A DNA stretch of 64,000 nt, taken from positions 14,341,420 to 14,405,419 of the forward strand of contig NC_061077.1 of assembly GCF_021917145.1 (NCBI RefSeq). The letters are read 5' to 3'. The position numbers and the translations under genes were made by a program. This document shows positions 1 to 64,000 of this stretch, piece after piece (the first letter of the stretch is position 1; every line of letters starts with the position of its first letter). This stretch comes from Hypomesus transpacificus (taxonomy: Eukaryota > Chordata > Actinopteri > Osmeriformes > Osmeridae). Under the pieces are notes generated by a model that worked only from the letters and a program-made list of their open reading frames with translations, was not told the origin of the DNA and ran no database searches.

Positions 1-3000
1 TTAAAGTGCTTTTCAGCTCCTGAATGGCGTTTTCAATGCATTTACAAGGTTTGGCATGTAACTTCTGGCTGAAGGGTTTACTTGATGTTTTAACAGTTAC
101 AACTTGTTTCCGTGGGCGTTTATACATAGTAAAGGTCTTTTCTGAAGATGTTTGGCCATTAGAATTCAGTTTTAGAGACTTTCATTTTTTATTGCTTTAA
201 AGTGCTTTTCAGCTCCTGAATGGCGTTTTCAATGCATTTACAAGGTTTGGCATTTAACTTCTGGCTGAAGGGTTTTCTTGATGTTTTAACAGTTATAACA
301 TGTTTCTGTGGGCGTTTATACATAGTAAAGGTCTTTTCTGAAGATGTTTGGCCATTAGAATTCAGTTTGTGAGACTTTCATTTTTTTATTGCTTTAAAGT
401 GCTTTTCAGCTCCTGAATGGCGTTTTCAATGCATTTACAAGGTTTGGCATGTAACTTCTGGCTGAAGGGTTTTCTTGATGTTTTAACTGTTCTAACATGT
501 TTCTGTGGGCGTTTATACATAGTATAGGTGTTTTCTGAAGATGTTTGGCCATTAGAATTCAGTTTGTGAGACTTTCATTTTTTATTGCTTTAAAGTGCTT
601 TTCAGCTCCTGAATGGCGTTTTCAATGCATTTACAAGGTTTGGCATGTAACTTCTGGATGAAGGGTTTTCTTGATGTTTTAACTGTTCTAACATGTTTCT
701 GTGGGCATTTATATATAGTAAAGGTGTTTTCTGAAGATGTTTGGCCATTAGAATTCAGTTTGTGAGACTTTCATTTTTTTATTGCTTTAAAGTGCTTTTC
801 AGCTCCTGAATGGCATTTTCAATGCATTTACAAGGTTTGGCATTTAACTTCTGGCTGAAGGGATTTCTTGATGTTTTAACTGTTCTAACATGTTTCTGTT
901 GGCGTTAACATATGGCGAAGGTGTCTTTTGAAGATGTTTGGCCATTAGAATTCAGTTTGTGAGACTTTCATTTTTGTATTGCTTTAAAGTGCTTTTCAGC
1001 TCCTGAATGGCATTTTCAATGCATTTACAAGGTTTGGCATTTAACTTCTGGCTGAAGGGATTTCTTGATGTTTTAACTGTTCTAACATGTTTCTGTTGGC
1101 GTTAACATATGGCGAAGGTGTCTTCTGAAGATGTTTGGCCATTAGAATTCAGTTTGTGAGACTTTCATTTTTGTATTGCTTTAAAGTGCTTTTCAGCTCC
1201 TGAATGGCGTTTTCAATGCATTCACAATGTTTGGCATTTAACTTCTGGCTGAAGGGTTTTCTAGATGTTTTAACAGTTACAACATGTTTCTGTGGGCGTT
1301 TATACATAGTAAAGGTGTTTTTTGAAGATGTTTGGCCATTAGAATTCAGTTTGTGAGACTTTCATTTTTATATTGCTTTTAAAGCTTTAAAGTGCTTTTC
1401 AGCTCCTGAATGGGGTTTTCAATGCATTTACAAGGTTGGGCATGTAACTTCTGGCTGAAGGGTTTTCTTGATGTTTTAACTGTTCTAACATGTTTCTGTG
1501 GGTGTTTATACATAGTAAAGTTGTTTTCTGAAGATGTTTGACCATTAGAATTTAGTTTTTGAGACTTTCATTTTTTTTATTGCTTTAAAGTGCTTTTCAG
1601 CTCCTGATTGGCGTTTTCAATGCATTTACAAGGTTTGGCATTTATCTTCTGGCTGAAGGGTTTTCTTGATGTTTTAACTGTTCTAACATGTTTCTGTGGG
1701 CGTTGTTACGTAGGAAAGGTGTTTTCTGAAGATGTTTGGCCATTAGAATTCAGTTTGTGGACTATCATTCTTTAAAGCTTTAAAGTGCTTTTCAGCTCCT
1801 GAATGGGGTTTTCAATGCATTTACAAGGTTGGGCATGTAACTTCTGGCTGAAGGGTTTTCTTGATGTTTTAACTGTTCTAACATGTTTCTGTGGGTGTTT
1901 ATACATAGTAAAGGTGTTTTCTGAAGATGTTTGACCATTAGAATTCAGTTTTTGAGACTTTCATTTTTTTTATTGCTTTAAAGTGCTTTTCAGCTCCTGA
2001 ATGGCGTTTTAAATACATTTACAAGGTTTGGCATGTAACTTCTGGCTGAAGGGTTTTCTTGATGTTTTAACTGTTGTAACATGATTCTTTGGGCGTTTAT
2101 ACATGGTACAGGTGTCTTCTGATGATGTTTGGCCAATAGAATTCAGTTTTTGAGACTTTCTTTTTTTATTGGTTTAAAGGGCTTTTCAGCTCCTGAATGG
2201 CGTTTTCAATGCATTTACAAGGTTTGGCATTTAACTTCTGGCTGAACGGTTTTCTTGATGTTTTAACTGTTCTAACATGTTTCTGTGGGCGTTTCTACAT
2301 GGTAGAGGTGTCTTCTGAAGATGTTTGGCCATTAGAATTCAATTTTTGAGACTTTCATTTTTTTATTGCTTTAAAGTGCTTTTCAGCTCCTGAATGGCAT
2401 TTTCAATGCATTTACAAGGTTTGGCATTTAACTTCTGGCTGAAGGGATTTCTTGATGTTTTAACTGTTCTAACATGTTTCTGTTGGCGTTAACATATGGC
2501 GAAGGTGTCTTCTGAAGATGTTTGGCCATTAGAATTCAGTTTGTGAGACTTTCATTTTTGTATTGCTTTAAAGTGCTTTTCAGCTCCTGAATGGCATTTT
2601 CAATGCATTTACAAGGTTTGGCATTTAACTTCTGGCTGAAGCGATTTCTTGATGTTTTAACTGTTCTAACATGTTTCTGTTGGCGTTAACATATGGCGAA
2701 GGTGTCTTCTGAAGATGTTTGGCCATTAGAATTCAGTTTGTGAGACTTTCATTTTTGTATTGCTTTAAAGTGCTTTTCAGCTCCTGAATGGCGTTTTCAA
2801 TGCATTCACAAGGTTTGGCATTTAACTTCTGGCTGAAGGGTTTTCTAGATGTTTTAACAGTTACAACATGTTTCTGTGGGCGTTTATACATAGTAAAGGT
2901 GTTTTTTGAAGATGTTTGGCCATTAGAATTCAGTTTGTGAGACTTTCATTTTTATATTGCTTTTAAAGCTTTAAAGTGCTTTTCAGCTCCTGAATGGGGT

Positions 3001-5938
3001 TTTCAATGCATTTACAAGGTTGGGCATGTAACTTCTGGCTGAAGGGTTTTCTTGATGTTTTAACTGTTCTAACATGTTTCTGTGGGTGTTTATACATAGT
3101 AAAGTTGTTTTCTGAAGATGTTTGACCATTAGAATTCAGTTTTTGAGACTTTCATTTTTTTTATTGCTTTAAAGTGCTTTTCAGCTCCTGATTGGCGTTT
3201 TCAATGCATTTACAAGGTTTGGCATTTATCTTCTGGCTGAAGGGTTTTCTTGATGTTTTAACTGTTCTAACATGTTTCTGTGGGCGTTGTTACGTAGGAA
3301 AGGTGTTTTCTGAAGATGTTTGGCCATTAGAATTCAGTTTGTGAGACTATCATTCTTTAAAGCTTTAAAGTGCTTTTCAGCTCCTGAATGGGGTTTTCAA
3401 TGCATTTACAAGGTTGGGCATGTAACTTCTGGCTGAAGGGTTTTCTTGATGTTTTAACTGTTCTAACATGTTTCTGTGGGTGTTTATACATAGTAAAGGT
3501 GTTTTCTGAAGATGTTTGACCATTAGAATTCAGTTTTTGAGACTTTCATTTTTTTTATTGCTTTAAAGTGCTTTTCAGCTCCTGAATGGCGTTTTAAATA
3601 CATTTACAAGGTTTGGCATGTAACTTCTGGCTGAAGGGTTTTCTTGATGTTTTAACTGTTGTAACATGATTCTTTGGGCGTTTATACATGGTACAGGTGT
3701 CTTCTGATGATGTTTGGCCAATAGAATTCAGTTTTTGAGACTTTCTTTTTTTATTGGTTTAAAGGGCTTTTCAGCTCCTGAATGGCGTTTTCAATGCATT
3801 TACAAGGTTTGGCATTTAACTTCTGGCTGAACGGTTTTCTTGATGTTTTAACTGTTCTAACATGTTTCTGTGGGCGTTTCTACATGGTAGAGGTGTCTTC
3901 TGAAGATGTTTGGCCATTAGAATTCAATTTTTGAGACTTTCATTTTTTTATTGCTTTAAAGTGCTTTTCAGCTCCTGAATGGCGTTTTCAATGCATTTAC
4001 AAGGTTTGGCATGTAACTTCTGGCTGAAAGGTTTTCTTGATGTTTTAACAGTTCTAACATGTTTCTGTGGGCATTTATATATAGTAAAGGTGTTTTCTGA
4101 AGATGTTTGGCCATTAGAATTCAGTTTGTGAGACTTTCATTTTTTTATTGCTTTAAAGTGCTTTTCAGCTCCTGAATGGCATTTTCAATGCATTTACAAG
4201 GTTTGGCATTTAACTTCTGGCTGAAGGGATTTCTTGATGTTTTAACTGTTCTAACATGTTTCTGTTGGCGTTAACATATGGCGAAGGTGTCTTCTGAAGA
4301 TGTTTGGCCATTAGAATTCAGTTTGTGAGACTTTCATTTTTGTATTGCTTTAAAGTGCTTTTCAGCTCCTGAATGGCATTTTCAATGCATTTACAAGGTT
4401 TGGCATTTAACTTCTGGCTGAAGGGATTTCTTGATGTTTTAACTGTTCTAACATGTTTCTGTTGGCGTTAACATATGGCGAAGGTGTCTTCTGAAGATGT
4501 TTGGCCATTAGAATTCAGTTTGTGAGACTTTCATTTTTGTATTGCTTTAAAGTGCTTTTCAGCTCCTGAATGGCGTTTTCAATGCATTCACAAGGTTTGG
4601 CATTTAACTTCTGGCTGAAGGGTTTTCTAGATGTTTTAACAGTTACAACATGTTTCTGTGGGCGTTTATACATAGTAAAGGTGTTTTTTGAAGATGTTTG
4701 GCCATTAGAATTCAGTTTGTGAGACTTTCATTTTTATATTGCTTTTAAAGCTTTAAAGTGCTTTTCAGCTCCTGAATGGGGTTTTCAATGCATTTACAAG
4801 GTTGGGCATGTAACTTCTGGCTGAAGGGTTTTCTTGATGTTTTAACTGTTCTAACATGTTTCTGTGGGTGTTTATACATAGTAAAGTTGTTTTCTGAAGA
4901 TGTTTGACCATTAGAATTCAGTTTTTGAGACTTTCATTTTTTTTATTGCTTTAAAGTGCTTTTCAGCTCCTGATTGGCGTTTTCAATGCATTTACAAGGT
5001 TTGGCATTTATCTTCTGGCTGAAGGGTTTTCTTGATGTTTTAACTGTTCTAACATGTTTCTGTGGGCGTTGTTACGTAGGAAAGGTGTTTTCTGAAGATG
5101 TTTGGCCATTAGAATTCAGTTTGTGAGACTATCATTCTTTAAAGCTTTAAAGTGCTTTTCAGCTCCTGAATGGGGTTTTCAATGCATTTACAAGGTTGGG
5201 CATGTAACTTCTGGCTGAAGGGTTTTCTTGATGTTTTAACTGTTCTAACATGTTTCTGTGGGTGTTTATACATAGTAAAGGTGTTTTCTGAAGATGTTTG
5301 ACCATTAGAATTCAGTTTTTGAGACTTTCATTTTTTTTATTGCTTTAAAGTGCTTTTCAGCTCCTGAATGGCGTTTTAAATACATTTACAAGGTTTGGCA
5401 TGTAACTTCTGGCTGAAGGGTTTTCTTGATGTTTTAACTGTTGTAACATGATTCTTTGGGCGTTTATACATGGTACAGGTGTCTTCTGATGATGTTTGGC
5501 CAATAGAATTCAGATTTTGAGACTTTCTTTTTTTATTGGTTTAAAGGGCTTTTCAGCTCCTGAATGGCGTTTTCAATGCATTTACAAGGTTTGGCATTTA
5601 ACTTCTGGCTGAACGGTTTTCTTGATGTTTTAACTGTTCTAACATGTTTCTGTGGGCGTTTCTACATGGTAGAGGTGTCTTCTGAAGATGTTTGGCCATT
5701 AGAATTCAATTTTTGAGACTTTCATTTTTTTATTGCTTTAAAGTGCTTTTCAGCTCCTGAATGGCGTTTTCAATGCATTTACAAGGTTTGGCATGTAACT
5801 TCTGGCTGAAAGGTTTTCTTGATGTTTTAACAGTTCTAACATGTTTCTGTGGGCGTTTATACATAGTAAGGGTCGTTTCTGAAGATATTTGGCCATTAGA
5901 ATTCAGTTTGTGAGACTTTCATTTTTTATTGCTTTAAA
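1..5938. repeat. Satellite array, ~198-bp monomer with higher-order units
   Basis: Tandem array entering from outside the window, about 30 head-to-tail monomers of 196-198 bp. Each monomer carries recognisable blocks: gctttaaagtgcttttcagc, ctcctgaatggcgttttcaa, a gaattc site in ttagaattcag, and gagactttcattttt. Diagnostic variants recur at fixed large spacing: the 'gcttttaaagc' junction is at 1375, 2959 and 4741, 'ttaacatatggcg' pairs recur near 905/1102, 2490/2688 and 4270/4468, and 'gttacgtagg' near 1705, 3289 and 5071. The spacings are about 1584 and 1782 bp, that is 8 and 9 monomers, so this is a higher-order repeat. Non-coding; I see no gene in it. A centromeric, pericentromeric or subtelomeric role is possible but not shown. 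Confidence 0.95.
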
Positions 5939-5959
5939 AGTTGATCAGACTGTCATAGA

Positions 5960-6763
5960 GTGAGGGAACTCAAGATATTGCTTGAACATGTGAACATTAA
6001 GTTGCTTGAGCAGACTAATAGAGCAAAAACTAATTGTGAGAAGTCAGTAGTTGTGAAACAGGCTGAAGGTAGCGTTCATTCTCAAGGGAAACAAAAGAGT
6101 CTACCTAAGACTAGCCTATTTACCGACGATAAAGATGATGTTGTTGCTATAGCTGTGGCTATGCAGAGGAGAGCCAGAGACAGGGAAAATGCATTGTTAG
6201 GAGAAGCAGCGGGTCAAGTGCAGCCAGCACAGAACTTACAAGAGAATGTTGAGGTTCATATCACAACAAATATGATTGGTGAGGTTATTCAGGAATGCCT
6301 GTAACTATCAGTTGAACCCCCAGGTATCAATGAACCCTATGTGTGCATATCCAGGCCCTGATGTATGACAGCCTCTGTACCTTTATCGCCCATGGTCAGT
6401 GACTGAGCTGAGGGAGCTAGGAAAGGGATTTCCTGACGTGAGAAAACTTAAAGCATACATTTCTGATGGTGTTTAATGGCAGTAATACTGGAGGGGTGTT
6501 GCTTGACTGGAGCAAAGTGTATGATCGCAAACAGAGAAAAGGAGGATCCCAGAGATTATATGGAAAGACTTACTAGGATGTTTTTGAAAAAAAACATTCT
6601 GATTTTACAGCAGCTGCATCCCCATGCCATTTTGTCATGTGTTCATATGTGGATTGCTTCTGAACTCCAGATAGAAAAGAAGAAACAGGTTCTACATTGG
6701 GAGAACAAACCTGTGGATATGATTATGGATTATGCCAAACATAATTGTACACTGATGCAGTAG
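5960..6763 (+). pseudogene. ERV gag remnant
   Basis: Two broken open stretches (5960-6304 and 6476-6763) with in-between coding similarity in other frames. The segment around 6370-6450 reads, in one frame, as a capsid-like stretch with a W-x4-ELRELGKGFPD motif, the usual start of the gamma-type capsid N-terminal core. The second stretch has a region like the capsid C-terminal part (DPRDYMERL). No zinc-knuckle nucleocapsid was recognised. Frameshifts between the pieces make it non-functional. Confidence 0.6.
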
Positions 6764-7379
6764 AATGCAGGAAAGAAAGTTGAGAAATGAACAACATTGC
6801 AAATGAATGTCTAACGGAAAGAAAATAATATGTTTAAAGGAAAAGGAGAACCAGGGGCAGACAGCAAGGGGAGTAAGAGATAGACAGGGATTTGTGCATA
6901 CTCTGTAAACAGATACGCCACAGGGAAAGTGATTTTCCAGGCACAATATAGTACAGTCAGGATCCTTCAGTCACGTACTCCATACTACTGTACTCAACCC
7001 CTTCCGTTTTCTTCAGAATGAAGAGCTTGCTGAGGCCTGCTCAAGGACACTCAGACAGTAAACAACCACAATCATAATAATAATAAAATAGGGGAGGCAG
7101 AGAGCTTCTCTTTTTCAAGTAAGATACAGAGCTACTAGGTCAGCCAGTTCAACTGTAGACAGTACCCGAAATCCTTGAGATGGTAGTGGTAGTTTCTGGG
7201 GTTCAAGTGGACACAACTGTCAGTTCACTCTTATGGGTGGATAGATGGATCTTTGAATGATGATGTATTTCTTTCAACTATGGGGTGTCAAATAAATCTG
7301 TTGGAAAGGAATTTGTTGCGCAAACCGAACCAAAATGATATGCACTACTGATTTTCTTGTCTATTCCTTAGGATAAAGA

Positions 7380-10035
7380 ACACTTGGCCTAGCAATCCCA
7401 CACACATCCCCCAGCAGTGGAATGCAGAGATTTTAGCCACAACATATGTGGCCTTGCTAGAAGCTGGGCCTGAGCTCCTGTGGGCCACACAAGCTAATCA
7501 TATTGGGCGCATTAAGAATGCTACCCCAGTTGTTATCATTGTTTGTAGTAAGACTCTTGAGAACCGTACCTCAGTATGCTAGTAATAGAGAAGTAGGGAA
7601 AGGTATTGTCCCAGTTATGGATGCGTTGTTGAAACAAGGAGTCATAGGTAGACTTAAGGTCAATTTGATCCTTTAAGGCTAATGAAATACTTGGAAGTTT
7701 ATTATGGGTTATTAGCTGGTAATGCCTGTGTTATACATTCTGTTGTGCTTAACTCTGTTACGATACTTAGCAAATAACCCTGTTACTTTCTAGCTCTGTG
7801 AATGACTATTGTTTATTGTCTATTGACGCCTGATAGAGTGGAGGCCATCCGATGGATACCGAAGTGTAAAACACCAAAACAACTCAAGTCTTTTTCTAGG
7901 TTCAGCCGGGTATTGTCGTTAGTAGATCCTTGATTATGCTGTGTTGGCTAAACCTCTCCTTGATTTAAGGAAGGAGACTGATACTCATTTGTTGTGGAAA
8001 ACTGTTGCTGATAAATGATTTGTATCTCTCAAGCAGGCCTTGGCCCAAGCGCCAGCTCTTGGTTTGCCAGACTACACCAAGGTGTACTGACCCAGCAGCA
8101 TGGTAATCTTAAGAGGCCTATCGCCTATGTGAGTTCTTCTTTAGATACTGTGGCAGCAGGTCCCCCCCCCCGTGCTTACGAGCAGTCTGTGCTGCGGCAA
8201 CATGTGTGGAAGCAACTTCAGAGATAGTCCTGGGGTCGCCCTTGGCAGTGATGGTTTCTCATGCAGTAAGAGCTTTTCTGTTATGCACCAAAACTCAATA
8301 CTTGTCAGCCACGAGCAAAGTAAACTGATTTTGTTGACTCAAGGTAACATTACGATCCATAGATGCTCCAGCTTCATTGTTGCCCACCCCTGATGATGGT
8401 GAACCACATGACTGTGAGATGGTTGTCGATAAAGTGCTAACACCCAAACCTGATATGTTGTGACAAACTTATGAATAATGCTGAACTTGTGTTGTATGTA
8501 GATGGATCTTCGTCCCGAGCATGGGATGGCGCTCTAAACTCCGGATAAGCGGTCTGCACGGACAGTGAGACATTCGAATCTGGTAAACTGTCTCCACAAT
8601 GCACTGCACAGCAGGTAGAGTTTTGCTTTGACAAGGGCATGTTGTTTGTCAGAAGGCAAGGTCGTAAATATTCACACTGACTCGAGGTATGGATTTAGAG
8701 TAACTCACAATTTTGGTGCCATATGGCCAGAAAGAGGTTTCATTAACTCCTCAGGTGGAGCAATTAAGAATGGAAAGATGATTTGATAATTTAATACTAC
8801 TACTGAGAAAGCTAGCTATTGTTAAGTGTGAGGCTCATACTAACAATACAGAAAAATGTTTCAAGAGGAAATGCTAGAGCTGATGTTGCAGCAAAGGCTG
8901 CGGCCCATTGATTTGTCCCAGGTCTCTATTTGTTCTTTGTGTCTCAGCAACCGGAAACGCGCACTCCCTCTCTTCATGTTGTGGTGGACCTTCAAGTCGC
9001 TGCTGATAACACTGAGAGGGATGGTTGGTTATCTGTTGGCTGTGTGAAAGATTCCATGTGCATTGTTCCCTTGGTTGGCTCGCATGGCGCACGGATGTGC
9101 CCATACGATCAAGGGGGGTATGGTCTAAATAGTAAATACAGATTGGTTTGCACCTGGTTTTTCCACAAAGGCTGAGCAACATTGTGCTCAGTGTCATATT
9201 TACCAGCAGCATAATCCCGAAAAGGGACCAAAGAGAAGAGACGCAGCCCACCCACCACCAAGTGGTCCTTTTAATCCTATTAATTTACAAATGTATTTTA
9301 TGCAGATGAACAAGTGTTGTAATTTTGAATGTGTACTTGTAATTGTTGTCATGTTCTCGAAATGGGTAGAAGCCTACCCATGTCGGAAAGTTGATGCTAC
9401 CACGGTAGCCAAGATTTTATTATTAGAGATGTGATCTGTAGATATGGGATCCTCACGAGACTGTCCAGTGATAGAGGTTCACATTTCATGGGTCAAAATT
9501 GTTCAGGAACTTTGTAAAGCGCTCCAGATCAACCGGCATTTCCACTGTCCCTACCACCCACAGTCTGTGGCCGGGGGCAGTGGAGAGGCAACATGGAACT
9601 TTGAGAAACAAACTAGCCAAGATATGTGAACAGACAGGCCTGAAGTGGCCTGATGCACTTCCACTAGCTCTTATGGCCATGAGGTCCACTCCCCAGAGGA
9701 GGAATGGACTTTCCCCACACAAGATATATTGTAGGGAGACCAATGAGATTGCCTGTATCTCCCACCATCATTGACACAGATGGATATCCACCAGATGGAT
9801 GATACAATGTTAAACTTTTGTTACGCCCTTCCTAGAGCAGCCAGGGTTGTGCATTCACAGGTGAAAGCTGCCCTGCCTGGGGAGCCATGTCATCCCTATC
9901 AACCGGGAGACTACGTGTACGTGAAAGTGCACAAACGGAGGACTGCCTCTCACCGAGATGGAGCAGTCTATAGCTGTTTATCTTGGTGACTCACAGCTGT
10001 GAAAGTGGAGGGTCGTCCGACACGGAGCCATGCGA
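7380..10035 (+). pseudogene. ERV pol remnant (RT edge, RNase H, integrase)
   Basis: Ordered fragments of pol, all broken. Around 7560-7670 is the start of reverse transcriptase (a stretch containing KGIVPVMDALLKQGVI). The catalytic RT core is not visible, so an internal deletion is likely. Around 7890-8200 comes the connection/RNase H entry (GVLTQ...RPIAYVSS..LD), and around 8490-8640 an RNase H core with LYVDGSSSR. Around 9330-9760 are integrase pieces, including a catalytic-core segment (SKWVEAYPC; RGSHFMGQ) and a C-terminal stretch (WPDALPLALMAMRSTPQ). A GPY/F-like tail follows at about 9890-10035 (PGDYVYVKVHKR). Many stops and frame changes. Integrase is the best preserved part. Confidence 0.75.
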
Positions 10036-11056
10036 CACACTGCGAAAAAAAACCTTCACCGAACAACACGGTGGAGGGTTTCAATGGAGAGCCAGGGACC
10101 GGTGGAGGAGCAGGTGCACCTCCAAATGGTGCCTGCTCCAACTTCATTTGTCTCATCCCCACTGGGTTACTCTTCCAGGAGTACACCAAGGGGGGTGGAG
10201 ACCCGTTTGCAGCAGCTGATCCTGGAGCAGGTTCCAGTCCAGCGGACCGATTTGAGTCAGAACCAGGACCCGCCATCCAGCACTCCAATCCAGGGGTGCC
10301 GAGAAGGAGGTCCCAAAGAGCACCCACCCGGAGGTGTTGAAGACGTCGAAAAGTGAGTCACATGTGGAGAAAGCCAGAGAGGGGCTGCTGTTGCTACCAT
10401 GCCTCTCTCCCTCATGTGTGATTCATGAAGCAGATGACAGCACCCAGACGGGAAACCAGAGAGATGAGCCTGGAGAGGGGAAGACACTTTCAGTCTTCCT
10501 CCGGCCTCTACATGAAGCAGATGACAGCACCCAAAAAGGGGACGAGAGGATACTGAGGCAGTGGCCCTCGGTTGTTTCAAGGAAACAGAGGCCGCTGCCT
10601 GAGCTGCGGTGCGAGATGAGATCCAGACATACTGACGCACACACCTGACAGACATTTACTGATACTGGACGCACGAGTCCACAGACATCGCATACATGAG
10701 CCACACCGAGAGTCACTATTGCACGCTCCCAATTATACTGATGTGAACATTGAGATTCATCATAAAGCACACATGAAGAACAATTTGTACAACAGCACCT
10801 TACCGTGGATGAAAAAAAGTGACTGGACCAGCATTAGAGGGGACAGACCTTGCAGAGTTTGTTGTTAGAGTCTCAAGCACCCTGGAGGTTATCCAGGGAT
10901 ATCTGTCCCTCTGTCAATGGCTGATATGTGTAATGTTAAGAAGTGGTTTTGTGTAAGGTTGGATGTAACAAATGTGACTGTTCTATGGAACGAATCAGTC
11001 ATCTCTTGAATATGCCCCACTTGCATGGTTATGTGTATGGCACAGTGGTACAGTGA
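10036..11056 (+). pseudogene. ERV pol-env junction, degenerate env leader/SU region
   Basis: Three overlapping open frames cover 9983-10648, but none has a recognisable start, signal peptide or SU motif except Pro/Gly-rich sequence and an Arg-rich stretch near 10300-10350. A block beginning catgaagcagatgacagcac occurs twice (about 10424 and 10512), a local 88-bp direct duplication. By position this is the start of env of the defective provirus. No functional protein is supported. Confidence 0.4.
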
Positions 11057-12637
11057 GAGTGTGTCACGACGTGTGGAGGGGTAGGACCCAAACGCAGGAG
11101 AGTCAGCAGGCATGGTCCAAAAACAAAAGGGTTTAATGCTCAAAACGGGAAACAGACAGGGTACACGCAGGGACAAAGGGTAAAACCAAAAACAATAGGG
11201 GGGCACGGCTGTGGCCGTGACAGTACCCCCCTCTCAAGGGACGTCACCCGACGACCCACAAGGCAGGGCAGGGGGTCGGGGCAGGTCCGGGGGACGACCC
11301 GGAGGCAGGGCAGAGGGTCGAGGCAGGTCCGGGGGGCGGCCCGGAGGCAGGGCAGAGGTACGGGGCAGGTCCGGGGGGCGGCCCGGAGGCAGGGCAGAGG
11401 GTCGGGGCAGGTCCGGGGGGCGACCCGGACGCCGGAGCACGGGCACGGGGGCGCCTGGGAGCGCGGACGAGGAGGCGCCTGGGAGCGCGGACGAGGGGGC
11501 GCCTGGGAGCGCGGACGAGGGGGCGCCTGGGAGCGCGGACGAGGGGGCGCCTGGGAGCGTGGACGAGGGGGCGCATGGGAGCGCGGGCACCGGGGCGCAT
11601 GGGAGCGCGGGCACCGGGGCGCATGGGAGCGCGGGCACCGGGGCGCATGGGAGCGCGGGCACCGGGGCGCATGGGAGCGCTGGCACCGGGGCGCATGGGA
11701 GCGCGGGCACCGGGGCGCATGGGAGCGCGGGCACCGCGGCAGGCAGCAGCCAGAAGTCCTCGGGCGGAGGAGGCCAGAAGTCCTCGGGCGGAGGAGGCGG
11801 CGACCAGGAGTCCTCGGGCGGAGGAGGCGGCGGCCAGGAGTCCTCGGGCGGAGGAGGAGGCGGCCAGGAGTCCTCGGGCGGAGGAGGAGGCGGCCAGGAG
11901 TCCTCGGATGGCCTGGCACTGGGCGGCACAACCTCGGGGCGAGGCAGGGGCTCAGGGCAGGAACGAGGCTGGGGCACAGGGCAGGAACGAGGCTGGGGCA
12001 CAGGGCAGGAACGAGGCTGGGGCACCGGGCAGGAACGAGGCTGGGGCACCGGGCAGGAACGAGGCTGGGGCACCGGGCAGGAACGAGGCTGGGGTACAGG
12101 GCAGGAACAAGGCTGGGGCACAGGGCAGGAACGAGGCTGGGCTACAGGACAGGAACGAGGCTGGGGCACAGGGCAGGAACGAGGCAGGGGTACAGGGCAG
12201 GAACGGGGCTGGGTTCTGGCGGCAGGCGGCCGAAACTCCCTGGCATGAACAGCCTTGGTGGTCTGGGTGCTGGGCGGCGCAACCTTCTTCGTCCGGGCGC
12301 AGGGCGGCACAACCTCAGGATGAGGCAGGGGCACAGGGCAGGATCGAGGCAGGGGCCCAGGGCAGGACCAAGGCTGGGGTCGGGGTTCGGGCTGGGGCTG
12401 GAGCCAAGGCAGTAACCAGGGCCTAGGGTGGGCCCTCCGCTGTAGGCTTCGTGGACCACCCAAGGCAAGCCTGGTCCCAAGGAAAGGGTTTGGGTCCTAC
12501 CCCTCCACACGTCGTGACAGAATGCTAAGACCACATAAGGACCCAGCGGAGAGTCACCTAAACCCTTTTGTTTTTGGACCATGCCTGCTGACTCTCCTGC
12601 GTTTGGGTCCTACCCCTCCACACGTCGTGACAGAGTG
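11057..12637. mobile_element. TIR-flanked element with internal minisatellites, inside ERV env
   Basis: The element spans 11062-12632. Its ends are 74-bp inverted repeats (11062-11135 and 12559-12632), identical by eye, beginning TGTCACGACGTGTGG. The 5-bp direct duplication gagtg flanks it at 11057-11061 and 12633-12637. The interior is very GC-rich and built of short tandem repeats: about 42 bp (11260-11430), 24 bp (11450-11740), 27-30 bp (11755-11910) and 24 bp (11945-12210). Both strands are open for hundreds of codons, for example 409 codons on minus at 11234-12463 with Pro/Arg/Cys-rich repeats. I read this as a consequence of repeat composition and not as proof of a gene. Near the left end the minus strand shows GGGGGTAC followed by TGTCACGG, and the 161-bp stretch 11062-11222 has TG...CA ends, so an LTR-derived origin is an alternative. 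Superfamily not assigned. Confidence 0.75.
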
Positions 12638-12639
12638 TT

Positions 12640-13800
12640 GGGGAATAATACATGTAAGGATACGGTTTCTATGTATGCTCACACTCTACTGGATGATTTG
12701 AAAGTTCAATTGTATCTGAGTTCAATGTTACTTGTCCTGTATACCATTTGGATGGGTCACCTTCATTCCTGATGTTGCTGACTATGCTATTCATACAACT
12801 TTAGCATACTACAGAAGATATAGTATATGGTTGATTTTTTTGTTCAAAGAATTATGGGAAGGTAGTGGAAATATATACATTTAACCACACTGTGTTTATG
12901 TATGCTAACGGCCTGTTGCATGATTTGCCTGTTGCATATGGACCTGTAAGTACTGTACAAGGGCATCACCATTTTGGGTTCCTCATGCAGCTAACAATGG
13001 CACCATGTGGGTATGTGGTAAGAGTGCTTATTATTTTCTGCCAGCCAACTGGTTAGGAACATTTTACCTTGGGTTTATTGTAGGAGCCCTCAGACCTGTA
13101 GATGGGTTGCCCCTGCACCCCTTTCCCAAACATTGGTGGCACCGCCACAAAAGAAGTATTATTAAAGCAGATGCTAAGAATCTGGGATCACATTACGTGG
13201 ATTAAATAGTACCTCAGTCTTGTCACGTTTTCAGCTGCCATTTTCCCTGTGTATGGTGTTATCACTGCCTTTACAGATATTAGGAGCTTAGCACTAGGGT
13301 TGGAGTCTATTGGTAATGAGACAGCCGACGCCTTAACTGCAGTTGCTTCTGAGATGAAGGCCATAAGGCAGGTAGTGCTACAGAACCGTATGGCACTGGA
13401 CTATCTGTTGTCACCTCTGTGATAGGTCATGACTGATGTACTTTTATCCCAGATGAATCTGCTAATATCACAAATATGCTCACATTAAAGAGATAATTTC
13501 AGCTTTTGGGGGAACCTGAAGCTTGGAATTGTGCTGACTGACCTCCTCTGTTGGGGGTTTCTTTTTCGACTATTATTCAAATGGGAATCACTGGATTGGG
13601 CATGTTAATCGTTGTTGTGCTGATTGTGGTTTGTGCTTAGAGGATGTGTACTGCCTGCTGTGTACAGTGCTGTGCAGTGGGCTCTCGTAAGGCTTCCAGT
13701 AAGATTATGGTAGCCCAAAGTAAGCCACAGACAAAAGCAAGCAAAACTGACGATTACTGTATTGCCCTGAGAATGATGGACATGTCTGATATGTAATCTT
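12640..13800 (+). pseudogene. ERV env remnant (SU end and TM)
   Basis: Env resumes right after the inserted element. Around 13000-13200 is a surface-subunit C-terminal stretch with a WVCGK / LPANW / YLGF pattern, then a basic furin-like site (RHKRS) near 13140-13155. A transmembrane-subunit ectodomain follows at about 13260-13420, with the heptad-like RQVVLQNRMALDYLL region that corresponds to the conserved TM segment of gamma-type Env. A hydrophobic membrane span follows near 13575-13640. Stop codons (for example near 13204 and 13421) break the frame. Established family knowledge: TM mediates fusion. Here it is disrupted. Confidence 0.7.
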
Positions 13801-14323
13801 AAGTACCAAGTGACTACTTTGCCAATGTAATAAAGATGGCCATTTGCCTCCTTCTATTTTCCAATTGATATACAATGCTGAATGCAATCTGAAGAGATCT
13901 GTCCTTAACCACAGATCAATTCATAATAATTAAAGATAATGGTTACTTTATTAATTGTATACTGTTTGAAATGCTCTGATTTTACATGTAATGAACAGTG
14001 TTTGGTCTATACCCTGCTGTGTTGAGCTCATGAGAGCATGACCCTTGGTTATGTCCAGTAGAGAAACATGCCTATGTTTCTACAATCATTGATAAACTGT
14101 CATTATGCTATTCACTTCATTGACTTTGTACCTTTTCATCTGATTAGGTAGTAACCTAATACCTATAATCCTATAATCATGTATGCTGTGCTGAGTAGTA
14201 ACAGATACTGTATTCTTTGATTGTTAAGGTTTTGAAATGCTATGAAACTTGTGAAATGTAAGGCACTACAGCAGGCCCCATATAAACAGTAGATACATGT
14301 TTGTTGTGTTGACGTTAAACGTC

Positions 14324-14335
14324 AAAAGGGGGGAC
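14324..14335 (+). other. Polypurine tract of the ERV
   Basis: The purine run aaaaggggggac immediately precedes the TG that begins the LTR, which is the expected position for plus-strand priming. Confidence 0.7.
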
Positions 14336-14839
14336 TGTGGAAGAAATTTAGATTTCCTGTGTGCTTACATTATTCACTGATCAAGAGAACTAGTCATTGG
14401 ATAGTAGTTAGTATGTTCGCATGTAAGCTTGCTATTAATAAGAATAGATTGTGTATGTGTCAGGGTTAATAGATGTTCGAGGTCAGGAGAAAGTTTTGGG
14501 TAAATGTTCCTTGTCATGACTACAAGGAGAACTCCAACTATGAACTCTCTAGTCTGAGTGGTCATGTGTTGGGAGCTGTGAATCTCTTTCTCTGAGACTG
14601 TTGTAACGTCATTACTGCCTGACTGTCACTATCTATGTTTGCATTCTTGTGCCCTATAAAAGATGGTCCTCCGGCCTTCAGAGCCGAGAGAGACATGATT
14701 GAGACCTAAGCCTGGTGTTGTGTTGCATTTATTGTCAGAGGTCTGGTTTTCTCTCCCAATCTGCAGATTGATAATCCTTATTAAAATCCAGACCTCAACT
14801 GAACTTAGTCACTCCGTTTATGAAGAGACGGACAAAACA
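14336..14839 (+). mobile_element. ERV 3' LTR
   Basis: Begins TGTGGAAGA directly after the polypurine tract and ends ...ACAAAACA, about 504 bp. Inside are a TATA-like box (ctataaaaga, about 14654-14663) and a polyadenylation signal attaaa (about 14780-14785), in the order expected for U3-R-U5. The right boundary rests on the CA end and the length only, because the partner LTR is absent from the window. Confidence 0.65.
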
Positions 14840-17048
14840 CTTTCCTCATCACTGGCCTTCCCTGACTTGCTTCTCTGTCTGGGAGGGGATGGACGGGGCT
14901 CTGGGCACGGGGAGGGGCTGGGGTCCAGGACCGGTCCATGAAGATGGATGAAGACCTTGGGTTCTCTGCCTCACCCTCATACAAAGTCTTTCTGGGTGGG
15001 GCAGAGCTGCTCTTCTCTTTAACATATGGGGGAGGCTCTATCTAGAGTCCCATGATCAGTTTTGGCTGCGAGCAGGCAAGCCTTAACTGTGTCACGATAG
15101 TTCTGTCTTTGTTGTTCGTACAGCTTCAGAACTCCAGCTTCCTCCTTCTGAGTTTTTTCTTGACCGATCCAGAATGGCTGTGATTGGCGACCAGGACCCT
15201 CATGTCGTTGCAGAGGCTTAGATCAAAGGTCCCGTGCTCCGGCCATGACGGTGTCATCTTGGCAGTGCGCTTAGGCCATTTCCTGTTCATCTCGAGGAGA
15301 CGCTCTCGGAGAAGAAGATGTTGGAGGCTGAGGACCTCCTGGGCGGTCACGCGCGGAGGCCCAGCTGGCACGGTCTGGTCAGGCGACAGGATAGCTCTGG
15401 CTCCTCCCTCTACCGGTCTTTTTGGCACACTCATGATGCGTTTGGGATAGAACAGGCAGATCTAAACTTAAGGATATGAGTGTTACTGGCCAGTTTATAT
15501 ACATATGCCACTTGTCATATATAGATTCCTGTATCTTCCTTAATATACTTTATGTGTGAATGTATATGAGTTGTTTGTTGAACGAGGCAAATGTACAGCT
15601 GACAGTAATGGAGACACACTCATTGTTCTTTCTTTTTTTATTTTCATAACCGTCAACAGTTTTATTTCTACTCCTTTTATCAGTTTTCAAGCAACAGGGG
15701 TCCAAATGCCCGGATCAGCATCTGGAATGTTCAGAGAACAGCATGTAAGATAATTGTTTTTCACATTTGTTCTGTCTCTGTTTTTACAGTTTACTTTGAT
15801 CATTTTATTTATTTAATCTTTGATCTTGATTTGTTTTCTAAAATATTTCTTTACAACTTTTCTATCAAATAGTTAAATGATTGTTCTCTTAGAATTATAA
15901 CATTCTTCATTAATTCAACTTTCTTATCATAGTTCTGATATACACACATACTTGAGCAGCGCCTTTTGACCCTGCTCAGCCCCGCCTGTACAAGTCACTT
16001 CTGTTCTCAGCTGTGAGTATGCGAATGATTGCGCATTAGACGCAGCTTTCGTGCCACAGGCTCCCTTTCCTGGTTTTCTTCAGGACTATACGTGTTAATA
16101 TCAAAACTGTCAATTGGTTCATTTCTTCGTTTCACCTGACTCCATTTCACACGTATGCTTTTAGCATTTTTACTGATATTTTAGTCTTGTCCTCCTATCC
16201 TCCCGCGGCAGCTTTTTGTTAACACAGCTGTCTCAGGGAGTTTTCAGAGCTAGGCAAGACTTTTATCTCTCGGATTATGCCATAAAAACACAGTCTTTCA
16301 TTATATACATTATATACATTATCTACGGATATCTATCGTCTGTTAGTTCAGCACGTCTTTAAGATAAATCATACGGGTCATGAGTCCTAATTTACTTTCG
16401 ACTAAGATACAGGCGTCCCTGCTCTCTGCTGTCACTTGTTGTTATTTTAGTGAAAACTAGACAGGACATAGATGTTACAATAATACAATTTGTTGAGGTC
16501 TGTTAAAAAGGTTAGTCACGCAGATGCTCGTCGAATTTTTAACATCTTTGGCTAACATGATTTTTTCCAACAGCCTTGTTTTCAGTCTAACGACAATTAC
16601 AGTCATTCCACACGTGTATCATTTGTTGACCAACCCGATTGCCCGAACCCTTGGCTATTACCAGTTTAAATCAAGGTTTCTAAACGTTATGGTTACTCAG
16701 TTTACTCGAATATCTTTTTACTGGGCCATAAATAGTTTTTGCACCATAGGGCAGCTTTATCTCCTCTAGGAATCGCCGGATATCCCCTAAGCCCAACCCT
16801 TACCGAATACGATAGTTTTGAAAGCTTTAGCAAGAAAACAATTACATTCATTATCCTTTCATTCAGGAAGACATACAGGTAACTTATTGTAACTCAACGT
16901 TTGTAACCGACTTCCTGCTCGTAATCAGCCTTCTCACTTTGCTTCAGTTCAAAATTCTCAGGCATTCAAAGGCATTCTCAGGTTTAAAGGTTTTTTAATT
17001 GCCTACCTTCGTCCAAATGTAGATCTCTCCTGAATCTCGTCGGGCTGT
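14840..17048. other. Intergenic/unclassified between LTR and second satellite block
   Basis: AT-rich DNA with no intact gene that I recognise. It includes a possible degraded coding fragment on the minus strand (see 14985-15434). The rest, 15450-17040, shows only short open stretches with no recognisable domain. Confidence 0.5.
14985..15434 (-). pseudogene. Possible degraded coding fragment of unknown origin
   Basis: On the minus strand one frame is open from an ATG at 15434 to a stop at 15126 (102 codons). Its second half is charged and plausible as protein (QHLLLRERLLEMNRKWPKR). From about 15170 downwards a different frame becomes the better-looking one (EEAGVLKLYEQQRQNYRD, then KACLLAAKTDHGTL) and runs to about 14995. 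This pattern suggests one coding sequence with a frameshift. I do not recognise the family. It could be a processed pseudogene, an exon of a decayed gene or a chance ORF. Confidence 0.35.
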
Positions 17049-18080
17049 TTGGCCATTAGAATTCAGTTTTTGAGACTTTCTTTTTTTCATTGCTTTAAAG
17101 TGCTTTTCAGCTCCTGAACGGCGTTCTCAATGCATTTACAAGGTTTGGCATATAACTTCTGGCTGAAAGGTTTTCTTGATGTTTTAACTGTTATAACATG
17201 ATTCTGTGGTCGTTTATACATAGTGAAGGTCTTTTCTGAAGATGTTTGGCCATTAGAATTCAGTTTGTGAGACTTCCATTTTTATTGCTTTAAAGTACTT
17301 TTCAACTCCTGAATGGCGTTCTCAATGCATTTACAAGGTTTGGCATGTAACTTCTGGCTGAAGGGTTTTCTTGATGTTTTAACAGTTATAACATGTTTCT
17401 GTGGGCGTTTATACATAGTATGGGTCTTTTCTGAAGATGTTTGGCCATTAGAATTCAGTTTGTGAGACTTTCATTTTTTTATTGCTTTAAAGTCCTTTTC
17501 AGCTCCTGAATGGCGTTTTCAATGCATTTACAAGGTTTGCATGTAACTTCTGGCTGAAGGGTTTACTTGATGTTTTAACAGTTATAACGTGTTTCTGTGG
17601 GCGTTTATATATGGTACAGGTGTCTTCTGAAGAATTTAGGCAAACAGAATTCAGTTTTTGAGACTTTCATTTTTCATTGCTTTAAAGTGCTTTTCAGCCC
17701 CTGAATGGCCTTTTCAATGCATTTACAAGGTTTGGCATGTAACTTCTGGCTGAAGGGTTTACTTGATGTTTTAACAGTTATAACATGTTTCTGTGGGCGT
17801 TCATACATAGTAAAGGTGTTTTCTGAAGATGTTTGGCCATTAGAATTCAGTTAGTGAGACTTCCATTTTTTATTGCTTTAAAGTGCTTTTCAGCTCCTGA
17901 ATGGCGTTTTCAATGCATTTACAAGGTTTGGCATGTAACTTCTGGCTGAAGGGTTTTCTTGATGTTTTAACAGTTATAACATGTTTCTCTGGGCGTTTAT
18001 ACATAGTAAGGGTCTTTTCTGAAGATGTTTGGCCATTAGAATTCAGTTTGTGAGACTTTCATTTTTTTATTGCTTTAACT
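17049..18080. repeat. Second block of the ~196-bp satellite
   Basis: About five monomers of the same family as 1-5938, starting mid-monomer at ggccattagaattcag and ending at tattgctttaa. The monomers are more diverged from each other than those of the first array and do not show its higher-order variants. Orientation is the same as the first array, which fits one original array split by insertion or rearrangement. Confidence 0.9.
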
Positions 18081-19376
18081 AGTGTCTGTATTGCACTGAG
18101 ATGCTACTAGCTAGGTTATCGACAAATCAGAGCAAATTTACAAATTAGCCGTTTCATCAATAAAAGAAGAAAGTTTTTAGCGACTGAACTGCTTATTTCT
18201 CGTCACATTTTAATTCAGATGCTGATTTACACGTACCGTTTAGCTGAAATATGAAAAGTAAAAAATTACAGTTGTGAGGTTTGTCTGCCTCGCTTGACAT
18301 CTTGCAATGACTTCTGGGAAATCAGAAGCGTTCTCTCTGGTCAAGTCACCATCCGATGCATCCTCGATAAAAGGGGCGGATCAGGAACATTTCCGGGTAT
18401 TTTTGGCGTTCTTGGTGACTTGTGTTCTTTGGATTGGAACCATACTTGGGCAATAAACGATGACGTCAAACGAGTTCGCAAGAACACAAGAACGGAAAAA
18501 AACGTGGATTGATAAACAGCCATTCTCTGCTCCCACTCTCGGGAAACTTTCGGGTTCTGAACTGGTTGCAGTTCCACTCAAGTTCCATATGAGGGCGCTA
18601 ACGGTCGAGTGCAGAATGAATGGAGGTCTATGGAGCAATACCCCTCAAAATCCACTTTTATCAGGATATAATTTTTTGTCTGGTAATTTGAATTCTGAAA
18701 TCGAAAGGGGAGACAAAAAAAATTCACACCACTGGGTGTTAGAATTTGTATAAGTCGCCTTTCTGTTCTAAAAAGCCTTTGAAAATGGCATTGACTTCAT
18801 AAACATCGTACGACCAGAGCTACTGCTTGACGGCAAGCTCTGGTTACTTCCACTTTACTCTCGAGGCATCGACAACACAGCTGACAGGTTAGGCTCTCCC
18901 TGTCAATACACATGCTAGAAAGAGTTTGGCTTGCTAATGTTGTTGCTAATGTTGCTAATGCTCTGACATTCTGGTTCTGCTTCGGATGCCATCAAGCGGG
19001 ATCTCTGGTCGTAGTCAGTCCTTCACTAACCAATCAACATTCGTTAGCAGAATGCTAGCGTGTTATGGGCAACAACGACTTACCCTGTAAGAAATCAAAA
19101 TGACATAAGTACTCGTTCATTCAACTTTTGACCTGTAATCCATGTTGAACATGCAAAAACTATAATCAAATCTGAGATTTATCAACGACAATCAGGCGAA
19201 AGAGACAAATTTAGCCGTTTAGCTCCATAGACTCCCATTCATTTTGCACTCGACCGCGATCACTCCCAGTGGAACTCGGGTGGAACTGCAACAACATTCG
19301 GTACAATGGGGCTTAATAGGGAGTGGGCAGGCTCTCCTTAAACAGGCTCTGGTGGGAGTTCTCCATAGAGTTAACA

Positions 19377-19911
19377 GGTGCGTTCGACATAGACTGCGGC
19401 TGCATGAAACGACCGGCGAGAGTAGCCGCTTGCAGTCGGGGAGGAGTTGAAAACGGCTCTGTGAAGTCGGATATTCCAGCTTCTCGTGGTTTGCTGCGTT
19501 GATGTCAGTCATGGCCGATCAAGCGCTGTTTGCTTACTTTACCTTATTTATAATTTAACTTGGTCTTTCCGTTAGTGAAGAGGCTGACTAAAACCTTTTC
19601 TTCAACACATTTTTTATTCAATTAAACTTTTTTAAGCGTTGGCGAAGTTGTCGTGTGTGAGTCTGGCCAATCATGAAATAGCTGTGTCGTCACTTGAACC
19701 CGTGCAGTTGCTCTTGAGAAAATGCGCTCGGCTACACAGCCGGCAGTTCTCGAATCGATCTCACGGTACTTTGATGGCGACGTCACAGTGACGTGTCCTC
19801 GGCGCCGTCTCAAGTCGGACAAAAAGTCTAACCAGAATGCACTTTTTCAAGTCAGCAGCCTGCAGCCGGCTGCGGCGCCTCATGAAGTCGGGTCATGTCG
19901 AACGCACCTAA
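19377..19911. mobile_element. MITE, 15-bp TIR
   Basis: A 535-bp interval bounded by aggtgcgttcgacat and its exact reverse complement atgtcgaacgcacct. It has no coding capacity. No clear target duplication could be read at the flanks (gagttaac / aatataac). A second, truncated copy lies inverted at 21120-21511 and ends with the same 15-bp terminus. Confidence 0.6.
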
Positions 19912-21119
19912 TATAACTAGAGTAAGCTACTTTTGTCTTCCAAGATGGCGTCCCCATTAATTTCTATGAAAAGTGCTAAGTGGCGCAGTGAGGCAAGCGA
20001 GAGCGCGGGACGTCATTTCCTGATAAAGACACGAAGTTACACGAACTCTCGTAATTCGAGTACGTCATTTCCTGATTTTCTATCCGGTGGTGTCCCAAGC
20101 ATAGATATCTTAACTCTATGATAGATATATACGGTATAAAGGCCCAAGAACCGGGACCACATTATTCCTCAATATGCCTCCTAATCTTTAATGTTAGGAA
20201 TACTTTTGCAATACAGTTGGGCTTATATGTTTTGTTGCAAAAACAGGAATTATGGCTAGTAATTTCATCACAACACCTCCCTTACCAGGAAAGGGATGAA
20301 GTCGCACTGAAAGTTAAAATAGCGTGGTAGATAGCGTGGTAGATAGGGCAACCAGCCAGGTCGCGTGCTCTCGTTGTCCAGGTCTCGTTCCATTATGAAT
20401 TACATTGACAGCTTCTATATTTCCTCGGTTATTGCTTAAGTCCTTTCTTGGTTATAAATAGGAAGATCGGTTGAATACAGGTGGTAAAGGATAGGCCTAC
20501 GTAAAAGCACGGATCAGTGGTTAAGTAGTAGGCTTTAATAGGTTAGGTATTATTCGAATAAATATTCTATAGCCACCTCTTAAAAAAAGAACACGGCAAG
20601 TTATATTATGAACTCGTTTTTTATCGCTTAAAAATTGGAAAAAAAACTTAAATGAACACGCAATTTCACCATTGTTGCTCCATTGAAATGAATTGGGTAA
20701 GTAAGTAAGTAATACTTTATTTATAGGCTATAGCACTTTTCATAAAAGAATTGCGGGTAGGCTAATTAAAACGTGCCGAGGTCACGAAATATTCTCTCCA
20801 TTGAAATGCTTTGAAAAAACGTGTAATATTCACGAAAAAAGTGCTAATTTCATGAACGTGTCACGAAATATTAGATTATTTTTCGTGACTGGGATCACTA
20901 TATGAAACGGGCGATTGTAATCTCCTGCCCTTCTGCTTGTTTAAGGTCCAGGGTGGCTCATTATTAACACACACGGCTTGGCATGTCATTAGACAAATCG
21001 AGTAATTCCAACCGTCTAAACTACTGGTAGGACAGGAGGTGCCCTACTTGATTCAAATGGGTGATTTGTTTGTGATTTTCTGCGATTAAATCGACTGATT
21101 CATTCTGTATCGGGTGCAA

Positions 21120-21511
21120 GAGCAACTGCACGGGTTCTAGTGAGGACACAGCTATTTCATGATTGGCCAGACTCACACACGACAACTTTGACTCATGTTT
21201 TGTAATTATTCTGACAACTTCAGTTTCGCCAATGCACAAATCCGGACCAAACAGTTTAATTGAATTAAACAATTATTGAAGAAAGGGGTTTACTCCGCCT
21301 CTTCACTAACGGAAAGACTACGTTTAATTATAAATAAAGCAAAGCCTAAGCAAAACAGCGTTTAATCGGCCGTGACTGACGTTAACGCAGCAAACCACGA
21401 GAAGTTGAAATGTCCAACTTCACAGAGCCGTTTTCAACTCCTCCCCGAATGCAAGCGGCTACTCTCGCCGGTCGTTTCATGCAGCCGTAGCCCATGTCGA
21501 ACGCACCTAAT
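21120..21511. mobile_element. Truncated inverted copy of the 19377 MITE
   Basis: The reverse complement matches about 19377-19720 over several hundred bases, for example actctcgccggtcgtttcatgc, gttttcaactcctccccg, agcaaaccacgagaag, cctcttcactaacggaaag and tttcatgattggccagactc. It ends with atgtcgaacgcacct. It makes a roughly 1.4-kb-spaced inverted pair with the complete copy. Confidence 0.6.
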
Positions 21512-21545
21512 ATCTACTAGTAGGCCTACCTAGTGTGTCCCCCCT

Positions 21546-21658
21546 AAAGGCCGTTATATGCTACTCCGTACTATACGATTACGGACACATGGGAAGGGCC
21601 TAAGCATAGTTGGAACGCCCTAAAAACGCCCTCTCCGTCGTCTGAGGGGCCGTCGGAG
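21546..21658. mobile_element. Left part of MITE-like element split by the 9.8-kb transposon
   Basis: Starts with aaggccgttatatgctactccg, the same terminus seen at 55764 and, inverted, at the right end near 32735-32762. It also contains acggacacatggga and cgccctc blocks shared with 49780-49810 and 56480-56510. It breaks at tcggag (21653-21658), the target duplication of the inserted element. Confidence 0.6.
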
Positions 21659-22376
21659 TATGGAGTTAGATTAGTTTCATAATTCAAACAAACAAACGCA
21701 ACACGATTCAAACAAACTTAACACGATCCAAACAAACGTAACACGATTCATACAAACATAACACGATTCAAACAAACAAACGTAACACGATTCAAACAAA
21801 CGTAACACGATTTACAAATGTATTTCGTGATTCTTAAATGTAACGCGATTCACAAATAAATGACCCTATTACATTCGTTTGCAACCTGACAAACACAAGT
21901 TACAAATCCCTGCATTCGTTGGTGTGAATCCCTGCATTCGTTCGTGTGAATCCCTGCATTCGTTCGTATGGATTTTTGGAACTTTCCTGACGCGCTTAGA
22001 TTCACAAATGCATTTTTTCTAAAAGATATCCTCTGCAGCCTATCAGATGTCTCCAATTTTAGCCAATCACAAATGGACTACAACGACCTTACCCGCCATA
22101 GTAACGGACTTGACATCACGAACAATGGCGTCTGGTGGTAGCCGCCCACCAAATGTAAGTGAAATATAGCTTGTTAATCTTATTAAACCGATTATCATAC
22201 GTGATTGAATATTCTTGAGAATGGCAGGATCCATGTTTAGTCATTTTAAGTGTTTCCTAGGCTAACGTTTAGCAAGCTAGCTAGTCAATGTCTAACTTAA
22301 CCTGGGCTTGCTAGCTAACATGATGGATACAGTACAGTACTGTACGATTGATGCATTAGTTTGCGGTCAAGCCAGG
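21659..22376 (+). repeat. Left TIR of the 9.84-kb transposon
   Basis: Reverse-complement copy of 30779-31497, with about one mismatch noticed in 700 bases (gtacgattg versus gtactattg near 22343). The outer part holds six or more copies of a cgattcaaacaaacgtaaca unit (21680-21815), then three copies of tccctgcattcgttcgtgtg (21906-21966); these could be transposase-binding sites. The inner part holds CCAAT-type motifs (22051, 22063), a tgacatcacg site (22111) and then exon 1 (22125-22154) with its splice donor. Confidence 0.92.
22040..22160 (+). promoter_or_regulatory. TIR promoter region and shared first exon (left copy)
   Basis: CCAAT motifs (22051, 22063), a CRE-like tgacatcacg (22111) and the ATG at 22125 in aacaATGG context, followed by a donor gtaagt at 22155. 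The same block is present inverted in the right TIR, ending at 31031. No TATA box seen. Promoter activity is inferred from position only. Confidence 0.5.
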
Positions 22377-25300
22377 TAACATCTTACATGGGACTTTAGT
22401 GAACAGATAATTAAAACAATGTTTTCCAAAGCAGGGACTGTCAAATCAAGTGGAGGCTGCAGCACGTGTTCTTGTGCAAGCCCTAGCTAGGAATATTTCC
22501 CCAATGGCAGAGAGCCGAGCAGCAGAGAGCACAGTTGGGGCTGTAACTATGGCCCCTACCATACCTAATGCCACCAATACTGACAGTAGGGTGAGACAGG
22601 CTATGAGAAGGTAATACATACACTGTATGTGGGTAAGGATTAATGCTATACATTATATGGGAGACAGTACCCAACACTGCATCAGTATTCAAGGTTAGCT
22701 AGATGTATTCGATTTGGATAGCACTTAGTTTATCGAACCCCCACATGGCTTTCAGAAATTCCTTACACACGAATTGAGCGCCATCATGTTTTCGAAAAAC
22801 AGTGCCTGAAGAGTCATCATTGTTGTTAAAGGGAAAGTGTTGTTGTAAATGCATTTGCCAACTGCAATTGCCAAGTCATAGCTAATGTATTTTACAATCT
22901 GACTGTGCCTGTCTGTTTCTATCAGGGCATTATGATCCTCAAGCAACTAATTAACATATTGAAATAGTTCAGCAATTATTGCAAATCAATGCTGTTTTCT
23001 TCATTCATCTTTTTGTCACTCCCTCATCAGGCAGTTCCCAAGTATGTTTAATACCGATCAGCCAAGAGGAAAAAGACGGTTCTCAACCCCTTCCACCTGC
23101 ACTGTAAAAAGTACAGCCTTTCATTTTTTTGTCCTTTCTGAACCAACCCTGTATACACCAAAGGGCTCTGAAGAGATAGAATTTGCCCATGCTGGCCTTG
23201 GTAAAAGGATGCTCAGTCTAGCAGACCACTTGAAGCACAGTGAGGTAAACAAATAATACAATAATGTTAAATAGTCAATCATTCTAATTGTTAAAAATGG
23301 GACTTACTGAATAGTGTTTGCCATTTGTATTCACTTATTATTATTTTAGATTGTGTCTCTTGTAGAGGATGAATACTCTAAACTGAAGACCCTAAAAGGA
23401 GGATGGATGTTTTCCAAGGGAACAGGTAGCATTTCTATCACTGTTGTTGCTAGATCACCTCGTACAACCATCCTGATCTCGCAAGCTCACATTCTGTTTC
23501 ACTCAACAGGTCAGTCTGAAAGTATTAGACTGTCTCCAGAACCCATCATCTGTGTAATTGTTTGGATTTGTGTAGTGTGATCCAGTAGACTGCATAATAA
23601 CTTTTCTCAACGCCCATTGTCAATGCCACTACCAAACAAAACGTGTGCAAGTCCAGCCTGGTCTGTGACGTGAAACAGAATGTGACCTCACGAGAACAGG
23701 TGGTACAAATGGTTGTACAAGGCTACTTAGTAGCTCCAATAATGAAAATCTTTTTGTTCATGTTTTTTTTTTTTTTTACCAGGTGGTAGTGGGCGTCGCA
23801 AGCTCACAATTATTCCAATAGACTCTGAAGGCTACTCCACACGTGTGTTAAAAGCAGCTTCAAACAATGGAAAGAACACAATCTATGTGGTTCCAATACA
23901 AGAGCACCTATCTACAGAGCCATTGCCTTATGACTCACCTGAGTTTTCAAAGATGCCACAGTCAACCTGCATCACCTGTGGTAGTGAAATGCCCTTGCAG
24001 CTCTTGCCGTTGCATGTGGGACAATGCAGTGGCACAATAACTGTACGTTTGTACGGCAACACTTCTGTTATTACTCAATTAAACATGCATATTTTTTGTT
24101 TGTTTGAAAATCTACAAATCTTTTGTTTTTTAAGGGCAATACACTTGGGGCTAGTCTTGATGAAGATTGCCATGTCATTGATCAGCCAGTTGAACCTACC
24201 ACAGGGACCAGAGAAGGGATGGGAGTATCTTTTGAGGTAATGCCTTCCACATAAGCACTTTGGTTTCTTCTTATTACAATTTATTAAAATATTCCATTGA
24301 ATGTTGTTTTTTCCAGGTTTGCCCAATTTGTCTTACACCATACCCATTTGATATCCTGTTATCTCATGCAAGCACGTGTGGTGATAGGTAAGATATTTAT
24401 GACTAATAGATTCAGATAAAAAATTGCATGATTAAAAGTCACGTCGAACTTGACTTTAAATCCAAGCTTTAAATGCTCGTTTTTTTATATCTTACAATGT
24501 TACTGCTCTAGACTGCATCGGTGCATGCACGTGCTGCGTCTTTGTAATAAAGTAGTATTCATAATGGATATAAATATGAAGGTGATTTTGAAGGACTTTG
24601 TTAGATGAAAATGATATGCAGGACGTAATACGTTAAGATGCGTTTCAGTCATGATTTGTCTTTTCATTCTTGCAAGTAACAAGTTTTTATGTCTGTCTTA
24701 AGAATGGGCATCACTCACAGCGAATCAGCCAGCCCTACAAGGAGAGAAGAATTGCCAGGACCCTCAGTTCAACGACTGTCTATACAACTGTCAGCAGGTG
24801 ATTTATACCCTTATGATATAATCTGAGTATAATGCAATTTGGAAGTTTTTTTAAAACAACTGATTTTACACTGTATTTTATTGCCAGCACATATGAACGA
24901 ACAAGATCCTTGGAAAGCATGTCAGCTGTTCCGAGAAGAACTACTGGACAGAAACTCCGAACATCGACGTCTCTCTCTCACTCTCGACATGTTTGATGAA
25001 CCAGAAGAACAGGACAGTTCGCTGATTTCGTTCTATAAAATGAACAATGTTAACTGGGCTGCTCCATTCAAGTGCCATCTGAGAGGTATTACTAAAATGT
25101 GTGATATTTATTTTATTAATCATGTAAATTGCATTCTGTTTCTTAATAACTGTGTATTGTATCTCGTAGTTACTTGTTTTTCATCTGAAGTCATAATTTA
25201 TTTTCAAGGAGATGCAGCTGTTGGCGAAGGGGTGAACCGACATGTTTTGTCATTGGTCATGCAAAAACTGAAAACTGGTTTCAGTATAAATCTAGGTTTG

Positions 25301-27775
25301 TGAAGAGACCACAAGAGAAAATGCTTTAATTTAACATTCTTTTAGAATGTAATACAAACATTTGGGGATAACACATATTTTTGCTCTTAAGGCTCTGCTG
25401 GTCTCACAACCCTTTTTGAAGGCGAAAAAGAACATCGGGTTCCCTCCGCAGCTGCTGTGCTTAGGGCAAGTAACCTGTTTGAGATGGCAGGCCGGATGAT
25501 TGGCCACTCTGTCCTGCATGGTGGTCCTGGTTTCTCAGGACTCAGTTTTCCTGTGGTTAAACTTTTGACTGGTAGACACAGGGACACTGCAGCATCCGCT
25601 CTGACCCTGCAGGACTGTCCTGATCTAGATCACCGCGAAACAATTGCTCTTGTGAGTAGCAGCATTTCTAAATTCTTAAATGTCCCAATGTCATATGCTT
25701 ATCACAATGCGACATGTTTTTCTCACATGAGCTTTTAAATCACGCATCATCAATTATTATATTCTTTTCTTTTTTTATGCATGTGTTTTAGCTCACAAAA
25801 GCAAAAATGACTGCAGCAGAAACCACCAGTGTGACTGATCTTTGCCTGTCCTGGGATCTCCCGGTTCCTTCACCTACCAATCATGACTGGCTGTTTCAAG
25901 AACTGCTCACACAAGCAGTAATCATTTTATTATTTAGATTACTGGATAAGTAAAATGGAAATATGACCATCTAACCCATTCTGATTTGTATCGGAGGTTG
26001 ACAGTGTAACACATGCCACATTTGTACCTGTGCCTTGTGTTCTGTCATTCATCACTGCAGGTACTTGATCGTGTTGCGCAACCCATTAAACAGATCCGGA
26101 AAGGCCTGAAAGACACAGGAATCTGGCCGCTTCTGTCAGATAGACCAGATGTTCACCCCATCATTTTCCCACGGGAGGCAGATGAGGAGCTTGATGCGCA
26201 AGTAAGCATTGCTTTGGTTAGTTTAGAAAGGATTTGTGTTTATATGACACAATGCAATCTGTCTGCAATTGAATTGTATGATTGTTCTGCAGCATAGCTC
26301 ATGGTAATTTCAGTTACATTTAGTCATTTAGCAGATGCTCTTATCCAGAGCACTTACAGTAAGTACAGGGACATTTCCCCGAGGCAAGTAGGGTGAAGTG
26401 CCTTGCCCAAGGACACAACGTTATTTGGCACGGCCGGGAATTGAACTGGCAACCTTCTGATTACTATCCTGATTCCTTAACTGCTCAGCCACCTGACTGC
26501 CATTTAAAAGCACAAATAGTGCTACATTATAGTGTAGCATTTTCATGTCATTGTTAGAAAGGTAAACTTTGTTGTTGAAGTCATAAGCAAGTTAAGACAG
26601 ATCCGGAGCATTAAAGGTAGAATATAATAGTCAAACATCAGTATTACAGGGCTGTTCTTAACGCTGTAGAATGCCCCATTCACTTGAATGGGGCTTCCCA
26701 ACGTTCTGCGGTCTGATATCTTCTGATAACAGACCGTTGCTATGAATAACAGACCGCTGTCAAGGAAAGTGGCCTTTTTGCTTCTGATTCACGTCTTTCG
26801 TAGCACTCCGCAAGTAGTCCGGTAACTTTTCAACCCCAGCGTACTCCGTTGATTAGCGACGTCAGCTGATTTGAAGCCTAAAGAATGTTTAATTTCTATG
26901 AAGTTCAATGTCTTTGGCGAACTATTTCTCTGCTGATCAACACAACGAATGGGAACAAATACATTGTAAAAAGTAGTATTTTCTTTAGCAAGTAGCCGTG
27001 TAATAAGTCCTTCCGCTTCGCGTCGGGATGCTGTTCGCCCTGTCGGAGCTTATTTTCCCGATAATGACCGGCGTTCTATACATTATCCCTTATAATAAAG
27101 GTTGGTTGTTAGAAAGTCATGCTGATTAACTGCAACTGCCATGAATCATTTTACTAATAACATAAAACATGTTTTAACCCTGTAGACTGTGATCAAGAAC
27201 ATTTGCTGGCCAAAACCGACATCTGACAGCGACCAGGATGAGGATGAGGAAGACTGTGTCCCATTTGAGACAGTTACTCTTATAACTGAGTTTTTACGAA
27301 AATTCATTGTGGAAGGTAATATTAATTTCCTATATTGGATTTTGAAGCAGTTGCTCCCTGCTAATAAAGGGATAAAGTAGCAGATATCGTGCAGCCAGAG
27401 ATAACATTGTACAGATAATAATATTATACAGAATTTAGAGTAACATTTTAAATCAATGCAAAATATGTGACATTTTGGTTAATTTGCTATGCTCAAAATG
27501 TTCGTTTTGATTAAATGTATTGGAGATGTCACATACATTCAATATTCTCCTTCATAGCATCACCAGAGGTGTTACGTGACCTTGTGAAGTTCTGGGTCGG
27601 GTGGGAACAGCTGACTACCAACCTCATCGTGGAGGTTGTGACCTCTACCTATCCAGTAGCACACACCTGTTTCTCCAAATTGAAGCTTCCCAGCCACTAC
27701 CGGACCTACATCAAGTTCCACGATGACTTATCGATGTGTATCCGATGCACCAATAGTGGTTTTGGGCTAGTGTAG
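22125..27775 (+). CDS. HECT-type E3 ubiquitin ligase-like protein encoded by the transposon
   Basis: Fifteen exons, all with GT-AG borders and continuous frame: 22125-22154, 22435-22610, 23031-23244, 23350-23425, 23783-24042, 24135-24236, 24317-24387, 24703-24797, 24888-25085, 25209-25295, 25392-25651, 25792-25917, 26061-26201, 27186-27315, 27558-27775. Together they make 2,184 nt, 727 aa and a stop. Two zinc knuckles share the spacing C-x2-C-x11-H-x3-C (C228/C231/H243/C247 and C288/C291/H303/C307), like UBZ-type ubiquitin-binding fingers. The C-terminal half is a HECT-like domain: a GDAAVGEGVNRH block, an FEGE...HSVLHGGP region, then the catalytic HTCFSKLKLP motif with Cys at about 693, ending GFGLV. 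It resembles the fish proteins named 'G2/M phase-specific E3 ubiquitin-protein ligase-like'. Predicted role: ubiquitin transfer; the effect on transposition is unknown. Exon 1 lies in the TIR. Intron 13 contains a SINE (26314-26502) and other repeats. A polyA signal aataaa follows at about 27960. Confidence 0.88.
26314..26502 (-). mobile_element. tRNA-derived SINE in intron 13 of the HECT gene
   Basis: On the minus strand it starts at about ggcagtcaggtggctgagca, has a B-box-like gttgccagttcaattccc, and ends with the widespread fish tail agcatctgctaaatgactaa. Another copy, same orientation, is at 56068-56246. A short tail-only fragment lies at about 28081-28112. Confidence 0.75.
26503..27185. 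other. Intronic repeat-like sequence in the HECT gene
   Basis: No exon is visible. About 26650-27090 looks like a foreign insertion: it has a local inverted pair around gccccattcacttgaatgggg (26672-26692) and ends in cattatcccttat, an end also seen in the palindromic element near 41455. Borders and class are unresolved. Confidence 0.35.
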
Positions 27776-28133
27776 GTTTTCACATCTTTTATGGACATCT
27801 TTTATGGATGCCAAAATAAGGTCAGCATGAGTGAAATAAGTATGTTAAGAATGTTAGATGTTTACACAAAACTAATAATGCAGAAGTTATATCCTTATCG
27901 TTCACTGAGTAGCATAACTTCAGTCTTTCACATTGTGTTGTCAAATAATTGTCTTATGCTAATAAAGAAAGAGTTCCCGGTGACAAAACATCCTGTTTTC
28001 TGATCGTCAAGCAGGTGTTTAATAGTTATCTATGTACAGCCACCTATGCAGTTTCATTAAGATATGTTTATGATTATTATTTACATTTCAGTCATTTATC
28101 AGACACTCTTATAATTATTATTTCATTTTATAT

Positions 28134-31031
28134 TTATCTTGCCTCAAGTAAATTCTCAACAAACTGGACTGTGTTGACATAAATGTCCACTCCAAAACTT
28201 TCAGAGTATTGTAATGGTTCAATGGCGTCTTGAAGTTGCACCATTTCTTCATCTGAGAGTGGGCTGTCCAGCACAGGGACATTGACACCAGGGTGTGGCT
28301 CACTGATGTAGACGCTCTCCTCCCATTCGACTTCTGGTACAAGTATAGCCTGACAAAGATGGATATTAGATATAAGCACAACAAATGTTACGTAAACCAG
28401 CTGAAACCATTACCACTACCATGTATAAAACTGATCAATGAATGGTTATGGTTTAAAGTTCTGGCTTTTAGGGTGTCTGTTTTTAATTTATAAATGACTA
28501 ACAAGACATTATGGTAATTAGATGTTTTAACAAATCACCATTTACCTCAGGAAGAGGATCTGCAACGGGATTCAAGGCCTGGCCCACCTGCCACAACTGA
28601 TTTGGTGTCAGGTTTTGCTCTGTCCTAATGGGATGGTTATCCCAGGCCTCATGGAAGACATTCAGGCTGGCCTGGATACGTGGCAGGAAAACGTAGTGGC
28701 AGCAGAACATGTGCAGGATGTTGCTGATATCGAGCAAGTATTGATCCTCTAGAGTGTGCAGGGCGTTGTAATATACACCTGTAACACTCATGAACACATC
28801 ACGCCAGAGGCGCTCAATTCTGTATTGGAAAAAAGCATTTACATTACAATTACTTAATATCCATGTGTCTTGCAATGGATCATTGAGGTCAGTTAACAGA
28901 AATCTTTTTTGTCAATATAATTCTTCATAAAATTAGGTTTAACTCACCGTTGGTTATGCACGCTTTTTCCAGCAATGAAGCTGTTGGTTTCAGTTCCACG
29001 AACTCTATACATCAGTTCAGCAACTCCCACGTTTTCTCCTCCATGATCTCCTCTCACTCTGAAAATATAACATGTAAATTGCCTCATACAGTTTTGAAAG
29101 TTATGTAGTGCAAATATTACAAACACAAGAATAGCTCCATATTGGCGATGATGTTAAAAAGATATGTTACGTTTAAACTAATATCTGAACATCTAAATTC
29201 TATGATGACCTCTGCAATAATACTAAGGATGACAATTGAAATGTGAATACCTCAGAGGGAAACCATGCTCATTGACAGCTTCAGTGAAAAAGGCCAAGTG
29301 TGTGTCAGAGCGGTTATTGTCTGCTACCTTTAGATACATAACCTCACATACATTCACAAATAGTACAGTAGGTTAGTACTTTGATTGGTCAGTTTTCTAT
29401 CCAACATGAGGAACAGAGATTTCTGTACTACACTGCCCCGAGCAAAACAACATATGCCCAAATGGAAGTTGCATCCGTCTGAAAAGTGTTGATCATTCCA
29501 TTTATTTTGATTAAGACATAGTATAAGATGGTATTCAACAGTAAGCATTCTTACCTTCCTTGAGTAGCCATCTATTCCCCCAAAGATGACAAAGTTGTAC
29601 CTTTATTAAAATAAATTGTATTAGCTTTAACAGTATATGAACAACTGTTAAGTGTCTTTTAAACACAATACACAACATTTTCAACAGCATAGGTCTCATG
29701 ATACAATATCTGCATCTTAGCAGAGAAAAATGGGTTCATGGTTTCTAGAACAATGTTAAATTCATACTGTTCTGGTTACTATGGTCTATCGATGATATGA
29801 CATACAGTGATGTTATACAAAATACAAACTACACAATTTTTTACATGTTAATAAACTGACAAATTGATATACAGATATGAATCAGTTATACCTGATTAGC
29901 TTGTGATTGGTGTCAATGTGCACCAAATACTTTGGATAAGGAACATTGTATGTTCTTCTGACCACACATCCAAGACCAGTCAGCCTGGAGAACACACCAA
30001 CACTATCTACGCGATGCATGGACGCATGCAACCTATCCCATTGTATTTTGTGTCCCTGTGCAAGGAGAGCACCTCGGACAACACGATAACCAGCATCTGG
30101 CATTGTGTTTTTAATTTCTGTGATCAAATTATCCAATTCATTGTCACTGCAACTACTGTATAAGGCCCTTAAAGATAGATTGAGTTCTTTCATCCGCCTG
30201 TGTACTGTTGTTCTAGACACACCCAGAAGCTTGGCAATGATATTTAAAGGCAGAGCCATTTCAACTAGATGTGTGAGTGCATCTTCTGAAATTGTAAATC
30301 TTGGACGGCCACGTCCAGAACTTCTTTCAAATTCCAGAATCACAAATGTCTGCCGACTTTCCATTTGTTGCTGGATAGCAATAATAAGATCTGAGAGTGC
30401 TGAGAGTATGTCCTCGTGTACAACTACTACTTCAGCTAGAGCGCTCAACAAAACATGTTCCTGATGGCAAGCAAACTGTAGACCATCTAGGTCCAGAGGT
30501 TGCCTTTCCAAGATCCGCACAACTCGATCATGTAATCTTCTCAAAATAAAATACTTCAGCGAATCCTAGGGAAAGATAGACAGACAGACAAACAAATAAA
30601 CATGAGTGCACAGACACACATAAGGTGCTTCAGAATTCGACAGAATATTATCCTAAATTCAACTGAATGGGCCATCCCAACATTCAGATGTCTGCTATAC
30701 TGTACAAATTTCTAGCTACCAATGCTTAACTACCAAGCTACTGCCACACAATTTTATTATTTTGACCTGCCACACTCCACCTAGCTTGACCGCAAACTAA
30801 TGCATCAATAGTACAGTACTGTACTGTATCCATCATGTTAGCTAGCAAGCCCAGGTTAAGTTAGACATTGACTAGCTAGCTTGCTAAACGTTAGCCTAGG
30901 AAACACTTAAAATGACTAAACATGGATCCTGCCATTCTCAAGAATATTCAATCACGTATGATAATCGGTTTAATAAGATTAACAAGCTATATTTCACTTA
31001 CATTTGGTGGGCGGCTACCACCAGACGCCAT
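28134..31031 (-). CDS. Integrase-like (DDE) transposase of the transposon
   Basis: Seven exons on the minus strand: 31002-31031, 29892-30565, 29555-29600, 29251-29342, 28948-29058, 28546-28819, 28134-28349. They sum to 1,443 nt, 480 aa plus a stop, in one continuous frame. Order: exon 1 shared with the HECT gene through the TIR; a helical N-terminal region; a helix-turn-helix ([20 protein letters not shown], about residues 135-160); then an rve-type catalytic core. Catalytic acids visible are D228 in HIDTNHK, D285 in [10 protein letters not shown] and E320 in [12 protein letters not shown], giving D-x56-D-x34-E, the spacing of retroviral/IS3 integrases. The C-terminal part is acidic. The exon 4 acceptor (before 29342) has a weak pyrimidine tract but is supported by frame. 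Predicted role: cutting and joining the element's ends, in the nucleus. It converges tail to tail with the HECT gene, about 360 bp apart. Confidence 0.88.
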
Positions 31032-31497
31032 TGTTCGTGATGTCAAGTCCGTTACTATGGCGGGTAAGGTCGTTGTAGTCCATTTGTGATTGGCTAAAAT
31101 TGGAGACATCTGATAGGCTGCAGAGGATATCTTTTAGAAAAAATGCATTTGTGAATCTAAGCGCGTCAGGAAAGTTCCAAAAATCCATACGAACGAATGC
31201 AGGGATTCACACGAACGAATGCAGGGATTCACACCAACGAATGCAGGGATTTGTAACTTGTGTTTGTCAGGTTGCAAACGAATGTAATAGGGTCATTTAT
31301 TTGTGAATCGCGTTACATTTAAGAATCACAAAATACATTTGTAAATCGTGTTACGTTTGTTTGAATCGTGTTACGTTTGTTTGTTTGAATCGTGTTATGT
31401 TTGTATGAATCGTGTTACGTTTGTTTGGATCGTGTTAAGTTTGTTTGAATCGTGTTGCGTTTGTTTGTTTGAATTATGAAACTAATCTAACTCCATA
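30779..31497 (-). repeat. Right TIR of the 9.84-kb transposon
   Basis: Inverted copy of 21659-22376, with the same subterminal repeats (31190-31250 and 31340-31475) and the same promoter region and exon 1 (31002-31031 on the minus strand). It supplies the start of the transposase gene. Confidence 0.92.
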
Positions 31498-31503
31498 TCG
31501 GAG

Positions 31504-32762
31504 ACCTTTCCCGTGCACCGTTTAAATTCCTGTCGATCCGTCGTGCCGTGCTGTACGCGACGGATACCCCTTGGCCGTGATTGGTCCGCTACGACATCAT
31601 TTTCAAACGACATCATTTCCGACTTCGACAGAAAGGCGTTTTCTCTAAGGTCGTCTTTTGAAAGACGTCTGTGATGAGAACCTCTTGGAGAGAAAGTTTA
31701 TTGTGAGCTAGTATATGCTCTACTCTAGCGAATTCAGAAACGTGAGTTTGTTGTCTGTGCACTGACTGCCACAGTTTAGTGACCTAGAGTAGTACATTGT
31801 AGTTTTGACAGTAGACAGTTTGTATGGATCTTTTTGTTTCCAATTATATCAGCCTTTTTGTTTATCATTTTTTCACATTAGATTATACACTTGGTGGTGG
31901 AGAAATTAATTCACAAAACCAGAGCCTTGTCTATATCGCAGGGGTGTCAAACTCATTTTCACCGAGGGCCACATCAGCATTATGGTTGCCGTCAAAGGGC
32001 CAGTTGTAACTACGATGTAACGTCAGTAACGATGTAAAAACATTGTGTTTTTGTTGTAGCTTTTGTAAACATAGGGCCTATTATGCTGCAATTGAAGTCT
32101 GCCTTTTAATTCTTGGACAATCTGCTGTTTTTCTTGGAGGATAAATTTGCAAATGTTTCTCAGTGTTTGGTGACAAAATGCAAGCGCGCATAGCGCAAGA
32201 GCAAAACTTTTTCTGCCCTTCATTTGAACGCAGAATAGCTTTTTGAGCTTTATGTAAAATAAACATTGCCGTTTTCCAATTGGTAAAACCTTGTCTAATG
32301 AAGGTGATGTCCTCATCATTTCTGGATCCAAATTGTCGAGAAGGGAAGCAGAAACATGCTAGCTTGGCTGAGTAGGCCTACTCTAACCAAGTTCGAGAGC
32401 GATACCAACTTGGGTTGAATGCCCGAGGACCTTGGCTGAAAATGCACATAGGGTACGTTCGCATAATATTATGTGACTGCACCTGCTGCACTCATCGTCT
32501 GACTAGTGACAGCTGGTAAGAGTGTCACACGTGTGATGAGACGTGGAAGATAAACAACGACGATTTCTAACTTACAAAGACGCAACAAAGCAACGTGTTT
32601 TCGACAAAAAACCGCTTCTCCACCTACTGTTCTGGCGGTGAATTGTTTTCAGCACCCCCAGCCTTCGGAGAACCATAAAGGCAATAGAAATGCTAATTAA
32701 TCCGTCCTATCCGGCGGCCCGCCCATCCGTAACGGAGTCGGAGTAGCATACTGGCACCTTAA
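31504..32762. mobile_element. Right part of the MITE-like host element
   Basis: Continues the element broken at 21658. It shares reverse-complement blocks with 55780-55925 (accgcttctccacctact; ggcggtgaattgttttcag; cgcccatccgtaacggagtc) and ends cggagtcggagtagcatactgg, the counterpart of the left terminus at 21546. Inside, at about 31938-32010, is a caggggtgtcaaactcattttc stretch typical of hAT-type termini. No gene seen. Confidence 0.55.
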
Positions 32763-32779
32763 CCCTACGCCCATGAAGT

Positions 32780-33079
32780 CAAAAAAGAGCGGGGCGCAGC
32801 TGATCTGGGCGGGGCAGTGGCTGGCTTTGAAAAAGCAGCGACATGAAAACCTCGAACCCTGTTTACAGTTCTAAAGAGCCAAAAGTGCTCCCTTTACTGG
32901 CATTGCAATGACATATGGATTGATATCTAGCTTGTGCATTATAATTTACATCGAGAACAAACGGGATGTAATGTCATGACGGTTGAAATTACGAATCAGG
33001 AGTCTCAGCAGTAAGGTAGCTAGCTAGCTATCGCTCAGCCAATTCAGCTAACTAGCACTAGCTATGAAATGACTACACA
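32780..33079 (+). promoter_or_regulatory. dclre1b promoter and probable 5' UTR exon
   Basis: A GC box (gggcggggc, about 32808) lies in a moderately GC-rich stretch. A probable non-coding first exon ends at the donor gtgagt (about 33080). The coding exon has an acceptor at ...gaaaactag, 33396. The exon start cannot be placed from sequence alone. Confidence 0.4.
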
Positions 33080-33407
33080 GGTGAGTACAACTCAAAACGT
33101 TATAGTGCATCATGCTTTTGTGCTAATTGTTAAGTATCTTAAGCTTCCCAATCCCAATAACCGTTTGGTTGCACAAATACAATACTAGCTAGCTAGCACT
33201 ATCGGCTAATAATACAGTACAAACATGTGTATGTTTCAGGCTATGCAGGGAGCTATCTGCGACAGTAAGCCCCGTTTCGTATGTTTTAATTGTTTTCATT
33301 GTTAATGTATGGTAGTAAAGATGGAAAGCATTATTTACTATTTCTATTGTTTCACTAGCTTGTTTCTTACTCTCCTGCTGTTGTTTTTGAAAACTAGAGC
33401 TCTGAAA

Positions 33408-35474
33408 ATGAACGGGAAACTCATTCCCCACACGCCATTGGCCGTGGACTTCTGGCAAGTGCGCAAGTGTTCGCACGTACGCCTTTTCTTCCTCTCCCAC
33501 ATGCACAGTGACCACACTGCCTGTCTGACGTCCACCTGGAGCAACCGACCCATATACTGCTCTCCAGTTTCAGCCACATTGCTGAAACTTAAACTACAAG
33601 TAAGAACAAGTATCGTCATGATACAGCAGGGCAGACACATTTTCCAAATGTAATGTACCAAAATCATAATCCTTTGGTCTCCTGGCTACTTTGTTATCAA
33701 TGGTATATCCTCTCTCCAGGTGAAAGAGGAATGGATTCACCCTCTGGAGTTGGATGAGCCATACTTACTCCCACTGGATGATATTGGCAAGGAGAAGCTG
33801 ACGGTCACCCTGTTGGATGCCAACCACTGCCCTGGGGCTGTCATGTTTCTCTTCCAAGGCTACTTTGGCACCATCCTCTACACTGGCATGTTTTTTTAAA
33901 TTTGTTTACAGATAATAAATGAATGTGAAACATATTCAAATGAACTTCCATCTTAAAGAAATAAACTTCACAAATTCCAGGTGACTTCAGATACACTCCG
34001 TCCATGCTTCGTGAGCAATGCCTAAGGACCAACACCACTATAGATGTCCTGTACCTGGACAACACCAATTGCGACCCCACGCGCACCTTGCCTTCCAGAC
34101 AACGAGCTACCCAGCAGATCAAGGAGATCATTCGCAGTCATCCCGGTCACAATGTGGTCATCGGTGAGGGCCTCATCTATGTTGACTCTCTTCATAAGCA
34201 CTGCAGAGTTGCAACTAACAAATAAATCATTGTGTTTCGTGTTGCCAGTAGCAGCTACACACAGACAACTGATGATTTCTGTGACTTTTGTGTTCCCTGC
34301 AGGCATGTATACCCTTGGTAAGGAGTGCCTACTGGTGGAACTGGCTTTAGAATTCAAGACCTGGGTGGAGGTGAGCCCAGAGAGACTGGAAACCCTGAAA
34401 GTCCTAGAGCTGCCCGATGTCTTCACCACTGAGCCGGGAGCCGGCCGGATCCGAGCCGTGGACCAGTCGCAGATCCGCTCAGCCAACTTGCTCCTGTGGA
34501 ACCAGGATTACCCAACCCTGGCCATCCTGCCCACCAGCAGGCCCCTGGTCTCCTTCCACCCTGACGTCCACGTGGTGCCCTACTCAGACCACTCCTCCTA
34601 CCAGGAGCTGGAGGACTTTGTGTCGGCATTGCAGCCCACCTCCCTGGTTCCCATCGTGGGCAGCTGCGTCCCATCCTTCTCCGCCCTGCTGCCCCGCAGG
34701 AAGCGTCATGCGGTCTTGATCCCAGAGTCTGTCCAGAACTACATGGCAGCCCAATCCAAGGTCCCGTTAGCTGTGACTGCTTTCCCCAACCAACCCCGCC
34801 GGCACAGCCGAACCACACCCAGGGGGGTGGTGTTCGAGTCCCCCGGCCGGAGCTCAAGATCCCCCTTGATAGACTGCGCCTGGGAGACAGGCTCCCTAGA
34901 GGAGGAGGATGAGGCTGAGGTGGGTGGAGAGAGCTGCACCATTATGGACCCAAGCGATGCCTCCTCCACCAGCGAGAGTGTGGGTGCTGGGGACCTGTGG
35001 AGCCTGAAGGTTGTCCAGAGAGTCTCTGATGAGATGGAGAGTGTGTCGTTTAGCCAGTTCACCCAGAGCAACTTTGTCCCCATGGAGATTCTAAGGAACA
35101 CTGTCACCTCCTTGAAGCCTAAAATAGTGAGTCAGCCACAGTATGTTCCTTGCAACAGTGTCACTGCCTTGAACTATATTAGTGAGTCCGACAACCCTAG
35201 CCCTCCCCGTGGACTTCCAGAAGATCTAGAAAACAGTGAGTCTCTATTGCAGGTCAGCTGTAAGTGGGATGGCTTAGTGAGAGCTTCTCCCTGCAACAGT
35301 AGAACCAAGTCTGAGCTTCTGACTGAGTGTGAACAGGCTCTGGTGCTGCAGCTACCGTTCTCTGAGGAGGATCTGTCTGTGTGCAGTGGTCTCCTTGACA
35401 AAAGCCTGGTACAAAAGTTCAGCCTGAAACCACACCATGTCGTCAAGGAAAGAAATGGCACCTTCTGCTGCTGA
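33408..35474 (+). CDS. dclre1b: 5' exonuclease Apollo (SNM1B)
   Basis: Four coding exons: 33408-33599, 33720-33885, 33981-34163, 34303-35474; 1,713 nt, 570 aa. Metallo-beta-lactamase fold with the HxHxDH metal motif at residues 31-36 (HMHSDH, with D35 the known catalytic position), the [10 protein letters not shown] motif at about 95-104 and GDFRYTPSM at 120-128, then a beta-CASP region with PYSDHSSY. Family role: a nuclear 5'-3' exonuclease acting at interstrand crosslinks and at telomere ends, recruited by TRF2. The C-terminus carries FSLKP (553-557), matching the TRF2-binding consensus [Y/F]-x-L-x-P found at the end of mammalian Apollo. Intron 2 uses a GC donor (g-c-a-t-g-t at 33886), the only frame-preserving choice; the others are GT-AG. 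Human Apollo is 532 aa, so this one is slightly longer. The start is the MNGxLIPHTP methionine conserved in the family. Confidence 0.95.
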
Positions 35475-36240
35475 GATTTCTCTAAAAACGAGACGGGTTC
35501 GGACCATTTTTTTAAACAATTATCCAAGTGTTTACCCTCTAATAGAAACCTTTTTCTTGTACTTTGAGCTGTTGAACACTTTTTTTTCTTTAAGAATAAA
35601 CCAAATCAATACACAATATCAACACAAGATAATCGGTAGTTTCTGAAAATGTTGATGAAGGCCAGCAGTGGTTCACCAAGTTTTTAATAGAGAGATTAAA
35701 ACATGTTTGCCAACGAAAAGCTGTAACCATTAGTTGACAGACGACATTTTTACTAGTGGAGGATATTTGTTATGTGAGCCTTTTTTGAAAGATTGAATTG
35801 TGAGCCCCACATTTCTGCAATGACTTGGAATTGAACACTAACCATTTCAGTCTCTCTCGCCCCCCCCCCCCCCCCCCTCTCAAGTGTTTTTTGGGGGCTA
35901 GCATGTGTACCATATATACATAAATTGCACATCAATAATTAATCATATGATCATAATAATGAACCAGACACTCATCTGTGAACACATTAGTTCATTAATG
36001 TAGACTTCCTAATACTGACAGTTTGCTGCATGGATTGAAATACCAATTCATTGTTAAGGAATTGGTAAATGATTGTGTGCTCTGTTACTGTATGTAATAA
36101 GTAAAACTTTTGATAGATGTGTTAAATGTGATGCCCATTCTTGTCTTGATTTTGTAATGAAAGGGTTGCTTGTAATAGCATGATTCCACCTGAAGATGGC
36201 AGTCGCTTACTAATAATATTAAATAAAGAACATTTTAAAG
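35475..36240 (+). other. dclre1b 3' UTR and downstream
   Basis: Non-coding. Candidate polyadenylation signals are aataaa at about 35594 and aataaa at about 36223, the latter within attaaataaagaac. A run of 18 C lies at 35860-35877. Confidence 0.5.
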
Positions 36241-38619
36241 ACATGTTAAAGGAACCTCAGTAATTCTAGATTAGGTACGAACGTATTAGCATGGATGAAA
36301 AATTCAACAGTCTCCCATCACCCTGTTCCTCATCCAACAAGCTCTAATGAAACACAATCTTTCCCACTCTGAGTGCGAGAGGGAAGGAAATAGTGGAATA
36401 TTGTATGTGTTCTGCAGAACGGAAACAAGGCCATGTACATAAAAGTTACAAACTGTAAATGTTTAAATGAAGAATGAATACAGTTGGCATGCATTATTCA
36501 GTCACTGTGACTGCACAGTGTGCGCGGCTGTATTTACCATACGCATCAAAACACACTGTATCCTAATGATCTGTAGAGTGACAGACAGGCAGGAATACAT
36601 CCTGTAGTCTCGATGGATCATTCAGTGAGGGGGTCCGTCTTTAGGGAAATCTAAAAAGCTGGCTCCGTATAGAGCCTCATCCATTTCCAGCCATGTGACA
36701 TCATCACAGAGGGGACGTTGTCACAGTGTTGTCAGGGGGATGTTTAATTCACATGCTGGACCAAGAGGAATCTCTTGTCTTCATAAAGGATGAATGACTG
36801 ATTTCATAACCACAGGGAGGCTTTGCATGAGAGATGAATGGAGGCGGGGCTAGGGATTAGCAGTCAGCCGAGTAAGGGTATGTGTGTGTTTTACATGTTG
36901 GGGGAATACATGAGCTGACACAGGCATACAGTCAAAGCAGAGCCAAGAGGACTAGCAGACACATAGGGCATAGAGAGTGCATGGGCAGCATGTATCAGGA
37001 CTCGATCAATAAACATACAGTATAAAAAGACTGTAAATATAGACAATGATCAACATATTCCAGTGTAAGAGGTTCAGACAGCGGTAAAATCAAACAAACT
37101 AAAAATCATACTGTACAGTATGAAGTAGCTGGCTCTGCAATGAGAAGAAGCATGAGCCAAGGTGAAATGATCCACAAACTAAATCCACCTTTCGCCTGCA
37201 GTAAGGTCCTTACCTTAGGGACTCTGCTTAAAGTGGAAGTACTGTCATGCATTTGAATCACACAGAAGTGAAAATTGGGTCCAATGTGATGCTCTGTGAC
37301 ACGCGACCAGAACGAAAACATGTTATTGAGAGAAAAGGCGAATTGTTTTGGGGCAAATAGGATCAACTCCACTTACAGGATGTGGGAGCAAAGTAGTGAG
37401 AGGAGAGAGGAAGAAAGAGAAATATGAAATTGAGTGTTACTTTCTTCAGGATCACCTCAGCAGGACATCCGGACAGGCGTAATAGAATTGTGGAATAGAC
37501 CATTAGTTTATTGACAAGACCACATAGACGTTACCTGCCAAGGCCACCATTTAATGCCAAGAGAATTGGACCAGATCCAGAGTAATACCCCTATTTAAAT
37601 TCAGAAGGACTTTCCTTGATCTAAAGCTAATATTTACCTATGAACCGGTAATCTAATTATCAGATACTCCTGTTAACTTAAGAGACATTTGGGCATATTA
37701 AAATGTCTATGTCATCAGAATTCTAAGGTTACAAGGTAGGGCTCCATTCTTTAGCTCACAATCAGACAATTGTGCAAAATCCATTGCAGTGCCGTATACT
37801 AAGTATACGCTTTTCTAACAAGAAGCCATATAAGAAGTTACTTTTGAATCGTAATGGACATATTAGGATATGGTTAAGGCTGGGATGAGAAGGGAGAGAG
37901 AATGTCTCACGTGATTTAATTGTTGCGACATAGACAAACTGTTCAATAAAAGGTATTTGAGGTAACGCACACATCACACAGCACCACTGCCTTCTGGCTC
38001 CAAACATTTCAGCACCATGGATAGCTCTTTGTGAATCCCGCTCCCATGAAAATTGACAACACAACTACTGTTCTACAGTCAACCTCACTGAGGCTCATCT
38101 CACTGGGTGACAGGTCTCAGAGCAGGAAGCTCGGTGCAGCCGATACCCAGTCTTAGCAGGGGAGCTACAAGCAGCTAGGGCATGCAATGCTAAGATGGAT
38201 ATCATCTCAACTCATCACTTTGTAGAGAGCCGAAGGCTCTTTCCCGGGCAAGGCAGGGAGACTGTGGAGGAGAGACACAACCAGGCTGAGCAGCAGGGTC
38301 AGGGTATATTGTGGCATGAGGTTGAGCTGTGCCAGACCCGTTGGGACGACCACTCTCCAAACTGTGTCCAGAAGTGTGTCTTTTGCCTGCTTTATGTGTG
38401 TGTGTGCATGTGTGAGAAAGACATAAATGATGTGCAGGTGAGTGTGAGAAAGACAAAAATGAGGTGTGTGTGTGATAGAATGTGTGTGTCAGAGCGAGAG
38501 AGTATGTACGTGTTTGAGAGCGAGCGAGAAAGTGGAGAGATACAGAGGATACAGACGATATTGAGTGTGGACGAGCAATAGACGCTGAGAGCATAGACAG
38601 AGATACACTAAAAAATAAA
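36241..38619. other. Intergenic, no gene seen
   Basis: Short open stretches only, none with a recognisable domain. A GT-rich, weakly repetitive tract (tgtgtgtgtg blocks) lies at about 38390-38500. Confidence 0.5.
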
Positions 38620-38989
38620 GGTAACCCTTCCTTATACAGTGCTTAAGTAGGCCTACTAACTATTTACATAGAAAATAAAGGGTAGGCTATGTTTAGTGTA
38701 TTATTGGGTATTACCGATTTTTACCAAAGTGGTAAATACAGCGAAAATTCTAAGTATTTACCCCTTAAGTACTAGGTCTTTACGTAGAAAATAAAGGGTA
38801 TGTTTTGTGTGTTATTGGGTATTACCAATTGGTACCAAGGTGGTAAATACAGAGATGATTCGAAGTATTTACCCATTAACTAAATACGAACTTGCTGGTT
38901 ATTACTGGGTAATTTTCACTAGTAATAATTAGGTAAAGACAGAAAAAAAAACTTAGCATTTACCTGGAAACTTTAAATATTAACTACTT

Positions 38990-39106
38990 ACTAACCGAGA
39001 ATGAGGTCATGCCGGGAAATATCAAACCTCGGCTTTGCCGTATCGTTCCAGCCTCAGTTTGATATTTCCAGGCATGACCGAACGGTCGAGGTTAGTAGGT
39101 AGTGAA
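38990..39106. repeat. Short hairpin repeat
   Basis: Inverted halves tactaaccgag..tgaggtcatgccgggaaatatcaaac and gtttgatatttccaggcatgaccg..tcgaggttagta around a loop of about 30 bp. It marks the left edge of the nested insertion in the left arm of the 38620-46686 element. Confidence 0.6.
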
Positions 39107-39439
39107 CCGTTGTTTATTATATGGCATTTTTAGCTATTTTCATTTTGTAGCGTTAAATGAAAAATAAATGGTAACCTAATTGTAGCTAGCTCTCACATCT
39201 TCTCAAGGTGTGTTTCAGTTGATGCCTAGCAACCAATTACTTTTGATAGAAAGCGGACAATACGGTTCTGCTAAAAGGGCTTTAATTCCAACACAAATAA
39301 CGACGCTTTTAGAAATTTAACAATTTCTTCATTGCTGTTGAAGTCTTCAGTATCGCCTGACAGTAGGCTACTAGTCTAGTCTTTGTCTAGTATCCGTATC
39401 AGACCGCACATGACGTCAGAGGAGGGCAATAAGTAAGAG

Positions 39440-41455
39440 ATAATGCCCGACGCGCAGCGGTTCACGCCTCCGCATCGTCCATTATCAGATGATATTGGAC
39501 ACCTCGGAGGGCATTATCCCGCTTATACCATGGTCACTTGCCCAAATTTTTTTTTACAAACATTAATGTGTTTTAAGGCGTTTTGCAATAGAAATCTAAC
39601 GTTTTTCAACTTTAGCCAACTCTGATATTTCTAGTCCGCTCAGCTCATAGAACCAACACCGGCTTTCCCTTGGCTGAGCTATTAGCCCAAACGCTAACGT
39701 TATACTAGCAGGATTCAAAGGCAATAACATTGTGTACGGTTGACAAACAGTAAATATAATTTTACAGTATGTTTGACAATAAGATTTGCTAGCTAACCAG
39801 CCATGTCACTGTCCCAAAATCAAGATTTTCACGAACAATATCGGCCATACACTAACGCTACTGAAGTATGGCCGCAGCCTGTGGAGGGAGTTGAATAGCA
39901 AATGGATGTGAGATGATCGCATGAAAGTTGACATTTTCTCTAAACAGTGATTATAATTTGACAGTATGTTTAACAACAAGACTAGCCAGCTATCGAGCCA
40001 TGTCATTGTCCCCAAATAAAATCAAGATTTTTAAGAAGAAAATAATCGGCCATGTGTAGAGTTGCTGCTAGCCGCAGACTGTCTGAAGTAGATTGACTAG
40101 CGAGGTGAATAGCGAATGGGATGTGAGATGAGCGGTTACGTGACACTGACACACTACATTCAGAAAATATTTTTTTTTCAAATAGGTTAAAATAAATATT
40201 GAAGTCACTCATTGTTGTAGATACAAGTTAGCTTGTTAAAGTCTTTCACTTATTGTAAATGGAGGCTTTGACTATGTCACTGTTGTTATGGTTACATATT
40301 TAAGATATTTTGTACAGGCTCCTGTAGCCAGCGGAATAATTTAGAACGGTGAAAAGACAGTTTTTCTGCAATGACGCAGTGGGTGTCCGTTATCACCCTA
40401 TAATGTACACCCCTGCAGCCAATCAGAATTGAGTATTCACCCAGACCATGGTATAAGTAAGAAAAAGACAGAAAATTTGTCTTTTCACCGTTCTAAATTA
40501 TTCCGCTGGCTACAGGAGCCTGTACAAAATATCTTAAATATGTAACCATAACAACAGTGACGTAGTCAAAGCCTCCATTTACAATAAGTGAAAGACTTTA
40601 ACAAGCTAACTTGTATCTACAACAATGAGTGACTTCAATATTTATTTTAACCTATTTGAAAAAAAAATATTTTCTGAATGTAGTGTGTCAGTGTCACGTA
40701 ACCGCTCATCTCACATCCCATTCGCTATTCACCTCGCTAGTCAATCTACTTCAGACAGTCTGCGGCTAGCAGCAACTCTACACATGGCCGATTATTTTCT
40801 TCTTAAAAATCTTGATTTTATTTGGGGACAATGACATGGCTCGATAGCTGGCTAGTCTTGTTGTTAAACATACTGTCAAATTATAATCACTGTTTAGAGA
40901 AAATGTCAACTTTCATGCGATCATCTCACATCCATTTGCTATTCAACTCCCTCCACAGGCTGCGGCCATACTTCAGTAGCGTTAGTGTATGGCCGATATT
41001 GTTCGTGAAAATCTTGATTTTGGGACAGTGACATGGCTGGTTAGCTAGCAAATCTTATTGTCAAACATACTGTAAAATTATATTTACTGTTTGTCAACCG
41101 TACACAATGTTATTGGCTTTGAATCCTGCTAGCATAACGTTAGCTTTTGGGCTAATAGCTCAACCAAAGGAAAGCCAGTGTTGGTTCTATGAGCTGAGCG
41201 GACTATAAATATCAGAGTTGGCCAATGTTGAAAAACGTTAGATTTCCATTGCAAAACGCCTTAAAACATAAATTAATGTTTGTAAAAAAAAATCGTTGGC
41301 AAGTGACCATGGTATAAGCGGGATAATGCCCTCCGAGGTGTCCAATATCATCTGATAAGGGACTCCGCGGAAGCGCTGCGCGTTGGACGGTTCACGCCTC
41401 CGCATCGTCCGTTATCAGATGATATTGGACACCTCGTCGGGCATTATCCCTTACG
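39440..41455. mobile_element. Fold-back palindromic element, ~0.89-kb arms
   Basis: The arms 39482-40367 and 40467-41357 are inverted copies with few differences, around a spacer of about 100 bp (40368-40466). Identical 69-codon open frames appear in both arms (40003-40212 minus and 40625-40834 plus; 39806-40015 minus and 40822-41031 plus). They reflect the symmetry and have no recognised domain. Both outer ends carry gataatgcccgacg / cgtcgggcattatc, and the right end carries an extra short palindromic unit (about 41323-41455). The direct repeat cgtatcagacc occurs on both sides (about 39394 and 41453). No transposase seen; presumably non-autonomous. Confidence 0.75.
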
Positions 41456-43194
41456 TATCAGACCCAAGCCCCCACCCCTCGCCCCTCGGCTTGAAGCAAC
41501 GGCCCCGGTGGATGTAGGTGGTATTGCATTACGGTTAGGTTTCCGACTCTTCCGGTCGTTTTTATTCTATTAACTCCAGTCAACATTTACAAAACTATCT
41601 CCCCCAATAATTTTTGTTCGATTCTCGAACCTGGCTCATACTAGGCCTACTAGCTTTTTCATAGAATCATTTTTCCCGATTTTTGTTAAGTTTGAGACCA
41701 ATCCGAAATGGGTAAACTAGCACCCCATTTATTTGCTTAAGTCAATAAAAGTTGCCTGCAAATGTGCTGGCGGATACTAACAGGGCACGAGCACCAAAGT
41801 GCACATTAGCCGAAAGCCGATTTACATTGAGCTGATTGAGCCATAGACTTAAATTGAATGAGCATAGGGAGAAATGGCTTGAGTTGCCTGCCTTGTTGTG
41901 GCAAGTTTAGCATATCGTTGTCACACATAAATCAAATGTTGTTAATATAGTTTATTCCCGTTATTTTAAAACGGATTGGATTTTTCGTAAAAACTTTCGT
42001 GACGGCAAAGATATTATGTTAAGCGCAAGCATAGATTGTTGACCTGTCTATCGGGAGCAAAGACGTAGATTAATACTGTAACTGTTAACCACAATAGGAA
42101 ATGATATATATTTAAATAATATTAGTCTTGCCTTCAGAAGCTTTTGTTAAACACACCCATTATTCTTTTTTTGATCGTGCCAGACTGCTGTTGTGGGACA
42201 ATGAAGGTCCTCAGTGATTATGTTTCACCCCCACTTACATCTGATGGTAACGTCTTGTAGCCTATATGGTTCTATGAATATGGCCCTTTCAAAGGCAAAT
42301 GTTCAATAAAGTATATTTTAGACACACTTCTCGAGCTTTTATTTATTACATTATTGACATGTCTTGTTAGATCACGTTATATCCATTAATAGACGTTTGG
42401 TTTTCTAGGTTGAACATATAAAACACAGGCCACATTTCTACACCGATGATAAATTGAAGGCAGTGTGAATTTCGTGGCATTTCGTTTGAATATAAAGTTG
42501 ACAGTAAGCTATGGTAAGTCTGCATTATGGAAGATTTCGGTTACCTAAATAACTATTAAGCTTTCTTTGCCTGGCGAGAACAACGACGGAGCTGTTCATG
42601 TTAACAGTTTATTTCATCCGATACAATGCATTGGAAATCATACTCATATCACGAAGAAAAAAAGCAAAATATCTGATGAGTTCCATCTAGAATAGCCCTA
42701 TATTTAGCCCTATAGCCTATTTCTAAAAAAACAAGTAGAAGGAATAGGCCTACTATACAGTGACAGAATACATTTCCGTTAAGTTTGCATCATGTCTTTG
42801 ATTCTTATCGGACTTTCTGCCCATAGATTCTGCCTTAGCTCACACGCTCGGAACCATATAAATCTATGCTCGCGACTGGTTGTCGCAAAGTATGACGTGT
42901 ACAGCTAGTTGCAAGCGTGCCCGAGGTCTCGGAGCTAGGGAAAAAAGAGCCACTGTTTAAAGCTAGAACGGAAGACACGGAAGTGGAAATATGGCCGCGC
43001 CCCGTCTCGCGCTCTCGCTTGCCTCACTGCGCCACTCAGCACTTTTCATAGAAATGAATGGGGACGCCATCTTGGAAGACAAAAGTAGCTTACTCTAGTT
43101 ATATTAATTCTATGATCAGACCTCTGACTGGCGATTAGGTCAATACACGGCTGGCATGACTACCCATTAGCCAATCAGAACGCTCGTACTGACA
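41456..43194. other. Nested insertion remainder, no gene seen
   Basis: No coding gene is recognised. 42965-43110 is an inverted copy of 19912-20080 (ttcatagaaatgaatggggacgcc; gacaaaagtagcttactcta), so a dispersed repeat with copies at both ends of the window. Confidence 0.5.
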
Positions 43195-45847
43195 TTGCCA
43201 TATAATGAATTAGAATATAAGACAGTACTTTCCAATAAAACACCTTTTCAGACACATTTATCGATGATGGCCATACTCACTTACTTGGCTGGTAACAACC
43301 TCCACGGGAAGAGTTTTTCTCTACTATCAAGGTAAATCTTCTTACATTTAGTCTTCTTGGATACTGGGTAGGTTCTTGTGCATGTTTGGACTATTTACTC
43401 ATTAAGTAAGCTAAAACTGTACTATAAAAGGAAGCTGTGTTTGTTTCCATGGTGTTACCAGGCTCTTACCATATCCTTTGTAACCGAATATTACTTTGTC
43501 AACGTTACCCTTATCATGAACTTGTAATATATGTTCCACAGTGATACCAGGTAACACATGGCTATTTACTCAGTAAGTAAGATGAAACTGTACTGTAAAA
43601 GGAAGCAGTGTTTGTTTCTGTGGTGTTAACAGGCTCTTACCATATCCTTTTCAACTGTTCATTCCCTTGTCCATGCAATAAACACAAACTTGGATTATGT
43701 TACTAAGAAAAACATGACACTTCACTATGTAAATTGTAACATTATTTTAAATTAAAGCACTGTTTCCATGGCATAACATGAACAAATACAAAGGTTAAAT
43801 CTATACAAACCTCCATATAAAATCTAAAAACTCAAAATTCAAATTACTTTGTACCAAAGAACACGTCAGTATGAGTTTGGCCCCTATGGTCTGTCTTTCT
43901 ACAGCTCCTGTAACATAAAATATAGTCTACAAATATCTAAGATTCTACTTATTTCAAGCAATATGTTAGAATACAGAATAATCGATTGGCATATTGATTT
44001 GAGTGTATCCTGTGTGGTAGCCAAGGATGCTGTGTTCATGTTGGTTCTTTAGAAGTGGTTGCACAACTGGGCGTCATTTTTTCCTTTCCAGCAGCCACTC
44101 CCTCTGGAGCCTTCTTATTAAGCTTTTACCACCTTGAAGTGTCCTCTGAAGTAATATTTGTGTAAATGCCATACCACTAAAACAGATGTTAAATTAGATT
44201 AAGTTGTATTAGCACTCAGGAACTTCGTTCTCTTCCAAGCAAAACTTTGGATGCAGATATCGCGCATCGTGAGATTAAAATGGCTAGCAAAGATTAAAAT
44301 GGCTAGCTTTGGCCTCAAACTATGTTCTGGTCCAATCATCGTTCTACTGGCAGCTAATGGACGGTAATAGACCGATGGTTCATCCAATCACCTGCGAATT
44401 AATATATGGAAGTTCCGGATTTTATTCTGAAAAGTTTCTGTCATCAGTGAGTGGTTTCGACAGTTGGTTGGTTACGTTTAACGGTACATGAGCTAACTCC
44501 AGCAGCCGTCTTGCATTACTAGCTAGGTAAGTCACAAAATAATAATGTCACCTAATATTTGTTTGTCAAGCAAAAGTAAAGCAATGCATATTCAATTATT
44601 GTATTTTGATCTTGTGCCAATCAAATGTATTTTGATAATAAAGTTAGGCTATAGCTAATGTTAGCTAGCACATTGCTAGACAGCTACCTCTAGTGCTAGT
44701 TAGCTAGCACAAGTAGCATTACAACAATATTTAACTCTATTATGTTAGCAGTCGCCATTGCCTGGTTGCTCGTCCACGTTGCTAATGTGAAATAACATGA
44801 ACCCACATTTTCTTTAGCTTAAAATGTACTGTAGTTAGCTAGATCATTCTTTTAACTATATTATATTTATATAATTGTGTGATTATGATGTAGCACTAAT
44901 GTATATTTTCTTTTACAAACTGTAGTTCAGAGACTCCAGAGGATGTTGTCCACTGCTATCGTGTTCGGCATAACAGGAGCATGACCCTCAGCTGCCAAAA
45001 ACTAAATGTCAACAAGACATTGTAGCTTTGACTGCCATCATTGGGGAAATTGTGATTTAACCTTTGTATTTCGTTCATGTCATGCCATGGAAACAGAGCT
45101 TTCATTTAATAAGTAATAATTAATAATAATTTAATCTTAGAAACATAATCCAAGTTTGTGTTTATTGCATGGACAAGGGAATGAACAGTTGAAAAGGATA
45201 TGGTAAGAGCCTGTTAACACCACAGAAACAAACACTGCTTCCTTTTACAGTACAGTTTCATCTTACTTACTGAGTAAATAGCCATGTGTTACCTGGTATC
45301 ACTGTGGAACGTATATTACAAGTTCATGATAAGGGTAACGTTGACAAAGTAATATTCAGTTACAAAGGATATGGTAAGAGCCTGGTAACACCATGGAAAC
45401 AAACACAGCTTCCTTTTACAGTGCAGTTTTAGCTTACTTACTGAGTAAATACTCCAAACATGCACAAGACCTTACCCAGTATCCAAGAAGACTAAATGTA
45501 AGAAGATTTACCATGATAATAGAGGAAAACTCTTCCCATGGAGGTTGTTACCAGCCAAGAAAGTGAGTATGGCCATCATCGATAAATGTAACTGAAAAGG
45601 TATTTTGTTGGAAAGTACTATGTTATATTCCAATTTGACATGGATTGTTACCAACATAAACCTTGGGTAACTGCAGGGTAATAGTAGAGCTTTTTCTTAG
45701 TAATTCTGCTGGAGCTTGGCCGTCTTTACCTACTCAGTGGTATTTACCAAATAACACATTATAATTTACCATATGTATCTCCTGTAGTTACCAGCTTACT
45801 ACCAACGGTATTTAAATAGTAATCTTTATAAGTTTCCAGGTAGATGC

Positions 45848-46475
45848 TAAGGCCAAATCCCAATACTCCCCCTTACCCCTTCCCCTTACCCCTAGCCCTT
45901 AGTTCCCCCCTAGTCCTTGGCCCTCGAAACTGAGGGGTAAGGGCTACATATCCCTAAGAAATGGGACCCCACTTGGTTACAAGTACGTCAACTAGCACGT
46001 ATCGATATCTCCAAAGCAAGTAATGTTATGCACTGATATTAAACGAAATTCGCTGCTAATGGAGTTTACTTAAAACTGTAGACATGCTAGTCAAAGAAAT
46101 GCGTAACTTTAGCGTACCAAAGTAGCGATTTTTTGAAACGTTTCGATTAGGAAAATGGTTGCAAATACATATGTTCAGGACAGCGTATAACACAAAACAA
46201 GACTGTCATAATTTTTTCATCAATTAATTAAGCCGAAAATATTACATTTATCGGACTCTCTGGATGATATGGCCGCCATTGTTGCCGGTCGCGCAGTATT
46301 CACATAGCCCTAGGTTTCAAGTAAGCTCCCGATCTTACTTGGTTTTAAGGGGTGTATACCCCTTAGTCTTAGCCCTACCCCTAGCTCAAAAAGAGTATTC
46401 GGACACCACTAGCTCTCACGGGAACGCGCAAAACTAAGCGGAAGGGGTAAGGGGGAGTAATGGGGTTCGGCCTAA
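45848..46475. mobile_element. Harbinger-like MITE, TAA target duplication
   Basis: The 622-bp element 45851-46472 has imperfect TIRs ggccaaatcccaatactccc / gggagtaatggggttcggcc and is flanked by taa at 45848-45850 and 46473-46475. The opposite arm of the surrounding inverted repeat preserves the empty site (inverse of acttagcat near 38950), which confirms the borders. A 3-bp TWA duplication fits the PIF/Harbinger group. No ORF. Confidence 0.8.
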
Positions 46476-46686
46476 GTTTTGGTTTTTGTCTTTACCTAAT
46501 TATTACCAGTGAAAATTACCCAGTAATAACCAGCAAGTTCGTATTTAGTTAATGGGTAAATACTTCAAATTTTCTCTGTATTTACCACCTTGGTTCCAAT
46601 CGGTAACACCCAATAATACACTAAACATACCCTTTATTTTCTACGGAAATACTTAGTACTTAGGGACTGTAAAAGGAAGGGTTACC

Positions 46687-49600
46687 AAAAAAAAGAAGAT
46701 GCTTATGTGTGTTTGAGTGTCATTCAAGGGGGCACTTTGCAGGATGAGTAGGACTCATCTGAGCTGAGACTAAGTGCATCGGCCATAGAACAGTACAGGG
46801 GAGAGGAAGAAAAAAGGATTTGAGGGACTAAAGCTGAGAGCTGCCAACTTCAAGCATAACAACTATCAGTCGCCACCATATTGTGACTTTCCAATACTTA
46901 TTGTTCATTTTTAATTCCAAAAGCACAATTATATATTAAGCTCTTAAAATACTGTTTTGAACTGATTTTGGAAGCTGTGAGAGAGTTAATGATACATCAC
47001 AAATTCGTACTTGTTGGTTGGGGAAAAGATGACAATGTGTAGAAACATGACGCCTTTTAACACTTCTTCTATTCAATGAACAGTAGAATCAACATCAGTG
47101 GCTTCTAATTCTACTCACACGAGCATGGCAGTCATTCTCTCTGTACCATTATCCCAGCCCTCAGGCTTAGTCAGGGTTTCAACCAGATAAGCTGAGTCAG
47201 AGCATGGTGCTTCCCTATGGGGTCGCCCCCCCAACCCCCCACCACCACCCGTCAGCCACACCCCCCACCTCTCTCCTCACATCACCCTTTCCTCTCATCC
47301 CGTACCCTTATCTCCTCTCTCACACTTGCCACTCTTTCTTCTTTTCGCCCCTTTCAGCTCTCCCCCCTCTCTTTTTCATATGAACTACTTACTCTCACCT
47401 TTCTATCAACTTTCTTCTCTCATCCCTTCACTCTTCTGTCTCTTCCCTCCTCTGCCTTCCCCCCCTCTCTTTTCCCCTGCCAGTGAGATCAGAGAGCTGG
47501 CTCCCAGCACCTGGAGAACAGGGGTAATCCATGGAGTACCTGAGACGCAGGCGGCAGTCACAGCAGTGGGTACAGGACAGCTGGCACAGCAGGCACTGCA
47601 GACCCATGCTGGCCTGTTGCAAACATGCCTCTCAACGCAGCCCAGTTTGTTTGTGTAACAGTGATGTACTGTATCATTCTTTTCTCCTAAGTAGCCCAAT
47701 AGCGTGTTCCATTGTTTCACACAGCATCTCAATGCATGCAGTGAAATCACTAACATATCCCTACCACTTTCATTTACAAAGTTGTTTTTCTATAATTAAT
47801 GTGTTGGTATGGGGAAAAGGCTGTTCTCACAGAGCAAAAAGTTAATATGATTCATTCTGTCTGACTTGAAATTTTAAAATACACTGATTGTTCCCCCCAC
47901 TTTGCTAAAACAACATAAGGGGCCATCCTTACCCACATAACAATTATGATAAGGTTTGAAAATTCGACCAGAATCTTTTTTTTTTAAGTCACTAACAGTG
48001 CAAGTATAAAAGTTAAAGTTTGATAGCTAAAAGGTAAGTTACGTAATATTTTATATATACATATGGTATACTATGTATTGTATACATGTATTGTATTGGT
48101 AGAGAGGTGAGAATAACAATGTTACACAAAATGTCTTAGTTGCAATGCTAGTACCCACAGCTTTACTGTAATATAAGCAAACAGTCCATCATACCATTTG
48201 AGTCTGTCTCTGTAAATATAACCATTAAACTCTTGGTGTTATTCCAAAAATTATATTTTATGTCTAGATGCCTAACCCACATACAACAGCCTCTATCACA
48301 CTTCCCTGCTAATGGCAAGCAAAGCCCTCATGAGTTTTTGGAGTGATTTGGATGTGTACTCTATTTGTCAGGCGGTGGCGTAAGTGGCACGTAAATGGGC
48401 ATTTTAAGGGACAGCATTAAATTGTTAATGGTGCTTGTGTGGTCTTGGGGGAGTATTGAGGAGTAAATGGTTCGCTGAACCAGCATAGTGCAAGAGGTTG
48501 AGAGAAACCCAAAGTTTTGAATGTGTATTTGTAAAATACCACACAAGGATATTAGGTTATTAGATTAGGATTCCAGAAGCTTTGCTACTAACCTCTTCAC
48601 CCTGGGAAACAATTGCCACATTGCTGCTACCAAACTGTGAGACCATTTCAGTGCACAGGAGCAGGGTGCTGACACGACACAAAGGATAAGCAGTCTTGGT
48701 TGGCTGCCAGGTCAATATTGGGTCATCCCTTTGTAAGTACAGAGAAAGTAGCGGTTGAGATCATCGATCAGGTCCGATGGAGCACATTCACACCTCTTCC
48801 TACACCAGCCTCTCTCGAGGCAACTTAGTGTTCAGAATTTCACCCAGAGGCAATCATTATAACAGTCCCTACAGAGCAGTTTGGCCATTGAGATAATTTA
48901 CTCCTACATGGTGCTTTTTATTCCCATTCATTAGAAACATTATCTGTAATTTGATAATATCCATTGTTTTGAATTATCTACCTGCAACCTTAAATTGAGC
49001 CTAATTCTCAGTCTCACTGTTAGAATTAGATCTAGAACTTCACTGCAGATGTACTTAAACACAATTTGCAGGTCTTTTGAGAGATGATGGGATACAACTT
49101 TATAGATATATTAATTATATTAATTGCCTCTACTAATTTGAGAATGCTGCACACATAATTGAATCTTTTTTCAAACCTGTGAACCAGTCTCAACCCAATG
49201 ATCCAACAATCTGGTTTGAAGCTTTGACCTTTTGCAACAATATGGTCATGTGGCAGAACAAGATTGTTAACCCTAAGCTTTCATTCAGCATTACTTTTGT
49301 TGCTCGGATTCAATACAAGATCACCCTAGAGTTAATGAGCCCTAAAATCAGCATTAACTACTTCCTTAATCCCCTCCGGCAACAAGACTTCAGGAATTAC
49401 TGGCTCAAAACAAAACTGGAACATGATCATTCTGTCTCATTTGCTACCTATTCTGTTTCCACCCATTCTTTAGTAATTATTCAGTGGCTTCATTGTGGGT
49501 GGCAGTGGCGGCAACCAATTGGCTGGTAATTTATAGCTCAAGCAGTTGTCGCTCTCCCCCAGGTGGACAGCTTGACTAGTCAGCAATGCATTACATAAGG

Positions 49601-52600
49601 CTGAGAAAAACACAACTTTGAACCCAACATGCAGAGACACACTCATTGGTTGAAGGCCGCACATGAGTGTGGAACATATTCAAATATGTCAGGAAGAAAT
49701 ACCTCTTGTAAAAGGGACAGGATTCATCACAATGGTATGTCAATGATACGAACGATATTCTGCGTTTTTCGAAAAACGGACACATGGGAACGCCCTTGTC
49801 TCCGTGGAACGCCCTCTACAAGCTCTACGTCAGCCCTCGGAGAGCCTCGGAGAGCTTGACGTGCACCTCCTGAATTTTCTAGCTACGGAGAGCTACAGAG
49901 ACCCCCTTGGTCAGTATTAAGAATCGAATGGGTCAGGAGCGGGGTTGCCGTGATAGCAGGACGAACAGAATCCGTTGAGCGCCATTGCTTGTAAAGTTTT
50001 CACAATTCATATTTCAGCTAAACAGTAGCACCCACAGCCTACGGAGATCCATAAACGCTATCTATCCGTCCATATCCGTGCGTATCCGTGCCCCGCCCAT
50101 CCGTAAACGGAGACGCAGAAGCATATTTCGGCCGGAAGATTCCCTTCAAAGCATCTTGCCATAAGCCATAAGTACAATCTTGATGTTGTCTTTGTTTGTT
50201 AACTCCATGCTAAATAAAAACCATAGTTTCAATTCTGCAAAAGTTGTCATTGTTTATTAATCTTTAGTTAAGGCAATCCATTACAAAGCATTTCACAAAC
50301 CACAGTATAACGACAATCATGTCCAACATCTGGTTTGGAAATTATACAGCATGCAGGAAAAGAGACCAAGAGCAGTTTGTAAACAACTCAAGTATAAATA
50401 TGACAAGTGACAAGAGGGGCAACCAAGATGACTTGAAAGGGAATGAAAAGAAGAGAGTCGTGGAACATGCCGGATTAACTGCCAATCCTAAAGATCATCC
50501 TAAAGCAACACATGACTAAAGTAGCAGGATGTCTTAGAGAGTTTCATTTAAGATGAAGGGAGAAACCTGCTGCCATTTTTGGCACAAACATGCACATTTT
50601 CTAAAGAGTCCAAGTGCAACAGAACATCTTTTGGCACTGGATACAAAGTCCACTATTTATACGGGGCTTATGGACACAGTCAGTTTCCAATGAAACTGTT
50701 CTAATTTGGTACAGCAATACAGGTGAACAATCTTGTAACAACCTTCTATTCAAGGGATATAAACAAACAACAACAACAAAAACAGTTGTTTCGGGTATAT
50801 CAAATCATTAGTATTTGTTTATGTTGTAAATAAATCACACTATTTTTAATTAGATAAAAAAGAGCATTAGGATACCATATTTGTGTCAAGCCAAGGAGAT
50901 GGGACATCCAGAACTATGTGAAAGGATTCAGAAGGTTCTCTCATCAAATGCCTCCTCCTTTTCCAAAATGTTCATGCATTCCATGAAGAAATGTCTACAA
51001 CTGTTGTAAACAATGGTTGACTTATAGGTTTTACAACAAATACTTTGCATTTGTCTAGCAAGTTACTTCGGTAGACATCGTCCAACTCTATTAGCAAGCT
51101 GTATTGCATTTATCTATAGTCCTCAAACATGTACATAACACACAATACCAATATGCAATGAATGAATCTGTTGTTTGCAACATTGAACATACTGAACGGA
51201 ATTATTGTCATAGTTGTGATTACGTTCAGTGTTGTTGCTTAAACAAAACCTGGCTAAATTCAATTTAGATATGCAAGTGTCGATACAGTAGGCACATTTG
51301 GAAAAAGATATTCGGTTATGTCTGGACTACTCGTGAAATTCTACATTGTGTGCATGACCAATTGATTGTAATTCAAAAAAAATACTTTAAATACTGAAAC
51401 ACAAAATAATTGCAGTCATGAACCCAACAGGTGCTCAGGAATGAACACAAAAAGGATATGTCTAAAATTCGGTAAAATTCCTAAATTATAACATATGCAG
51501 ATTTTGTCTACATATGTTATAATCATGGGGAACAACTATCCATAGAAACTGTGCAGTTGCAGTTAGCATAACATTTTTAAGAAAGATGATTTTGCATTCT
51601 AATAGTGGGCTCCCCAGAAAAAAACCCTACCACAGTATGGAAAGTCGCAAAAGTCAAACAAGAGGTTGTGTTTATACATGTTTTCTGGTCTACACAGCCA
51701 AAAGGAATGCCATGAATGCCACGTATAGATTAATCTTTGTGTCTAATGCAAGTAGGGTATATGACTGGATTAGATAATACTGTTACATTTGATCTTAATT
51801 TAGTAGTCAAGTAGTCTGGAAGACATTTTATGATACAAAGCTATTCAAAACAGTGCAGTCCTTTCCAGGACCTCTATTGTGGTAGCTGTAAGGGTGACTT
51901 TTTGTTCTGAACTCTATCTTGTTATAATGATCTTTGTGCTTCTTATTTATTACTGTTGGTAGTGCATTTTGTTTTTGGAAAAAGTTGTTGAATTTGATTT
52001 TTTTTTGTTGATAAATGAGCATATCATTACATACTGAAACATGATCCTCTGCATACTGTAGACTAAAGGCTACGGTCAATAGTGTAAATCATTATTGATC
52101 AATAACAACTATGACTAAATTCTCTATCACTCGTTTTTATAATATTCTCAAAAGTAAAAAAAAAAAGATATTTTAGCACTGATTTGAAAATAGTATGGAA
52201 ATATATTTGGGAAAATAGGATTTTAGATCCCAGACATGAATAAATAGTTGTTTTTACAATAAATACATAAATAAATAAGCATACAGATGATTTCCCTATT
52301 CCAACACACACCAATTCCAAACGGTATCATATCCACAAACATGATACACACTGGCACATTCTAATATATTGATATCGTCCCCACTAGAAGGGTATGCGAT
52401 CCACCACGTTACCATTTTGACAGCAAACACCTAATATCCCTCTGTAACACACTGCTTTTCGTCTCTGCCTTTTACTCCTCATGTTCTTCGCCTCTCAGCT
52501 CTGTGTGCAACCTGCAGACAGAATGCTCAAAAAGGAGAAACTCCCTGATCTTCAGCTTCAGCTGGTTTGCCCATATTCAGACCCGCTCTCCCTCCCTCCC

Positions 52601-52861
52601 CCTCCCAGAAGAAGCAAAATGTTGCTCCGAAAACAAAGTGGAGTCTTATTAATCTGTTCGACATCACAACCAAATAAATATTAACGAAGGTGCCTCCAAG
52701 TGTTTCATTTCTCAATAAAAGTGGGCTCAGGGTGGGGGGGGACATCTAGGACTCAAGGGGTTCGTCTGGCAGTGCCCCCCCCCGCCCCTCCCACCTCACC
52801 TTCCTGTCCCTCCTCCTCCTGCTCTTTCCCCTTCCTTCCACCACCATGGGTTGGGTTGGTC
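46687..52861. other. Gene-poor region downstream of the copine
   Basis: No gene recognised. A C/T-rich low-complexity stretch covers about 47220-47480. A MITE copy is listed separately (49740-50132). The 3' UTR of the minus-strand copine should occupy the part adjoining 52861, but its end cannot be placed. Confidence 0.5.
49740..50132. mobile_element. MITE-like copy of the 21546/55764 family
   Basis: Carries the inverse of the 55764 end (taaacggagacgcagaagcatatttcggcc, about 50103-50132), the ttcatatttcagctaaacagta block and, at the other end, aaaacggacacatgggaacgccc. No coding capacity. Confidence 0.6.

Positions 52862-64000
<11,139 letters not shown>

Follow-up and report, generated by a model that had tools for sequence, protein, structure and literature searches.

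A young DNA transposon of Hypomesus transpacificus with a HECT ubiquitin-ligase gene beside an IS3EU-type transposase

The transposon and its two genes

All coordinates are those of the window, the 64,000-nt stretch of Hypomesus transpacificus DNA that was analysed (GCF_021917145.1, NC_061077.1, positions 14,341,420-14,405,419 of the forward strand). A 9,839-bp DNA transposon spans window positions 21659-31497 and is flanked by a perfect 6-bp target-site duplication (TSD), TCGGAG, which was read from the sequence on the left (21653-21658) and on the right (31498-31503). The element termini are TATGGAG..CTCCATA, and the one long inverted-repeat pair in the element consists of 719-bp terminal inverted repeats (TIRs) at 21659-22377 (+ strand, with the TATGGAG end) and 30779-31497 (- strand). 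Comparison of the two arms showed 716 of 719 positions matching, with three mismatches. A complete transposon with this duplication, these ends and near-identical TIRs of about 718 bp had been described in an earlier note on this DNA, and the description was confirmed.

The element contains two spliced, convergent genes, one for a HECT ubiquitin ligase and one for an rva_4 DDE transposase. Gene models made from the sequence alone with GT-AG splice borders reproduced the 727 and 480 codons and the 20 introns proposed earlier, 14 of them in the HECT gene and six in the transposase gene. A point absent from the earlier description is that the two genes begin with the same coding exon (30 nt, 10 amino acids), which resides inside the TIR: the left arm holds HECT exon 1 and sequence upstream of it, and the right arm holds the identical exon 1 for the transposase gene.

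The HECT gene (22125-27775, + strand, 15 exons, 727 amino acids) was assigned through GT-AG splicing and Pfam. Exons 1-8 lie at 22125-22154, 22435-22610, 23031-23244, 23350-23425, 23783-24042, 24135-24236, 24317-24387 and 24703-24797, and exons 9-15 at 24888-25085, 25209-25295, 25392-25651, 25792-25917, 26061-26201, 27186-27315 and 27558-27775. The HECT domain scored above the Pfam cut-off (4.1e-12, 46.8 bits versus 23.9, profile positions 35-305 of 306), and the predicted catalytic cysteine of the C-lobe, C693 in an AHTCF motif, is encoded at 27668-27670. By domain and C-lobe cysteine, this transposon gene is that of a HECT E3 ligase, with ligase activity predicted. The best PDB sequence matches, to the cellular HECTs SMURF2, AREL1 and HUWE1, reached an E-value of only about 0.01, indicating that the gene is no recent copy of those cellular HECTs. 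Two zinc-finger motifs found by pattern, C-x2-C-x11-H-x3-C, lie at amino acids 228-247 (23968-24027, + strand) and 288-307 (24320-24379, + strand), with a spacing that we take to be that of UBZ4 ubiquitin-binding fingers; a profile search of these motifs gave no Pfam UBZ match. A pattern scan found the same spacing in the C18 (window), C14b, C6 and C11 loci and not in the other nine loci scanned, with no match in a control of 33,083 amino acids of opposite-strand frames.

The transposase gene (28134-31031, - strand, seven exons, 480 amino acids), likewise assigned through GT-AG splicing and Pfam, has exons at 31031-31002, 30565-29892, 29600-29555, 29342-29251, 29058-28948, 28819-28546 and 28349-28134. 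Its rva_4 integrase core was well above the Pfam cut-off (6.1e-73, amino acids 216-397), its rve match was weak and below cut-off (0.0083), and a helix-turn-helix-like region at about amino acids 106-147 gave weak matches, also below cut-off. No PDB sequence match to the transposase was found up to E 1. The catalytic residues, assigned by motif, are D228 (codon 29912-29914), D285 (29046-29048) and E320 (28813-28815), the glutamate lying 34 residues past D285.

These features place the element in the IS3EU class, described as having TA..TA termini with TAYGG..CCRTA ends (stated for fungal members), a TSD usually of 6 bp, and an integrase-like DDE transposase of IS3/IS481/integrase type whose core is not preceded by an HHCC motif (PMC12730594); we further took a first catalytic aspartate 100-300 residues from the N-terminus as characteristic. 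The window family has TATGGAG..CTCCATA termini, and TACGG ends were found in the related loci C374, C8 and C7. The family's TSDs are 6 bp long and accompanied by an empty site, the transposase matches the integrase core profile and carries the motif-assigned D, D and E, the HHCC pattern is missing, and the first aspartate is at residue 228. In the features compared, the sequence of the window element fits IS3EU.

Copies of the window element and recurrence of the gene pair

Three further near-full copies, 99.3-99.9% identical, were found in the same genome, giving four at different sites with a divergence K of 0.14-0.66%. Both frames are open and all intron-border dinucleotides intact in all four, and changes in HECT coding length among them are multiples of three. 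Three of the four copies have perfect, differing TSDs (TCGGAG, CTAACT and GATTTT), while the right end of the fourth is cut. The earlier note had called for a search for further full copies with 6-bp duplications, and had named as evidence against its reading single-copy occurrence with synteny conserved across species, or other copies in which these TIRs never enclose the HECT gene. In the window's genome neither was seen, as the element is multi-copy and the TIRs enclose the HECT gene in each of the four copies; the low divergence agrees with the note's proposal of a young element. A paralogous empty site for the C22 copy was detected at L030:2906-3305 (400 columns, 99.25% identity, no gap), and none was found for the C18 or C23 flanks among the same sequence pieces. 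Of 40 clusters, 27 are compact foldback units that carry the window element's ends and are too short for the genes, as short derivatives of it. The window transposon is young and, judging from its intact sequence, plausibly active.

Across the genome, HECT and rva_4 matches lie within 6 kb of each other at 35 places (29 from cluster comparison and six added by eye), and the pair is convergent in every case in each set. Among pairs spaced more than 6 kb apart, those at 7.4 kb and 7.6 kb have the convergent arrangement, unlike one at 11.7 kb. Thus, beyond what the earlier note proposed, the HECT gene is not a one-off, as the pair recurs in many diverged families of the genome. The note's view that a HECT-carrying element is unusual stood only in part: HECT is common in this lineage, and no HECT was found within 6 kb of 65 of the 100 rva_4 clusters, most of which have short matches only. 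The gene may therefore be dispensable or partly lost. The note had also suggested that the many fish HECT genes annotated as G2/M-phase E3 ligase-like may be transposon genes; in this genome, a PF00632 search gave 69 HECT clusters, 29 of which adjoin an rva_4 transposase and need checking before they are taken for host ligases. By contrast, when the window HECT and transposase were compared by tblastn with the sequence around the eight top-scoring HECT hits (L001-L008, 3.2-3.6 kb per piece), neither found a match.

The paired families are deeply diverged, with transposases 28-70% and HECT pieces 21-58% identical among fish loci, taking one per family. The catalytic cysteine and the TC of the C-lobe are kept in 14 of 14 C-lobes, GF near the C-lobe end in 12 of 14, and HGG in the N-lobe piece at all 12 loci where that piece was found. 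TSD-flanked elements of other families holding both genes are C6, C11, C374, C8 and C7. Nine of the 17 HECT-transposase loci read as sequence are without a demonstrated TSD; simple end searches found none for C14c, C91, C328, C19, C23b and C23c, C14a has ends but no matching duplications, and C14b has no TATGGAG left end. A TIR-encoded first peptide is identical at both ends in the window (C18) family, C14b/C6 and C374/C7 are candidates for a like arrangement, and a simple donor scan did not find a TIR-encoded first exon in C11 or C8. In one clade the putative TIR-encoded N-terminal segment is a zinc-ribbon-like CPFCG..CFSCG module.

Outside fish, a convergent HECT/transposase pair was found on L041, a single contig, probably of sponge DNA, in the metagenome-assembled genome of a bacterial sponge symbiont. 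No HECT was found on contigs L042-L044 (3.4-4.2 kb), and 20 pattern matches in viral contigs yielded no confirmed relative. Predicted structures of the L041 HECT frame (mean pLDDT 36.5) and the L042 sponge-associated transposase (51.7) were set aside as poor.

Between families dN is well below dS, with dS saturated. In the young window family, HECT dN/dS, with too few changes to be informative, was 0.25-0.46 in four pairs, 2.46 in one and undefined in one; close pairs of other loci gave 0.24-0.84, also from few changes, and one close C-lobe pair has five nonsynonymous and no synonymous changes. A Mantel comparison of HECT with transposase distances gave r 0.64 (p 0.0001) for 14 loci, the near-duplicate C14a being dropped; the correlation was weak when each family was represented by a single locus (r 0.23, p 0.085, n 10), so that gene exchange between families may have taken place. 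The two trees have in common the clades {C8,C374,C7}, {C18,C14b,C6}, {C14c,C19,C23b} and {C328,C91}; their deep nodes conflict, C23c grouping with C328/C91 in the transposase tree and not in the HECT tree.

Origin and possible role of the pairing

In our judgement the locus is likely a young, structurally complete cut-and-paste IS3EU transposon with a HECT E3 ubiquitin ligase as a long-kept second gene. Distantly related elements of this genome, and one sponge-associated sequence, share the two-gene design, which suggests that the HECT gene is an enduring component of the transposon and no chance addition. Had the element instead captured a host HECT gene a single time and kept it as a passenger with no function, in the manner of gene-capturing transposons, the many rva_4 clusters with no HECT found within 6 kb would be accommodated, as would a ligase function that is predicted from sequence. 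Decay would then be expected over the divergence that separates the paired families, yet the cysteine persists in every C-lobe and the frames are open in all four window-family copies; together with the remoteness of the PDB matches to cellular HECTs, this makes such a passenger quite improbable. That two unrelated neighbouring host genes in a repeat, or assembly duplicates, were misread as one element has a negligible probability, and was rejected given the differing flanks and duplications at three copies, the empty site, and the same pair in other TSD-flanked elements.

Independent HECT capture by different IS3EU lineages, repeatedly into the same slot, would account for the conflicting position of C23c and the weak one-per-family correlation, and parallel capture is said not to be excluded for TET/JBP in fungal transposons (PMC12730594). 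We regard it as unlikely, as all 35 pairs spaced within 6 kb agree in order and orientation, the N-lobe HGG and C-lobe TC are uniformly kept, and four clades recur in both trees.

For a transposon with a long-kept ligase, the transposase would bind the TIRs, cut and join, with the 6-bp duplications implying a 6-bp staggered insertion. Because exon 1 and the sequence upstream of it lie inside the TIR, each end supplies the start region of one gene, and the ligase and transposase genes are probably activated jointly; in some families the two proteins probably carry a common N-terminal segment. The ligase would load ubiquitin on its cysteine and modify some protein to the element's benefit, the likeliest substrates being a host factor of silencing or repair, or else the transposase, whose complex could be taken apart after strand transfer. 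More tentatively, animal IS3EU elements may be ancestrally two-enzyme, with HECT accompanying the transposase since before the sponge/vertebrate split, the common N-terminus from the TIR exon bringing the ligase to the transposition complex, and ubiquitylation built into transposition or into defence against the host. Its youth and structural completeness make the window element suited to mutational tests of what the ligase does.

Comparison with known systems

The HECT protein resembles the cellular E3 ligases SMURF2, AREL1 and HUWE1 in its HECT domain, AHTCF active-site motif and GFG near the C-terminus. It differs from them in that the similarity is remote, in sitting in a transposon, and in the UBZ4-spaced fingers of the C18, C14b/C6 and C11 transposon loci. 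No transposon-encoded HECT ligase was described among the matches listed from the openly licensed literature, and the main text of the IS3EU literature compared, including PMC12730594, mentions neither HECT nor ubiquitin.

ULP/SUMO proteases occur as passengers in MULE and Zisupton elements. TET/JBP and SET methyltransferase are described as modifying passenger enzymes of DNA transposons (PMC12730594). The fish element is like such transposons in that a second enzyme gene, thought to counter host silencing or help the element, is kept in many families. If our reading is true, protein ubiquitylation would be a transposon-encoded function in animals, in parallel with fungal IS3EU elements and their alpha-kinase and TET genes. 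In the TET-carrying fungal elements described, an alpha-kinase gene and the transposase gene run in opposite orientations on either side of the TET/JBP gene (PMC12730594); the second slot is thus taken by an alpha-kinase in those elements and by a HECT ligase in the fish element.

Structure and mobility of the window element

The element occupies 21659-31497, carries TATGGAG/CTCCATA ends and lies between the two members of a perfect 6-bp target-site duplication (TSD), TCGGAG, read in the sequence at 21653-21658 and 31498-31503. Comparison of the arms gave terminal inverted repeats (TIRs) of 719 bp each, unlike at 3 positions. Two convergent genes are carried: on the + strand, a HECT gene of 15 exons with a 727-aa product containing a HECT domain (Pfam profile, 4.1e-12), and on the - strand, a transposase gene of 7 exons with a 480-aa product containing the integrase core rva_4 (Pfam profile, 6.1e-73). 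Motif-based assignment places the catalytic residues of the transposase at D228, D285 and E320, with 34 residues from D285 to E320; matches to a helix-turn-helix-like region were weak and below the cut-off.

Several other features were noted in the window. A 140-bp repeat at 26307-26446, in HECT intron 13, is 91% identical to 56074-56213, and the latter copy overlaps a UnaL2 LINE 3' element (56085-56138). The right end of the transposon falls ~2.5 kb before a reading frame at 34044-35474 (+) with a DNA-repair metallo-beta-lactamase domain (DRMBL, 3.5e-9), which we take to resemble the Apollo/DCLRE1B gene. A mir-724 microRNA precursor is found at 60631-60690 (-; 92.9 bits), and 11057-12496, a repetitive, low-complexity region with several frames open on both strands, is probably a minisatellite.

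The genome (437 Mb in 376 contigs) contains 43 occurrences of the FISNA domain, a fish marker, in keeping with a bony-fish host. A TIR search of it yielded 3 more near-full copies, on contigs C23, C22 and C4, and pairwise differences among the four copies range from 0.14 to 0.66%. In every copy the two genes keep open frames with all intron-border dinucleotides preserved, and HECT coding length changes are of 6 and 3 nt. The C23 copy is flanked by CTAACT and the C22 copy by GATTTT, while the C4 copy has a right TIR without its outer 175 bp. The C22 copy is inserted within another repeat, presumably Tc1/mariner-like by its look, and the same repeat without the insertion was found at 2906-3305 of genome piece L030, a paralogous empty site that aligns to the joined C22 flanks over 400 of 400 columns at 99.25% identity, gap-free and with GATTTT present once. 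The search gave 80 matches in 40 clusters, which are lower bounds with 40 of 463 candidates scored; 27 of the 40 clusters form compact units (660-1798 bp) that have the ends in both orientations but no room for the two genes, and the rest comprise the ends of the four copies (8) and single ends (5). That the element is mobile is established by its 6-bp duplications on insertion and by its spread as near-identical copies.

HECT and transposase genes as a recurrent pair

Profile searches of the genome found at least 69 clusters for HECT (PF00632) and at least 100 for rva_4 (PF24764), both lower bounds, as 150 of 151 matches were listed for each profile and 129 of 175 and 150 of 273 candidates, respectively, were scored. 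Of the HECT clusters, at least 29 stand no more than 6 kb from rva_4, all 29 convergent. Chaining HECT pieces of other families into one query gave 53 hits and added six pairs, matched by eye to rva_4 cluster positions and again convergent, so that in total 35 of 35 pairs within 6 kb are convergent. Three further neighbours at 6-12 kb are convergent at C47 and C12 and not convergent at C328. In the same two HECT searches, 65 of the 100 rva_4 clusters showed no HECT within 6 kb. By contrast with the paired loci, the pieces around the eight strongest PF00632 matches (L001-L008) had no tblastn match to the window HECT or transposase. HECT is a standing part of this transposon lineage in the fish genome.

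Four rva_4 loci of like score, each with a 293 aa frame (G000 C22:4922906, C6:790698, C25:2501163 and C26:2036084), showed no HECT within 6 kb and possibly represent a HECT-less or different IS3EU family. Transposon-type HECT exons at G000 C21:7379360-7381612, C51:174195-175768 and C114:105850-106777, with no rva_4 match found within 6 kb, are candidates for decayed elements or domesticated copies.

Seventeen loci with both genes were read as sequence, the four window-family copies (the window element and its near-full copies) and 13 others. A perfect 6-bp TSD is present in 8 of the 17: the window (C18), C23 and C22 copies, C6 (ATACAT), C11 (ACAAAG), C374 (CTAAAG), C8 (CAAATA) and C7 (CCCATG). 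None was demonstrated in the other nine: C4 is cut, C14a and C14b have ends without duplication or missing, and simple end searches did not find the ends of C14c, C91, C328, C19, C23b and C23c. With one fish locus taken per family, HECT pieces share 21-58% identity and transposases 28-70%. All 14 loci compared (C18 plus the 13 outside the window family, of which C14a, C14b and C6 are alike) keep the C-lobe cysteine (TC); GF near the C-lobe end is kept in 12 of 14, and HGG in all 12 with an N-lobe piece, which was not found in C11 and C14c. Between families, rough estimates from short pieces put dN at 0.23-0.52 (HECT pieces 0.26-0.52), with dS saturated or >1.4; low dN against saturated or high dS would be as expected under constraint, roughly given short pieces and saturation. 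Close pairs have dN/dS of 0.24-0.84, resting on few changes.

Shared gene starts, zinc fingers and a proposed mode of action

Exon 1 of the window family (10 residues) lies inside both TIRs, so the HECT and transposase proteins begin alike. This segment is too short for a domain, so what the two genes share in this family is more safely read as a start region. Both TIRs of C14b/C6 contain a candidate exon MAGQGSTPDGVPST, and in C374/C7 the TIR encodes MDSDRVVFCPFCG..MSQLTR.CFSCGRSLE.LN at both ends, a candidate zinc-ribbon-like segment whose best profile matches (E ~2e-4 to 4e-4) fall below the cut-off. A simple scan found no such TIR exon in C11 and C8.

Fingers of the form C-x2-C-x11-H-x3-C occur twice each in C18, C14b and C6 and once in C11; the remaining 9 scanned loci have none, and 33,083 aa of opposite-strand frames gave 0 hits. 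Their spacing is that of UBZ4 fingers, which bind ubiquitin in DNA-repair proteins, but they gave no Pfam UBZ match. As in its family, the transposase would perform DDE cleavage and strand transfer. Both genes may be co-expressed from the TIRs, and the ligase, with predicted activity, would transfer ubiquitin through C693, with host proteins of silencing or repair, or else the transposase, as likely targets.

Sponge-associated relatives and comparison with known IS3EU elements

When contigs of prokaryotic genomes were scanned once with the transposase alignment, four loci came up, each in a MAG labelled as a symbiont of Iophon or Poecilosclerida, both sponges; a search of viral contigs gave no relative. 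The 8,233-bp piece L041, assigned to an Iophon symbiont of the Methylococcales, carries a transposase on + (rva_4, 1.4e-75) and, convergent with it, a 371-aa HECT frame on - (PF00632, 1.5e-6; motif AHTC) ending ~190 bp from the transposase end. The first catalytic aspartate has its codon interrupted at 3770-4037 by a GT..AG stretch; joined across it, the sequence reads SLWHIDGHHKLIRWRF. Such an intron points to eukaryotic DNA, and the contig therefore probably comes from the sponge and was binned with its symbiont. No HECT was found in L042, L043 and L044, pieces 3.4-4.2 kb long. In L043, retroelement-like pol frames, recognized by eye at 2489-4212, adjoin the transposase.

IS3EU has been a Repbase entry since 2013, counted 45 families in 2022, and is marked by TA..TA termini and usually 6-bp TSDs (PMC10045372); a survey covering four teleost genomes lists IS3EU copies (PMC4746887). 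By every feature testable here, the window element is an IS3EU member. Searches of openly licensed literature did not find IS3EU and HECT together, and the one paper there to mention HECT, Repbase and transposase is a sheep virus-infection study; a HECT frame may be catalogued in Repbase/Dfam without an accompanying paper. Fungal TET-carrying IS3EU elements have TAYGG..CCRTA ends and carry a TET/JBP gene between the transposase and an oppositely oriented alpha-kinase gene (PMC12730594). Within openly licensed literature and as far as these searches go, a HECT ligase as the recurrent second gene of an IS3EU element is new.
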